From the NCBI RefSeq assembly GCF_013362815.1, contig NZ_JABFVK010000038.1, positions 1 to 64,000 on the forward strand: a stretch of 64,000 nucleotides of DNA, written 5' to 3'. Under the pieces are notes generated by a model that was not told the DNA's origin, did not search any database, and saw only the letters and a program-made list of their open reading frames with translations. This DNA is from Hamadaea sp. Its GTDB lineage: Bacteria; Actinomycetota; Actinomycetes; Mycobacteriales; Micromonosporaceae. Positions 1 to 64,000 of the stretch are shown piece by piece (position 1 is the stretch's first letter; every line of letters starts with the position of its first letter). Position numbers and translations under genes: made by a program.

Positions 1-87
1 TTCGGACTAGACACTCGAAAGGTAAGACAGGGCACGGCGTGCGCTCCCGTTCGACACGACGCCACCCACACATCCGTCACAAGAGCC

Positions 88-156
88 ACTATCGGGCGTG
101 ATCAACCGGCGTGTCGTGTCCCCGGCAGCCTGATCGTTCCCACGCGAGCCTGATCG
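88..156. repeat. Intergenic GATC-rich element C1
   Basis: actatcgggcgtgatcaaccggcgtgtcgtgtccccggcagcctgatcg; near-identical to reverse complement of C2. Confidence 0.75.
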
Positions 157-671
157 ACAACGGGAGTGTCGTACCCCGGCTTTACGTTCGTGAGGTGTAC
201 TCACCGCTCACCGACGATCGCACCCCGTCGTCCGTCGTCTCCGGCATGGTCGACGACGTGCTCGCGCTCGCCGAAACCTGGCCCACCTGGGACGGCAGCC
301 CCCGAGTCTCCGGCGACCGCGTCTACACGCCGCACAAGGCGATCCGGCGGGTCGTCGACCACCTCGTCGATCACCTGGCCGAGCTCGAGGCGACGCTGGC
401 CGGGGCCGAGCCGCTGCCGGATCACTGGCATGGCTCCAGCGCGACGACCAGGGCGGATCTCGCCGAGTTCACCGCCGAGGATCTCGCCGAGGCGCGTAGC
501 CGGCTCACCCGGCTGGCCCAGATCTGGCGGCTGCGGCTCGACTCGCTGACCGACGAGGAACTCGACAAGAGCACCGGCGGCTGGTCGCCCCGCGAGCTGG
601 CCTTCCACGTCGCCGAGTCGGCTTACTACGCCGAGGTGGTGGGCAACTTGACGCCGAGAACGCCCGCCTGA
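111..671 (+). CDS. DinB-like four-helix protein (true start probably GTG at 195)
   Basis: Helical His-containing pattern (VDHLVDHLAELEATL...WSPRELAFHVAESAYY); upstream part of ORF overlaps repeat-like intergenic DNA. Confidence 0.55.
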   Translation: MSCPRQPDRSHASLIDNGSVVPRLYVREVYSPLTDDRTPSSVVSGMVDDVLALAETWPTWDGSPRVSGDRVYTPHKAIRRVVDHLVDHLAELEATLAGAEPLPDHWHGSSATTRADLAEFTAEDLAEARSRLTRLAQIWRLRLDSLTDEELDKSTGGWSPRELAFHVAESAYYAEVVGNLTPRTPA

Positions 672-741
672 CGCCGGTCGCCGCGACGGTTCAGCGTGTC
701 CCGGCGCGGCGGCGGGCGGGCCGACCGGGCAGAATGCTCCG

Positions 742-3171
742 GTGACAACCGACGCCCAGACCACCGCGCCAGCCGTCCCGCAGCCCCGGATCGCCGCTCA
801 GATCGCTTCCGAGCTCGGCGTACGCGAAGGGCAGGTGACCGCAGCCGTCGACCTGCTCGACGGTGGGGCCACCGTGCCGTTCATCGCCCGGTACCGGAAG
901 GAGGTCACCGGAGCGCTCGACGACGCCCAACTGCGTACGCTCGAGGAGCGCCTGCGCTACCTGCGGGAGCTGGAGGAGCGGCGGGCGGCCATCCTGGAGT
1001 CGATCCGTTCGCAGGGCAAGCTCGACGACGCGTTGCAGGCGCAGATCCTCGCCGCCGACACCAAGGCTCGGCTGGAGGACATCTACCTGCCGTTCAAGCC
1101 GAAGCGGCGGACGAAGGCGCAGATCGCGCGGGAAGCCGGGCTGGAGCCGCTGGCCGACCAGTTGCTCGCCGATCCGACGCTCGACCCGGCGGCGACGGCG
1201 GCTGGATTTGTGAACGAAGCGGTCGTTGACGCGGCTGCCGCCCTCGACGGGGCTCGGGCCATCCTCATCGAACGGTTCTCCGAGGACGCCGACCTCATCG
1301 GTGAGCTGCGGGAGCAGGTCTGGAACCGGGGTCTGCTCGCGAGCAAGGTACGCGACGGCAAGCAGGAGGCCGGCGCCAAGTTCGCCGACTACTTCGACTT
1401 CTCCGAGCCCTTCACGAAGATGCCGTCGCACCGCGTACTGGCGATGTTCCGGGGAGAGAAGGAAGAAGTCCTCGACATCGCGGTCCAGCCCGAAGCACCC
1501 GAGGACGCGCCGGAGTTTGGTCCGACCCGGTTCGAGCAGCTCATCGCCCGCCGCGTCGGCGTCTCCGACCAGGGCCGCCCGGGCGACAAGTGGCTCTCCG
1601 ACACCGTCCGGTACGCCTGGCGTACGCGGATTCTGACGCACCTGGGGATCGACGCGCGGATGCGCCTCTGGCAGCAGGCCGAGGACGAGGCGGTGCGGGT
1701 GTTCGCGGCGAACCTGCGCGACCTGCTGCTTGCCGCCCCGGCGGGGACCCGGGCGACGCTGGGTCTCGACCCCGGTTTCCGCACCGGCGTGAAGGTGGCC
1801 GTCGTGGACGCCACCGGCAAGGTCGTCGCGACGCACACGATCTACCCGCACGTTCCGCACAACAAGTGGGACGAGTCGATCGCGGTGCTGGCCCGCCTCT
1901 GCCAGGTGCACAAGGTCGAGCTGGTCGCCATCGGCAACGGCACCGCCTCCCGGGAGACCGACAAGCTGGCGGCCGACCTCATCAAGCTGTATCCGCAGCT
2001 CAACCTGACGAAGATCGTCGTCTCCGAGGCGGGCGCGTCGGTCTACTCGGCCTCGGCGTACGCCTCCTCCGAGCTGCCCGAGCTCGACGTGTCCCTGCGG
2101 GGTGCGGTGTCGATCGCGCGGCGGCTGCAGGACCCGCTCGCCGAGCTCGTCAAGATCGACCCGAAGTCCATCGGCGTCGGCCAGTACCAGCACGATCTCG
2201 CCGAAGGCAAGCTGTCCCGGTCGCTGGACGCCGTCGTCGAGGACTGCGTCAACGGCGTCGGCGTGGACGTAAACACGGCGTCCGCTCCCCTGCTGACCCG
2301 GGTCTCCGGGATCACCGAGAGCCTCGCGAAGAACATCGTCGCGTACCGGGAGGAGAACGGGCCCTTCCGCAGTCGCCGAATCCTGCAGCAGGTGCCCCGG
2401 CTCGGGCCGAAGGCGTTCGAGCAGTGCGCCGGCTTCCTGCGGATTCGTGGCGGCGACGACCCGCTCGACGCCTCCAGCGTGCACCCCGAGGCGTACCCGG
2501 TCGTGCGGCGCATCCTCGACGGCGAGGGCACCACGATCGAGACTCTCATCGGCAACTCGACCTCGCTGCGCAAGATCAAGCCCACGGCGTACGTGGACGA
2601 CACGTTCGGTCTGCCGACCATCACCGACATCCTGAAGGAGCTGGAGAAGCCGGGCCGTGACCCGCGTCCGGCCTTCAAGACGGCCACCTTCGCCGACGGC
2701 GTGGAGAAGATCTCCGATCTGGTCCCCGGCATGCTGCTGGAAGGTGTGGTCACCAACGTCGCCGCCTTCGGTGCCTTCGTCGACGTCGGCGTTCACCAGG
2801 ACGGGCTCGTGCACGTCTCCGCGCTGTCCAAGACGTTCGTGAAGGACCCGCGCGAGGTGGTCAAGCCCGGCGACGTCGTACGCGTCAAGGTGCTCGACGT
2901 CGACGTGCCCCGCAAGCGGATCTCGCTGACCCTTCGCCTCGACGACGTACCCGGCGACGGTGGCAGCGCGGGCGGCGGCCAGTCCCGAGACCGGGGTCCG
3001 CGGCAGCCGGGCCAGCGCCAAGGCGGCGGTCAGGGCGGCGGTCAGCAGCAACAAGGCCAGCGGCAGCAGGGCGGACGCCAACAGGGTGGGCAGCGGGGCG
3101 GTGGCCGCCAGCAGGGTGGCAGCACCGACACCGCGCTGGCGGACGCGCTACGCCGGGCTGGGCTAGCCTGA
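742..3171 (+). CDS. tex: Tex-type RNA-binding transcriptional accessory protein with C-terminal S1 domain and Gln/Gly/Arg-rich tail
   Basis: Conserved Tex motifs (GATVPFIARYRKE, LGLDPGFRTGVKVAVVD, IGNGTASRETDKL, SVYSASAYAS) plus S1 domain (GMLLEGVVTNVAAFGAFVDVGVHQDGLVH). Confidence 0.95.
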   Translation: MTTDAQTTAPAVPQPRIAAQIASELGVREGQVTAAVDLLDGGATVPFIARYRKEVTGALDDAQLRTLEERLRYLRELEERRAAILESIRSQGKLDDALQAQILAADTKARLEDIYLPFKPKRRTKAQIAREAGLEPLADQLLADPTLDPAATAAGFVNEAVVDAAAALDGARAILIERFSEDADLIGELREQVWNRGLLASKVRDGKQEAGAKFADYFDFSEPFTKMPSHRVLAMFRGEKEEVLDIAVQPEAPEDAPEFGPTRFEQLIARRVGVSDQGRPGDKWLSDTVRYAWRTRILTHLGIDARMRLWQQAEDEAVRVFAANLRDLLLAAPAGTRATLGLDPGFRTGVKVAVVDATGKVVATHTIYPHVPHNKWDESIAVLARLCQVHKVELVAIGNGTASRETDKLAADLIKLYPQLNLTKIVVSEAGASVYSASAYASSELPELDVSLRGAVSIARRLQDPLAELVKIDPKSIGVGQYQHDLAEGKLSRSLDAVVEDCVNGVGVDVNTASAPLLTRVSGITESLAKNIVAYREENGPFRSRRILQQVPRLGPKAFEQCAGFLRIRGGDDPLDASSVHPEAYPVVRRILDGEGTTIETLIGNSTSLRKIKPTAYVDDTFGLPTITDILKELEKPGRDPRPAFKTATFADGVEKISDLVPGMLLEGVVTNVAAFGAFVDVGVHQDGLVHVSALSKTFVKDPREVVKPGDVVRVKVLDVDVPRKRISLTLRLDDVPGDGGSAGGGQSRDRGPRQPGQRQGGGQGGGQQQQGQRQQGGRQQGGQRGGGRQQGGSTDTALADALRRAGLA

Positions 3172-3194
3172 CGACCCAGCCTGACGACCCAGCC
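3165..3194. repeat. 13-bp tandem duplication (agcctgacgaccc x2 plus agcc) spanning the tex stop codon
   Basis: Direct reading of both copies. Confidence 0.95.
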
Positions 3195-3195
3195 G

Positions 3196-3247
3196 GATCA
3201 CGGATACGCAGGCCAAATCGGCCGAGTTGGCCTGCGTATCCGTGATC
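3196..3247. repeat. Intergenic hairpin element A1: perfect 21-bp arms, 10-nt loop
   Basis: GATCACGGATACGCAGGCCAA / TTGGCCTGCGTATCCGTGATC. Confidence 0.95.
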
Positions 3248-3298
3248 TGCAGCGAACGGGGCCCGCCGGGCGAAAAGAGGAAGTGCGAGACTGACCCC

Positions 3299-4399
3299 GT
3301 GGGGTTGGAGGTGTCGCTCTGGCGGGCGGTCGCGGTCTTCCGGTTCGCCGCGCTCGCGTACGCCGTCGTCCTGCTCGCGACCAGCTATGACGAGTACGTT
3401 CGCCCGTGGCTCGGGCTGGCCGTCGTCGTCGTGATGCTGATCTGGTCGATCGTCGCTGCGATCGCGTACGCCGATCCGCAGCGACGCCGCTGGCCGCTGC
3501 TCGGTGCCGACATGCTCGTCACGCTGGGCTGCCTGTTCGCCAGTTCCTGGGTGATGAATCCGGATCGGCTGAGCCGGGGCGCGGCGACGCTGCCAATGGC
3601 CTGGGTGGCCGGGGCCGTGCTCGCCTGGGCGATCGCAGGCGGCCGCCGTTGGGGTCTGTCCGCGGCGCTGGTGGTCGGCGCGGTCGATCTGACGCTCCGC
3701 GGCCAGATCACCCCGACGACGCTCAACGGCACCGTCTTGTTGCTGCTGGCCGGGTTCAGCATCGGCTATCTCGTCCGCCTCGCCGGAGAGGCCGAACAAC
3801 GGCTTCAGCGCGCGGCCGAGATGGAAGCGGCGACCCGGGAACGGGAACGGCTGGCCCGAGGTATCCACGACTCCGTCCTGCAGGTGCTCGCTTTGGTCCA
3901 GCGTCGAGGGGCCGAGATCGGCGGGGAGGCGGCCGAGCTGGGCCGGCTCGCCGGTGAGCAGGAGGAAGTGCTGCGATCTCTCGTCGGCAGCGATCCGGCG
4001 GTCGCCAAGAGCGGCACGGTCGACCTCAAGACGCTGCTGACGCCGAAGGCCTCCGCGAAGGTGACGGTGAGCAGCCCCGCGACGCCGGTCTGGTTGCCGG
4101 AGCGGACAGCCGAGGAGCTCGCGGCGGCAACCGCCAGCGCCCTCGACAACGTCCAACGACACGGCGGCCCCCAAGCGCGCGCCTGGGTGCTGCTGGAGGA
4201 AGAGGAGTCCGAGGTGATCGTGACCGTACGCGACGACGGTCCCGGCATCGTGCCCGGCCGCCTGGCCGAGGCGGCGGCCGCCGGGCGGCTCGGCGTGGCA
4301 CAGTCCATCGAGGGGCGTGTACGCGATCTCGGCGGTGCCACGGTCATCACCAGTACACCGGGGGAAGGTACCGAAGTAGAGATGCGGATTCCGAGATGA
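3299..4399 (+). CDS. Sensor histidine kinase (MacS/NarL-partner type); ORF opens at 3227 but GTG near 3299 is more likely
   Basis: TM segments, RERLARGIHDSVLQVLALVQRRG H-box, ATPase region VRDDGPGIVPGRL. Confidence 0.85.
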   Translation: MGLEVSLWRAVAVFRFAALAYAVVLLATSYDEYVRPWLGLAVVVVMLIWSIVAAIAYADPQRRRWPLLGADMLVTLGCLFASSWVMNPDRLSRGAATLPMAWVAGAVLAWAIAGGRRWGLSAALVVGAVDLTLRGQITPTTLNGTVLLLLAGFSIGYLVRLAGEAEQRLQRAAEMEAATRERERLARGIHDSVLQVLALVQRRGAEIGGEAAELGRLAGEQEEVLRSLVGSDPAVAKSGTVDLKTLLTPKASAKVTVSSPATPVWLPERTAEELAAATASALDNVQRHGGPQARAWVLLEEEESEVIVTVRDDGPGIVPGRLAEAAAAGRLGVAQSIEGRVRDLGGATVITSTPGEGTEVEMRIPR

Positions 4400-5049
4400 C
4401 GACGCGAGTCATGGTGGTCGACGACCATCCGATGTGGAGAGAGTCGGTGGCGCGGGACCTCGCCGAGGCCGGTTACGACGTGATCGCCGCGGTCGGCGAC
4501 GGCGCGCAGGCCGTACGCGTCGGCACCTCCCTGCGGCCGGACGTCGTCGTCCTCGACCTCCAGCTGCCCGACCTGTCCGGCGTCGAAGTCATCACCGCGT
4601 TGTGCAAGGGCGACACCCCCGTCCGCATCCTGGTGCTCTCGGCCAGCGGCGAGCACCAGGACGTCCTCGACGCCGTCAAGGCGGGCGCGACCGGATATCT
4701 CGTGAAGTCGGCCGGACGTGACGAATTCGTCGCCGCCGTTGCGCGTACCGCCGAGGGAGACGCCGTGTTCACGCCTGGCCTCGCCGGACTCGTGCTGGGC
4801 GAGTACCGCAGGCTGGCGTCGTCGCCCTCGGGTGACGACGACGACGCGCCGCGGCTGACCGAGCGCGAGACCGAGATCCTGCGGTTCGTCGCGAAGGGCT
4901 TGTCCTACAAGCAGATCGCGGAGCGGCTGGTCTTGTCGCCGCGGACAGTGCAGAACCACGTGCAGCACACGCTGGGCAAACTCCAGCTCCACAATAGAGT
5001 GGAGCTGGTCCGCTACGCCCTGGAACGCGGCCTCGACACCGACGGCTAG
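4396..5049 (+). CDS. LuxR/NarL-family response regulator
   Basis: Receiver MVVDDHPMWRE...VVLDLQLPD; HTH LTERETEILRFVAKGLSYKQIAERLVLSPRTVQNHV. Confidence 0.95.
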   Translation: MTTRVMVVDDHPMWRESVARDLAEAGYDVIAAVGDGAQAVRVGTSLRPDVVVLDLQLPDLSGVEVITALCKGDTPVRILVLSASGEHQDVLDAVKAGATGYLVKSAGRDEFVAAVARTAEGDAVFTPGLAGLVLGEYRRLASSPSGDDDDAPRLTERETEILRFVAKGLSYKQIAERLVLSPRTVQNHVQHTLGKLQLHNRVELVRYALERGLDTDG

Positions 5050-5669
5050 AGGGCGAGCACCTCGTCGCACGCCTCGGCCGCCTGCGGGTCGTGCGTCGCG
5101 AACACGACGGCGACGCCGCGCCGGCACTCCTCCTGCAGCAGTTCGAGGACGAGCTTGCGGTTGACCGCGTCCAGTTCGCTGGTGACCTCGTCGGCGAGCA
5201 GCACCTCCGCGTGCGCGGCGAGCCCGCGGGCGATCGCGGTGCGCTGCTGCTGCCCGCCGGAAAGCTCCTCCACGAGCTGGTCGGCCTGCCCGCTCAGGCC
5301 GAGCCGGTCGAGCGCCGCCGTCGTGCGCTCCTCCGCCTCATGGCCCGGCATCCCGCGCGCGATCAGCGGCAACAGCACGTTCTCGGCCGCCGTCAGCGTC
5401 GCTTCCAGCCCGTTGCCTTGCGGGATCAGCGCCACGCCACGCTCGATCGCGTCGCGCTGCCCGCCCAGCGGCTCACCGTCCGCGGTCACCTGGCCGGCCT
5501 GCGGCCGGATCAGGCCCGCGAGGGTCCACAGCAGCGTCGTCTTGCCGGCTCCCGAGGGCCCCGTCACCGCGACGATTCTCCCCGGGTACGCCGGAAGCGT
5601 GAGCTCGCGCAGCACCGGCCGATCCTGGTCGTACGCGACGGTGACACCGTCGAGTTTGAGGAACGTCAT
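5046..5669 (-). CDS. ABC transporter ATP-binding protein
   Basis: Walker A GPSGAGKTT, LSGGQQQRTAIARGLA signature. Confidence 0.95.
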   Translation of the reverse strand: MTFLKLDGVTVAYDQDRPVLRELTLPAYPGRIVAVTGPSGAGKTTLLWTLAGLIRPQAGQVTADGEPLGGQRDAIERGVALIPQGNGLEATLTAAENVLLPLIARGMPGHEAEERTTAALDRLGLSGQADQLVEELSGGQQQRTAIARGLAAHAEVLLADEVTSELDAVNRKLVLELLQEECRRGVAVVFATHDPQAAEACDEVLAL

Positions 5670-6514
5670 CGGTCGTCTCCCTCGATCTCGGGCGCCGGGA
5701 CGAGCAGCGCGCTGCCGTCCGGCTGGTCCACGATGCGCAGATGGGTGCCGGGCGGCATGCGGTCGAGGAGATCCTGCGGCAGGTGGATCGAGCCGTCCCG
5801 GCCGACCACCGCGAACTCCTCCCCGCGTACGCCTTGCGCCCCCACTCGGCCGTCGCGGATGGTGACGGTCCGCCCCATCCGCTCGCCGACCGCCGGATCG
5901 TGGGTGACCACGACGACGGTCGTCCCGGCGTGGTGCACCGAACGCAGGGCGTCCACGACTTCGTCCCGGGCATCGGCGTCGAGCTGGCTCGTCGGCTCGT
6001 CGACCAGCAACAATCCGGGCCGCCGGGCCAGGGCCACCCCGATCGCCAGGCGCTGCCGCTCACCTGGACGCAACTTCGGCGGCTCCGCGTTGAGCCGCTT
6101 GCGATCGGTCAGCCCGACGAGCGAGAGCACCTCGTCCGGTGACAGTAGTTCCCGGCCCACTGCGGGACGCTGAGCGAACGCGACGTTCTGCCGGGCCGTC
6201 AGGTAAGGCAGGAGGCCGCGATCGGCGTTCTGGAGGCATACGCCGACTTCGCCGGCGCGCATCCGGGCCAGATCCCGGTCGGTCGCCTTGGCCAGATCGA
6301 CCGGGCCGACGTGGACCCGGCCCGCCGACGGCCGCAACAGCCCGGCCAGTACGGCGAGCAAAGTGGACTTGCCGGAGCCGGACGGGCCCAGCAGCGCCAC
6401 TGATTCGCCGGCTCGGATGTCCAGGTCGACACCGGCGAGGGCGACCACCTCGTAGCCCTCCAGCCGGTAGATCGTGACCAATCCCCGGCAGCTAACACCC
6501 ACCGCGTTACTCAT
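5666..6514 (-). CDS. ABC transporter ATP-binding protein
   Basis: Walker A GPSGSGKST, LRPGERQRLAIGVALARRPGLLLVDEPTS. Confidence 0.93.
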   Translation of the reverse strand: MSNAVGVSCRGLVTIYRLEGYEVVALAGVDLDIRAGESVALLGPSGSGKSTLLAVLAGLLRPSAGRVHVGPVDLAKATDRDLARMRAGEVGVCLQNADRGLLPYLTARQNVAFAQRPAVGRELLSPDEVLSLVGLTDRKRLNAEPPKLRPGERQRLAIGVALARRPGLLLVDEPTSQLDADARDEVVDALRSVHHAGTTVVVVTHDPAVGERMGRTVTIRDGRVGAQGVRGEEFAVVGRDGSIHLPQDLLDRMPPGTHLRIVDQPDGSALLVPAPEIEGDDR

Positions 6515-9500
6515 CGGGACTCTCCTCGCAGCAGCTCCGGCCGAGCCTGACGGATGAGGCGTACCGCCACCGGCAGGGCGATCAGCAGACAGCCCAGGCA
6601 GGCGAGCGCGACGGCCGCCAGCGCGCCGGGCGCGGGTTGCCAGCGGGCCTCGCCGGTAACCCCGGTGGTCACCAGCGGTATGCCGGGCAACAGCAGTAAC
6701 GCGACCGCCACGCCGGAGAGGAAGCCGAGCCCGGCCGGCCAGCCGAGCAGCGTGACGAACTCCCGGCGTACGGCTTTGCGCAGCACCGGTTCGGGCACGC
6801 CCGCGACGAGCAGCGCCGCCGAACCGTACCGGCGCTGGTCGGCCCCGACGCGTACGGCCAGCAGGACGATGCCCAACGCGAGCAGGATCGCCACCAGCGC
6901 GCCGACGCCGTAGAGCCGCAGCGCCAACGCGGGCGCGCGCCGCCCCAGCCGATCCTCGTACGCCGACAGCGTCTGGCTCGACCGCACCTGGAGGCCGTGC
7001 GCCGCGAGGCGTTCGACCAGATCCTTGGGCGCGCCCGCACCTGCCCAGACCTCGTACTGGATCGAACTGCCGTTGTCGACCGAACCGGTCAGGTCCTGCG
7101 CCTGAGCGAGGCCGTAGTCGAGGTCGACGATGATTCCATGGCCCGACGTCCCGGGCACGAGACGGTTCGTAGCCACGGCGGTGAAAGTCTGCGGCTGCGT
7201 GGCGAACGCCATGAACGGCCAGTTGTCGCCGGTGACGTCGACCGCCGGAATCGGGCCGGCGAGCAGTCCCGGCAACGCCTTCGGGGCATGCAGCCGGAGA
7301 AGCCGGACGTCGCCGTTGCCGTCGGCCTGGATCCGGGCCTTGACCTCGGCGTCGCCGCTGAGGTCGGCGTTCACGCCGATCAGCTCGGCCGGCTGCCAGA
7401 CGGCGGTCCCGCCGATCGGCACCTCGCCGGAGTCGGACGAGATCCGCTTGATCGTCAGGGTGCCCGTCACCATGACCGCCCGCGCCGGTGGCCGGAGCAG
7501 TTTGAGCACCGCCAGTTCGCCCACCGGAACCTGACCGGTGTACTCGTGGGTGCCGCTTTGCAGCTTGCCGAGCACGACGGTCTCCTGATGGTCTCCGGTA
7601 CGCACCTCGACCGCCACGTCGAGCGGCACCTGGCCCAGTCCGTCGGCGTCGAGGACGACCGTCAGCCGCCCGCCGACCGGAGACGCCGGGGGCTCGGCCG
7701 GGCGCAGCTGCTCGGCGATCCCCTTGAGGTCCACATCGGAGTGTCCGTACCAGCTGGCGGTCTTCGCGAGCCGGTCGCTCTGTACGCCGATGACGTTCAC
7801 GATTTCACCGTCGAAGAACTCCGCCCGGCGTACGACCGCCATCGCCGAGCCGTCCGGGGCCGCCGCGTCGACTCCGTCGACCAGCTGCTGCGGCCCGGCT
7901 GCGGAGACTCGATAGACGGAGGGCGCGCCGACCGCGCCGTTGGCCGCCTCGGCTCGGGCCTGGGCGGCCACGTCCCACGCCACGGCGGAGAACCCCATGA
8001 GCGAGGCGGCCACGGCGACCACCACGACGATGCGTTGCCGCCCGGGGCGACGGGACAGGGAGGCGCTGGTCAGCATGCCGATCGGGTCCGCCCGGCGGCG
8101 CGTCGACCGGACTCGGGCCGCCGCGATCAGGCTGAGCAGACGGCCGCCCGCGACGCCCACGACGATGGCGAGCAGCGGAGCGGCGAGCACGGCCAGCCCC
8201 GACTCCCGGTCCTGCACCGTGGTCACCAACGCCGCGACGGCCAGGGCGACCGCGGCTCCTTCCAAGGCGCCCGCCCGCCACGTCGTGCGCTGCGGAACCC
8301 GGCGCAGCAGGTTGATGACCCGGGTGCGGAACACCTTACGAGAAGCGACCGCCGCCGCTGCGTACGCGGTCAGCAGAGCGGCCGCCACCGCCACGACCGG
8401 CCCCCAGTCCCAGCCGAGCGGCGTACCGGGGGCGAGCCAGAGCCCGGAGAGCACCGCCAGGACGACTCGGCTCAGCAACAGCCCGGCGGGTGCCGCGACG
8501 GTGATCAACGTAAGCACTTCGGCCAGCCCGAACTCGGCGACCCGGCCCCGGGCGTACCCGTGGAGTCGGGCGAGGGCGATCTCCGGACCGCGTTCCTCGG
8601 TCAGGGCCGCCACGAGCACCATCAGGACGACGAGGGCGAGGATCAGCAGCGGCACCGCGCCGACCGGAACGGTCTGGGAGATCGCCTCCTGGTCCCGGCG
8701 GATCTCGGTGATCACCGTCGGAAGGCCCGAGCGCACCGACATCTGCTGGGAGCTCAGATAGCTGGTCAGATTTGCCAGGTCGCCGTCGAGCCGGGCCACG
8801 CCGGCATCGTCCACCTTGCCGAAGTCGAACTCGTACAAGGCCGTACGCCGGACGACCGCGTCGGCGCGCCCCTCGACGTCGGCGGCCACCCCGGTGAAGA
8901 TCGCGTCGATGCTCCAGTACCGCGCGCCGAGGTGCGGGTCGGAGACCGGCGAGTATTGAAGCAACGAACCCCAGGCCGGGTCGAGTCCGTCCTTGGGGGT
9001 GAACAGGCCGACCACAAGCGGCCGGTCGGTCGTCTGCGGCAGCGGAGCCGACCCGCCGCCGCCCTTCGCCGAGCGCCCGACGTCGGCCGACGGGCCGAGG
9101 GTGACCGGCAGCCGCTGGCCGACGGTGACCTTGTAGTGCTCGGCGGTCCGCGCGCTCACCATGACCTCGCCCGCGGCAGCCGGACAGCGTCCGGTCAGCG
9201 TCACGTGCTCGCAGACGCCCGGCTGGAAGACGAGGTGACCGGTCACGACGTCGCCGACGCCCACCTCCGCGAGCTTCAGGTTCGTCTCGGCGTACGCGGA
9301 CTGCCCGGCGCGCAGCGAATTCAGGTAGGACGACATCAGGAAACCGTTGTCGATCAGCGAAATGTCCTGCTCAAGGCTGGCTCGACCGGCTGGCGGCGTC
9401 GACGGGTTCGTCGTCTGCAGCTGCACGGCGATCGATGAATTGCCCGCCACCCCCGAGCCGAGCAGGTCGCGTACCACCGACTCCTGAGCGGCCCGCAGGT

Positions 9501-9612
9501 AGGCCGGAACCGCGGCCGCCGCCGTCGTCGCCACCGCCGCCATGAGCAGCACGAGCAGGGATCGGCCCGCCCGATATCGCATCCCTCGCCAGAGAAGAGT
9601 CCACCTCGTCAC
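6511..9612 (-). CDS. FtsX-like ABC permease
   Basis: Large membrane protein with two FtsX-like TM blocks; 4-bp overlap with the ATPase gene. Confidence 0.88.
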   Translation of the reverse strand: MTRWTLLWRGMRYRAGRSLLVLLMAAVATTAAAAVPAYLRAAQESVVRDLLGSGVAGNSSIAVQLQTTNPSTPPAGRASLEQDISLIDNGFLMSSYLNSLRAGQSAYAETNLKLAEVGVGDVVTGHLVFQPGVCEHVTLTGRCPAAAGEVMVSARTAEHYKVTVGQRLPVTLGPSADVGRSAKGGGGSAPLPQTTDRPLVVGLFTPKDGLDPAWGSLLQYSPVSDPHLGARYWSIDAIFTGVAADVEGRADAVVRRTALYEFDFGKVDDAGVARLDGDLANLTSYLSSQQMSVRSGLPTVITEIRRDQEAISQTVPVGAVPLLILALVVLMVLVAALTEERGPEIALARLHGYARGRVAEFGLAEVLTLITVAAPAGLLLSRVVLAVLSGLWLAPGTPLGWDWGPVVAVAAALLTAYAAAAVASRKVFRTRVINLLRRVPQRTTWRAGALEGAAVALAVAALVTTVQDRESGLAVLAAPLLAIVVGVAGGRLLSLIAAARVRSTRRRADPIGMLTSASLSRRPGRQRIVVVVAVAASLMGFSAVAWDVAAQARAEAANGAVGAPSVYRVSAAGPQQLVDGVDAAAPDGSAMAVVRRAEFFDGEIVNVIGVQSDRLAKTASWYGHSDVDLKGIAEQLRPAEPPASPVGGRLTVVLDADGLGQVPLDVAVEVRTGDHQETVVLGKLQSGTHEYTGQVPVGELAVLKLLRPPARAVMVTGTLTIKRISSDSGEVPIGGTAVWQPAELIGVNADLSGDAEVKARIQADGNGDVRLLRLHAPKALPGLLAGPIPAVDVTGDNWPFMAFATQPQTFTAVATNRLVPGTSGHGIIVDLDYGLAQAQDLTGSVDNGSSIQYEVWAGAGAPKDLVERLAAHGLQVRSSQTLSAYEDRLGRRAPALALRLYGVGALVAILLALGIVLLAVRVGADQRRYGSAALLVAGVPEPVLRKAVRREFVTLLGWPAGLGFLSGVAVALLLLPGIPLVTTGVTGEARWQPAPGALAAVALACLGCLLIALPVAVRLIRQARPELLRGESR

Positions 9613-9647
9613 GGGATGTGGAACGCGCGGGCCGCCCGATCAGGTTG

Positions 9648-11147
9648 TCACTCCAGTCTGAATTCAAGATCGGCTGGCAGCGCCGCCACCTCCATCTGGG
9701 CTTTCTGGAGGCGGCCGGAGTAGTCCCAGTTCATCGCCTGCCAGCGGGTGAACTGGTCGAGCACCCACATGCCGGACTGCCGGCTGCCGTTGCCGGACCG
9801 GCCGTTGCCGCCGAACGGAAGATGCGCCTCCGCGCCGGAGGTGGAGTTGTTGACGCTGACCATCCCGGCCGAGATCTTGCGGCGGAAGGTGAACGCCTTC
9901 GTCGGATCGGTCGTGTAGATCGAACTGGACAGGCCGTAACCGGGAGCGTTGGCCAGCTCGATCGCCTCGTCCAGCGTCCGGTACGCCGTCACGCCGACAA
10001 TCGGCCCGAACGTCTCCTGCTGGAACAGCTCGTCCCCGGGGCGTACGCCCCCCACGATCACCGGGTGGTAGAACAGCCCGGTCGCGGGGTCGCCGACGAA
10101 GCCGGCGCGCGGGTTCTGCGCCGTGATCCGGCCGGTCGGCCCGGCCACCCGATGATGCGGGGCGATCCACCCCAAGTGCTTCTCGTACGCCGCCGCGAAC
10201 TTCTCGTCCAGCAGCGGACCGTAGAGCACGTCTTCGGTCGGGTCGCCGATCCGAGCGCCCGCGACCGCCTCGGTGAGCCGCGCCAGGAACTCGTCGTGCA
10301 CCGACTCGTGGGCGATGACTGTGCCGAGCGAGGTGCAGCGCTGACCGGCGGTGCCGAACCCGGAGAACAGCGCGCCCTCGACCGCCAGCGTCAGATCGGC
10401 GTCCTCCGTCACCACCATCGGGTTCTTGCCGCCGAGTTCGAGGCAGGGCGTCTGCAGGTAACGCCCGCACAACTCGCCGATCGCCCGGCCGACCTCGGTC
10501 GAACCGGTGAAGCCCACCTTGTCGATCAGCCCGTCCTCCAGGGCGGAACCCAGCCCGGCGAAGGTCTCGGGACCGTCGGCGTGCACGACGCTCAGTACGC
10601 CCGCCGGCAATCCGCCTCGCACGAACAGCTCGGCGAGCGCGTCCGCGCAGGCGGCCGCGTACAGGGCGGGTTTCCACACGACGGTGTTCCCGCAGAGCAG
10701 CGCCGGGACGAGATACCAGCTCGGCACGGCCACGGGGAAGTTGCCCGCCGTGATGATCATCGCCGCGCCGACCGGAGTACGGAAGGTGAACAGCTGCTTG
10801 TCCGGCATCTCCGATGGCACCGTCTGCCCGTAGAGCCGCCGTCCCTCGCCCAGGAAGAACTGACAAGTGTCGACGATCTCCTGCACCTCGCCCCGAGCCT
10901 CGGCGATCGGCTTGCCGATCTCCCGGGTCACCAGGCGGGCCAGCGCCTCCGCGTTCGCCTCGACGAGCCGCGAGATGTTGGCGATCACCTGGCCGCGTAC
11001 GGGGGCGGGCACGTCGGCCCAGGCCGGCTGAGCCGCCTTCGCCCGCCGGGCGGCCGCCACGATCTCGGCCTCCCCCGCCGCAGTCACCGTCGTGACGACG
11101 TCGTCGAGCCGGGCGGGGTTGGTGGAGGTGTAAGCGTCGTTGATCAC
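9648..11147 (-). CDS. Aldehyde dehydrogenase family protein
   Basis: CLELGGKNPMVV, GTAGQRCTS catalytic Cys region, FGPIVGV. Confidence 0.92.
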   Translation of the reverse strand: MINDAYTSTNPARLDDVVTTVTAAGEAEIVAAARRAKAAQPAWADVPAPVRGQVIANISRLVEANAEALARLVTREIGKPIAEARGEVQEIVDTCQFFLGEGRRLYGQTVPSEMPDKQLFTFRTPVGAAMIITAGNFPVAVPSWYLVPALLCGNTVVWKPALYAAACADALAELFVRGGLPAGVLSVVHADGPETFAGLGSALEDGLIDKVGFTGSTEVGRAIGELCGRYLQTPCLELGGKNPMVVTEDADLTLAVEGALFSGFGTAGQRCTSLGTVIAHESVHDEFLARLTEAVAGARIGDPTEDVLYGPLLDEKFAAAYEKHLGWIAPHHRVAGPTGRITAQNPRAGFVGDPATGLFYHPVIVGGVRPGDELFQQETFGPIVGVTAYRTLDEAIELANAPGYGLSSSIYTTDPTKAFTFRRKISAGMVSVNNSTSGAEAHLPFGGNGRSGNGSRQSGMWVLDQFTRWQAMNWDYSGRLQKAQMEVAALPADLEFRLE

Positions 11148-11204
11148 CTGCTCATCATGCCGCCCCGCGCTCCCACCGCGCTACGCCATCGCCGGAGACC
11201 GCCG

Positions 11205-11257
11205 GATCAGGGTTATGCATGCTTCCGGGGGCATCGGAAGCATGCATAACCCTGATC
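11205..11257. repeat. Intergenic hairpin element A2: perfect 23-bp arms, 7-nt loop
   Basis: GATCAGGGTTATGCATGCTTCCG / CGGAAGCATGCATAACCCTGATC. Confidence 0.95.
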
Positions 11258-11285
11258 TGCACGCATCAAGGCGCCCGAAAGGGGG

Positions 11286-12977
11286 CTACAACGGGGTGGG
11301 CGTACGGATGCCCAGCAATGACAGCCCGAGCGTCAGCACCCGACCGGTGAGGTCGGCCAGCCCCAGCCGGCCGTCCCGGATCTCGGCAGTGGGAGCCCGC
11401 AACACCGGGCACTTCTCGTAGAACACCGAGTACGCCGTGGCCAGCCCGTGCAGGTAGCCGGCCAGCCGATGCGGCTGCAACGTCGAAGCCGCCGAGGAGA
11501 CGGCGGCCGGGAAGCCCAGCAGGTGCAGCGCCAGCGCCCGTTCGACCGGCGACTCCAGCGAGAAGCCCGGCGACTTCAGCGAGAAGCCGGGTGCGAAGGA
11601 ACCGCCCTTGGTCAGCAACGACTGAATCCGCGCGTACGCGTATTGCAGGTAGGCGCCGGAGTCCCCGGTCAGCGACAGCGCCCGGTCCCAGTCGAACACG
11701 TAATCCTTCACCCGATCGGACGACAGATCGGCGTACTTCACCGCCCCGATGCCCACGAAGTGGGCGACGTCTTCGGTCGGGGCCAACGCGGCAGCGCGCG
11801 CGACCGCTTCGTCCAGCAGCGTCGAGAGCTTGATCGAGTCACCGGCCCGCGTCTTCAGCATCTTGCCGTCCGCGCCGAGAATCGACCCGAACGCCACGTG
11901 TTCGACCTGCCCGGGCCGAACCCAGCCGGCGTCGGCCCCGACCGCGAAGACCATTGCGAAGTGCTGTTTCTGCGGCGTACCCACGACATAGACCGCCCGG
12001 TCGTACGCCCGGCAGCGCCGCCGCAAGGCGGCGAGATCAGTGGCGCTGTAGTTGTAGCCGCCGTCCTCCTTCCGCACGATCACCGGCATCGGCGCACCGT
12101 CGCGTCCGGTGAATCCGGCGGGAAACGCACACAACGCGCCGTCGCTCTCGGTCAGCAGTCCGAGCGCCGACAATTCACCCACCACGTCGGCCAGCTCGTC
12201 GTTGTATGCGCTCTCCCCCAAGAAATCTGCCGCACCGAGGGTCACGTCCAACGTGGAGTACACCGAGAGGAAGTATTTCTCCGACTCGTCGACGAGCAAC
12301 CGCCACAGCCGCCCAGTGGTCTCGTCGCCGGATTGCAGCGCCACCACCCGCAATTGCGCCCGCCGCTTGAAGTCCGGATCGCCGTCGAACTTCCGCCGCG
12401 CCGCCTGATAGAACCCGGTCAGGTCACCGACCGACAACTCGTGCGCGGCCTCCTGCTCGCCGATGTCCAGCAGGTGCTCGATGAGCATGCCGAACGGGGT
12501 GCCCCAGTCGCCGAGATGATTGACCCGGGTCACCCGATGCCCCTCGAATTCGAGCAGCCGCACGATGGCGTCACCGATCACTGTGGACCGTAGATGCCCG
12601 ACGTGCATCTCCTTCGCCACGTTCGGCCCCGAATAGTCGACCAGCACCGCTTGCGGCGACGCGACTTGCGGAACTCCGAGCCGGCTGTCGGCGTACACCT
12701 GGAGAAGGAGTGAGTGAAGCGCGGACGTCTGGACGGTGATGTTGATGAATCCCGGCCCGACCACCTCGAGCTCCGCGAGCCCGTCGAGATCCGCGCGCGC
12801 CACGACCTCCGCGGCCACCTCGCGCGGCGCTCGGCCCAGCTCGCGGGCCAGGGCCAACGCACCGTCGGCCTGATAGTCGGCGTGCTGGGACCGGCGCACC
12901 GCCGGGTCCACGGGACTACCCGCGACCTGCGCGAACGCCGACCTCAGCCGGGCGGCGAGAAGCTCTTCGACAGACAT
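11286..12977 (-). CDS. argS: Arginyl-tRNA synthetase
   Basis: VDYSGPNVAKEMHVGHLRSTVIGDA, NHLGDWGTPFGMLIEHL, KTRAGDSIKL. Confidence 0.97.
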   Translation of the reverse strand: MSVEELLAARLRSAFAQVAGSPVDPAVRRSQHADYQADGALALARELGRAPREVAAEVVARADLDGLAELEVVGPGFINITVQTSALHSLLLQVYADSRLGVPQVASPQAVLVDYSGPNVAKEMHVGHLRSTVIGDAIVRLLEFEGHRVTRVNHLGDWGTPFGMLIEHLLDIGEQEAAHELSVGDLTGFYQAARRKFDGDPDFKRRAQLRVVALQSGDETTGRLWRLLVDESEKYFLSVYSTLDVTLGAADFLGESAYNDELADVVGELSALGLLTESDGALCAFPAGFTGRDGAPMPVIVRKEDGGYNYSATDLAALRRRCRAYDRAVYVVGTPQKQHFAMVFAVGADAGWVRPGQVEHVAFGSILGADGKMLKTRAGDSIKLSTLLDEAVARAAALAPTEDVAHFVGIGAVKYADLSSDRVKDYVFDWDRALSLTGDSGAYLQYAYARIQSLLTKGGSFAPGFSLKSPGFSLESPVERALALHLLGFPAAVSSAASTLQPHRLAGYLHGLATAYSVFYEKCPVLRAPTAEIRDGRLGLADLTGRVLTLGLSLLGIRTPTPL

Positions 12978-13006
12978 GCAAACCCCTTGAAGATACGCAC
13001 AACGGA

Positions 13007-13023
13007 CTGCCCGTCACGGGCAG
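13007..13023. promoter_or_regulatory. 17-bp palindrome upstream of argS
   Basis: CTGCCCGT-C-ACGGGCAG, 30-46 bp upstream of the argS start. Confidence 0.5.
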
Positions 13024-13272
13024 CGTGCGAAAGATGCGGAAACGGTCTCGAAACTGACGAAGGTCAGCGAGCCGTGAATCGTCGTCGCGCCGGGCGCAGG
13101 GCAGCACGGAACAGGCTGCGGGCGGCCGAGTACGCGAACATGCCGCCACCCTACCTACTCAGGGGGCTACTTCCCTACCGTGAATGAACGAGAGAAATCT
13201 GCTATATCGCAGATCGCGGTATGGCGATCAAGCATGAGGAGCTTTCATACTCGGTGCAGCACCACAAACAGC

Positions 13273-13303
13273 GAACGCCCGGCGGTCACCGGGCGTCGCT
13301 GAG
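13273..13303. promoter_or_regulatory. Stem-loop in leader of small ORF 13420-13677
   Basis: AGCGA(A)CGCCCGG / CCGGGCGTCGCT, about 115 nt upstream of the ATG. Confidence 0.5.
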
Positions 13304-13419
13304 GACCTCACCATCGCGAGGAAGGGAGGACCCATCCGATGCCATCTTCCCGCATCCGCAACCAGCATGCAATGCCCTCCCTCGCGCCGGGTGACGCCGC
13401 CCGACCTGAGGAGGGAGAG

Positions 13420-13677
13420 ATGCCAACGTACTATCGCGGGCCCAGCGCCCACGTGACCCACGAGGTCTTCCTCGTACGCGACCCCGGAGCCGCCTTCGCG
13501 ATCAGCGAACTACGCGACGTGCACGTGGAGGTCTACCGGAGTCGCCGCCGGGTCTACGAGTTGCGAGCCGTGTACCACGGCCGATCCGCCTGCCTGTTCC
13601 GCACCACGAACGAGCGGCTCTTCGGTCAGGTCAAGCGCGCGCTTGTGCGCGCACTCGAACATCGAGACACAGTTTGA
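13420..13677 (+). CDS. Small conserved-looking hypothetical protein (about 85 aa)
   Basis: ATG at 13420 with GAGGGAGA ribosome-binding site; MPTYYRGPSAHVTHEVFLVRDPG... Confidence 0.65.
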   Translation: MPTYYRGPSAHVTHEVFLVRDPGAAFAISELRDVHVEVYRSRRRVYELRAVYHGRSACLFRTTNERLFGQVKRALVRALEHRDTV

Positions 13678-13750
13678 CAACACGGTCCTGCGACGTCTAG
13701 CGGGTGACGCAGTCACTTATCTAATGTGGCTGCGTTATCCCGAATGGCGA

Positions 13751-13767
13751 TATGGCGAAGTGCCATA
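13751..13767. promoter_or_regulatory. Candidate operator of the XRE regulator: TATGGC-GAAGT-GCCATA
   Basis: Perfect 6-bp arms 36 bp upstream of the XRE start; half-site GCGGTATGGC also at 13216-13225. Confidence 0.45.
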
Positions 13768-13802
13768 CCGCACCTCGAATTGAAGGGGCCTGACCAGGGC
13801 CG

Positions 13803-14705
13803 ATGGCTGTTCAGGGATCTCCGGCGGTAGCCCGGCACCGGCTTCGCCTCGCACTCCGGAAGGCGCGCGAGGCGAAAGAGCTGACGCAGGGTGAGGTCGC
13901 CGCCTCTTTGGACTGGTCGCTCAGCAAACTTCAACGAATCGAGGGCGGCGAGAACTCCGTCTCCCCCACCGACACTCGTGCGCTTCTTCAGGTCCTCGGT
14001 GTGACCGATCCGGCCACGGTCGACGGCTTAGTCAACGAATCCCGGCTCGCCCGCAAGCGCAGCAGCTGGGACGAAGCCCGATACCGGGAGACCCTCTCCG
14101 ACGCGACGCGCAGCCTCGTCCAGTTCGAGGCGGAGGCGACCGTCATCCGAGCCTTCCAGACGATCCTTCCACCCGGCTCGCTGCAGACCCGGGCGTTCGC
14201 CGAGCACGTACTCAGCTTCTGGAACCACGAATTCAGCCAAGCCGAGCTCGACCTGCGCATCGAGGTACGCGCCGAGCGCCGGCGGCGGCTGTTCGACCGG
14301 CCCAACCGTCCGGACTACCGCCTGCTCCTGGACGAGTCGGTGCTCCATCGCCCGATCGGCGGCCCCGAGGTCTTCGCCGGCCAGCTCGAACAGCTGCTGT
14401 CCGATTCGGCAGCGGGCCTGATCGACCTGCGCATCGCCTCTTTCGAGACGACTGCGCTGTTCATCATCGGAATGCCGTTCACGGTGCTCACCCTGGACGA
14501 CGTCTCGGGCTCTTTCCTCTATCGAGAGAGCTATCTGGTCGACGAATTCGTCCACGAACTCGAGAAGGTGAACCGTCACCTATCGATCTTCGATCAACTG
14601 TGGCAGAAGAGCCACGACCGGCAGGAGACGCAACGCCTGATCGCGACGCGTATCGACCGCCTGCGAACGAGACCCGACGGAGCACAGCCCCCCAACCGGT
14701 CTTGA
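13803..14705 (+). CDS. XRE-family regulator with C-terminal DUF5753-like region (Scr1-like)
   Basis: HTH LRKAREAKELTQGEVAASLDWSLSKLQRIEGGENSVSPTDTRALLQVLGV; downstream effector region typical of Scr1-type proteins. Confidence 0.9.
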   Translation: MAVQGSPAVARHRLRLALRKAREAKELTQGEVAASLDWSLSKLQRIEGGENSVSPTDTRALLQVLGVTDPATVDGLVNESRLARKRSSWDEARYRETLSDATRSLVQFEAEATVIRAFQTILPPGSLQTRAFAEHVLSFWNHEFSQAELDLRIEVRAERRRRLFDRPNRPDYRLLLDESVLHRPIGGPEVFAGQLEQLLSDSAAGLIDLRIASFETTALFIIGMPFTVLTLDDVSGSFLYRESYLVDEFVHELEKVNRHLSIFDQLWQKSHDRQETQRLIATRIDRLRTRPDGAQPPNRS

Positions 14706-14738
14706 TCGTGTGACCCCTGATTGCCAAGTCACACGATG
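14706..14738. promoter_or_regulatory. 10-bp inverted repeat between XRE and first DUF397 gene
   Basis: ATCGTGTGAC-N13-GTCACACGAT starting directly after the XRE stop codon. Confidence 0.75.
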
Positions 14739-14790
14739 TCACGGCGGCAGGGCGTAATATGGACATAACTACGCGAAAGGAATCCAATCA

Positions 14791-14991
14791 GTGTCCATCT
14801 CCCTGTCGTCGCTGGACTGGCGGAAGAGCCGCCGTTGTGATGCCGGTACCTGTGTGGAGGTCGCGTCGCTAAAAGACGAGATCGTCATCCGCGACTCGAA
14901 GGACCCGGATGGGCCCGTCCTGCACTTCACTCGCGACGAGTGGACGGCCTTTGTGGACGGCGTACGGGACGGCGACTTCACGTTCAACTGA
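14791..14991 (+). CDS. DUF397 protein (Scr2-like), copy 1
   Basis: GTG start; DWRKSRRCDAGTCVEVASLKDEIVIRDSKDPDGPVLHFTRDEWTAFVDGVRDGDF. Confidence 0.92.
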   Translation: MSISLSSLDWRKSRRCDAGTCVEVASLKDEIVIRDSKDPDGPVLHFTRDEWTAFVDGVRDGDFTFN

Positions 14992-15005
14992 GTGAGGTCA
15001 TCCGG

Positions 15006-15047
15006 GCCCCGGAGTCTTAGCGGTGACACGCGAGACCCGGGGCTTTT
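15006..15047 (+). terminator. Rho-independent terminator-like hairpin
   Basis: GCCCCGG ... CCGGGGC followed by TTTT, just after DUF397 copy 1. Confidence 0.6.
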
Positions 15048-15142
15048 GTCATGCCCGGCAATGCCAATCCGCAGTCAGCCACTTCCGGAGCAGCGCTCCG
15101 CCTTCGTACGCTGAAGTCCAGCCTTCGCGGAGGTGAAGCCTG

Positions 15143-15340
15143 ATGTCCGACATCCCCGACTCCCTGCCGTGGCGGCGATCCCGGCGCTGCGACTCCGGGA
15201 CCTGCGTAGAGGTGGCCGTCCTCGACGACGAGGTGCTGGTCCGCGACTCGAAGGATCCGCACGGTCCCGTCCTGCGCTACTCACGTGCGGAATGGCAGGC
15301 GTTCCTGGCCGGCGTACGGGAGGGCGAATTCGACCGATGA
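15143..15340 (+). CDS. DUF397 protein (Scr2-like), copy 2
   Basis: PWRRSRRCDSGTCVEVAVLDDEVLVRDSKDPHGPVLRYSRAEWQAFLAGVREGEF. Confidence 0.92.
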   Translation: MSDIPDSLPWRRSRRCDSGTCVEVAVLDDEVLVRDSKDPHGPVLRYSRAEWQAFLAGVREGEFDR

Positions 15341-15386
15341 ACGAACCGGTTCGCGCGGTGTCGGGGGCGTTCGGCATTATTCGTGC

Positions 15387-16292
15387 GTGACCGCGTACCG
15401 CTCGGCGTTCGAGACCGCCGCGCTCGACTCTCTGCACGGGCTCGCCCTGGGCGACGCCTTCGGGCAGACGTGGTTCCGGCCGGAGGGCGACGTCGAGGCG
15501 ATGCTGGCCCGGCGGCAGCCGCAACGGGCGCCCTGGCCGTGGACGGACGACACCGCGATGGCGATCGTGTTGCTGCGCATGCTGCTGGACAAGGGCGAGG
15601 TCGCGCAGGACGAGCTGGCTCGCCGGTTCGCCAGTTCCTATCAGGCCGACCCCTATCGCGGCTACGGTCCGTCCATGCACGGCGTACTGCGGGAGGTTTT
15701 CGAGGGCGACTCGTGGGCCGAGGTCACCGCTCGCCAGTTCGACGGGATGGGATCGTGGGGCAACGGCGCGGCGATGCGGGTCGCTCCGCTCGGCGCGTGG
15801 TTCGCCGAAGATATGACCCTCGTCGTCGAGCAGGCCACGTTGTCGGCTCAGGTCACGCACGCTCATCCGGAGGCGGTCGCGGGGGCGGTCGCCGTCGCGG
15901 TGGCCGCCGCGTTGGCGGTCCGGGGCGTGTCCGGGCCGTCGTTGCTCAAGAGCGTCCTCGCGCGTACGCCGGACGGCGAAGTGGCGGCCCGGCTGCGGAG
16001 AATCGAAGACGCGCCGTTCTCCCTCCATCCTCAGTGGATCGCGTCGACGGTCGGCTCGGGCTGGCAGGTCTCGGCTCCCGACACGGTTCCGTTCGCCATC
16101 TGGTGTGCGGCCCGGCATCTCGACGACCTGACCGACGCGCTCTGGGCGACCGTCTCGGCCGGCGGGGACGTCGATACCACGTGTGCGATCGTCGGCGGCG
16201 TGGTCGGCGCTCGCACCGGGCTTTCTCGCGTACCAGCTGAAATGCTCGCGGCTCGGGAGCCGCTGCCGGAGTGGGCGGGCCGCGTAGGGTGA
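15387..16292 (+). CDS. ADP-ribosylglycohydrolase (DraG/ARH-like) family protein
   Basis: SLHGLALGDAFGQTWF, WTDDTAMA, GSWGNGAAMRVAPLG, GGDVDTTCAIVGGVVGA; GTG start at 15387. Confidence 0.92.
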   Translation: MTAYRSAFETAALDSLHGLALGDAFGQTWFRPEGDVEAMLARRQPQRAPWPWTDDTAMAIVLLRMLLDKGEVAQDELARRFASSYQADPYRGYGPSMHGVLREVFEGDSWAEVTARQFDGMGSWGNGAAMRVAPLGAWFAEDMTLVVEQATLSAQVTHAHPEAVAGAVAVAVAAALAVRGVSGPSLLKSVLARTPDGEVAARLRRIEDAPFSLHPQWIASTVGSGWQVSAPDTVPFAIWCAARHLDDLTDALWATVSAGGDVDTTCAIVGGVVGARTGLSRVPAEMLAAREPLPEWAGRVG

Positions 16293-16314
16293 CGGCCGCC
16301 GGACGGGGCGACGG

Positions 16315-16866
16315 TCAGCTGACGCGCGCGGTGCTGCGCACGACGGTCAGGTGGCGGGCCGGAACGTGATCGGTGAGCCAGACGCCGTTCTCGCTGCGGT
16401 AGAACTGCAAGCCCTCGGCCATCATGGCGGCGGTGTCGACGGCGAGGACCACCGGCGAACCGTGCCGGGCGCCGACCTTCATCGCGGTCTCCTCGTCGGC
16501 CGACAGGTGCACGTGGTGACGCCTACCCCGGACGAGGCCGTCCAGGAAGATCGGGTCGAGGCTCTGCCGCGCGGTGCCGTGGAACAGCCGGGCCGGCGGG
16601 GTCACCGGCAGCAGGCCGAGGTCGACGTCGACGGAGTGCCCCTGGTTGGCCCGGATCCGGTCGCCGTCCAGGATGAACCGGCGCTTGTCGTTGTGCTCGA
16701 CGACGTATTCGAGGTCCTCCCGGGTGATCCGGGTGCCGTGCCGCGCCAAGGCGCGCAGCAGCTCGTCGACGCCGACCCAGCCGCCCGCGCCGAGCGTCAG
16801 GCCGATGCTGTCGGGCCGGTGACGCAGGACGTACGACAGGCGCTTGCTGGTTCTGACCAGATCCAT
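16315..16866 (-). CDS. kptA: RNA 2'-phosphotransferase, Tpt1/KptA family
   Basis: SKRLSYVLRHRPDSIGL, RIRANQGHSV, LFHGTARQS, RHHVHLSADEETAMKVGARHG. Confidence 0.95.
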   Translation of the reverse strand: MDLVRTSKRLSYVLRHRPDSIGLTLGAGGWVGVDELLRALARHGTRITREDLEYVVEHNDKRRFILDGDRIRANQGHSVDVDLGLLPVTPPARLFHGTARQSLDPIFLDGLVRGRRHHVHLSADEETAMKVGARHGSPVVLAVDTAAMMAEGLQFYRSENGVWLTDHVPARHLTVVRSTARVS

Positions 16867-16952
16867 GACTCCGACGGTAAGAGCGGAATGTCACGACTGT
16901 CGCGGCATTTTCCTGGATGTTGACTGTAAAGCAATCTGAGAGGGATCTGACG

Positions 16953-17654
16953 GTGACCTTTCCCGCGTCATCTGACTTGGTTGATGAGGCAATCGCGCTT
17001 CAGGGCCGCATGCGCAACCTCATCCGCGTCGACCGCCCGTTGGCCGCGCCGCCCCGGCTCGTCGGCGGGGTGGACGTGGCGTACGCGGACTCCGGCGAAG
17101 CCGGGGGTGTGCTGGCGGGTGCGATCGTGGTCCTCGACGCGACCACCCTGGAAGTCGTGGAGTCCGCCGCGCAAGTCGGCCGGGCGGAGTTCCCGTACGT
17201 CCCGGGACTGCTCGCCTTCCGGGAACTGCCGACTCTGATCCGGCTCTGGGACGGGCTGCGGCATCGCCCGGACGTAGTGGTCTGCGACGGCTACGGCATC
17301 GCCCACCCCCGCCGGTTCGGGTTGGCCTGCCATTTCGGGCTGGTCATGGGCATACCGACGTTCGGTGTCGGCAAGACCGCCTTCGTCGGGTCGCACGCTC
17401 CCGTCGGCGACGCTCGCGGCGACTCCGCCGATCTCGTGTTCGAGGGGGACGTCGTCGGCCGGGCTCTGCGTACGCGGGCGGGGGTCAAGCCGGTCTACGT
17501 GTCGCCCGGACATCTGATCGATCTCGACGGGGCTTGTTCGGTGACGCTGAGCCTCACCTCCGGCTACCGGCTGCCCGAGACGACACGCCAGGCCGACCGG
17601 CTCTCCCGGGAAGCCCTGCGGGCCGCCGTCGCCGGAGACACCGCCGTGTCATGA
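16953..17654 (+). CDS. nfi: Endonuclease V (deoxyinosine 3'-endonuclease)
   Basis: GGVDVAYAD, YVPGLLAFRELP, VVCDGYGIAHPRRFGLACHFG, KPVYVSPGHLIDLD; ORF opens at 16917, GTG 16953 has a ribosome-binding site. Confidence 0.93.
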   Translation: MTFPASSDLVDEAIALQGRMRNLIRVDRPLAAPPRLVGGVDVAYADSGEAGGVLAGAIVVLDATTLEVVESAAQVGRAEFPYVPGLLAFRELPTLIRLWDGLRHRPDVVVCDGYGIAHPRRFGLACHFGLVMGIPTFGVGKTAFVGSHAPVGDARGDSADLVFEGDVVGRALRTRAGVKPVYVSPGHLIDLDGACSVTLSLTSGYRLPETTRQADRLSREALRAAVAGDTAVS

Positions 17655-18061
17655 TCGAGAACATGGCAAAGGTGAAGCAGTTGCGGCTGGTCGTGACGGC
17701 CGACGATTACGACGAGGCGCTGCGGTTCTATCGGGACGTGCTCGGGCTTGAGCAGGAGGCGGCGTTCGTCAGCGACGGCGGCCACGTGACCATCCTCGAC
17801 GCGGGCCGGGCGACGCTGGAGATCACCGACCGACGGCACGCGGAGTACATCGACGAGGTGGAGGTCGGGCGGCGGGTCGCCGGGCACATCCGGGTGGCGT
17901 TCGAGGTCGCCGACTCCTCGACCGTCACCGCCGAGCTGCGCGAGGCGGGGGCCGAAGTGATCGCCGAGCCGACCGTGACCCCGTGGAACTCGCTCAACGC
18001 CCGCCTCGACGGCCCGGCCGGCCTCCAGCTGACGATCTTCCAGGAGCTCGGCGAAGGCTGA
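17651..18061 (+). CDS. VOC/glyoxalase superfamily protein
   Basis: DDYDEALRFYRDVLGLEQE, C-terminal LDGPAGLQLTIFQ. Confidence 0.85.
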   Translation: MIENMAKVKQLRLVVTADDYDEALRFYRDVLGLEQEAAFVSDGGHVTILDAGRATLEITDRRHAEYIDEVEVGRRVAGHIRVAFEVADSSTVTAELREAGAEVIAEPTVTPWNSLNARLDGPAGLQLTIFQELGEG

Positions 18062-18091
18062 TGGTTGCGTACCGGCGTTAGCCTCGCGCTC

Positions 18092-18397
18092 ATGGGACAG
18101 CTCTTGACGCCGGACGACATCCGCCAGGTCGCCTTCAGCAAGCCGGGGCTCGGCCGGCGCGGCTATGACGAGGAGGGCGTGGACGCCTTCCTCGACGCGA
18201 TCGAGCAGACCGTCAGCGCGCTCTACGAGGAGATCGCCCGGCTGCGCGCTTCATCCACGAGCGCAGTCGCCGGACCCAGCCCGTCCACAAGCGACGGAGC
18301 GGTGCTGGGCGAACTGAGCCAGATACGCGCGGCGCTCGCCCGGATCGAGGCTGCCGTCGGGCGTACGTCACAACCCGGCGGCAGCCCGCTGTTCTAG
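18092..18397 (+). CDS. DivIVA-domain protein
   Basis: LTPDDIRQVAFSKPGLGRRGYDEEGVDAFLDAIE. Confidence 0.85.
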   Translation: MGQLLTPDDIRQVAFSKPGLGRRGYDEEGVDAFLDAIEQTVSALYEEIARLRASSTSAVAGPSPSTSDGAVLGELSQIRAALARIEAAVGRTSQPGGSPLF

Positions 18398-18401
18398 TGC
18401 G

Positions 18402-20009
18402 CTAGAGACCGGCGGGTCGCCACTTGGGGTCGACCCGATAGACGCGTACGCCGTCGTCGCCGGAGCCGAAGCTGGCGACCACGGTCGCGTGCTGCCGGGC
18501 GGCGCCCAGCGTCGGGATGTCGCCCAGTTCGGAGCGGTAGTACCAGTTCGGCACGATGAGGTAGTCGATGCGATCCACCGCGGTCTTGACCGACGGGTCG
18601 CTGTCGAGCTTGTGCGCGATGATCGGGCGCGGCTCGTAGTGGTGCTTCTGCACCAGGTCGACCCAGAGTGAGTCGTGCACTACCAGCACCTTCCCCGGCG
18701 GCACGTGCTCGACGGTCCAGTTCAGCGCCGACCGCAACGGTGGCGTCGGATTCGGCCCGATCATGTCCCGGATGGACGGCGTCCACGTCACGGCGGCGAA
18801 CGCCAGCAGGGCCGCTCCTAGCACCGCGGCGACTCGGCGGCGGCCGTCGATGCCCCAGATGCCGAGTGGGCGTACGCGGAAGACACCGCGCTCGACCAGC
18901 GCCGGGGTCCCGGCGATCGCCTCCAGCGCAGCCGGGATGAGCAGCGCGCTGAACGGCAGCAGCACGATCACGTGCATCGCAGGCACGTAACCGCCCCGGA
19001 GCAGCACGAACCAGCCGAGCAGCAACGCGAGGGCGACCGGCCGGAGACGGCGTACGCACAATGCGAAGGGCAGTGCGACCAGCCCGCCGAGGAGGACGAG
19101 CCGGTCCAGCACCAGCCAGGACTCCAGCAGATGGCGAGCTGCGCTGCCGGCGTCGGCGATGGTGCCGCTGCCCTCGCGACCCGACAGCTGCCACGCCGCC
19201 GTCCCGAGCAGGCTGGTATGCCCCTGGCCGGCGAACAGCTCACCCTTGTACAAGGCGTACAGGGGATAGAGCAGGAGCAGGATCATCCCGGTGAACGCCG
19301 ACACCGTGACGACCTGCGTACGGTTGCGCCGGTCGAGGTTCTGCGCCATCGCCCAGACGAACGCGGGCAGCAGAATCAGGGTGGTCTCCTTCGTCACGAC
19401 CGCCATCGCGAACGCGGCCGACGCTCCCGTGGCCGCGCCGATGCTGCGCTTCGGGGCGTACGCCAACGCGAACGCGCCGATCAGCCAAGGGGTGACGAGG
19501 TTGTCGAGGAAGACCCAGCGCCCGTAGACGACGCCGAGCGGAGTGAGCCCGAACAGGGCGGCCGCCGCCACGCCACCGGCCCGGGACAGCCCGATCCGCC
19601 GGGCGAGCAGGTAGAGCAGCCCGGTCGAGGCGAGCTTCGCCAGCAGCATGCATTCGGTGCCGAAGGCGAGCGCCGAGTCGTAGCGGTCGAAGCCCCGGGT
19701 CGGCGCGGCCCACGCCGCGATCTGCAGCCAGCCGCCGGGCGCATGGTCGTAGAAGTAGGAATAAGGCGACAGCCGGTGCTCGTAGACGACCGACCACGCC
19801 TGGGACAGATAGGTCCCCGGATCGTCGGTGTAGCGCGGGAAGTTGGCGCTGCCCTTGAGATGCACGAACGCGGTCAACGCCAGCACGGGCACCATCAACG
19901 CCAGGCTCACCCAGTGGTCGCGCAGCCAACCGGCACTGCCCGTCGCGGCCCGCCGGGCGGGCGACAGGATCGCCTTGATCTCCTCGGTCGGAGTCGTCAA
20001 CGTGGCCAT
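18402..20009 (-). CDS. Membrane glycosyltransferase, GT-C/PMT (GT39)-like
   Basis: Multi-TM protein with N-terminal SANFPRYTDDPGTYLSQAW and DNLVTPWL. Confidence 0.7.
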   Translation of the reverse strand: MATLTTPTEEIKAILSPARRAATGSAGWLRDHWVSLALMVPVLALTAFVHLKGSANFPRYTDDPGTYLSQAWSVVYEHRLSPYSYFYDHAPGGWLQIAAWAAPTRGFDRYDSALAFGTECMLLAKLASTGLLYLLARRIGLSRAGGVAAAALFGLTPLGVVYGRWVFLDNLVTPWLIGAFALAYAPKRSIGAATGASAAFAMAVVTKETTLILLPAFVWAMAQNLDRRNRTQVVTVSAFTGMILLLLYPLYALYKGELFAGQGHTSLLGTAAWQLSGREGSGTIADAGSAARHLLESWLVLDRLVLLGGLVALPFALCVRRLRPVALALLLGWFVLLRGGYVPAMHVIVLLPFSALLIPAALEAIAGTPALVERGVFRVRPLGIWGIDGRRRVAAVLGAALLAFAAVTWTPSIRDMIGPNPTPPLRSALNWTVEHVPPGKVLVVHDSLWVDLVQKHHYEPRPIIAHKLDSDPSVKTAVDRIDYLIVPNWYYRSELGDIPTLGAARQHATVVASFGSGDDGVRVYRVDPKWRPAGL

Positions 20010-21508
20010 GTGCGTACCCTCGCCTTGCCGATGAAGGGCGACGTCTCACGCGCCTGACGCGGCACTGCGGCAGGTGAGGTGAGATGCGAGCCCGCGTGGT
20101 GGGTCTTGACCCAGGTGTTGCGGCCGAGCGCGTAGCGGGTCACCGCCCAGACCGCGGCCAGTGACAGGACCAGCTGATACGGGTACGCCCCGAGCACGAG
20201 CCCGAGATAGTCGCGCAGCTTGGGCCGCTGGCCGAAGACCTGGCCGAACTGGCGCAGCAGCACCACGTCGAGCACCACGCTGAGCACGCTCAACGCCAAC
20301 GGCAGTGTGGCCAGCAGCGCGATCGCGATCGGCGACTTGTGGGTGAGCGCCAGGATCAGTGCGATCGGGGCGAAGACGCCGGTGAACGCCTGGAAGAACT
20401 GGAAGCCGAGCACGTAGACGGCGAGTACTCGCTGCGCGCCGGTGGGCAGACGCAGCCAGTCGAACTCGAAGAACACGTGGATGAAGCCCTGCATCCAGCG
20501 GACCCGCTGCTTGAGGAAGGCGCGCAGCGACGCCGGCGTCTCCTCCCGCGTGACCATCTGGTCGACGTAGACGACGTCGACCTTGAACTTCAGGACGGAG
20601 GCGAGGATGCCGATCTTGCAGTCCTCGGTCAGGCACTCCTCGTCCCACCACATGCCGTAGCGCTGGCGCAACGCGTCCAGGAACTCCCGGCGGAAGAACA
20701 CCGTGTTCCCGCCCAGCGGCATGACCTGCGCCGCCGCCTGCAACTTCAGCCGCGACTGGAACCACTTGTAGTACTCCAGCACGTTCGCGGCCCGCCACCA
20801 CGCGCTGGTCTGCGCGGCGAACCAACGGCGCACGCGGCGGAAATGCCCGGTCCGCGGCGGCACGTGGGTGGAATCGGCCGCGAAATTCATCAGTTGTACG
20901 CCGCATTGCACGATCCCGGCGCCGGTCAGCCGGAAACGGTAATCCACCCAGCGCAGCAGATCCGGATGGAAGAGGTCTTCGGCGTCGGCGATGCCGATCC
21001 ACTCGTAGACGATGCCCATCTCTTGCAGCAGCTGCACCGCCGCGTTGAGCCCGATCGGCTTGTTGTGCACGTCGGTGGACTCGGGATACGAGCACACCAG
21101 TACGCGACTCGGGAACTCGCGGGCGATGGCGTGCGCGATGTCGGCCGTAACCGGATCGTCTCGATGGTCGACGATCGGCACCACCCAGTACTCCGGATGG
21201 TTCAGCCCGGCGAGCCGGCGCAATGTCTCCTCGACCACCGCCTCCTCATGCCGCATGGGCACGAGGACGACGCCGGGCAACTGCGGCTCGTCCGGATGCC
21301 CGTAGCGCAACGGGTCGTTGTACTCCGGCCGCCACCACTTGTAGAGCTGGAAGGCCAGCGTCGTGACCGCCACGGTCAGCATGAAGACGGAGATCGCCAC
21401 GAGGAAGCCGTCCAGCCACCGGACGGCGGCCGCTGTGACCGCTGCCAATCCGATGAGGACGAACATGCTGCGTAGCAACCGCCGGGGCCGGTTCTCGCGT
21501 CCGCTCAT
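19997..21508 (-). CDS. Membrane glycosyltransferase family 2, processive type
   Basis: DAEDLFHPDLLRWVD, EECLTEDCKIG, QRVRWMQGF plus C-terminal TMs. Confidence 0.88.
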   Translation of the reverse strand: MSGRENRPRRLLRSMFVLIGLAAVTAAAVRWLDGFLVAISVFMLTVAVTTLAFQLYKWWRPEYNDPLRYGHPDEPQLPGVVLVPMRHEEAVVEETLRRLAGLNHPEYWVVPIVDHRDDPVTADIAHAIAREFPSRVLVCSYPESTDVHNKPIGLNAAVQLLQEMGIVYEWIGIADAEDLFHPDLLRWVDYRFRLTGAGIVQCGVQLMNFAADSTHVPPRTGHFRRVRRWFAAQTSAWWRAANVLEYYKWFQSRLKLQAAAQVMPLGGNTVFFRREFLDALRQRYGMWWDEECLTEDCKIGILASVLKFKVDVVYVDQMVTREETPASLRAFLKQRVRWMQGFIHVFFEFDWLRLPTGAQRVLAVYVLGFQFFQAFTGVFAPIALILALTHKSPIAIALLATLPLALSVLSVVLDVVLLRQFGQVFGQRPKLRDYLGLVLGAYPYQLVLSLAAVWAVTRYALGRNTWVKTHHAGSHLTSPAAVPRQARETSPFIGKARVRTWPR

Positions 21509-21587
21509 GATGACGGCGAGTACCCGGCCCCGGGATCGTCCTGCGTTCAGCTGGCTGTGAGCCCAGTCACAGCCCGGCTCACCTGCG

Positions 21588-22826
21588 TCAGCTGCCCCAA
21601 GTCGGCCGCAGCGGCATCCCGCTGGACTGGTCGGCGTGCAGCTTCACGCCCAGCACCTGGTGGAGCTGGATGTTGTTGCGCTCGAATCCGATCTGGCACC
21701 CGACCAGGTAGAGCCGCCAGGTGCGGGCCCGGGCCGTGCCGACCTCGGCCACCGCCTCGTCCCAGTGCTCGTCGAGGTTCTTCGACCACGCGTTCAGCGT
21801 CATCGCGTAGTGCTCGCGGAGGTTCTCCTCATGGCGTACCTCGAAGCCGACGTCGTGCATCTGCGACACGAGATGACCGACGCCGTGCAGTTCGCCGTCC
21901 GGGAAGATGTAGCGGTTGATGAACTGCCGCTCCCGGATCGCCGGCTCCAGGTTGTCGGGCCGGGTGATGCAGTGGTTGAGCAGCCGGCCGCCCGGCCGCA
22001 GCCGCTTGTAGAGGTGGCCGAAGTAGCCCGGCAGCTGAGCGCGCCCGATGTGCTCGGTCAGGCCGATCGAACTGATCGCGTCGAACTGCTCCTCCGGCAC
22101 GTCGCGGTAGTCCAGGTGCCGGATCTCGGCCAGCTCCGACAACCCGGCCTCGGCGATCGCCTTCTGCCCCCACTCGGCCTGCCGGCGCGACAGCGTCACC
22201 CCGATGGCGCGTACGCCGTAGTGCTTGGCCGCGTGCATGACCATCCCGCCCCAGCCGCAGCCGACGTCGAGCAGCCGCATGCCGGGTTCCAGTCCCAGTT
22301 TGCGGGCGACGAGGTCGTGCTTGGCCCACTGGGCTTCCTCCAGAGTGGACGTCGCGGTCGGATAGACGGCGCACGTGTACGCCATCGACGGGCCGAGGAT
22401 CCACTCGTAGAACTTGTTGGAGACGTCGTAGTGGTGGGCGATGGCCGCCTGGTCCCGCGCCTTGGAGTGGCGCCGCCCCCGCAGCTTGACCTCCATCGGC
22501 GGAATCGGCGGCGGTTTGAGCAGCTTCAGCCCGCCCAGCTCGCGCAGCGCCCGGAACCGGGCCGGCCACGACATGTCGAAGTCCAGGTCGGTCAGGCTCG
22601 TCATGGCGGTGTAGAGGTCACCCTCAACCTCGAGGTCACCGCTGATGTAGGCCCGGGCGAGCCCGAGACTTCCGGCCGCCGTCGCGATGTAGTTGAGCGC
22701 CCGCGGCGATCTGATGTCGACGGTGACCGGCGCGTCGGCGCTTCCGCCGGTGCTGCCGTCGAACGCCGTGATCCGGACGCCCGGGGCCCGGCCCAGGAAG
22801 GAGCCGACCGCGTTCGCTACACCCAT
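21588..22826 (-). CDS. Cyclopropane-fatty-acid-synthase-like SAM methyltransferase (TmsB/UfaA1-like)
   Basis: IAHHYDVSNKFYEWILGPSMAYTCA, LLDVGCGWGGMVMHAAKHYGV. Confidence 0.88.
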   Translation of the reverse strand: MGVANAVGSFLGRAPGVRITAFDGSTGGSADAPVTVDIRSPRALNYIATAAGSLGLARAYISGDLEVEGDLYTAMTSLTDLDFDMSWPARFRALRELGGLKLLKPPPIPPMEVKLRGRRHSKARDQAAIAHHYDVSNKFYEWILGPSMAYTCAVYPTATSTLEEAQWAKHDLVARKLGLEPGMRLLDVGCGWGGMVMHAAKHYGVRAIGVTLSRRQAEWGQKAIAEAGLSELAEIRHLDYRDVPEEQFDAISSIGLTEHIGRAQLPGYFGHLYKRLRPGGRLLNHCITRPDNLEPAIRERQFINRYIFPDGELHGVGHLVSQMHDVGFEVRHEENLREHYAMTLNAWSKNLDEHWDEAVAEVGTARARTWRLYLVGCQIGFERNNIQLHQVLGVKLHADQSSGMPLRPTWGS

Positions 22827-22836
22827 GTTTCCCCCT

Positions 22837-24222
22837 TCACCCCATCCGCACGCACTTCTCATAGAGATCCGGCAGGCGACTGTCGCCGTCGTATGCCGCT
22901 TTGACGGCCGCGTACTGCTCGCCGTTGTAGAGCCGCCAGAACTCCTCCTGGTCGTAGTGAACCGTCGAGTAGAGCGACTTATGCCCGCCGGCCGCGGTCA
23001 CCTCGTCCTCGATCAGCCGGTTGTGAAAGCCGTCAGGCTGCCCCGGCCGAAGGTCCACTGCCGACCAGAAGCCGATGTTGACGTAGAGCTCGCCGGGTTC
23101 GAGCGGGTACAGCGGCCAGGCCCGACCGGAGCGCAGGCGCAACGGGCACAGCCAGACCGGTTCGATGCCGATCTCCCGGTGGAAGAAGTCCATGAACTTC
23201 GGCCCGGCCGCCACCGGGACCTCGACGTCCTGAATCACCGCTTCCTGCGCCGGTTGCTTGCGGAAGCGGGCCCACCGGGCCGTCAGCTGATGCCGCCGGT
23301 CGAAGGCGACGATCTTCCGGTAGACGTCCGACCGGCGGTAACGGCGCGGCCACAATCGCCGGATCTTCGGATTCTGTACGCCGAACGCCCGCGAGCACCA
23401 GAACCAGTCGGTGTCCCACCGCCAGATGTAGTCATGCACCGTGAGGTAGTCGACCGAACGGTCCCGCAGCGACTTGTAGTACACCGTCATCCCGGTGTAG
23501 TCGCTGGTGCCACCGGCCGGCACGGTGTCGGTGAAGCGGGCCAGCGTCAGATACATCTCATCCGGCCCGAAAACCGTGCCGTCGATGAAGTCGACGCGGC
23601 GGCCGTCGCGTTCGCCGGCCGCGCAGATCTCGGCCATCGCGGACCAGCACGCCTCGGCGTCGTCGAACTTGAGGTGCTGGAGCTCGACGTAAGGCTGCAC
23701 CGGCTCCAGCTCGATCTTCAGCCGCAGCGAGTAGCCGAGCGTGCCGTAGGAGTTGGGGAAGGCGCGGAACAGGTCCGCGTGCTCGTTGTCGGCGGTCGCC
23801 GTCACGATCCGGCCGTCGCCGGTCATGATCTCCATTTCGAGCACCGACTCGTGCGGCAGCCCGTTGCGGAACGACGTCGACTCGATGCCCAGCCCGGCGA
23901 CCGCGCCGCCGAGGGTGATCGTCTTCAGCTGCGGCACGACGAACGGCATCAGCCCGTGCGCCAGCGTCGCGTCGACGAGCTTCTCGTAAGTCACCATGCC
24001 CTGGACGTCGGCCGTGCGGGACTCCGGATCGACGCTGAGCACTTCGCTGAACGCGTTGACGTCCAGTCCAGGGGCGGTGGGTTTGCTGTCGGAGAAACGG
24101 AACAGGTTCGACGTCTTCTTGGCGAGCTTCACCGGAGCACCCGGCGGCAACGCCTCGTACGCCGAGAGCAGCGCGCGTTTCGCGCGGTCATGTTCGGCGT
24201 ACCGGTCGGTAAGTCCACCCAC
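22837..24222 (-). CDS. FAD-binding oxidoreductase (TmsA-like partner)
   Basis: FAD_binding_4 region VPQLKTITLGGAVAGLGIESTSFRNGLPHESVLEMEIMTGDGRIV; next to the methyltransferase. Confidence 0.82.
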   Translation of the reverse strand: MGGLTDRYAEHDRAKRALLSAYEALPPGAPVKLAKKTSNLFRFSDSKPTAPGLDVNAFSEVLSVDPESRTADVQGMVTYEKLVDATLAHGLMPFVVPQLKTITLGGAVAGLGIESTSFRNGLPHESVLEMEIMTGDGRIVTATADNEHADLFRAFPNSYGTLGYSLRLKIELEPVQPYVELQHLKFDDAEACWSAMAEICAAGERDGRRVDFIDGTVFGPDEMYLTLARFTDTVPAGGTSDYTGMTVYYKSLRDRSVDYLTVHDYIWRWDTDWFWCSRAFGVQNPKIRRLWPRRYRRSDVYRKIVAFDRRHQLTARWARFRKQPAQEAVIQDVEVPVAAGPKFMDFFHREIGIEPVWLCPLRLRSGRAWPLYPLEPGELYVNIGFWSAVDLRPGQPDGFHNRLIEDEVTAAGGHKSLYSTVHYDQEEFWRLYNGEQYAAVKAAYDGDSRLPDLYEKCVRMG

Positions 24223-24292
24223 GAACGAACCCTAACCGCGTCCACCGACACTTGTCAGGTGATCCGAGCCCGTCAATGTCGAGTGATGATCA

Positions 24293-24541
24293 TCACGCAC
24301 GGGCGGAGCTCTCGGGACGCAGCCGGTCGGGATCGACCGCCCGCTCCGGGAAGCGCCGAAGGTACTCGTTCTCCAGCTCGACCATCCGCTCGGTGTGGTG
24401 CGCCAGCGCCTGCGACGAGCCGTGGAGGAACGTCTCGTGCCGGGTCCGGTGCAGACTCTCCAACTCCCGGAGCAGGTCGCCGTCGCCGAGTTCCTGGGCG
24501 GCGATCGCCTCGGGCAGATCCGTGGTCGTGACCTCGTCCAT
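24293..24541 (-). CDS. Small conserved protein (DUF6158-like)
   Basis: DLLRELESLHRTRHETFLHGSSQALAHHTERMVELENEYLRRFPER; start inferred at 24541. Confidence 0.65.
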   Translation of the reverse strand: MDEVTTTDLPEAIAAQELGDGDLLRELESLHRTRHETFLHGSSQALAHHTERMVELENEYLRRFPERAVDPDRLRPESSARA

Positions 24542-24633
24542 CCTGCGGCTGTACCCGCCCGGGACCTCCGCTAACCCCGGCGCTCGACGCTCGGTCGGGC
24601 CCGATCGTCGGACCCTGCGCCGGCGCCGGGGGT

Positions 24634-24718
24634 TGATCACGCAGTTGCGGAGTTGATCAGGGCGTCGTGGACACGACACGCCGGGTGATCACGCCCGATA
24701 GTTCATGATCGCGCGGAA
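24634..24718. repeat. Intergenic GATC-rich element C2
   Basis: Reverse complement gatcatgaactatcgggcgtgatcacccggcgtgtcgtgtcc aligns with C1 at 88-156. Confidence 0.75.
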
Positions 24719-24727
24719 ATAGAGCGG

Positions 24728-25903
24728 TCAGGCGGAGGCGAGGGCGGTCGCGGGGGCGACCCGGGCGGCGCGTACCGCCGGGTAGAGGCCGGCGATGCCG
24801 CCGATGAGCAGGGTGGCCCCGAGCCCGCCCAGGGTGGCGTAGAGCGGCATGACCGACGGCCAGTCCCGGGTGGCGGCGTACACCCCGGTGACGAGGATGC
24901 CGAGCGCCACCCCGCCGCCTCCGCCCAGCAGGCTGAGCAGCAAGGACTCGGCGAGGAACTGGAGGCGTACCTGGCCTCGGGTCGCGCCGAGTGCCCGGCG
25001 CAGGCCGATCTCGGACCGCCGTTCGAGGACGGAGATGACCATCGTGTTGGCCACCCCGACCCCGCCCACGAGCAGGGCGACGCCGCCCAAGCCGAGCAGC
25101 AGCCCGGTCAGCGCCGAGTCGGTCGCCTGCTTGGCGGCGAGCGCGTCGGACGGGCGGGAGATCGACACCTCGTTCGGGGCCTGCGGGTTCGCCGTCGGGG
25201 CGAGGACCGAGCGGACCTGCGCGACCTGGCTCTCCACCGCGCGTACGTAGATCTTCGTGGGGTGGCCGTCGAACCCCGCGAACTGCTGCGCCGAGGCCCA
25301 GCCGATCAACGCGGCGCTGTCCAGTTCGGGCGCCAGAGGTACCGGATTCAGCACGCCCACTACGGCGTACCACTGATGGGAAAGCCAGACCAGCGCGCCG
25401 GGCGACCGCAGATCGAGTCGCGCGGCCGCTCGCGCCCCGAGGACGACGGCCGGGACGCGCGCGGTGACGTCGGTGAGCCACGAGCCGGTACGCAGCGTGG
25501 CGCGGACCGTGCCGGGCAGATCCCGATCGACCGCGAGGACCTCGATGCTGCCGGTCTCCCCGGGCGGGATGTGGTCGTTGCGGTAAACCGAAGCGTCCAC
25601 GAGGCCGGTGGCCGCGATCGCCTCGACCGGCGCGATCCGGCCGACCATAGAGGTCGCCGTGACCGGGAGTTTCGCCTTGTCGCCGCCGAGCGTGCTGCCC
25701 GGCGCGACGGTGAGCAGGTTGGTGCCGAGGCTGCTCAGCGTGCGATCGAGGTCGGCCCGGCTCGACGAGGAGATGCCGACGACGGCGAGCATCGCGCCGA
25801 TCCCGATCGCGATGCCCAAGGCGGACAGGAACACGCGCAGCGGCCGCGAACGCAGCCCGCTCGCACCGAGCCGGGCGACGTCGGCGGGGCTCAGCCGGCT
25901 CAT
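24728..25903 (-). CDS. MacB-like ABC transporter permease
   Basis: [54 protein letters not shown]. Confidence 0.92.
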
Positions 25904-26607
25904 GAGGCGCTCCCTGAGTCGTGCACGATCCGGCCGTCGCGCAGCTCGACCCGGCGGGGCAGCTGCTCGGCGATCTGCTGGTCGTGCGTGATGACGATGA
26001 CGGTCGTGCCCGCGGCGTGCAGATCGGTGAGCAGCCCGAGCACGGTCGTGCCGGACGTGCTGTCGAGGTTGCCGGTCGGCTCGTCGGCCAGCAGCAGCAC
26101 CGGCTCGCCCACGATGGCCCGCGCGATCGCGACCCGCTGCCGCTCACCGCCCGAGAGTTGGTGCGGCAGGTGGTCCAGCCGATGCCCCAGACCCACGCTG
26201 TGCAGCGCCGCCTCGGCCCGGGTCCGCCGAGCTCGCTGCCCGACCCCGGCATAAAGCAGACCGTCGGCCACGTTGTCCCGCACTGGTACGCCGGAAGCCA
26301 AGTGGAACTGCTGGAACACGAAGCCGATGGTGTCGGCCCGGAGCCGGGACAGCGCCTTGTCGGGCAGTACGCCGACCTCCCGCCCGTCGATGCGGACGCT
26401 GCCGCTGGACGGCCGGTCCAGAGTGCCGAGCAGGTTGAGCATGGTGGACTTGCCGGAGCCGCTACGCCCGACGATGCCCACCAGCTCGCCTCGGCCGATG
26501 GTCAGGTCGACGCCGTCGAGCGCGGTGACCCCGCCCGGATAGACCTTCGACACGTTGTGCAGTTCCACAGCTTTCACCTTGCCGGTGACCGGCCTGGGGA
26601 CGGTCAC
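25900..26607 (-). CDS. MacB-like ABC transporter ATP-binding protein
   Basis: [42 protein letters not shown] start 26607, GTGA overlap with the adaptor gene. Confidence 0.92.
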
Positions 26608-27632
26608 GCGGGCACCCGCACGGTCAGGCCTTCGGCTATGCCGCTGCCGGACACCTCGACCCGGCCGCCCGCGAACAGCCCCACCTGCACGGCGACCACA
26701 GTGGACTTTCCGCCGTCCACGACTTCGAGACCGTAGCCGCCTTCCGCCAGGGCCAGCAGCGCTGCGATCGGGACTGTCAGTACGTCGGCGCGCTCCTGCA
26801 CGGCGTGCCGGACGGTCACCGTCCCCCGATCGGCCGCCTTCTGCGCCGCCAGGCTGATGAGAATGCGTACTTGGGGCCCGGCTTGGCCTTCGGCGGTTGT
26901 CGCCTCCCCCACCGAGTCGACCTGTCCGTCCACTGTGGTGCCATCGGGAAGGGCGATGGTGACCTTGGCCGCGCGTACGGCCCAACCGGCGCCGGCGGTC
27001 GGGGCGGTGATCGAGACCATCTTCGTCGTTCCGGTCACCGACAACACGTCGGCCGGACTCGCCGCACCCAACCGCACCAGTTGCTGCGCCACGCGTACGG
27101 CGGACCGGGCGTAGACGATCTGACCGGCCGCGACGACCCCGGTCTCCGGCAGGCCCAGCTCGGCCTGCCAGCGCTTGACCGCAACCGTGGTGGACGCCGA
27201 GAACTCCGGGTCGGCAGCGAACCCGGAATAACCGAGCGCTTTCAGGTTGGCCTCGAACTGGGCGACGTCGGCGCCCTTGAGACCGGCTTGGAGGTCCCGA
27301 TACATCGGCAGCTGGCCGTAGAGCAGCACGACTGGCTTGTCGTCCACCCGGAGCAACGTCTGGCCCCGGGCGACCCTCGTTCCCGGCGCGGCCAGCCAGG
27401 TCACCGTCCCCGCTGCCGTCGCGGCGAGCGGTTCGGCCGCGCCGAAGCCCAGTTCGCCGTCCATCGTCACCCAGTTGACCAGGGTCTCCCGCTTGATCTG
27501 CGCCGTCTCGGCCCGCTCCGGTACGCTCGCCGCCGGGTCGGGCGCACCGCCGCCGAAGCCGACCGAGGCCCAGGCGGCCGCCCCCGCCACGAGGGCGACG
27601 GCGACGGCCACGGCGATGGAGCGCCGCCTCAT
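26604..27632 (-). CDS. Peptidoglycan-binding/MacA-like efflux adaptor
   Basis: N-terminal [45 protein letters not shown] at 27632 (the 582-aa ORF is over-extended). Confidence 0.85.
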
Positions 27633-28177
27633 CCTTGGGCCTTGCTGGGGTCGATCCGCACTCCCCCGTTGATGATCGGCGAGCAGATCACCTGAGCGCG
27701 GAGGTCGGCCTCGGATCCGGTTGCCTGATAGCCACTGTTGTCGGGGTAGTACCCGTCGGGACCCGGGTCGGGGAACTCCGGCACTCCGTTGTCCCGCATG
27801 CACTTGGCGTACTTGCGCGCGTTCTCGATCTCCTCGGCGGTCAGGGCCGGCTTCTCGATCAGCTCGGTCGGCACCGGCGGGAGCAGTCCGCCGCATTTCT
27901 GCTGCGCCGCCCGGAACTTCGGATCCGCCTTGAGCTTCCGGGCGTCGCCTTCGAAGGTGAAATGACCCTTGGCGTCCGGATCGGTGACCTTGAGGCCCTC
28001 GCCCCGCAGGCAGGTCACGTAGGTGCGCACGGCTTCCACATATGCCCCGATGACATCGGAGGTGGGGGCGATGGTCGGCGTACCGCCCGCACTCGCCACC
28101 TTCGGATCTTCCTTCGCGCCGCACCCGGCCAGTGCGGCAGCCAGCAGAGCCACCGCGACGATTCGTGTGATCTTCAC
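27629..28177 (-). CDS. Putative lipoprotein
   Basis: Lipobox [12 protein letters not shown] overlap with the adaptor gene. Confidence 0.8.
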
Positions 28178-28314
28178 GGCGACGGACGCTAGGGCGGCGG
28201 TCGTGAAGAACTGATGAAGAACCTGTGCGGGCGGCGTGGAGCGCTGTTAGCGCAGCTGGCGGGCCTACTCCGGGCTCTGGCGGCCGCACGCCGGGCGCGC
28301 ATAAGGTGGCCGCC

Positions 28315-29067
28315 ATGGGTGCGCGCGTACTGGTGGCGGAGGACGACCGCAAGCAGGCCGACCTGCTACGGGTCTACCTCGAACGGGAGGGGCACAGCGT
28401 GCTCGTGGTCGGCGACGGGCGGTCGGCGCTCGACCGCAGCCGTGCGTACCGGCCGGATCTGGTGGTGCTCGACGTGATGATGCCCGTCGTCGACGGGCTC
28501 GACGTCTGCCGCATCCTGCGAGCCGAGTCCGACGTCGCGATCCTGCTGCTCACTGCCCGCAGCGCCGAAGACGACCTGCTGCTCGGCCTCGACATCGGGG
28601 CCGACGACTACATGACCAAACCGTTCAGCCCCCGGGAGCTGACCGCCCGCGTACGCGCGCTGCTGCGCCGGTCGGGCCGGATCTCCTCGCCGGAGGTGGA
28701 GGTGCTGACGGTCGGTGAGCTGACCGTCGACCCCGGCCGGTTCGAGGTACGCGTCGGCGACCGCCCGGTAGTGCTGACCGCCAAGGAGTTCGGAATCTTG
28801 CAGGTGCTGGCGGCCGAGCCGGGCCGGGTCTTCACCCGGGCGCAGATCATCGACCGGGCGTTTGGCTTCGACCACTTCGTCGAGGAGCGGACGGTCGACG
28901 CGCACGTGATGAACCTGCGCCGCAAGATCGAGGATGACCCGGCCGCACCTCGGTACGTCCAGACGGTCTACGGCCGGGGCTACCGGCTCTCTTCATCGTC
29001 GGGCGCGGGCTCGCCTTCGGACGCGGGCTCGCCTTCGGACGCGGGCTCGCCGGGGGCCACGGCGTGA
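28315..29067 (+). CDS. OmpR-family response regulator
   Basis: ARVLVAEDDRKQADLLRVYL...DVMMPVVDG; winged HTH VLTAKEFGILQVLAAEPGRVFTRAQ. Confidence 0.94.
   Translation: MGARVLVAEDDRKQADLLRVYLEREGHSVLVVGDGRSALDRSRAYRPDLVVLDVMMPVVDGLDVCRILRAESDVAILLLTARSAEDDLLLGLDIGADDYMTKPFSPRELTARVRALLRRSGRISSPEVEVLTVGELTVDPGRFEVRVGDRPVVLTAKEFGILQVLAAEPGRVFTRAQIIDRAFGFDHFVEERTVDAHVMNLRRKIEDDPAAPRYVQTVYGRGYRLSSSSGAGSPSDAGSPSDAGSPGATA
29005..29050 (+). repeat. 18-bp coding tandem repeat (about 2.6 copies) at C-terminus of the response regulator
   Basis: gcgggctcgccttcggac repeated; encodes AGSPSD repeats. Confidence 0.92.
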
Positions 29068-30707
29068 GTTTCCGGCTTCGGGTCCTGCTGCTGACGCTGG
29101 TGCTGGTGGCCACCTCGTCGGCAGCCACCGCCTGGCTCACCCTGCAGCAGGCCAACCGCGCCTTGACCAGCTACGTCGCGGCGAGCCATCGCGACGTCGA
29201 GGACGCCGTGGCGGCGTTGTCCGCCTATGGGCGTACGCACCAAGCCTGGACCGGTGTCGCCGAACCGGTTCGGGACCTCGCCGGGCGGCTCAACCAGCGG
29301 ATTCGGGTCGTGGACGACACTGGTGCGGTGCTCGCCGACTCCGACGTGCTCGCCGGCCGGGCCGCCCGTCCGACCGTCGGTGCGCCGTCGCTGGTGGACG
29401 CTCGGCCGACGCTGAACTTTCCGCCCGGCAGCACTGCGTACTCCCGATTCCAGTTCACCGCCGCCGTGGCGGATTCCTTCTGGCGGGGCAGAATCCTGGC
29501 GGCTTGCGCGGCCGAATCCGGGCTCGGCGTACGCGTCGTCGAGACCAGGTACAAGCCGCAGATCTTCGAGATCGTCGGCGGCACCGAGACGATCCGCACC
29601 GCGTGCAGCCGCCGGTCGAAGGAGGCCCACCGGCCGCCCGGCCTGGTCGACCAGCGCGGCAAGTCGTGTCTGAACACCGAGGACGCAACCACCTGCCTCA
29701 GCGAGCTGCTCAACCAGGACCTCGTGACGCTGTTGCCGCATCCGGTCCAGGTTTACCTGGGCGCTCTAGACGAGGTGCCCGCCGAGGGAGTGCCCGCTCG
29801 CGCCATCGCGCTCGCGGCGACCGCAGTGGTGCTGGTCACCGCGGTATGCGCCGTCCTGCTGAGCCGCCGGGTCCTGCGACCGATCGGCGCGCTCACTGCG
29901 GCCTCCCGAGAGCTGGCCGCAGCGGGTGCGTTTCGCGAGTTGGCCGCGGCAGGCCGGCCCGACCCCGTCCCGGTCACCGGCCACGACGAGCTGGCGGAGC
30001 TGGCCCGGGCGTTCAACCGGATGGCCGGATCCCTGGCGGCCAGTGAGGAACAGCAGCGACGGCTGATCGCCGACGTCGCCCACGAGCTGCGTACGCCGTT
30101 GGCGAACCTCCGCGGTTATCTGGAGGCGCTCTCGGACGGCGTTCTGCGACCGAGTCCCGAACTGTTCGCCTCGTTACACGAGGAGGCTCTGCTTCAGCAG
30201 CGCATCGTCGACGACCTGCAGGACTTGGCGCTGGCCGAAGCCGGCGTGCTCGCATACCACCGGAGCCGGGTGGATCTCGCAGAACTGGCGGAGACTGTGC
30301 GTACGGCGCATTCGGCCGTCGCGGAGGCCGCCGGTCTCGCCCTCGATCTCCGGCACCATGCCGAGGTCACGATCGACGCCGACTCGGATCGGCTCCGGCA
30401 GGTCCTCGGCAACCTGATCCGCAACGCGATCGCCGCCACCGCTTCGGGTGGCCGGATCACGCTGACGATCTCCGCCGACTCTGCGACCGCCTACCTGGAG
30501 GTACGCGACACCGGGCGCGGCATCGCACCGGCCGATCTGACGCACGTCTTCGACCGGCTGTGGCGGGGCGACCCCGCCCGGGGACGGGGTGGCACCGGGC
30601 TCGGGCTGGCCATCGCCCGGCAGATCGTGAGCGACCACGGCGGCCGCATCGACGTCGTCAGCACCGTCGGCGTGGGGACTGCCTTCACCGTCTCGCTCCC
30701 CCGCTAG
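29064..30707 (+). CDS. HAMP-containing sensor histidine kinase
   Basis: LIADVAHELRTPLANLRGYLEAL, DTGRGIAPADLTHVFDRLWRGDPAR, GTGLGLAIARQIV. Confidence 0.95.
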   Translation: MSFRLRVLLLTLVLVATSSAATAWLTLQQANRALTSYVAASHRDVEDAVAALSAYGRTHQAWTGVAEPVRDLAGRLNQRIRVVDDTGAVLADSDVLAGRAARPTVGAPSLVDARPTLNFPPGSTAYSRFQFTAAVADSFWRGRILAACAAESGLGVRVVETRYKPQIFEIVGGTETIRTACSRRSKEAHRPPGLVDQRGKSCLNTEDATTCLSELLNQDLVTLLPHPVQVYLGALDEVPAEGVPARAIALAATAVVLVTAVCAVLLSRRVLRPIGALTAASRELAAAGAFRELAAAGRPDPVPVTGHDELAELARAFNRMAGSLAASEEQQRRLIADVAHELRTPLANLRGYLEALSDGVLRPSPELFASLHEEALLQQRIVDDLQDLALAEAGVLAYHRSRVDLAELAETVRTAHSAVAEAAGLALDLRHHAEVTIDADSDRLRQVLGNLIRNAIAATASGGRITLTISADSATAYLEVRDTGRGIAPADLTHVFDRLWRGDPARGRGGTGLGLAIARQIVSDHGGRIDVVSTVGVGTAFTVSLPR

Positions 30708-30723
30708 CTCGCGCCTTCTTCCC

Positions 30724-30786
30724 CGCTGGATCAGGGTTCTCGGTCGAATCTTGGCGCAGGATTCGACCGAGAACCCTGATCCAGCG
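30724..30786. repeat. Intergenic hairpin element A3: perfect 27-bp arms, 9-nt loop
   Basis: CGCTGGATCAGGGTTCTCGGTCGAATC / GATTCGACCGAGAACCCTGATCCAGCG. Confidence 0.95.
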
Positions 30787-30818
30787 CCAAGGATGAAAGA
30801 CGAAGTACGCTGGTGCGC

Positions 30819-31520
30819 ATGGCAGGACCCATCGCCCTGGTCGGCTCCGGCGAGTACACCGACGCCATGTTCGACGTCGACAAGCACCTGCTCGACGACC
30901 GTCCCCGGCGATATGTCCAGATCCCGACGGCGGCCGCGCCGGAGGGCGACGGCAGCCTCAATCGCTGGATCGCCTTGGGCCGCAAGCACGCCGAGAAACT
31001 CGACGCCGAACCGGTTCCGCTCGTCGTGCGTACGCGCGAAGACGCGGAAGATCCGGCGTTCGTCGAGCAGCTGACGGCCGAGACACCCGGCCTGATCTAC
31101 TTCTCCGGCGGCAATCCGCTCTACGTCACCGAGACGTTCCGCGACACCAAGCTGTGGGCGGCGATCGTCCAGCTGTGGGAGAGCGGCACCGCGCTGGCCG
31201 GGTGCAGCGCCGGGGCGATGGCGTTCGGCGGCTGGGTACCGGACATCCGGCATCCCACCAAGGCCGGCGCGCCCGGTCTGGGCCTCGTGCCAGGACTGCG
31301 AGTGCTGCCGCACTTCGACAAGTTCCTCGGCCGGATGCCGGATCTGATGCTGCGCCCGTTGCTGCGTCCCCGTGAAGGCATGCGGATCGTCGGCATCGAC
31401 GAGGACACCGCGCTCGTCGGTGACGGCCATGACTGGACCGTCTGGGGGCGGTCGCAGGTCTGGCTGCTGGACGGCGGACATCGCCAGGGCATTCCGTCGG
31501 GGACTGCTGTCACGCTCTGA
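30819..31520 (+). CDS. Type 1 glutamine amidotransferase-like / peptidase S51-like protein
   Basis: LIYFSGGNPLYVTETFRDT, LAGCSAGAMAFGGW. Confidence 0.8.
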   Translation: MAGPIALVGSGEYTDAMFDVDKHLLDDRPRRYVQIPTAAAPEGDGSLNRWIALGRKHAEKLDAEPVPLVVRTREDAEDPAFVEQLTAETPGLIYFSGGNPLYVTETFRDTKLWAAIVQLWESGTALAGCSAGAMAFGGWVPDIRHPTKAGAPGLGLVPGLRVLPHFDKFLGRMPDLMLRPLLRPREGMRIVGIDEDTALVGDGHDWTVWGRSQVWLLDGGHRQGIPSGTAVTL

Positions 31521-31776
31521 CCGCATCCGCTGCGCGCCAGTGAGACGCGCGCGGTGAGACGCGGGCCGGCGCGAACCGCCGAACACACCGCCGCGCAGAA
31601 ACCGGACAACCTATCTCGCCGTCGGCCAGACGGCCTGGTAGGGTCGGTCCACAACAGACTCACGTATCTCGAATCGTTGTGAGAATCGCGGACACACCTA
31701 CCGCCTTCGCGCGGCGGGACTGTCCCGCGGGAGTAATATCACCGCGTCCTCACGTACCCATACCCGGTGGTGATCC

Positions 31777-32358
31777 ATGGTCTCCGGACTTCGCGAAGAC
31801 GGCAGCCCCGCGTACGCCGTGCCGACCTCCCTCAAGGTCGTCGTCGCGGGCGGCCTCGGCGCCGGAAAGTCCACCTTGGTCGGATCGGTCAGCGAGATCA
31901 CGCCGCTGCACACCGAAGAGGTCTACACCACCAAGGATCCGCGCTCCGGCGTACGCCGCTCCAGCACGGTGACGATGGACTTCGGCTGGCTCACCTTCGA
32001 CGAGGATCTCGTCCTCTACCTGTTCAGCGCACCGGGCCAGGAGGGCCTGTGGCCGCTGTGGGACGAGGTGGCACTGGGCGCGCTCGGGGCCATCGTGCTC
32101 GCCGACACCGATCGGTTGCATGAGTGCTTCGCCGCCATCGACTACTTCGAGCAACGGGGTACGCCGTTCCTGATCGCGGTGAACCCGTTCTTCGGCCGCC
32201 AGCTGTTCGACCTGCAGACCGTGCGGGCGGCGCTGGCGCTGCGGCCGGGCGTACCGGTCGTCCAGTGTGACGTCCGCGACCCGCGCGCCGGACGCGAGCT
32301 GCTCGTGACCCTGATCGAGCACGTACGCACCCACACGCTGGCCCAGGCCGCCGTCTAA
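31777..32358 (+). CDS. Conservon-type (CvnD-like) GTP-binding protein, orphan
   Basis: [54 protein letters not shown]. Confidence 0.9.
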
Positions 32359-32398
32359 CCGGGCGAAACCCCCCGGAACCAGGGGTAGGCTCACGATC

Positions 32399-33784
<1,386 letters not shown>

Positions 33785-33846
33785 GTTGATCATGAACCTA
33801 CGGTTCCGCCTGTCCGGCGTGTCGCGCCCTCCGGTTCATGATCAAC
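33785..33846. repeat. Intergenic element B1: 14-bp perfect terminal inverted repeat
   Basis: GTTGATCATGAACC ... GGTTCATGATCAAC. Confidence 0.93.
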
Positions 33847-33869
33847 GCCGGTCAGTCAGCCCGCCGGTC

Positions 33870-34847
33870 TCACCAGCGGTCGTGCACCAGCGGCCGGATC
33901 AGCTCGTCGTAGACCTCGGTGACCTGACGCATAGCCTCCTCGCTCAGCGGCGCTAGACCGGCCGCCGAGGCGTTGGCCTCCGCCTGCTGAGGTGAGCGCG
34001 CGCCGGGGATGACGACGCTGACCCCGGGCTGGTCGATGATCCAGCGCAGGGCGAACTGCGCCATCGTCGCGCCCGGCGGCACCAGCGGACGCAGTCGGCG
34101 TACGGCTTCGAGGCCGACGTCGAAGGGCACGCCGGAGAAGGTCTCGCCCACGTCGAAGGCCTCCCCGTGCCGGTTGTAGTTCCGGTGATCGTCGGCGGCG
34201 AACGTCGTGTGCTCGTCGTACCGGCCCGACAGCAGGCCGCTGGCCAGCGGCACCCGGGCGATGATGCCGACCCCGGCCGCCTGTGCGGCGGGCAGTACGC
34301 GCTCCAGCGGCTTGAGCCGCAGCGCGTTGAGGATGATCTGCACGCTCGCCACGTTCGGCCGGGCGATCGCCGTCAACGCCTCGTCGCACGTCTCGACGCT
34401 CACCCCGTACGCCGCGATCCGCTTCTCGGCGACCATCGTGTCCAGCGCGTCGTAGACAGCGTCGGAGGAGTACACGGGGGTGGGCGGGCAGTGCAACTGG
34501 ACGAGGTCGAGCGTGTCCATCTGCAGGTTCTGCCGGGATCGGTCGTTCCAGCGCCGGAAGTTGTCCAATGTGTACGCAGACACTTCCTGTGGCACCCGCC
34601 GGCCCATCTTGGTGGCGATCGTCAGCCCGGGGCGGTCCTTGCGGAACTCGCCGACGAACTGTTCGCTGCGGCCGTCGCCATAGACGTCGGCGGTGTCGAT
34701 GAAGGTGACGCCGGCGTCCACGGCGGCCTGGAGCACGGCTTCGGCGTCGTCGGCGGCGACCTCGCCCCAGTCCGCGCCCAGCTGCCACGCGCCGAGTCCG
34801 ACCTTGCTCACGGTGCGGCCGGTGCGGCCGAGGATCGCGGTGTCCAT
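33870..34847 (-). CDS. Aldo/keto reductase
   Basis: TVSKVGLGAWQLG, VTFIDTADVYGDGRSEQFVGEFRK, LDLVQLHCPP. Confidence 0.93.
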   Translation of the reverse strand: MDTAILGRTGRTVSKVGLGAWQLGADWGEVAADDAEAVLQAAVDAGVTFIDTADVYGDGRSEQFVGEFRKDRPGLTIATKMGRRVPQEVSAYTLDNFRRWNDRSRQNLQMDTLDLVQLHCPPTPVYSSDAVYDALDTMVAEKRIAAYGVSVETCDEALTAIARPNVASVQIILNALRLKPLERVLPAAQAAGVGIIARVPLASGLLSGRYDEHTTFAADDHRNYNRHGEAFDVGETFSGVPFDVGLEAVRRLRPLVPPGATMAQFALRWIIDQPGVSVVIPGARSPQQAEANASAAGLAPLSEEAMRQVTEVYDELIRPLVHDRW

Positions 34848-34886
34848 GCGGTCACCTTAGCGGTCGGCGTACCGGGGAATCCGGGT

Positions 34887-34948
34887 TCGATCATGAACGT
34901 AGGGGCGGCGACACACCGACAGGTGGGACCATAGGTTCATGATCAACG
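34887..34948. repeat. Intergenic element B2 (minus orientation), in a divergent intergenic region
   Basis: Reverse complement cgttgatcatgaacctatggtcccacctgtcggtgtgtcgc aligns with B1. Confidence 0.9.
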
Positions 34949-34982
34949 CGAACAGCTTAGTGGTGACTAGGCGGTAGGTGGT

Positions 34983-35017
34983 GGGATTGGGTAAACAGGG
35001 GGCGGGATTGGACAAAC
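34983..35017 (+). promoter_or_regulatory. Direct repeat gggattgg(g/a)(t/c)aaac x2, 21-bp period
   Basis: gggattgggtaaac (34983) and gggattggacaaac (35004) upstream of ATG 35060. Confidence 0.5.
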
Positions 35018-35059
35018 GCGGGATTCCGCGTACGGATCTTGACTAGCGTCATCGACGTT

Positions 35060-36136
35060 ATGACGATCCTGACTCTCGGGGTGGCCGCTGTTCAGGCGTT
35101 CCTGCCGGTGACGGCCCCCGCTCCCCAGCCCGCTGCCGCCCTGCCGGACTCCCCGGTCCAGATCGCGGTGCAGACCCAGTCCTCCGGCGCGAACACGGTC
35201 TACCACCTGGTGCTGACCAACACTTCCGCGCTACCGGTCACGACGACGGTCGTGCAGCGGATGCCGGACGGCACGACCAGCCTCGTCGCCGACGGCGCGG
35301 CGATCGACGGCGACCGGGTGAGCTGGTCGGCGAAGGTCGCACCGAAGGCCGACGTGACCCTCCAAAGCTCTGGTGCGCTGCCGGTGCCGCATGCCGCCGA
35401 GCCGGTGACCGCCTGCGTCTCGGACGCCGCCTCGGGACGCCTGCTCGACTGCTTCGCCACCGACGTCGCAGCCGTGGCGGCTCCGGAAGCGCCCTGGTGG
35501 CGCCGTTGGCTGCCGTACGCAGCCCTGGCTGCTGCTCTCGGCGTACTCATCTGGTTGGGTGTGCGAGCCTGCCAACGACGGCAGGCGCGACCCGCCCGCG
35601 AACCGGAACCCCGGCGGCCCCGGCGGGAAGTGGCCTGGTGGGTGCCGGTCAGCGTGGCCGCGGCCGCAGTGATCGCGGTGAGCGCGGCGGCGTTGGTGAT
35701 CTTCGCGCCGAAGATGGCGGAAGCGGTCGAGAACGCGCAAGGCGTACGCGCGCACGCCTGGAACGGGCCGCAAGCCGACGCCGAGCTGGGCGAACAGGCG
35801 TCGGACGGCACCGCGCACTTCACCATCTACTCCGTGACCTGCTCGAACGGCAAGACCACGACGTGCGACGTGACCGCGTCAGTCGCGGCGGGCGACAAGA
35901 CCGTCCAGCTCTTCCGGAGCATGCAGCGGGTGTACACATCGGACACTACTTGGGTGGAGCCGGACCCGGCCGCCCTCGTCGCCGCCAACGGTGGCGATCC
36001 CTTCGCGGCCGCCGTAGTGCCGGGCACCGAACGCCTGATGGCGCTGCGGTTCACCGTCCCGACCGGCGCGCAGCCGCAGCGGCTGGAGCTGCACGACGGA
36101 GCCTTCGCCGGAGGAGTCGTGCTGGACCTGGAATGA
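35060..36136 (+). CDS. Hypothetical membrane protein
   Basis: N-terminal signal, two TMs (PYAALAAALGVLIWLGV; VSVAAAAVIAVSAAALVIFAP). Confidence 0.75.
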   Translation: MTILTLGVAAVQAFLPVTAPAPQPAAALPDSPVQIAVQTQSSGANTVYHLVLTNTSALPVTTTVVQRMPDGTTSLVADGAAIDGDRVSWSAKVAPKADVTLQSSGALPVPHAAEPVTACVSDAASGRLLDCFATDVAAVAAPEAPWWRRWLPYAALAAALGVLIWLGVRACQRRQARPAREPEPRRPRREVAWWVPVSVAAAAVIAVSAAALVIFAPKMAEAVENAQGVRAHAWNGPQADAELGEQASDGTAHFTIYSVTCSNGKTTTCDVTASVAAGDKTVQLFRSMQRVYTSDTTWVEPDPAALVAANGGDPFAAAVVPGTERLMALRFTVPTGAQPQRLELHDGAFAGGVVLDLE

Positions 36137-36143
36137 TGTCCCG

Positions 36144-36923
36144 ATGGCGCTATACAAGCCCACCGACGGCATCATCGTGGTCACTGGCGGAGCGAGTGGC
36201 ATCGGCCTGGCCCTGGCCCAGCGGTTCGCCGCGGACGGGGCCAGAGTCGTGCTGGCCGACCTGGACGGCGCGCGCGCCGCTCGGGCGGCGTACGCCCTGG
36301 GTGAGGGGCACGGCGGGATCGGGCTCGACGTCACCGACGAGGAAGCCGTGGCCCGCGCGGTGGACCGCATCGAGAACGAACTCGGCCCGATCGGCATGTG
36401 GTGCTCGAACGCGGGCGTGGCGACGCCACCCGGCCTCGGCACCGACGCCGACTGGGAGCTGGCCTGGGGCGTGCACGTCCTCGCCCACCTGTACGCCGCG
36501 CGTACGGTCCTGCCGCGGATGGTCGAGCGGGGCCGGGGGCACTTCCTCGTCACCGCCTCCGCCGCCGGGTTGCTCACCGAACTCGACGTCGCCCCGTACG
36601 CCGTCAGCAAGCACGGCGCGGTGGCGCTCGCCGAATGGCTGGCCATTCGCTACGGCGGCACCGGGGTCACCTTCTCCTGCCTGTGCCCGCAGGGCGTGCG
36701 TACGCCGTTGCTGGACGGCGCGCCCGCGGACTCCGCGACGCTCGCCGCCGCTCCCCTGCTCGAACCCTCGCAGGTCGCCGACTGTGTGGTCGAAGCCATC
36801 GACGAGGGGCGGTTCCTGATCCTGCCGCATCCCGAGGTCGCCCAGTACTCGCTCAACCGAGTCAGCGACCCCGATCGGTGGATCGGCGGGATGCGGAAGC
36901 TGTACCAGCGACTGCATCCCTGA
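36144..36923 (+). CDS. SDR-family oxidoreductase
   Basis: VVTGGASGIGLALAQRFAADGA, YAVSKHGAVALAEW. Confidence 0.93.
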   Translation: MALYKPTDGIIVVTGGASGIGLALAQRFAADGARVVLADLDGARAARAAYALGEGHGGIGLDVTDEEAVARAVDRIENELGPIGMWCSNAGVATPPGLGTDADWELAWGVHVLAHLYAARTVLPRMVERGRGHFLVTASAAGLLTELDVAPYAVSKHGAVALAEWLAIRYGGTGVTFSCLCPQGVRTPLLDGAPADSATLAAAPLLEPSQVADCVVEAIDEGRFLILPHPEVAQYSLNRVSDPDRWIGGMRKLYQRLHP

Positions 36924-36972
36924 CGAACCCCTTGATCGCCTCACAGTAACCGGTTACTATCGGCTCCCGATC

Positions 36973-37038
36973 CGCGCTGGATCAGGGATCTGGGTCGTAT
37001 TTTCCGCAAGATTCGACACGGATCCCTGATCCAGCGCG
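36973..37038. repeat. Intergenic hairpin element A4: 18-bp perfect outer arms
   Basis: CGCGCTGGATCAGGGATC ... GATCCCTGATCCAGCGCG. Confidence 0.93.
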
Positions 37039-37063
37039 CACAAGAAAGACCGAGGGAGCCGAA

Positions 37064-37858
37064 GTGCCGCACGTGATCGTCTTCGGGGTGGACGGCGTAC
37101 GCCTCGACACCCTCGCCGCAGCGCACACCCCGAACATCGACAAGATCACCGACACGGGCTTCTTCAGCTCCTTCGAGGTCAGCGCGTCCGCCCCGACGCT
37201 GTCCGGGCCGTGCTGGACGACGGTCGCCACCGGCATGTGGCCGGAAGCGCACGGGGTCTTCGGGAACACGTTCACCGGCCATCGGCTGGCGGTCTTTCCG
37301 GACTTCCTGACGTTGGCCAAGCGCCGGGGACTCCGCACGTACGCCGCCCTCACCTGGGCGCCGCTGGCCACTGGCTCCTACGGCGGGCCGTTGTTCACCG
37401 ACCCGACCCGTCTGTCCTATGCCGACGGTGAAGCGCTGGGCCACGCCGAAGCCGACCAGCTCGTGGTGGACGACGCCGCCCGCGCGCTGGCCGAAGGCGC
37501 GTACGACGCCGCGTTCGTCTACATCGGAGCACCGGACGAAGTGGCGCACGCCGTCGGCACCGGCCCCGAATATCTCGCGGCGATCGAACGGGCGGACATC
37601 CAGATCGGCCAGGTCCTCGACGCCGCCGCGCAGCTGGAAGACCTGACCGTCATCGTGGTCACCGATCACGGGCATCGCGACGAAGGCGGCCACGGTGGGC
37701 GTACCACCTGGGAGAAGCAGGCGTGGATCGCGGCGAGCGGGCCCGGCGTCCCGACCACCGCGACCGAGGTGTGCCACGCGGACGTCGCGCCTCACGTGCT
37801 CGCGGTTTTCGGCCTCGACGTGAGCACGATGGCCGGCGTGCCGTTCGGCCGGCGCTGA
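37064..37858 (+). CDS. Alkaline phosphatase / nucleotide pyrophosphatase family protein
   Basis: VIVFGVDGVRLDTLAAAHTPNIDKI, TGMWPEAHGVFGN, VVTDHGHRDEGGHGG. Confidence 0.87.
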   Translation: MPHVIVFGVDGVRLDTLAAAHTPNIDKITDTGFFSSFEVSASAPTLSGPCWTTVATGMWPEAHGVFGNTFTGHRLAVFPDFLTLAKRRGLRTYAALTWAPLATGSYGGPLFTDPTRLSYADGEALGHAEADQLVVDDAARALAEGAYDAAFVYIGAPDEVAHAVGTGPEYLAAIERADIQIGQVLDAAAQLEDLTVIVVTDHGHRDEGGHGGRTTWEKQAWIAASGPGVPTTATEVCHADVAPHVLAVFGLDVSTMAGVPFGRR

Positions 37859-38709
37859 TGCCGCCCGTCGCGTTGGCGCTGGTCGCCGCCTCAGTACTGT
37901 GTCACGCCACCTGGAACCTGCTCGCCAAGCGGGCCGGCGGCGCGAGCGGGCCGATCTTCGTCGGGCTGTGGTCGGCGGTGGCCGCGCTCCTCTGGGCCCC
38001 GTTGGGCGTCTGGACACTGTGGACCGCATGGGACACCCTCGACTGGCGTACGCCGTTGTTCGTCGGAACGGCGCTGGTGCTCCACACCGGCTACTACCTC
38101 ACTTTGCAACGCGGATACCGCATCGGCGACCTGTCTGTCGTCTACCCCGTCGCCCGGGGCACCGGACCGCTGCTGGCGAGCACCGCCGCCGTTCTGCTCT
38201 GGCAGGAGCAGCCGGGGCTCCTCGGCTGGGCCGGCATCTTGGCGTTGTCAGTGAGCGTCGCGCTCCTCGGCCTCCGCAAATCGAGCAGCGGCATCGGCTA
38301 CGGGCTGCTCGTCGGGGTGTTCATCGCGGCTTACACGCTGCTCGACAAGCAGGCGGTGACCGCCGCGGCCATCCCGCCTGTTCTCGTGAACTGGGGCACC
38401 GACACCCTCCGCGCAGTCGCCTTCACCCCGCTGCTCATCCGTCGCCGCGACCAGATTCGGCAACTCTGGCGCGAGCACTGGAAGAGCGCCGTCGGCACGG
38501 CGATCTTCTCCCCCGCCTCGTACATGCTCATCCTGACCGCGCTCACGCTCGCGCCGGTCACCGTCATCGCCCCGTTGCGCGAGGTCAGCGTGGTGCTCGT
38601 GGTCTTCCTCGGCGCGAGGCTGCTCGGTGAACGCGACATGTGGCGGCGGCTGGTCTGCGCCTTCGGGGTGGTGCTCGGCGCGGCCGGGACGCTGCTCAGC
38701 CGCTCCTGA
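37858..38709 (+). CDS. EamA/DMT-family transporter
   Basis: About 10 TM helices, VVYPVARGTGPLLAS; overlaps the upstream stop as TGATG. Confidence 0.88.
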   Translation: MPPVALALVAASVLCHATWNLLAKRAGGASGPIFVGLWSAVAALLWAPLGVWTLWTAWDTLDWRTPLFVGTALVLHTGYYLTLQRGYRIGDLSVVYPVARGTGPLLASTAAVLLWQEQPGLLGWAGILALSVSVALLGLRKSSSGIGYGLLVGVFIAAYTLLDKQAVTAAAIPPVLVNWGTDTLRAVAFTPLLIRRRDQIRQLWREHWKSAVGTAIFSPASYMLILTALTLAPVTVIAPLREVSVVLVVFLGARLLGERDMWRRLVCAFGVVLGAAGTLLSRS

Positions 38710-38726
38710 CTGCCCGCCTTTTTGGC

Positions 38727-38786
38727 ACCAGATCAGGGATGTGGGTCGAATCTTGGCCTTTTTACGGCCGATATCCGTGATCCGGT
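38727..38786. repeat. Intergenic hairpin element A5 (imperfect)
   Basis: ACCAGATCAGGGAT ... ATCCGTGATCCGGT; interior gtgggtcgaatcttgg matches A3/A4. Confidence 0.8.
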
Positions 38787-38796
38787 GGGCGGACCG

Positions 38797-39639
38797 TCAC
38801 GAGACGCCGACGGCATCCTGCTTGGCGAAGAAGTCGAGCAGGAACGGGTCGAGTTCGATGGCGTGCTGCTGCGGCAGCGTATGGTGCGTCGCGTCCGGCA
38901 GCATCAGCACGCTGACCTCGCGCAACAGCCGCTCCGCGTGCTCGCGTACGGCCGTCACGTCGTGCACCCGGCTCTGCCCGCCCAGCACCAGCAGGACCGG
39001 TGCCTCCAGTCCGCGAAGCGCCTCATCGGACGGTCGCTTCGGCAGCACCACTTTCGCGCCGTTCCGGCCCTGCGCGCCGCTCGCGACGAGCTGCAGCCAC
39101 GCAGGATCGAGCCGTCGGCCGCCGGTCTCCCACTCGAAGAACCGCCGCCAGCGCTTCTCCCCGCCCAGCACCACCGCGGGCAGGCTGCGCAGCACATAGC
39201 CGCGCGCCATCGGCCCGAAGCATGTCGTCGGGTCCAGCAACGCGAGCCGCCGCACGCGCCGCGTCTCCAGCGCCGAAACCAACGCGACCCAAGCTCCGTA
39301 GGAATGCGCGGCCACATCGGCTCGCTCCACGCCCAAAGCGTCCAGCACCGTGGCGAACCAGGCCGCGACGTCTGATCTGGTACGCACAGCGCCCGGACGA
39401 GGACGGCTACGTCCCCGGTCGCAGATGAGGTCGACGGCGTACACCCGGCGCTCCCGCGCCAGCGACTCGACGTCGGCGAACCACACCGCCGAAGTCGCAC
39501 CACCACCATGGATCAAGATGAGCGGATCTCCGACGGCCGGACCGGCGGCGAGCACCCGAGTCGTCCCGAACCGCGACTCCAGATCGAGCGTCTCGACTTC
39601 CACGGGCCACTGCGCCACCACGTCGTCGTACGCGTTCAT
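38797..39639 (-). CDS. Alpha/beta hydrolase
   Basis: LILIHGGGATSAVW, VAAHSYGAWVAL, DATHHTLP. Confidence 0.9.
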   Translation of the reverse strand: MNAYDDVVAQWPVEVETLDLESRFGTTRVLAAGPAVGDPLILIHGGGATSAVWFADVESLARERRVYAVDLICDRGRSRPRPGAVRTRSDVAAWFATVLDALGVERADVAAHSYGAWVALVSALETRRVRRLALLDPTTCFGPMARGYVLRSLPAVVLGGEKRWRRFFEWETGGRRLDPAWLQLVASGAQGRNGAKVVLPKRPSDEALRGLEAPVLLVLGGQSRVHDVTAVREHAERLLREVSVLMLPDATHHTLPQQHAIELDPFLLDFFAKQDAVGVS

Positions 39640-40613
39640 GAGCTCACTCTGCCAGACAGTTCGACCAGGGTCGCTTCGCGGGCGGCGAGGGCGTGTCGGT
39701 AGCGATCCGGGAGTTCCTCGGCCAGCTTGCGGGTGAGCTCGACGGATTCGGTGATCGCGGTCAGCGCCTCGGCTCGGCGGTCGAGCGTACCGAGGATGCC
39801 GGCCCGGACCGCGAGCGCCTCCGCGAGCGCGGCCCGGTGAGCAGGTGGGGCGGCCGACAGCATGCGGCTGTGCGCCACGGCTTCCTCGACGACGGGCAGG
39901 CCGAGTTCGGGGCGGGCGTTGTCGACGGCGATCTCGGCGGTAAGGATGAGGCCCGCGGCGACGAGGACGTCGGGGTCGGACGTGGTGGCCCGCCGTGCCT
40001 CCAGCGCTTGCCGGACGACGCCCGCGGCCTCCCCCAACCGGTCGGCCTTCGTCAGCGCCCGGCCCCGCAGGTAGAGGGCGGCATGGTAGGACGCCATCGA
40101 ACGGCGGCGGTGGCCGTGGCGTACGTGCCAGCGGAGCGCCTGCTCGGTCGCGGTCAGCGCCTCGGCTCGATCGTCCAAATCGGACAGCGCTTCGGCTGAA
40201 GCGAGCAGCGTGGTCCCGTACGCCGAACGCACCAGACCGCCGTCGAATTCACGGGCCTTCGCCAGCGTCGCTTCGGCGGGACGCAGATAGACGAGCGCCT
40301 CCTCGTGCCGCCCGACTTCGTGCAGGGCGGTGCCGAGCAGCGCTTCGCAGCAGGCCAGGGCGTTGCTGCGACGGCCCCGGGCCACCTCCCGGCACCGCTC
40401 GTACGCCCGCCACGAAAGATCCAGGCCGGTGGCGTACTCGCCTCGGGAGAGAGCTTTCCAGCCGGGGGCGTACTCGGGGATGCGAGCCAGCCGACGCCGC
40501 GTGGGCGCCCAACGGCGTACGCGGAGCACGAGGTTGGCGAGGATCGTCGCCCCGAACATGTAAACGCCGATGAGCGCGAGGTACCGCAGCACGTCGAGCC
40601 AGTTGTCGTCCAC
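39636..40613 (-). CDS. TPR-like repeat protein with N-terminal TM
   Basis: Repeated helical units; ATGA overlap with the hydrolase gene. Confidence 0.7.
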   Translation of the reverse strand: MDDNWLDVLRYLALIGVYMFGATILANLVLRVRRWAPTRRRLARIPEYAPGWKALSRGEYATGLDLSWRAYERCREVARGRRSNALACCEALLGTALHEVGRHEEALVYLRPAEATLAKAREFDGGLVRSAYGTTLLASAEALSDLDDRAEALTATEQALRWHVRHGHRRRSMASYHAALYLRGRALTKADRLGEAAGVVRQALEARRATTSDPDVLVAAGLILTAEIAVDNARPELGLPVVEEAVAHSRMLSAAPPAHRAALAEALAVRAGILGTLDRRAEALTAITESVELTRKLAEELPDRYRHALAAREATLVELSGRVSS

Positions 40614-40678
40614 CGCGGCAGGGTACCGGGCGGGCTGCCGCGCCGCAGCCCGCCCGGTGTCCCCTTTCCCCGAAAGGA

Positions 40679-43312
40679 CTACGGGATCGGCGTTGTCGCC
40701 GTCGGGACATTGAATCCGCGTAGCCGCAGGTAGGGCGCTTGGCCACCGAGGTCGCCGGTGGCGTACGCGGCGGTGATGGTGGTCGACTCACCGGGCCACA
40801 GCGAGACGTAGTTCTCGGTGTAGGTGACCGGTAGGACCTCGGTTCCGCCGTTGCCCGCGGTGACTTCGGGACGTAGGAAGAAGGCGAGGTTCGTTGCGCT
40901 GGTGTTGGTCAGCGTGATGGTGACGTTCTCCTGGCCGCCGGCGACCGACCGGGACACGGCGGTCGTGACGGACGGATTGGCCGGCAGGCTGCTCAGGCCG
41001 GTCAGGTTCGCGAACGTCTTCGTCGTCGTCGAGTACCAGTTGCTCTTGTTCCCCAGCGCGTCCGGCGTGGTGGAGTACCAGTAGAGGTTGTTGCTGACGA
41101 CCGCGCCGGCGCTGTCCTTGAGCTGGAGGCGGAGGAAGTAAGTCGAGCTCAGCCCGTTCGGGGTGGGGACCGTCAGGGCCTGTGTCGACGAGTTCGCCGC
41201 CGCCGTGACCGGTGCGGTCGTCGTCGACACCGTCGTCAGGTTCGGGATGGTGTGGAGGGTCGCCGTCGCGGTGAGCCCGCTGCGGGCGGCGAGCGTCGAG
41301 TTGACCACGAACACCTTCTTCGTGGCGTAGTCGTACGCGATGTGCACGGGTTCGTCGGCCTTCTTCGCGCCGAAGAAGCCGCCGCCCGGCTTGAAGTAGT
41401 AGTCGTAGAGGTTCCAGTGCACCGACGGCCAGGCGCTGTTGAGCATCCAGAAGATGGTGCCGAAGGACTGGCTGTATTCGTGGGAGTTCCAGGCCTCGAA
41501 GAAGCTCCGGGTGTTCTCGTAGTTCATCAGCTCGGCCTTGAGCGCGTAGTCGGCCGCGCTCGTCGCCGTGCCGTACCGGCGGTTGAGGCCGTTGGTGTAG
41601 AGGCCGATGTTGTCGAACACGCTGCCGGGCTTGCCCGCGTGATAGTTCCAGGTGGTCCCGATCGGCCACAGCTCGCCGGCCGGGATGAACTTCTGGAGGC
41701 TCTCCAGCGGCGGCGGCGATTCGGTGCCCTCCTCGCCGGTCGTCCCGAAGGCACTCCCCGCCTTGGTCGTGTCCCACCAGAGCACCGGCGGGGCCCACTT
41801 GTACGGGCCGTCCATCTTCATGCCCGCGTTCGAGTTCGACCAGGTCGCGACGTTGTCCAGGGTCGGGTTCTGCCAGTGCAGGCGGGTGGCGATCGACTTG
41901 TACGCCGTCAGATGCGCCGCGGTCGGCGGTTGATCGCTCCCGTACGCCCAGACGAAAACACTGGGGTGAGCGCGGAGCGACCGCAACTGCGTCTCGAGGG
42001 AAGCCTGCGCGACCTGGGTCTGCTCGGCGGTCCAGCCGGAGTCGTTCTCCCAGGCGCTGCAGCAGGTGAACCCCGGCATGACCAGTACGCCGGCGGCGTC
42101 GGCGAGGTCGTAGAGCTCCTCGTTGCCGAGGGTGCCTTCGAGCCGGATCGTGTTGAGCCCCATCTCCTTGACGTAGCGGACATGGGCGGCGTTGGTCTTC
42201 GTGTCCCAGCGCTGGAGCATGTCCCACATGTAGCCACCGCCGCGGAACAGGATGTTCTGCCCGTTGATCCGGTAGCCGGCGAAGGAGGTGCCGTTGACCG
42301 TCGTCCGATAGTCCGTGATCTGGCGTACGCCGAAGGCCGTGCTCTTCGTGTCGGAGGTGGCCCCGCCGACTGCAGCAGTCAGACTGAGCTGATACTGCTC
42401 AGGTGAGCCGAACTGGTACGGCCACCACAGCACCGGGTTGACCAGGTGCAATTGCGGGTACGCCGCCGGGTCGAACGCGATCTCCCGGCGCTCCCCGGCC
42501 GCCAGGGTCACCGTCTGGCTGACCGTCACGGTCGGCTGCCCGGGCTTGGTGATCGTGCCCGTGACGGTCGTCGTGACCGGCGCCGCCGTCGCGTTGACGG
42601 CGTCGGCGTACACGGTCAGGTCGGCCGCGTTCGTCGCGGGCAACGGCAGCACAGTCTTCACATAGGGATCCCGCAACGCCACCGGTCCGGTGGTCTCCAG
42701 CCGCGTCTTGCCCCAGAGCCCGGCGTTCATGTCGGGCACCTCGGGATTCCAGTCGACCGTGCAGAACGACAGGTCGGCGCAGCCCGGTTTGGCCGGGGTG
42801 ACCCGGATGGCCAGCGCGTTCGCCTGACCGGGCCGGATCGCCGAGGTCACGTTGTACTCGTGCGCGGCGAGCGAACCGACCGCGTTCGCGTCGAGCTGCA
42901 CGCCGTTGAGCCAGATCTGCGCCCGATAGGTGATGCCCCCGAAGCGCAGCCAGTACGCCTGGTCGGCAGCGGCCGCGGCGGCGGTGAACTCGCCCCGGAA
43001 CCACCAGTCCTGACCGGTCAGGTCCGGCACGTTCTTCAGGTTCTGGCCGAAGTAGATGTTCTGGTAGACGTTGTTCGCCACGAGCCCGGCCAGCACGGTC
43101 GAGGGCAGCGTGACCGGGTTCCACCCCGAGGTCGAGTAGCCGACCTGGGAGATCGTCGAGCCGGTGTCGGCCAGGCCGGTGGCCGAGCGCAGCGCCCAGC
43201 CGGACTTCAGCTCCGTCGAGCCGACCGTCGCTCCGTCAGCCGCCATCGGGCCGACCGGAACCAGGGCGACGAGCAACACCGCCACCGCGAAGACACGCAG
43301 GAACTTCCGCAT
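40679..43312 (-). CDS. Secreted GH2 exo-beta-D-glucosaminidase-like protein
   Basis: Signal peptide, GH2 regions (WWFRGEF, NGQNILFRGGGYMWDM, NTIRLEGTLGNEELYDLADAAGVLVMPGFTCCSAWE). Confidence 0.87.
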   Translation of the reverse strand: MRKFLRVFAVAVLLVALVPVGPMAADGATVGSTELKSGWALRSATGLADTGSTISQVGYSTSGWNPVTLPSTVLAGLVANNVYQNIYFGQNLKNVPDLTGQDWWFRGEFTAAAAAADQAYWLRFGGITYRAQIWLNGVQLDANAVGSLAAHEYNVTSAIRPGQANALAIRVTPAKPGCADLSFCTVDWNPEVPDMNAGLWGKTRLETTGPVALRDPYVKTVLPLPATNAADLTVYADAVNATAAPVTTTVTGTITKPGQPTVTVSQTVTLAAGERREIAFDPAAYPQLHLVNPVLWWPYQFGSPEQYQLSLTAAVGGATSDTKSTAFGVRQITDYRTTVNGTSFAGYRINGQNILFRGGGYMWDMLQRWDTKTNAAHVRYVKEMGLNTIRLEGTLGNEELYDLADAAGVLVMPGFTCCSAWENDSGWTAEQTQVAQASLETQLRSLRAHPSVFVWAYGSDQPPTAAHLTAYKSIATRLHWQNPTLDNVATWSNSNAGMKMDGPYKWAPPVLWWDTTKAGSAFGTTGEEGTESPPPLESLQKFIPAGELWPIGTTWNYHAGKPGSVFDNIGLYTNGLNRRYGTATSAADYALKAELMNYENTRSFFEAWNSHEYSQSFGTIFWMLNSAWPSVHWNLYDYYFKPGGGFFGAKKADEPVHIAYDYATKKVFVVNSTLAARSGLTATATLHTIPNLTTVSTTTAPVTAAANSSTQALTVPTPNGLSSTYFLRLQLKDSAGAVVSNNLYWYSTTPDALGNKSNWYSTTTKTFANLTGLSSLPANPSVTTAVSRSVAGGQENVTITLTNTSATNLAFFLRPEVTAGNGGTEVLPVTYTENYVSLWPGESTTITAAYATGDLGGQAPYLRLRGFNVPTATTPIP

Positions 43313-43322
43313 AAGGTTCCCC

Positions 43323-44891
43323 TCACGATCCCGTAGGCCAGGTGATCTTCGGCGAGTGGTAGTAGTTCACGCCCATGACCTTCCAGCGCGGTCCCTGCGC
43401 GCCGAGGCGGGTGGCGAACGCCGTCCAGTTGTGCGTACTCCAGGGTGACCAGCCCAGCTCGGCCAGCGCCGGCAGGCGGGGGAAGACCATGTAGTCGATG
43501 TCGGCACTCGTGCGAATCGTCTCGGTCCACAGGGGACCTTCGACGCCGAGCACCGACGCCTCGCCCACTCCGGTGAGATATGCCCCGGGATTCCAGCTGT
43601 ACGCCTTGTCGACCTCGATCAGCCCGGCCCAGGTCTGACCGAGCTTGGTCTTGCGGACGTACTTCATGTCCAAGTACGCCAAATTCGCCGGTGACATGAG
43701 CACCTTGGTCCCGTTGGCCGCAGCGGCGGCGACGTTGCTGTCGGTGCTGGTCGTGCCCCAGAACTGCGCCACGGTCGAGGGCAGCTCGTCGGACTTCACG
43801 ATGTCGTGCCAGCCGATCGCGGTCTTGCCGTGCGCGGCGACGATGTTCTGCGCCCGGTTCATGAAGTACGTGTAGTCGGCGGCGGTCGTCGAAGACGCCT
43901 CGTCCCCGCCGATGTGGGCGTACGGGCCGGGAGTGATCGCCGAGAGTTCCCGGATCACGTCGTCGAGGAAGGTGTAGGTCAGCGCCAGCGGTACGCACAA
44001 CGAGCTGAACCCGACGTTGGTGCCCGTGTAGAGGTTCGGGGCGACGCCGTTGCAGTTGAGCTGGGCATACGAGGCGAGGGCGGCATTGGTGTGCCCGGGC
44101 ATGTCGATCTCGGGCACCACGGTGATGTACCGGGCGGCGGCGTACGCGACGATCGCCTGGTAGTCAGCCTTGGTGTAGTAGCCACCGGGATCACCGCCGA
44201 CCGCCGTGCTCCCGCCGTACGCCGCCAGGTTCGGCCAGGAGTCGATGACGATCCGCCAGCCCTGATCGTCGGACAGGTGTAGATGCAGCGTATTGATCTT
44301 GTAGAGCGCGATCTGGTCGATCAGCCGCTCGACGGTGGCCACGGGGAAGAAGTGCCGTGCGACGTCGAGCATCATTCCCCGGTACGCGAACCGCGGATAG
44401 TCGACGATCGTGCCGCCCGGGATCGGCCAAGGTCCGGCCTGGACGGTCGCGGCATCCGCCTCGGGCGGCAGCAGCTGCCGAAGAGTTTGAAGGCCCCGGA
44501 AGAGCCCGGCCGGTTGAAGAGCCCGGATCGTGACGGCGTTCGCCGCGACGGTGAGCTGATAGCCCTCGGGGCCGACGCTCGCCGGCGCACCCGACAGCAG
44601 CAACGAGATGCCGTCCGAGGGGCTCGCGGGCGCGTCGGCGACCGGGAGGGCGTACCCGGTCGACCGGCGTAACTGCGTCGCCAGGAAGGTGGCCACCGCT
44701 TGCGCGGCGGTAGATCCGGCTTCGGCGTACACAGTGGTCGACGAGGTGATCTGGTAGGTGACACCGGCCGCGGGAGTCGCACTCACCGGGGCGGGCACCA
44801 CGTTGGCGAAAGAGACAGCGGTAGCCGTCGGGGTAACCGGCGACAGGGGTACGGCCAGCACGATTGCGAGCACAGCGCCAAACCTGGTCAT
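43323..44891 (-). CDS. Secreted GH20 beta-N-acetylhexosaminidase
   Basis: YRGMMLDVARHFFPVATVERLIDQIALYKINTLHLHLSDDQGWRI, HIGGDEA. Confidence 0.94.
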   Translation of the reverse strand: MTRFGAVLAIVLAVPLSPVTPTATAVSFANVVPAPVSATPAAGVTYQITSSTTVYAEAGSTAAQAVATFLATQLRRSTGYALPVADAPASPSDGISLLLSGAPASVGPEGYQLTVAANAVTIRALQPAGLFRGLQTLRQLLPPEADAATVQAGPWPIPGGTIVDYPRFAYRGMMLDVARHFFPVATVERLIDQIALYKINTLHLHLSDDQGWRIVIDSWPNLAAYGGSTAVGGDPGGYYTKADYQAIVAYAAARYITVVPEIDMPGHTNAALASYAQLNCNGVAPNLYTGTNVGFSSLCVPLALTYTFLDDVIRELSAITPGPYAHIGGDEASSTTAADYTYFMNRAQNIVAAHGKTAIGWHDIVKSDELPSTVAQFWGTTSTDSNVAAAAANGTKVLMSPANLAYLDMKYVRKTKLGQTWAGLIEVDKAYSWNPGAYLTGVGEASVLGVEGPLWTETIRTSADIDYMVFPRLPALAELGWSPWSTHNWTAFATRLGAQGPRWKVMGVNYYHSPKITWPTGS

Positions 44892-44909
44892 AGATAGGTA
44901 ACCTATCTA
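44891..44909. promoter_or_regulatory. 19-bp palindrome abutting the GH20 start codon
   Basis: TAGATAGGT-A-ACCTATCTA. Confidence 0.65.
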
Positions 44910-44962
44910 ACAGATAGATTCAACGCAAGACGTCGATGCCCCACCGAAGGGTGGAACCGCTG

Positions 44963-45715
44963 TCACGAGCCGAGGACATCCTTGGAAGCGCGACCCATGA
45001 TGGAGATCGCCGTACGCCGAGGCAGCCGGCTCAAGAAGGCAGCCGACGCCTTCATCAGCCCGCCCGGTACCACCCGAGGCTTGCGGCCCAACGCACCCAG
45101 GGCGGCCGCCACCACTGCCTGCGGCGTCACCGTTCCCGGCGCAGGCTTCGCCGTCGAGGCGGCCAGTCCCGGAGTGCTGACCGCACCGGCGACGCACGCA
45201 ATGACATCCACTCCGGACGGACGCAACTCGGCCCACAGACCCTCGGCGAATACTGCGCCGAACGCTTTGGTTCCGGCGTACAAGCTGAGATTGGGCGAAC
45301 CCTGCGCCCCTGCGAGCGAGGACATGACGACGAACCCGCCGTGGCCGCGCTCTTGCATCGCGGGCAGGAAGTGGCGCGCGAGCAGCATGGGCGCGCGGAC
45401 GTTGAGGTCGATCGCGCGGCCGAGCTCGGCGGGGTCGCTCGTGGCGAACGGGCCGATCGGCGACAGCGCGGCGTTGGCGACGAGGAGCCCGATCTCGAGG
45501 CCGACCGTCGCGGCCAGCACCGTCTCGACCCCCGCGACAGTGGCCAGGTCGGCGGCGACCTCGATCTTGGGCCCGGGCAGGTCGAGCGCCGGATGCCGCG
45601 CGACGAGCACGACGCCGAGCCCGCGCGCGGACAGTTCCCGGGCGAACGCCGCCCCGATGCCCTGCGACGCGCCCGCCACCAGCGCCCACGGTCCATAGCG
45701 ATCGAGGAACGTCAC
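44963..45715 (-). CDS. SDR-family oxidoreductase
   Basis: WALVAGASQGIGAAFARELSARG, NAALSPIGPF, YAGTKAFG; GTG start overlaps the upstream stop. Confidence 0.88.
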   Translation of the reverse strand: MTFLDRYGPWALVAGASQGIGAAFARELSARGLGVVLVARHPALDLPGPKIEVAADLATVAGVETVLAATVGLEIGLLVANAALSPIGPFATSDPAELGRAIDLNVRAPMLLARHFLPAMQERGHGGFVVMSSLAGAQGSPNLSLYAGTKAFGAVFAEGLWAELRPSGVDVIACVAGAVSTPGLAASTAKPAPGTVTPQAVVAAALGALGRKPRVVPGGLMKASAAFLSRLPRRTAISIMGRASKDVLGS

Positions 45716-46191
45716 CACGGCTCCTTCCGCATCCGCAACATCATCGCGAACGGCATGAGCAACCAGGGCAGGTTCACCATGAGCACGAACCCGACGTTGG
45801 GCGTCGCATGCGGCCCGGAGAACTCCTCGAACAGGATGATCAGCACGTTCGACAGCATCATCCCCGACCACACCAGCGCCGGTACGCGAATCCAGTTCCG
45901 GCGGCGGACGAAGGCGTAGATCGCGGCGAGGTAGAACGGCCCGAACAGCAGCACGTCGATCCAGATCGTCGCCTTCCACCAGGGCGGACGCGCCATCAGC
46001 AGCGGATCGTAGGTGTTGCCGTACCAGTGGACGAGGTCGACCAGCGGAGCCGGTGGCCACAGCGGCTGCGCGAAGTGCGCGGGATCGGCGATGATGAGCT
46101 GCTCGATGTCCACGATGTACGTCACGAAGCACAGGTTGATTCCGAAGAAGACCACGAAGATGAGGTCTATCGGGCGCCGTCGGAGGGGCAT
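45712..46191 (-). CDS. EXPERA/emopamil-binding-like membrane protein
   Basis: Four-TM pattern, FVTYIVDIEQLI, WWKATIWIDVLLFGPFYLAAIYAF. Confidence 0.7.
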   Translation of the reverse strand: MPLRRRPIDLIFVVFFGINLCFVTYIVDIEQLIIADPAHFAQPLWPPAPLVDLVHWYGNTYDPLLMARPPWWKATIWIDVLLFGPFYLAAIYAFVRRRNWIRVPALVWSGMMLSNVLIILFEEFSGPHATPNVGFVLMVNLPWLLMPFAMMLRMRKEPW

Positions 46192-46230
46192 GCCGACACT
46201 CTAGGCCTCCGGACGGTTACGCTCAGCCCT

Positions 46231-46839
46231 GTGAACTGGCTCGACGCCGTCGGCTGGATCGGCTCGGCGCTGCTGGTCTGGTCCCTGCTGCAAACCCGCA
46301 TCCTCCGGTTGCGCGCCATCAACCTGGTCGGCTGCGTAGTCCTGATCGGCTTCAACTGGGCGCTCGGCGTCTGGCCCATGGTCGGCCTCAACACCGCCCT
46401 CGCCGTCATCAACATCTACTTCCTGGTCAAGCTGCTGCGTACCCGGCACTCCCCCGCCGCTTACTCGGTGGTCCAGGTCGCTGCCGACGACGACTACCTC
46501 GCGCACGTCCTGGCCGTCCACGGCCAGGACATCGCCCGCTTCAACCCAGGCTTCGAGCTTCGGGGCACCGCCTTTCTAGTGGTACGCGGAGACGAGACCG
46601 TCGGCGTGGTGGCCTTGCATGACGGCGGCAACGGCGTCGCAGTGGTGGACCTCGACTACGTGACTCCCAAGTACCGCGACTTCACTCCCGGGGAGTTCGT
46701 GTACCGGCAGAGCCACATGTTCACCGACCGGGGGTTCCACACTGTCGTTGTTCCTGCTCGGCCTGCTCTTTCTGCGTACTTCACCCGGCTGGGGTTCTCT
46801 CGGGTTGGCGAGTTCTTTTCGCTTACGCTTCGTACCTGA
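46231..46839 (+). CDS. YgjV-like TM domain fused to a GNAT-like C-terminal domain
   Basis: DAVGWIGSALLVWSLLQTRILRLRAINLVGC...; C-terminal VVRGDETVGVVAL ... ALSAYFTRLGFSRVGEF; GTG start at 46231. Confidence 0.7.
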   Translation: MNWLDAVGWIGSALLVWSLLQTRILRLRAINLVGCVVLIGFNWALGVWPMVGLNTALAVINIYFLVKLLRTRHSPAAYSVVQVAADDDYLAHVLAVHGQDIARFNPGFELRGTAFLVVRGDETVGVVALHDGGNGVAVVDLDYVTPKYRDFTPGEFVYRQSHMFTDRGFHTVVVPARPALSAYFTRLGFSRVGEFFSLTLRT

Positions 46840-46986
46840 CCTTTGGTGCGACTTCGCCGTTGTCCGGGTTTTCGGCGACGAAGCGGGTGGGGCGGGGGCT
46901 GCGTACGTTGGCGATTTGTCCGACTTCCATGATCATGGCCAGTTCTGGGCTGTGATAGCGACGCAGAATTGACCTGATCTTGCGTT

Positions 46987-47046
46987 GCCATGATCAGCGG
47001 AAGTTTCGCGGTGCCATAGCCCCACCAAAACTCCGTTGATCATGGC
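46987..47046. repeat. Intergenic element D1 with CATGATCA-containing arms
   Basis: GCCATGATCAGCGGAAGTTT ... AAAACTCCGTTGATCATGGC; adjacent palindrome CCATGATCATGG at 46927-46938. Confidence 0.8.
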
Positions 47047-47118
47047 GGCAAGCAGCGAAGCCGCACCCCCACCCTCTTCGGTGCGATTTTCGACTTGGCG
47101 TCGAACGGAGCCGCAGCG

Positions 47119-48060
47119 CTAGAGGAGCCCCTGGCGAGCGGCAGCGAGCCCAGCCTGAAACCGCGTACGAGCGCCAAGCCGCTCCATCAACTCGCTAGTG
47201 CGCCGATGAACGGTACGCACACTGATGCCGAGCTGCCGAGCGATGGCTTCGTCCTTCAACCCGGCGGCCAAGAGCGTCACCAATTCGGAGTCGGGAGCCG
47301 CCGACGGAGTGGCGAAGACGGGCACGGCGACGTTCCAGAGCAGGTCGAAGAGCCGGATGAGCGCGTCGAGCAATGTGGACGCGTACACGACGAGGGCGCT
47401 GTCCACCATCGCGTCCCGGTCGGCGGTGAACGGCAGGATCGCCGCCGAGCGATCGGAGATCGCGAGTTTGAGCGGGACGTCGCAGACCCGTGCTTCCTCG
47501 CCGGCGTCGACCGCCGCCCGGATCAGCCGGAGCGCGCCGGGCAGCTCCAACGCCTCCGGCGCGTAGATGCCGCGGAGGCGTACGCCCCGGTTCAGCAGGT
47601 CGTTCTCGCCTGGGTTCGGCTCACTCGGGTTCTGCGCGTACGGGGGCCGGTCGAGCACCAGCAACTCTTGCCGGGTCGACTGTTGCAGCTGCTGGAATCG
47701 GGTGGCCACCGCCTCCCGCCCGAAGACGATCTCCAACTCCTCTTCGGGCCGGTGCCGGCGATCGGCGGGCAGGTCGGCCAGGAGCAGCTGGGCGGCTTGA
47801 CGGGTCGCGGCCAGCTCCTGCTGACGCCGCGCGATCAGCGCCTCGACAGCCGTGTCGGGCCGCGCCGCCACATAGCGGGTGGGCCGCCCGGCCAACCGGC
47901 TCACCAGTCCGCATTCCGCGAGGCGGTGCAGCGATTGCCGGACCGCTCGCGCACCGCGTCCCGACCGCTCGGTCAGCTCGGCCGGAGTGAGACCTCGTTC
48001 CCGAAGCAGCATCCGATAGAGCGCCTCGTCCTCTTCGCCAACCCCCAGGGCCTGGAGCAT
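47119..48060 (-). CDS. TrmB-like N-terminal plus LuxR-type C-terminal HTH regulator
   Basis: LTPAELTERSGRGARAVRQSLHRLAECGLV; LVTLLAAGLKDEAIARQLGISVRTVHRRTSELMERLGARTRFQAG. Confidence 0.85.
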   Translation of the reverse strand: MLQALGVGEEDEALYRMLLRERGLTPAELTERSGRGARAVRQSLHRLAECGLVSRLAGRPTRYVAARPDTAVEALIARRQQELAATRQAAQLLLADLPADRRHRPEEELEIVFGREAVATRFQQLQQSTRQELLVLDRPPYAQNPSEPNPGENDLLNRGVRLRGIYAPEALELPGALRLIRAAVDAGEEARVCDVPLKLAISDRSAAILPFTADRDAMVDSALVVYASTLLDALIRLFDLLWNVAVPVFATPSAAPDSELVTLLAAGLKDEAIARQLGISVRTVHRRTSELMERLGARTRFQAGLAAARQGLL

Positions 48061-48154
48061 CGCGTACCTCCCACTGTGGCCTATTAAGGCCACGGCAGGA
48101 TCTTGCCACCGGTTCGCCTTTACGGGCCAGGCCCAGAACCGATATCAAGATCAT

Positions 48155-49297
48155 GTGGTACGCAGAAAGCACGCAATCCTCGCGGGCGCGGCAAGCGCCC
48201 TCATCCTGATGAGCACCGTCGTCGGCGGTGTTCCGGCGCAGGCCGCGCCCACCTGGTCCGTCCCGGCGTGCGGGCAGGTGACCGGCGGCGCCGGCGGCCT
48301 GACCTTCACCTGGAGCGACGGGCATTATCTGACCCGCACCGCCACCGAGCTGCGGCCGATCACGGTGGTCTCCGACATCGAGGCGCTCGCCGCGCCGAAC
48401 ACCCTGCTGGCCGTGGACGACTTCGGCAAGCTCTCGCAGAGCCGGGACGCGGGCTGCAGCTGGACGCAGATCGCGACGCTGGGCGGTCAGCCCCCGTACG
48501 CCATCACCGCCGCGGGCGGGGCGAGCGCGTACGTGTGGTCGCGGGCGAACGACGAGCTGCTCTACCGCGTCGACGGCACCAAGGTGACCGAGCTGCCCCG
48601 GATTCCGTCGGCCGAGGTCGGCAACCTGCTCGCCCTCGCCGTCGACGGCAAGCACCTGCGGGCGGTGACCTCCACCGGCGTTGTGCTCGACTCGGTGGAC
48701 GGCGGGCAGTCGTTCCAGCGTCGGGGTGTGACTCCGCAGCCGGTGCTCGGCTGGTGGATCTGGGGTTACGAGGGCTCGATCGGCCGGAACCTCGACCACA
48801 TCGTGCTCGGCACCAGCAGCGACGGTGTGTACACGACCTTCGACGGCGGGTTCACCTGGACTTCGTCCAGGCTGTCGGCCGAGCCGAAGCACCGGATCAA
48901 CGTCTTCAGCGTCGCGGTCTCGCCCGCCGACGAGAACGTGGTCTGGGCCGAAGGGCTCGACACCACCGAGCTGGACGCGGGCAACACTCGCGCGCAGGGC
49001 CGCCACCTCTGGCGGTCGACCGACGGCGGCCGGACCTTCACGGTCGCGGTCGACCACGACCCCGCCACGGTGACGCTGACCAACGGCGTACCGCTGGCTC
49101 CGCATCCGACCGACCCCGACGTCGTGTACTTCGAGTACGGCACCTGGTTCGCCAACTACGGCACCGACCTGTACGCCTACGACGCGGGCACCGGGCGGCT
49201 GTCGACCGGGCACAGCGGCCAGGACGGCATCAACGCCATCACCTTCAACCCCGCGTTCCCCCAGGTGCTCTACCTGGGCCTAGTCGAGGTCCGCTGA
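48155..49297 (+). CDS. Secreted beta-propeller (BNR/YCF48/sialidase-like) protein
   Basis: Signal peptide; repeated SRDAGCSW, SVDGGQSFQRRG, TFDGGFTW, STDGGRTF motifs. Confidence 0.82.
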   Translation: MVRRKHAILAGAASALILMSTVVGGVPAQAAPTWSVPACGQVTGGAGGLTFTWSDGHYLTRTATELRPITVVSDIEALAAPNTLLAVDDFGKLSQSRDAGCSWTQIATLGGQPPYAITAAGGASAYVWSRANDELLYRVDGTKVTELPRIPSAEVGNLLALAVDGKHLRAVTSTGVVLDSVDGGQSFQRRGVTPQPVLGWWIWGYEGSIGRNLDHIVLGTSSDGVYTTFDGGFTWTSSRLSAEPKHRINVFSVAVSPADENVVWAEGLDTTELDAGNTRAQGRHLWRSTDGGRTFTVAVDHDPATVTLTNGVPLAPHPTDPDVVYFEYGTWFANYGTDLYAYDAGTGRLSTGHSGQDGINAITFNPAFPQVLYLGLVEVR

Positions 49298-49326
49298 GCT
49301 TCCGCCAGAACCCGGCGGCCTCCTTG

Positions 49327-49360
49327 GGGCCCGGCGCCTTGTCCGATAGGCGCCGGGCCC
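49327..49360. terminator. Strong GC hairpin between convergent genes
   Basis: GGGCCCGGCGCC-N10-GGCGCCGGGCCC, perfect 12-bp stem. Confidence 0.8.
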
Positions 49361-49368
49361 TGTTCGCG

Positions 49369-50577
49369 TCAGGCGGACGGCGCATCGACGTACGCGACCT
49401 CCTCGCGGACGATCCGGCCACCCTGGACGGTGTAGAGCGTCAGCTTGCGGGCGCTTCGGCGTACGCCGCTGGGCTTGTGCGTCTGGTCGAAGGTGAACTT
49501 GACGGCGAACTGCTCGCCCGCCCCGTCACCGAGGAAGGGCCCGTCCGCGGTCACCTCGTGGATCTCGTAGTCGGCGGTGAGCCGCTGGGCGTTCTTCATG
49601 ATCTCCTCGAGGCCGGCGACCTCGGCGACACCTTCCAGGGGTGCGACGCGGATCATGTCCGGCGCGAGCAGCGGCATCGTCTCGGCGAGCGCGCCCCGCC
49701 GCAGCGCGCCGACGTACGCCTCCGCGACGTCGCCGGTCGAGCGGAAGTCGGCGGCGTGGTCGGCCGCCCAGTCCGCGAAGGTACGCGCCGGATGGCCGGT
49801 GAGCTGCTCGACCGTGTCCACCACCGGCTCCGGTTCGGTGACGATGGACGCCCAGTGGGCGAGCGCCCGGTCGACGAACTCCGCGTTGCCCCACATCGCC
49901 AGCATCTGGGCCCGCGCCTCCTCCGCCGACTGCTCCTCGAAGCGCAGCGGGCGGCCGATCGTCTCGCCGATGATGCGTACCTGGTCAGCCTGGCTCACCG
50001 TGGCGGGGCCGGTCAGGATGTAGCTCTGCCCGGTGTGGCCGGCTTCGGTGAGCGCCACGACGGCGACCGCCGCGAGATCGGCCTCGTGGATCAGCGACCG
50101 CTGCGCTCCGGCATACGGGGCTCGGACGACGTCGCCCGTACGGATCTGGCTCGCCCAGCTCAGAGTGTTCGTGGCGAACCCACCGGCCCGCAGGAACGTC
50201 CATTCCACCCCGGACCGGCGGATCAGATCCTCGATCTCGCCCCAGACGCCGTTCTCCGCCGGGCTCACGTCGTCGCGGACGGAGAACGCCGACAGGTACA
50301 CCACCTTGCGGGCGTTTTTGGCGATCGTCTCGATCACCGGAGCGGCCCCTTCAGCCGACCGGAACGGCCAGAGCAGGAACACGGAGTCGACGCCGTCGAG
50401 CGCGTCCCGAAGCGACTCCGCATCGGTCAAGTCTCCGGCGTACGCCTGGACGCCGTCCGGCAGTCCGGCCGAGGCGGGGTTGCGGGTGAGGGCGCGGACC
50501 GGCAGATCGGTGCGGGCCAGGGAAGCGGTCACGTGGCGGCCGACGTTGCCCGTCGCGCCGATGATCAGTGTCGTCAT
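49369..50577 (-). CDS. NmrA-like NAD(P)-binding protein fused to SnoaL/NTF2-like domain
   Basis: TTLIIGATGNVGRHV; C-terminal AEAYVGALRRGALAETMPLLAPDMIRVAPLEG ... VQGGRIVREEV. Confidence 0.85.
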   Translation of the reverse strand: MTTLIIGATGNVGRHVTASLARTDLPVRALTRNPASAGLPDGVQAYAGDLTDAESLRDALDGVDSVFLLWPFRSAEGAAPVIETIAKNARKVVYLSAFSVRDDVSPAENGVWGEIEDLIRRSGVEWTFLRAGGFATNTLSWASQIRTGDVVRAPYAGAQRSLIHEADLAAVAVVALTEAGHTGQSYILTGPATVSQADQVRIIGETIGRPLRFEEQSAEEARAQMLAMWGNAEFVDRALAHWASIVTEPEPVVDTVEQLTGHPARTFADWAADHAADFRSTGDVAEAYVGALRRGALAETMPLLAPDMIRVAPLEGVAEVAGLEEIMKNAQRLTADYEIHEVTADGPFLGDGAGEQFAVKFTFDQTHKPSGVRRSARKLTLYTVQGGRIVREEVAYVDAPSA

Positions 50578-50691
50578 GCGTTTCATCCTGAAACCTCAAC
50601 CAAGGTTCAGATCCACTTTTTCGCCTGTCGGCGTACGCGGGAATATTCACGTGATTGCCGTTAACGCGGACGGCGCAGTCTACTGACTGGC

Positions 50692-51939
50692 ATGCATAAA
50701 TGGAGAAGTCTCATCGTCGTGGCGGGCCTCGCCGCGGCCACGCTGGCCGGACCGCAGGCGGCGCTGGCCGCCCCGGTGACGAGCGCCGTCTTCAACGATC
50801 CGACCGGTACCGCCGCAGACAAGGCGCTGCTCCAGAACAAGATCGTCGAACTGATCGGCACCGCACCGGCCGGGTCGCGAATCCGGATGGCGATGTACTA
50901 CGCCGACGATGCGACGATCCCGAATGCGCTGATCGCAGCACACCAGCGCGGCGTGAACGTCCAGGTCATCTTCGACGGCCGGGAGACCGCCGAGACGTTG
51001 TGGCCGTCGCTGACCGCCGAACTCGGCACCTCGCTGTCGGCGGCGAGCTGGGCGCTGGCCTGCCCGAGCGGCCGGGGCTGCATCGGCAGCCGCGTCCTGG
51101 GCAGCGTCGCCTCCATCAACCACAACAAGTTCTTCCTGTTCTCCAGCACCGGCGGTGCGGCGAACGTCGTCGTGCAGTCGTCGGCCAACCTGCACAACGG
51201 GCGCGACGGCCTCGGCGGCTGGAACAACGCCCTGATCCTCGTCGGCAACACCGCCGCCTACGACTACTACAGCGGCTACTTCGACGATCTGAAGGGGCGG
51301 GTCGTCAACAACAACTACTACGACACGCGTACGCCGCTCCAGGCGGGCAACTCGAAGATCTTCTTCTACCCGCGCCAGGAGCAGTCGGGGACCAGCCCCT
51401 ATCAGAACCCGGCCGAGGACACGATCTACACGATCCTGTCCAACGTGGACTGCTTCGGGAACTCCGTCGTGGGTACACAAGACGGCACCCACCGGACGAT
51501 CATCCGCGTCGCGATGTCGATCTTCAGCCGCGACTACCTCGCCAAGAAGCTCTGGGACCTGGACGCGGCCGGTTGCTACGTGGAGGTCGTCGAGACCTAC
51601 CACCCCGGCTCCGACCTGGAAGTCAGCGCGATGAAGAAGCTGCTCGCGGCGGCCGGGAGTTATCGCGGGCCGGCGGTCAAGTACTACTGCGACACCGACT
51701 CGATCTGGATCCACTCGAAGTACTTCGAGGTCGAAGGGGTCTACTACGCCAAGCCCGACCGCAAGATCGTCTGGACCGGCAGCCACAACTGGAGCACCAA
51801 CTCACTGCGGCAGGCCGACGAGGCCGTCCTTCAGCTGGAGGACAGCACGGTGTTCGACGCGTACACGGCGAACTTCCGCGCCATCCGGGACAGCTCGACC
51901 ATTCGCAGCGTCGCCAACGGCGGCACGGCGAGCTGCTGA
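50692..51939 (+). CDS. Secreted phospholipase D-like protein
   Basis: Signal peptide; HKD-like NHNKFFLFS and HSKYFEVEG, SSANLHNGRDG, GSHNWSTNSLRQADEAVL. Confidence 0.87.
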   Translation: MHKWRSLIVVAGLAAATLAGPQAALAAPVTSAVFNDPTGTAADKALLQNKIVELIGTAPAGSRIRMAMYYADDATIPNALIAAHQRGVNVQVIFDGRETAETLWPSLTAELGTSLSAASWALACPSGRGCIGSRVLGSVASINHNKFFLFSSTGGAANVVVQSSANLHNGRDGLGGWNNALILVGNTAAYDYYSGYFDDLKGRVVNNNYYDTRTPLQAGNSKIFFYPRQEQSGTSPYQNPAEDTIYTILSNVDCFGNSVVGTQDGTHRTIIRVAMSIFSRDYLAKKLWDLDAAGCYVEVVETYHPGSDLEVSAMKKLLAAAGSYRGPAVKYYCDTDSIWIHSKYFEVEGVYYAKPDRKIVWTGSHNWSTNSLRQADEAVLQLEDSTVFDAYTANFRAIRDSSTIRSVANGGTASC

Positions 51940-51945
51940 CGCGCG

Positions 51946-52009
51946 CGTTGATCATGAGGTTTGGGGTCGCGACACGCCGTCACGGGGGACCCTGGGTTCA
52001 TGATCAACG
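51946..52009. repeat. Intergenic element B3 (minus orientation)
   Basis: CGTTGATCATGA ... TCATGATCAACG; reverse complement interior gaacccagggtcccccgtgacggcgtgtcgcg aligns with B1/B4. Confidence 0.92.
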
Positions 52010-52023
52010 GCCCGAAGTCGGGG

Positions 52024-54471
52024 TCAGGCGCGGATGCGGAGGTTGGTCGGGTCGTAGAGGGGGCGGAGGGAGACGCGGGCGGGGTGCACCGAGCCCGCGA
52101 TCTCGATCGTCCACTCGGCACTGTCGAGGTACGCGGACGTGACCGGCTGGTCGGCCTCCACCATCGCGAGGCCGACCGCCCCGCCGAGGGTGAACCCGTA
52201 GGACGCCGCCCGCACATACCCGACCGGTACGCCGTCACGCCGCAGCACCTCGCCGTGGAACAGCAGCGGTTTGGGGTCGGCGACGAGCACCTGCACCAGC
52301 CGGCGCTTCGGCGTACCGGCCTCTTTCAATGCGCGGGCCGCGGCGAGGCCGACGAACGACGGCTTGTCGAGGGCGACGGCGAAACCGAGTCCGGCCTCGA
52401 ACACGTTGTCGGTGTTGTCGATGTCGTGCCCGTAGTCCCGGTACGCCTTCTCCATCCGCAGGCTGGACAGCGCCTTCAGCCCGGCGTGCACCAGCCCGTG
52501 CCGCTCCCCCGCCGCCACCAGGCGGTCGTAGACGTGCACCGCCTGCTCGGCCGGAATGTAGAGCTCGTAGCCGAGTTCGCCGAGATAGGTGATGCGTACG
52601 CAGAGCACGCGCGCGAAGCCGAGGTCGATCTCCCGGGCGGCCCGATAGGGGAACGCCTCGTTCGACATGTCGGCCGTCGTCACGTCGGCCAGCAGCGCCC
52701 GGGACAGGGGACCTTGGATGTTGATCTGGGCGTACGCCCCGGTCACGTCGGTGACGAAGGCATGCCGGTCGGCGCAGAACCGCTGCAACCTCGTGAGCAC
52801 GTGCCGATGCGCGGTGTCGCTCGCCACCACCCAGAACGAGTCCTCGGCGAGCCGGGTCACCGTGAGGTCGGCTTCGAGAGTCGCCCCTTCGTTGAGCCAC
52901 TGCGTATAGGTAAGCAGTCCATCCGATGTGGAGACCCGGTTGGCCGACAGTTCCTCCAGCACCGCTTCGGCATCGTTGCCCTGCACTAGGAACTTGGCCA
53001 TGAAGCTCATGTCCATGAGGATCACGCCCTCGCGGGCGGCGGTGTGCTCGGCTTCCCAATAGGGGAACCAGTTCTGGCGTTCCCACGAGAGCTCTTCGAT
53101 CCGCGGCTCCACCCCCGGTGGGGCGTACCAGTCGGGGCTCTCCCAGCCGCTCACGTCCTTGAAGTACGCACCCCGCTCGACCAGCCGCGAATGCAGCGGC
53201 GACAGCTTCGCTCCCCGGGCGGTCTGCATGGACCGGCCCGGGTAGTGCGTCTGATACACCATGCCCAGCGATTCGACCGTACGCGTCGCCCGGTATTCCG
53301 GGTTCCGCTGGTACGGGTGCAGCCGGTCGATGTTGACGCCGGTGACGTCCCAGTCGGGGCGGCCGTCGACGATCCACTGCGCGACCGCCCGGCCGAGGCC
53401 GCCGCCGGTGAGGATGCCGATCGAGTTGAGCCCGGCCGCCACGAAGTAGTTCCGCAGCTCCGGTGCCTCGCCGATGATGGGCGCGAGGTCGGGCGTGAAC
53501 GATTCGGGACCGCAGAAGAACTTCTTGACGCCCCGGTCGAGCGTGATCGGTATGCGCCGCATCGCCTTCTCCAGGTACGGCCCCATCCGCTCCCAGTCCG
53601 GGGGCAGTTCGCCGAAGGAGAAGCCTTCCGGGATCCGCCCGACGTTCCACGGCGCGCATTCGGTCTCGAACAACCCGACCATCAGGCCGGCGCCTTCCTC
53701 GCGGTAGTAGCCGTAGGACGACGGGTCCTCCAGCACCGGCAGGTCGCCGTGCACCTCCGCGATCGGCTCGGTGATGAGGTAGTAGTGCTCGGCCGCCTGC
53801 AACGGGATGTTCACCCCGGCCAGTTCGCCCAGTTGGCGGGCCCACATGCCGGCCGCGTTCACCACGTACTCGGCTTCGATGTCACCTTCCGCTGTGCGTA
53901 CCCCTTGGACTCGACCACGAGCCGTGAGAAAGCCCGTGACCGGAAGGCCCTCGATGATCTTGACCCCGCGTTGGCGCGCGCCTTTGGCGAGAGACATGGT
54001 GACATCGACCGGATTGACCCGGCCGTCGTCGGCGACATAGAAGCCCGCGAGCAGGTCGTCGGTCTGCGCGAGCGGGAAGAGCTCCTTGACCTCGCGCGGC
54101 GAGATCTCCTGTACGTCGACGCCCATCAGCCGGTTGAACGCGGAGACGCGCCGGTACTCCTCGAGCCGCCCGGGATCGGCCGCAACCTCGATGAACCCGA
54201 CCTGCTTCAGGCCCGTGGCCAGCCCGGTCTCCGCCTCCAGATCGCGATAGAGGTCGCGACTGTACTGCCGCCAGCGGGTCGACGTCTCCGACATCGACCC
54301 GAACGTCACCATCAGGCCCGCGGCGTGCCAGGTCGTCCCGGACGTCAGCTTGTCGCGCTCCACCAGCACCACGTCGGTCCAGCCGAGTTTGGCCAAGTGG
54401 TACGCGATACTGGTGCCGACGACGCCGCCACCCACGACGACGACCTGTGCTCTGTCCGGAATGCGCGACAT
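52024..54471 (-). CDS. FAD-dependent oxidoreductase with GcvT C-terminus (sarcosine/dimethylglycine dehydrogenase-like)
   Basis: VVVVGGGVVGTSIAYHLAKLGWTDVVLVERDKLTSGTTWHAAGL; GcvT region GELGYELYIPAEQAVHVYDRL. Confidence 0.93.
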   Translation of the reverse strand: MSRIPDRAQVVVVGGGVVGTSIAYHLAKLGWTDVVLVERDKLTSGTTWHAAGLMVTFGSMSETSTRWRQYSRDLYRDLEAETGLATGLKQVGFIEVAADPGRLEEYRRVSAFNRLMGVDVQEISPREVKELFPLAQTDDLLAGFYVADDGRVNPVDVTMSLAKGARQRGVKIIEGLPVTGFLTARGRVQGVRTAEGDIEAEYVVNAAGMWARQLGELAGVNIPLQAAEHYYLITEPIAEVHGDLPVLEDPSSYGYYREEGAGLMVGLFETECAPWNVGRIPEGFSFGELPPDWERMGPYLEKAMRRIPITLDRGVKKFFCGPESFTPDLAPIIGEAPELRNYFVAAGLNSIGILTGGGLGRAVAQWIVDGRPDWDVTGVNIDRLHPYQRNPEYRATRTVESLGMVYQTHYPGRSMQTARGAKLSPLHSRLVERGAYFKDVSGWESPDWYAPPGVEPRIEELSWERQNWFPYWEAEHTAAREGVILMDMSFMAKFLVQGNDAEAVLEELSANRVSTSDGLLTYTQWLNEGATLEADLTVTRLAEDSFWVVASDTAHRHVLTRLQRFCADRHAFVTDVTGAYAQINIQGPLSRALLADVTTADMSNEAFPYRAAREIDLGFARVLCVRITYLGELGYELYIPAEQAVHVYDRLVAAGERHGLVHAGLKALSSLRMEKAYRDYGHDIDNTDNVFEAGLGFAVALDKPSFVGLAAARALKEAGTPKRRLVQVLVADPKPLLFHGEVLRRDGVPVGYVRAASYGFTLGGAVGLAMVEADQPVTSAYLDSAEWTIEIAGSVHPARVSLRPLYDPTNLRIRA

Positions 54472-54522
54472 GGTGGAGGAGTGTACAGCGCGCACACAGG
54501 CAGGTGAGATACCTTCATCGAC

Positions 54523-54900
54523 ATGGACGAGAACCGGGCCCGGCGCGTCGTCGACGCGCTCCGCGATCGAGGCGTCCCCGCACACCTGTCCCTCGGCGGC
54601 GGCTTCCGCAAGGTCGGCGTACGCGTCGCCCTGCCGGACGGCCGCGAGGCGCTCTGGGACACCGACGGCACCGCCGGACTGGAGGCGCAAGTACTCCGGG
54701 ACGGAATGCTGGTCGGGTTCGTCCCGCATATCTCCGGCTCCGAGGACTTCACCGAAGAGCAGGTCATCGACGCCATCGCCCGCACCGACTACGACCAGCC
54801 GGTCGCTCGGCAGCGGGCCGAGGCTCCGCCGCCGGCGAAGCCCCTGCCCATGGAGGGCGGCTTCTTCCGCCGCTTCCGCGACGGCTTCCGCGGCAACTGA
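54523..54900 (+). CDS. Hypothetical protein
   Basis: ATG after the divergent intergenic region; MDENRARRVVDALRDRGVPAHLSLGGGFRKVGVRVALPDGREALWDTDG. Confidence 0.65.
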   Translation: MDENRARRVVDALRDRGVPAHLSLGGGFRKVGVRVALPDGREALWDTDGTAGLEAQVLRDGMLVGFVPHISGSEDFTEEQVIDAIARTDYDQPVARQRAEAPPPAKPLPMEGGFFRRFRDGFRGN

Positions 54901-54999
54901 CCCGCCGCACCCCTTCCCCGCGGCCCCCTTTCCCCGCGGCCCCCGCCCTCTCCGCGCGCCCGCCCCGCCCGCGCGACCGCCCCGCCCGCGCGGGGTTTC

Positions 55000-55097
55000 C
55001 GCGCGATCATGAACTAATCGGGGTGATCGACAGCGTTTTCGCAGGAAGCCGTCCGGCTAACCAGGTGATCGACTCCCCCAGCGGGTGATCAACACAG
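55000..55097. repeat. Intergenic GATC-rich element C3 (partial)
   Basis: gcgcgatcatgaactaatcggggtgatcgac...ggtgatcgactcccccagcgggtgatcaac resembles reverse complement of C2. Confidence 0.6.
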
Positions 55098-55103
55098 CGC
55101 GAG

Positions 55104-55439
55104 TCAGTCGCCGAACGCCTTCGCGGAGACGATGCGCAGCTTGCCGTCCTGACCGGGCAACCGGGGCGCGCGGTACTCGACGAACAGCTGCGTACCGACG
55201 CCGACCGTGACGGCGGCTTCAGCGGGGGCGTACTCCTTGCCGGAGCCCACCCGGGGGACGACGGCCACCCGCAACCGGTGCGGACCGGCCGGGACGGCGA
55301 CCGCCTCGGGTCCCCAGCTCGCGACGGAGTGGCGTACGCCGTCGACGGCGAGGATCGGAACCGTGTCCTTGTAGGAGCGTGCGACCGCCCAGGAGGGCCG
55401 GGTGAACGTCATCCGCAGGACGCCCTGACCTAGCGACAT
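55104..55439 (-). CDS. Hypothetical protein
   Basis: MSLGQGVLRMTFTRPSWAVARSYKDTVPILAVDGVRHSVASWGPEAVAVPAGPHRLRVAVV. Confidence 0.6.
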   Translation of the reverse strand: MSLGQGVLRMTFTRPSWAVARSYKDTVPILAVDGVRHSVASWGPEAVAVPAGPHRLRVAVVPRVGSGKEYAPAEAAVTVGVGTQLFVEYRAPRLPGQDGKLRIVSAKAFGD

Positions 55440-55513
55440 GCCAATACTGTCCCACTTTGATGCGGTACGCGCACGGCAAGCGGCGGATATGGCAGAGCCC
55501 TACAGTGTCGACC

Positions 55514-55936
55514 ATGCGAATGACGGCCTCGATCGCGCGCTGGGCGGCGCTGCTGACCTTCCTCGGTGGATGCGCCTGCTGCTGCGGGAACTGGCCGCCG
55601 ATCGGCCCTTCGCCCGACATCGAGCCCGCCGACATCGTCGGGGTCTGGGCGAGCGACGAAGGGGCCCGGCTCACCTTGAACGCGGACATGACGTTCAAGA
55701 CCGAGAACCTCGAGGCGTGTGAACGGCCGGACTCCCTCGGCGTGGATTCGGACGGCGGGACCGGGACGTGGACGCTGGACGGGCCGCACCGACTCGATCC
55801 CTATCAGGACCTAACCCTCAAGTACGCGCCCTACGACGAGGCGATAGAGAGCTGGCGGGCGGCGGACGACGAGATCGTCTTCCTCTACGGCGACACCGAC
55901 AACGGCGAGATCTGCTTCTTCGAGCGCGCCGACTGA
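55514..55936 (+). CDS. Putative secreted/lipoprotein-like protein
   Basis: N-terminal hydrophobic region then GGCACCCG; lipocalin-like DIVGVWASDEGARLTLNADMTFK. Confidence 0.65.
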   Translation: MRMTASIARWAALLTFLGGCACCCGNWPPIGPSPDIEPADIVGVWASDEGARLTLNADMTFKTENLEACERPDSLGVDSDGGTGTWTLDGPHRLDPYQDLTLKYAPYDEAIESWRAADDEIVFLYGDTDNGEICFFERAD

Positions 55937-56187
55937 GCGCGCCCGATGAGCGCCGGAGCAGCTCGTGATGCGAATCACGCTAACTGTCCCGATGAGACGA
56001 ACGCCTATCTCCAGGGAGCCGGGGCGGTCGGCCGCGACGCCCGCGCAGCGGCAGGTGATGGCCCATATCTCGATGGACCGGCGACGGGCACCCGACCGTG
56101 CTTCACCGGTTCGGCGGACAAAAGGGTACGCATCGGCAGCGTGATCGACGGCGAGTCCACTGGCGGACCCCTCTGAGCTGCACAACG

Positions 56188-57519
56188 ATGAGAGGGGTGG
56201 AGCAAGCCAGCACAGAAGATCACGATCATCAACCCATCGACCTCGACCGGCTTCGGCGTACTGCTGAATCGGTTCTGCGCGGCAACTGGTCCGGCGACCA
56301 CATGGTCCCCTCCCGGACCCTCTATCCCCACCAATGGAGCTGGGACGCCGCCTTCATCAGCATCGGACTAGCCCACGTCGCCCCCGACCGTGCCTGGCGC
56401 GACCTGCGCAGTCTCTTCACCGCCCAGTGGCCCGACGGTCGCGTGCCGCACATCGTCTTCGACCCGGGCGTGAGCGAGAAGGACTACTTTCCCGGCCCCG
56501 CCTTCTGGGACGTGCCGCCGCTGCCGGGCGGGCCGAGCCACATCCGGACCACCGGAATCGTGCAGCCGCCCGTACATGCGCTGGCCGCGCGCATGATCCA
56601 CCGGGTCGCCCCGGACGTGGAGGAACTCCGGTGGCTCTACCCACGGCTGGTGGCCCAGCAGGAGTACCTGCTCAAGCAGCGCGACGCGGGCGGAGCCGGC
56701 CTGGTCAGCATCGTGCACCCGTGGGAGTCCGGACTGGACAACAGCCCCTCCTGGGACGAAGCCCTGGCCAGGCTGCCGGCCGACGTCCGGGTGCTCGACC
56801 GGTATCAGCGCCGGGACGTGCAGGTCGCGGTGGCGACCCATCGCCCGACGAACGACGACTACGCCCGGTACATCGCGCTGGCGACGTCCTATCGGGACAA
56901 CGGCTACCAGGACTTCGACCTGCTCGAACGGCACGGTTTCGTGGTCGAGTGCCCGGCCTTCAACGCGCTGACCGCCGACGCCGAACTGGCCCTGGCCGAG
57001 ATCGCCCAGGTCGTCGGGGCCGATCCGGGTCCGCACCGGGAACGGGCGGCCGAGATCACCCAGACCATGGTCGAGCGCCTGTTCGATCCCGGTACCGGCC
57101 TGTTCCACGTGTTCGATGTGCGTACCGGCAAGCGATCTGAAGCCCGCTGTGTCAACGGCCTGATGCCGCTGATCCTGCCGGAGCTGCCCCAGGAGGTCGC
57201 GGCTTCGCTGGCCGCGGAGGCCGCCTCCGGGCGCTTCGGGCTGAGCCCGCTGCCGGTCCCGAGCTATGACCGCACGGCGCCGGACTTCGACCCGCTGCGC
57301 TACTGGCGCGGACCGGTCTGGATCAACGTGAACTGGCTGCTCCGCCGTGGGTTCGCCGAGCACGGGTACGCCCTCCAGGCCGAAGCCCTCCGGCAGGCGA
57401 TGCTGTCGGTCGTGGATCGTTCGGGGTGCTTCGAGTACTTCCACCCGATCACCGGCGAAGGCATCGGTACGCCGGAGTTCAGCTGGACTGCCGCCTTGGT
57501 CCTCGACCTGCTGGCGTGA
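56188..57519 (+). CDS. GH63/MGH-like (alpha/alpha)6 glycosidase
   Basis: PSRTLYPHQWSWDAAFISIGLAH, HPWESGLDNSPSWDEAL, YWRGPVWINVNWLLRRGF. Confidence 0.8.
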   Translation: MRGVEQASTEDHDHQPIDLDRLRRTAESVLRGNWSGDHMVPSRTLYPHQWSWDAAFISIGLAHVAPDRAWRDLRSLFTAQWPDGRVPHIVFDPGVSEKDYFPGPAFWDVPPLPGGPSHIRTTGIVQPPVHALAARMIHRVAPDVEELRWLYPRLVAQQEYLLKQRDAGGAGLVSIVHPWESGLDNSPSWDEALARLPADVRVLDRYQRRDVQVAVATHRPTNDDYARYIALATSYRDNGYQDFDLLERHGFVVECPAFNALTADAELALAEIAQVVGADPGPHRERAAEITQTMVERLFDPGTGLFHVFDVRTGKRSEARCVNGLMPLILPELPQEVAASLAAEAASGRFGLSPLPVPSYDRTAPDFDPLRYWRGPVWINVNWLLRRGFAEHGYALQAEALRQAMLSVVDRSGCFEYFHPITGEGIGTPEFSWTAALVLDLLA

Positions 57520-57531
57520 GTTTTTCGCAGG

Positions 57532-57582
57532 ATCCGGGATAACGCGGCCTCGCACACCGTTCGAGGGGACGTTATCCCGGAT
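57532..57582. repeat. Intergenic hairpin element A6
   Basis: ATCCGGGATAACG ... CGTTATCCCGGAT, perfect 13-bp arms between convergent genes. Confidence 0.85.
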
Positions 57583-60500
57583 ATCGCGCAAGAGAGTCCA
57601 CGGGCGAGACGGGCGTGAGCCACTCCAAAGCAGCGTCAGCGGAAAGCGGAGGAGCGAAAAGATACCCCTGCCCGTACCGGCACCCGAACCGGGCGAGCAG
57701 GTCACGTTCGGCCGGCTTCTCGATGCCTTCGGCGATGACCTCGAGCCCGAGGGTCTGCGCGAGCCGGACGATGCCGTCGACCAGCGACGCCTGCTGCCCG
57801 GAGGAGGCGATCGTGCTGGTGAACAGCCGATCGATCTTGAGCGCGTCGAGCGGGACGTGCCGCAGGTAGCTCAGCGACGAGTAGCCGGTGCCGAAGTCGT
57901 CGATCGCGACCCGTACGCCGGCCCGCCGAAGTTCGACGAGATCGTCCCAGATCTGGTCGTCGTCGCGGAGCAGCAGGCTCTCGGTGATCTCCAGCATCAG
58001 CCGGTCGGCGGGTACGCCGGCGTCGGCGAGCGCTCGGCGTACGCCGTCGACGAAGGCGGGGGCCCGGAATTGGTGCGCCGACACGTTGATGCTGACGTAC
58101 GGGGTGCCCGGCCAATTCGCGGCGGCTGCCAACGCCTGACGCAGTACCCAGGTGCCCATCGGCACGATGAGCCCGCTCTCCTCGGCGACGTCGATGAAGT
58201 GGTCCGGCAGAAGCCGGCCACGTTCGGGGTGCTCCCAGCGTACGAGTGCTTCGAAGCCGGCGGTCTGCCCGGTGCGCAGCCCGACGATCGGCTGGAACTC
58301 CAGGGTCAGCGCACCCGCCGCGACGGCTTCGTCCAACGCGGCTCGCAGTTCCAGCCGCCGCACCATCGCCGTGTGCAGCGACGGGTCGTACCGCCGCCAT
58401 TGCCCCTTGCCCGCGTTCTTGGCGACGTAGAGCGCCAGGTCGGCCTGCCGCAGCAAGTCTTGCTCGGCTGGGTCGCCGGTGCTGGTCGCGACGCCGATGC
58501 TGGCCCGCCCGGACACGACGCGCTCGCCGATGGTGATGGGTTCGGCGAGCACGTCGATGAGCCGCTGCGCCACCCGGTCGATGGTCTCGGCGTTCGGGGC
58601 GTCCCCGATCAGCGCCGCGAACTCGTCTCCGCCGATCCGCGCTGCGGTGTCCTGGGGCCGCAGTACTGCGGTGAGCCGCCGGCTAACCTCCAGCAGCAGC
58701 CGGTCGCCGTACTCGTGACCGAAGGTGTCGTTGACGACCTTGAAGTCGTCGAGATCGAGGAACAGCACGCCGACCGTCTCGCCCTCGCGAACGGCATCGA
58801 CGGCCGCCCGGATGCGGTCGTTGAGGAGCACGCGGTTGGCCAAACCGGTCAGCGGATCGTGGAAGGCCAGGAAAGTCAGCTCGGCCTGCAACCGCCGCTG
58901 GTCGGTCACGTCGCGCATGGTCAGCACCAGACCGCCGACGGTCGGGTCCGCCCGCAGGTCGCGGCAGGCCACCTCGACCTGCACCGCGCTGCCGTCCGGG
59001 CGGCGTACGGTCCAGTCCGCGGGGACGTCGCCGTCGCATTCGGCGAGCTTCGCGGTCAGTTCCGCCGGGCTCGCCGCAAGGCGCTCGCTCAAACTCACGC
59101 CGGTCATCTCGGTGCCGAACGTGCTCTGCGCGGACGGGCTCGCGTACCGGACTCGATCGCCGTCCGGCTCCAGAATCAGGATGACGTCGGTCGTGTTCTG
59201 CACGAGCGTGCGGAAATACTCCTCGCTCGCGCGACGGGCCACCTCGGCTCCGAGCATGATCCGCTCCATCGCGAGCGCGGCCTGCGCGGCGACCAGCTCC
59301 AGCGGGATCTGGATCTGCCCGAGGGCGGTCTCGTCCGCGGCCACCAGCAGCACGCCGATGGTCGGGTCGCCGGAGAACCGCTCGGGCAGGGCCATCGGGC
59401 AGATCAGCGTGATCTCGAACCCGCCGAGCCGCCCGGCCACCTCGGGCGGCAGGGTCCGCGTATAGGCCAGCCGGGCGCCGTCCGTGGGCTGGCGCGCGAA
59501 GAGATCGGGGGCACGACCGTCATTCATCACCACGTGTACGCGGTGCGGAGTGCCCTTGGCCAGTAACTGCTCGGCAGCGAGCCGGAGCGCGGATTCGACC
59601 TCGGCGGTGGAGGTCGCCGTCAGCAGTGCCCCGTTCGCCTCCCGGATCCCCCGGCCCCGTTCGGTGTTGCGGCGATACGTGTTGATCACGCCGAAGAGGC
59701 GTACCAGGGCGAGGACGAAGGTGGCTCCGAGGAACACCACGATGACGACGTCGTACTCCGAGCTCTGGCCGCCGAGCGTCTCCGCCAGTAGGAGGAGCAG
59801 CGGGATGAGCACCATCACCGACAGCCAGATTTGATGGCGTACGCCCAGCTGCCGGGGTCGCACCGCGCGCGGTTCGGTCAGCTCGGCCATCGACGGGTGG
59901 AGCGCCGCCGCACCCCAGCACCCGTAGAACACGATCCAGCCGACGTCGGTGGGCCCGCCGGTGGACCACTCGCCCCGGATCTGGGCCAGTCCGTAGAGCA
60001 CGTCGGCGACGAGGGTGCCGCCCATGCCGATGAGCAGGAGCAGCACGCTCGGATTCGGCCGGATCGTCGTGAGCAGGCGTACGCCGACGAGCAGCAGGAC
60101 CAGATCGCCGAGCGGATAGCCGATGGAGATGAACCGCTGAAGCGTGGTGAGGTCCGGATCGGTGAGGCGTGGTCCGATGAGATAGAGCCAGGCGAGCAGG
60201 CCGAGCGCGACGGTCACGATCAGCGCGTCGAGGGCGGTGCTGCGGTTCTGCCCGCCCGAGCCGCTCCGGGTCAACCCCAGTACGCCGATCGCCAGGAAGA
60301 CGAAGGTGATGAGGTAGAAGAAGTCGGAGATCGACGGGAACGGGTTCTCCTGCCCGCCATACCGGACAAGCAGCTCATACGCGATGTCGCCGGAACAGAA
60401 CGTGGTCACCGCGAGGGCGAGCCAGATCCAGGGAGCGCGCCGCCGGGGCCGGTTGCGCCACACGCCGTAGCCGATGGCGGCCGCCGAACCGTAGCCGATC

Positions 60501-60598
60501 AGCGACCAGATCACGACATGCGCGGACGGCAGGGCGTAAAACGCCCCACCTAGCACGAACATGCCGACGGCGTACGCCGGCAGAACCCGGTCTCGCAT
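57572..60598 (-). CDS. Membrane PAS-GGDEF-EAL protein
   Basis: DPLTGLANRVLLNDRI, ARIGGDEFAAL, EALVRWEHPERG, IDDFGTGYSSLSYL. Confidence 0.95.
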   Translation of the reverse strand: MRDRVLPAYAVGMFVLGGAFYALPSAHVVIWSLIGYGSAAAIGYGVWRNRPRRRAPWIWLALAVTTFCSGDIAYELLVRYGGQENPFPSISDFFYLITFVFLAIGVLGLTRSGSGGQNRSTALDALIVTVALGLLAWLYLIGPRLTDPDLTTLQRFISIGYPLGDLVLLLVGVRLLTTIRPNPSVLLLLIGMGGTLVADVLYGLAQIRGEWSTGGPTDVGWIVFYGCWGAAALHPSMAELTEPRAVRPRQLGVRHQIWLSVMVLIPLLLLLAETLGGQSSEYDVVIVVFLGATFVLALVRLFGVINTYRRNTERGRGIREANGALLTATSTAEVESALRLAAEQLLAKGTPHRVHVVMNDGRAPDLFARQPTDGARLAYTRTLPPEVAGRLGGFEITLICPMALPERFSGDPTIGVLLVAADETALGQIQIPLELVAAQAALAMERIMLGAEVARRASEEYFRTLVQNTTDVILILEPDGDRVRYASPSAQSTFGTEMTGVSLSERLAASPAELTAKLAECDGDVPADWTVRRPDGSAVQVEVACRDLRADPTVGGLVLTMRDVTDQRRLQAELTFLAFHDPLTGLANRVLLNDRIRAAVDAVREGETVGVLFLDLDDFKVVNDTFGHEYGDRLLLEVSRRLTAVLRPQDTAARIGGDEFAALIGDAPNAETIDRVAQRLIDVLAEPITIGERVVSGRASIGVATSTGDPAEQDLLRQADLALYVAKNAGKGQWRRYDPSLHTAMVRRLELRAALDEAVAAGALTLEFQPIVGLRTGQTAGFEALVRWEHPERGRLLPDHFIDVAEESGLIVPMGTWVLRQALAAAANWPGTPYVSINVSAHQFRAPAFVDGVRRALADAGVPADRLMLEITESLLLRDDDQIWDDLVELRRAGVRVAIDDFGTGYSSLSYLRHVPLDALKIDRLFTSTIASSGQQASLVDGIVRLAQTLGLEVIAEGIEKPAERDLLARFGCRYGQGYLFAPPLSADAALEWLTPVSPVDSLARYPG

Positions 60599-60682
60599 GC
60601 CCGGCCCATTCTGCCAGGAATCTGTGCTTTACCCCAATGATCCATCTTTCTGGACCACGCCACCGTCCGTACGCTGAGCGGC

Positions 60683-61858
60683 GTGACCGAGGTCTTCCTG
60701 CTCGACGCCGTACGCACTCCGTTCGGCCGCTACGGCGGCGCGCTGTCCGGCGTACGCCCCGACGACCTGGCGGCGCACGTCCTGCGGGCGGTCGCCGACC
60801 GCACCGGACTCGACCCGGCGACGGTGGACGAGGTCTACCTCGGCGACGCCAACCAGGCCGGCGAGGACAATCGCAACGTCGCCCGGATGGCCGCCCTGCT
60901 GGCGGGCTGGCCGACGAGCGTACCGGGGACGACGGTGAACCGGCTGTGCGGTTCCGGCCTCGACGCGGCGATGCAGGCGTCGCGCACGATCGCGGTCGGC
61001 GACGCCGAGCTGATCGTGGCCGGTGGCGTCGAGGCGATGAGCCGGGCACCGTGGGTGATGCTCAAGCCGGGCAAGGGTTTCCCGCAGGGACACGAGACGT
61101 TGCACTCGACGACGCTGGGCTGGCGGATGGTGAATCCGGCGATGCCACCACAGTGGACGGTGTCGCTGGGCGAGAGCACCGAGCTGCTCGGGGAGAAGTT
61201 CCAGATCGGCCGGGCCGAGCAGGACGCCTTCGCGCTCCGGAGCCACCGGGCGGCCGACCGCGCTTGGAACGCAGGGTTCTACGCCGACCACGTCGTGCCG
61301 GTTCCCGGCGTCGCCCTGGAACGCGACGAAGGCATCCGCCCCGACACGACGCCGGAGGCGCTGGCCAAGCTCAAGCCGGTGTTCCGCGCGGACGGAACGG
61401 TGACGGCCGGCAACGCGTCTCCGCTCAACGACGGCGCATCCGCCGTCCTCTTAGGCACGCAAGTGGCGGCCGACCGGCTCGGGGTCACTCCCCTCGCCCG
61501 GATCGCCGGGCGCGGAGCGGCCGCCGTCGACCCCGACGTGTTCGGCATCGGGCCGGTCGAGGCGGCCGAGACCGCCTTGCGCCGGGCCGGCATCGGCTGG
61601 TCCGACGTCAAGGCGGTCGAGCTGAACGAGGCGTTCGCCGCTCAGTCGCTGGCCTGCCTGGCCAGCTGGCGGGAGCTCGACCCGGCGATCGTCAACGTCA
61701 ACGGCGGCGCGATCGCCATCGGCCATCCCCTGGGCGCGTCCGGCGGACGCATCCTGGGGCAGCTGGCCTACGAACTGAAGCGGCAGGGCGGCGGCTACGG
61801 CCTGGCCGCCATCTGCATCGGCGTCGGCCAAGGCCTAGCCGTAGTCCTCCAGGCCTGA
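60683..61858 (+). CDS. Acetyl-CoA acetyl/acyltransferase (thiolase)
   Basis: NRLCGSGLDAAMQASRTI, NVNGGAIAIGHPLGASGGRI, ICIGVGQGLAVV. Confidence 0.95.
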   Translation: MTEVFLLDAVRTPFGRYGGALSGVRPDDLAAHVLRAVADRTGLDPATVDEVYLGDANQAGEDNRNVARMAALLAGWPTSVPGTTVNRLCGSGLDAAMQASRTIAVGDAELIVAGGVEAMSRAPWVMLKPGKGFPQGHETLHSTTLGWRMVNPAMPPQWTVSLGESTELLGEKFQIGRAEQDAFALRSHRAADRAWNAGFYADHVVPVPGVALERDEGIRPDTTPEALAKLKPVFRADGTVTAGNASPLNDGASAVLLGTQVAADRLGVTPLARIAGRGAAAVDPDVFGIGPVEAAETALRRAGIGWSDVKAVELNEAFAAQSLACLASWRELDPAIVNVNGGAIAIGHPLGASGGRILGQLAYELKRQGGGYGLAAICIGVGQGLAVVLQA

Positions 61859-61896
61859 CCGCCCCTTGCAGTCCTCCAGGCCTGACCGCCCCTTGC
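61843..61896. repeat. Perfect 27-bp tandem duplication spanning the thiolase stop codon
   Basis: agtcctccaggcctgaccgccccttgc x2. Confidence 0.95.
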
Positions 61897-61898
61897 GC

Positions 61899-61960
61899 GT
61901 TGATCATGAACCTAGGGTCCCGGATGTCCGGCGCGTCGCGCCCTCAACACCCTGATCAAC
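61899..61960. repeat. Intergenic element B4
   Basis: GTTGATCATGAACCTAGGGTCCCGGATGTCCGGCGCGTCGCG ... CCTGATCAAC. Confidence 0.88.
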
Positions 61961-61989
61961 TCCGCGAGCGGGTGATCACCAGCTGGCGG

Positions 61990-62724
61990 TCAGCCGCGGA
62001 GGAAGTCCACCACGAGCGGGTTGAGCCGCTCGGGGCTCTCCAGGCTAGGCAGGTGCCCGGCCCAGTCGAGCTGCACCCGGTGCGTACCCGGGACCTGCTC
62101 GGCGACGTGATCGGCGATGTTCGAGAACACCTCGAAATCGTGGTCGCCGGAGACGGCGAGCGTACGCGCGCTGATCGCACTGATCTCGAAGGCCTCGTGT
62201 CGCGGGGCGACCTCGTCGGCGTCGATCTGAACCTCGAGGGCGTGCCGCTGCATCGTCGCGACCAGGTCGCGGGTCTCGTCGGTGGCCAGCGGCCCCAACC
62301 AGGTACGCACATTGAGTTCGACAGCGCCGTCGATGTCCCGGGCCTCCAGCAGGGCTTCTTCCTGCTCGTCGAACTCGTCGGCGTCCGGGGTCGACGGGAA
62401 CCCGCGCAGTCCCGCGCACAGCAGCGCGAGCGACGTGACGCGGTCGGGCCAGCGGGCCGCGATCTCGAGCGCGACGCGGCCGCCCATCGAGGAGCCGACC
62501 AGCGAGAACTGATCGATGCCGAGGGAGTCCACCACGGCGATCACATCTTCGGCGTTGTTCCACTCGGCGGTCGGCATCGGCGTCTCGCCGAATCCGCGGA
62601 GGTCGGGCCGGATCTGGGTGAACCCAGGGGCGTCGAAGGACGCCCACATCCGCCGGTCGCAGACCCCGGCGTGGAGCAGGACGACGGCGGGGCCGTCACC
62701 GATGACGTCGTACGAGAGAGTCAT
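61990..62724 (-). CDS. Alpha/beta hydrolase
   Basis: VVLLHAGVCDRRMW, LVGSSMGGRVALEIA. Confidence 0.92.
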   Translation of the reverse strand: MTLSYDVIGDGPAVVLLHAGVCDRRMWASFDAPGFTQIRPDLRGFGETPMPTAEWNNAEDVIAVVDSLGIDQFSLVGSSMGGRVALEIAARWPDRVTSLALLCAGLRGFPSTPDADEFDEQEEALLEARDIDGAVELNVRTWLGPLATDETRDLVATMQRHALEVQIDADEVAPRHEAFEISAISARTLAVSGDHDFEVFSNIADHVAEQVPGTHRVQLDWAGHLPSLESPERLNPLVVDFLRG

Positions 62725-63746
62725 AGATTCCTTTCGAACGGTCGCCCGAATGCGACCAGGGTGTGCCAAAGATACTTGATCAACTGGAGCACCTCGAGCT
62801 CGGGGCCGAAGTCTGCCCAGCTGGAGGGCGTACGCACGACCGACTGCGCGGCCCGGCCGACGATCTCCGCATCGAAGTAATCCACTCCGTAGAGCGCGCA
62901 GACGTACTCGGCGAACTTCGGCGTCTCCGGCCCGCGGAACTCATCGTCCACATCCGACGGAGACAACGTGAAACCGGTGTGCCACAGCAGTTCAACACCC
63001 GCATCGCTGGCCGCCTTCGCCAACGCGTCGCCGGTCGGCGTACCCCGGAACGACGGGTCGGCGACGATCGCCTCCGCGTCGCGGCCGAGCTCGATCACGC
63101 CGTGCACCTGGGCTTCGATGTAGTCGTCAAGCATCCGCCCGAGCGCCGCCGGATCGAATCGGGCCGCCGGCAGAGCCCGGATCGCTGCGGTCGAGCCACC
63201 CTCGGCGAGGTACGCCGCCAGCACCGGCTCGAACGCGGCCATCGTCCCGATGTGCTCCGGGCCGAGGTGGCTGTCGTGGAAGGTGAACGTGCTCCGGTCG
63301 TTGGCGGCCGGGCGCAACCGCAGGTGGCAGGAGCCGAACCGGGGCGCTGCGCCGTCGGCATACCCGGCGAGGTTGAGCGCGCCGTACTTGGGCCGGTCGG
63401 CCGAGAGCGCCCCGTCTGCGTGGTACGCCGCCCCGAACAGCGACAGCTCCCACCCATCGCGGTCGCCGCCGAGGAAAGCCGTCCGGCTGCCGTTGCTGAT
63501 CCCGGTCTCGTACTGGCTCCGGTAGCGGCCGTCGGCCGCGAGCGCCTCGGCGACGGTGAGACCGGCGGTGAGACCGCTGGTGGCGATCCGATCCGGGTGG
63601 AAGTTCAGCGTGATCCGGCCGTGCTCGCGGACGAGGCCGATGAGCTCGGTCGCGTCCGGCACCGCCGGCAGGCTCGCCCCGGCGGCCGAGGCCACCCGCG
63701 TCACATGGGCCAGAGCAGCGGCGTTGGCCGCGGACAGATCACTCAC
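62721..63746 (-). CDS. DUF3626-like protein
   Basis: ITLNFHPDRI, YRSQYETGISNG, RPKYGALNL, FHDSHLG; ATGA overlap with the hydrolase gene. Confidence 0.75.
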   Translation of the reverse strand: MSDLSAANAAALAHVTRVASAAGASLPAVPDATELIGLVREHGRITLNFHPDRIATSGLTAGLTVAEALAADGRYRSQYETGISNGSRTAFLGGDRDGWELSLFGAAYHADGALSADRPKYGALNLAGYADGAAPRFGSCHLRLRPAANDRSTFTFHDSHLGPEHIGTMAAFEPVLAAYLAEGGSTAAIRALPAARFDPAALGRMLDDYIEAQVHGVIELGRDAEAIVADPSFRGTPTGDALAKAASDAGVELLWHTGFTLSPSDVDDEFRGPETPKFAEYVCALYGVDYFDAEIVGRAAQSVVRTPSSWADFGPELEVLQLIKYLWHTLVAFGRPFERNL

Positions 63747-63788
63747 GGGCCGAACGACATCACGTCCGTCCGGTCGGATGCAACTCGG

Positions 63789-64000
63789 TTACGCCTGCGG
63801 AGAGCCCACGTTCACATACTTCTTGTTAGCCGCCGCCCAAGCGTCGAGCTTGTCCTGCCGCAGCGCCAGGAAGTAACTCTTCGCCGGTCCGCTGGCCAGG
63901 TTCTCGCCGAGATAGCGGCTGCCGCTGTACGCCCCGGAGCCGGGCAACCCGACCTGCGTGATCGACTGCGGAGTCAAGTTGCGCAACGCGTACGCCAAAG
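63789..64000 (-). CDS. C-terminal fragment, possibly LCP-family cell-envelope protein (truncated by window edge)
   Basis: AYALRNLTPQSITQVGLPGSGAYSGSRYLGENLASG; frame open to window end. Confidence 0.4.
   Translation of the reverse strand, partial: LAYALRNLTPQSITQVGLPGSGAYSGSRYLGENLASGPAKSYFLALRQDKLDAWAAANKKYVNVGSPQA

Follow-up and report, generated by a model that had tools for sequence, protein, structure and literature searches.

An aldo/keto reductase gene (AKR) of Hamadaea sp. is inverted relative to its counterparts in three congeners, and the inverted segment is bracketed by two mutually inverted copies of a dispersed palindromic repeat (T1) that, like the inversion, were gained on the lineage of the genome studied. 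These statements were derived from assembled genomes: the window (the whole stretch of DNA analysed, 64,000 nucleotides) is part of contig C70 of a 7.45 Mb genome in 124 contigs (G000), and the comparison genomes were three of the same genus, G001 (one contig, complete), G002 and G003. We infer that the repeats caused the flip, together with the order of events and the recombination mechanism. The reading that we favour, with somewhat more belief than doubt, is that the T1 copies are ordinary REP-like repeats and that the inverted pair around AKR mediated a one-off inversion.

The inverted aldo/keto reductase gene and its flanking repeats

The locus comprises the following features (window coordinates):
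32399..33784, plus strand: lpd-like gene (pyridine nucleotide-disulphide oxidoreductase; PF07992, PF02852), left neighbour, collinear in the three congeners
33785..33846, plus strand: B1, T1 repeat (profile E = 5e-12), bounding the flipped segment on the left and abutting the lpd stop codon
33847..34888, minus strand: inter-repeat segment, reversed with respect to the congeners (33872-34846 aligns opposite to the flanks in G001, G002 and G003)
33870..34847, minus strand: AKR, the flipped gene (PF00248, E = 1.2e-59)
34854..34859, minus strand: possible -10 box (TAAGGT) 6 nt upstream of the AKR start, read from the sequence and the relatives' spacers
34889..34947, minus strand (family orientation): B2, T1 repeat (profile E = 7e-16), bounding the flipped segment on the right, with AKR starting on one side and the membrane-protein gene on the other
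35060..36136, plus strand: membrane-protein gene, right neighbour, collinear in the congeners (Pfam match only sub-threshold)

Relative to the window, blastn alignment to G001, G002 and G003 gave matches on one strand for the lpd and membrane-protein genes and on the opposite strand for AKR (the membrane-gene match in G003 was partial). In these congeners the three genes share one strand (lpd, a gap of 15-17 nt, AKR, then the membrane gene), and AKR is inverted in the window genome only. The AKR protein is 80-92% identical to those of the three congeners, and AKR is 92% identical to its counterpart in a Hamadaea MAG. No T1 copy, equivalent to either B1 or B2, was found at the AKR locus of G001, G002 or G003. 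G001 and G002 have almost the same lpd-AKR spacer, so we regard the compact order as the ancestral state and attribute the flip and the two elements to the lineage of the window. No exact inverted match exceeds 16 nt, which makes an assembly artefact an unlikely source of the flip.

An earlier reading of the window, made from the sequence only, had suspected an inversion, and the congeners bear this out. It had also placed B2 in a divergent gap and AKR between two inverted copies, and both descriptions hold: the plus-strand gene beyond B2 starts at 35060 and AKR lies on the minus strand, while B1 (plus) and B2 (minus) are 83% identical when aligned with gaps, their longest exact common run being 16 nt. 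This likeness falls in the 69th percentile of T1 pairs and is ordinary for the family. The hexamer TAAGGT is possibly part of a leaderless AKR promoter, and the relatives carry TAGAGT at a similar place before AKR; a consensus promoter scan found no promoter at this locus.

The T1 repeats and their placement

T1 is a repeat family dispersed across the genome, its members being imperfect palindromes of ~60 bp with the form GTTGATCATGAACC...CATGATCAAC. The motif TGATCATGAAC was found eight times in the window with at most one mismatch (0.43 expected), and the 58-nt pattern GATCATGAAC-N20-50-TGATCAA gave 187 strand-hits in the genome (both strands were tallied, and symmetrical copies are thus counted twice), against 0 for a reversed control pattern. 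The repeat pattern was present in 28 of the 151 family genomes surveyed; T1-type repeats are plentiful only in Hamadaea (G003 excepted) and in two further genera of the same bacterial family, g17 and g20, and the stem sequence differs per group. Three sub-types (T1, T2 and T3) were told apart by eye, and a second palindrome family, also intergenic, was noted beside them:
T1: 58 nt, asymmetric core around CGACGGCGTGTCG
T2: 57-58 nt, near-perfect palindromes
Second palindrome family: GCTGGATCAGGG...CCCTGATCCAGC, ~62 nt; window 30724-30786 and 36973-37038, C31 near 93612, G002 C206 near 665-730

T3 copies at window 24650-24712 and C70:70363-70422 have an extended conserved left flank, TTTCYGCGC, and several T3 copies with this flank occupy orthologous places in G001. 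The G001 positions orthologous to window 51947-52008 and C70:89960-90100 hold related elements with another stem (GTTGATCATGGAGTT...AACTCCATGATCAACG), as though each genome had exchanged its stems. The window also contains a 171-nt direct repeat (14809-14979 and 15161-15331; 71% identical, spacing 352).

The T1 consensus is 58 nt (GATCATGAACCTAGGGTCCCG...), strongly conserved in the left arm and the outer ends and variable in the inner right arm, and its predicted fold is a long hairpin. T1 copies outperform mononucleotide shuffles in folding (mean z -3.4; -2.1 for B2), and by these predictions T1 can form an RNA hairpin. Known RNAs were dropped as an identity for T1, because no Rfam match was obtained anywhere in the window. 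An attC-like cassette site, an idea taken from the GTT...AAC ends, was also dropped: by reading only, GTTGATC does not fit the attC consensus GTTRRRY. A literature search on such repeats in Hamadaea or actinobacteria returned nothing relevant.

Placement was scored for 28 sampled T1 copies with a home-made gene caller: 27 fall outside predicted genes, 15 are in convergent and two in divergent gaps (B2 being one of the two), and 22 have an upstream gene directed into the repeat (median distance 4 nt). Compared with 390 gaps of at least 70 bp, convergent sites are in excess (p = 1e-5) and divergent sites in deficit (p = 0.006). Facing T1 pairs are spaced 17-19 nt apart. The bases preceding T1 are 49% C and 20% G, versus 36% C and 31% G in other 3' flanks. 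Judged by position and folding, the T1 hairpin may act as a terminator or RNA 3'-end stabiliser; the hairpin has no T-run, and no intrinsic terminator (a GC-rich stem, then a T-run) was found in 33700-35200.

The divergent site of B2 had been taken as an argument against a pure terminator role. The site is truly divergent, but the argument drawn from it is weak, because B2 is one of only two exceptions among the 28 copies and because undoing the flip would place it downstream of AKR. The flip can explain the exceptional placement, and strand context, such as a copy in a divergent gap, is a poor clue to repeat function once the gene itself has been reversed.

In genus g17 a comparable arrangement was examined:
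L251 (genus g17, G117:C12), about 7045-7500: MGMT-like gene bracketed by inward-facing T1 copies, the right copy running into the likely promoter

Most of the eleven species compared retain both elements, including the one in the divergent gap upstream of proB, and the MGMT-like gene is divergent from proB at all g17 loci where proB adjoins. No flipped MGMT-like gene was found among the g17 loci examined, and the extension of gene flipping to this genus was rejected, the bracketed gene not being inverted. As an element sits there in a divergent gap with no inversion, B2 could in principle have reached its site without a flip.

A second flipped gene and the association of T1 with local inversions

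A DUF4031 gene on contig C28 shows the same pattern as AKR, with a flip and an inverted T1 bracket in the window genome only:
C28:88116-88177: T1 copy, inward-facing
C28:88208-88463, inverted: DUF4031 gene, between the inward-facing copies
C28:88485-88545: T1 copy, inward-facing

DUF4031 is inverted with respect to both neighbours when compared with G001 and G002, and with respect to the upstream neighbour when compared with G003; no T1 copies were found at the locus in G001 or G002. The two C28 copies resemble each other unusually closely, at the 97th percentile of T1 pairs, and the longest exact match between paired copies at the AKR and DUF4031 loci is 16-17 nt. Where the window genome has T1, the DUF4031 3' junction of G002 holds another palindrome (GCGCTGGATCAGGG...) of the second family, and that of G001 an apparent decayed palindrome, so that gene-junction palindromes seem to be replaced over time. 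Exact matches to TGATCAACGCCGGTCA are confined, genome-wide, to the two flipped loci, where this sequence lies at the inner flank of the left element (window 33839-33854 and C28:88170-88185), a coincidence that may be due to chance.

Alignment of about 790 kb to G001 (630 kb and 161 kb, with some overlap on C124; C20 and C22 lay outside the comparison) yielded four local inversions. Two of the four are flanked on both sides by inverted T1 copies; the ends of the other two lack T1:
C124:81214-82443: local inversion relative to G001, without T1
C31:93219-93579: local inversion relative to G001, without T1

The proposition that every local inversion is T1-bracketed was dropped once these two emerged from additional sequence and a reduced length cut-off. 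In tests that were post hoc, picked after the cases had been seen and based on small counts, T1 occupied 21 of 717 gene junctions versus four of eight inversion breakpoints (p about 5e-5), and two of the five genes or intervals inside inward T1 pairs were flipped versus about 2 of 650 others (p = 3e-4; the figure of 650 was estimated from gene density, and the fifth inward pair is on C8). The other three inward pairs enclose unflipped intervals.

Proposed origin of the flip

In the favoured reading, the ancestor would have had all three genes (lpd, AKR and the membrane gene) closely spaced on a single strand. A T1 copy would then have arisen on each side of AKR in the window lineage, the two mutually inverted, and a crossover or template switch between them would have turned the AKR segment in place. 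The flip would have carried the right-hand copy (B2) from the downstream to the upstream end of AKR, the pre-flip site of B2 being the AKR/membrane-gene junction, where AKR ends. The matching history of DUF4031, the post hoc excess of T1 at inversion breakpoints and the placement of T1 chiefly at gene 3' ends argue for a repeat-mediated flip; the two local inversions without T1, the three unflipped inward pairs and the unflipped bracketed gene of g17 argue against it. Exact matches of 16-17 nt are short for RecA-dependent recombination, and no intermediate with T1 copies and an unflipped AKR was found among the congeners compared.

Copies and flip might instead have arisen together, by a one-step replicative inversion in which a T1 copy beside lpd or the end of AKR transposed across AKR, creating the inverted copy as it turned the gene. 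Their co-occurrence in the window genome only, at both loci, and the close likeness of the C28 pair are in line with such an event, but the likeness of B1 and B2 is not above average, the expected inverted target repeats are not seen (by reading) next to the copies and the genome has no Y1 transposase; we regard it as rather unlikely. We know of no transposase for T1. Somewhat less credible again is an inversion of other cause, with T1 reaching the new gene junctions later. The apparent turnover of elements at junctions, the preference of T1 for convergent gaps, of which the new lpd/AKR junction is one, and the two inversions without T1 would all suit a late arrival, which nevertheless leaves unexplained both B2 in a disfavoured divergent gap and the presence of inverted-orientation copies at every one of the four breakpoints of the two flips.

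A programmed invertible switch (inverton), in which a recombinase would flip AKR reversibly via B1 and B2, could account for flipped segments with flanking inverted repeats at two loci. It is nonetheless very improbable, given that the segment comprises an entire gene together with its start region, that the copies differ by about 17% and that all three relatives have a single orientation and no repeats. The sequence-only reading had likened the arrangement of one gene between inverted copies to a composite insertion, B1-AKR-B2 having come in as a mobile cassette, and had proposed a check on relatives. That check found AKR in the same context without the elements in G001, G002 and G003, with the protein identities given above, and the likeness of B1 and B2 is ordinary for the family; barring a loss and regain of AKR at that very site, we give this explanation almost no credence. 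Beyond the preferred one-off inversion, dispersed 3'-end palindromes in Micromonosporaceae could form a general gene-flipping system in which inverted pairs reverse single genes, with a dedicated recombinase or template switching at replication forks as the route and single-gene inversions continuing, a broad reading that we consider doubtful.

Comparison with known systems

REP/BIME elements (GTAG and CGTC families) are short, high-copy, intergenic repeats of 20-40 bp with a GTAG or CGTC end tag (PMC3733652); actinobacteria are not mentioned in that survey. T1 is likewise a high-copy intergenic imperfect palindrome predicted to fold into a hairpin, which favours convergent or unidirectional gaps and often occurs as close facing pairs, but its unit is about 60 bp, its consensus end has no GTAG/CGTC tag and its genome has no Y1 transposase. 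In REPINs, two inverted repeats form a unit mobilised by RAYT transposases (PMC3116915), and T1 pairs are similarly two inverted repeats, spread through one genome. A search for RAYT/Y1_Tnp (PF01797) gave no match in the genome, while control genomes were positive, and a RAYT-mobilised REP was accordingly dropped as the identity of T1. As in invertons (PMC11892184), the AKR and DUF4031 segments are inverted between inverted repeats relative to other genomes; unlike in invertons, the repeats are members of a dispersed family differing by 17%, and a whole gene is flipped.

How bacteria invert whole single genes intact is an open question, for which homology in promoter and 3' regions, upstream and downstream of the gene, has been considered a possible route (PMC6220195). 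The flips described here resemble those cases in that single genes are reversed in place, and differ in that both breakpoints carry one repeat family and that the flips were polarised with congeners. The comparison suggests that T1-type repeats can flip single genes, and since the breakpoints of two polarised, lineage-specific flips coincide with inverted gene-end repeats, the question becomes testable at defined loci.
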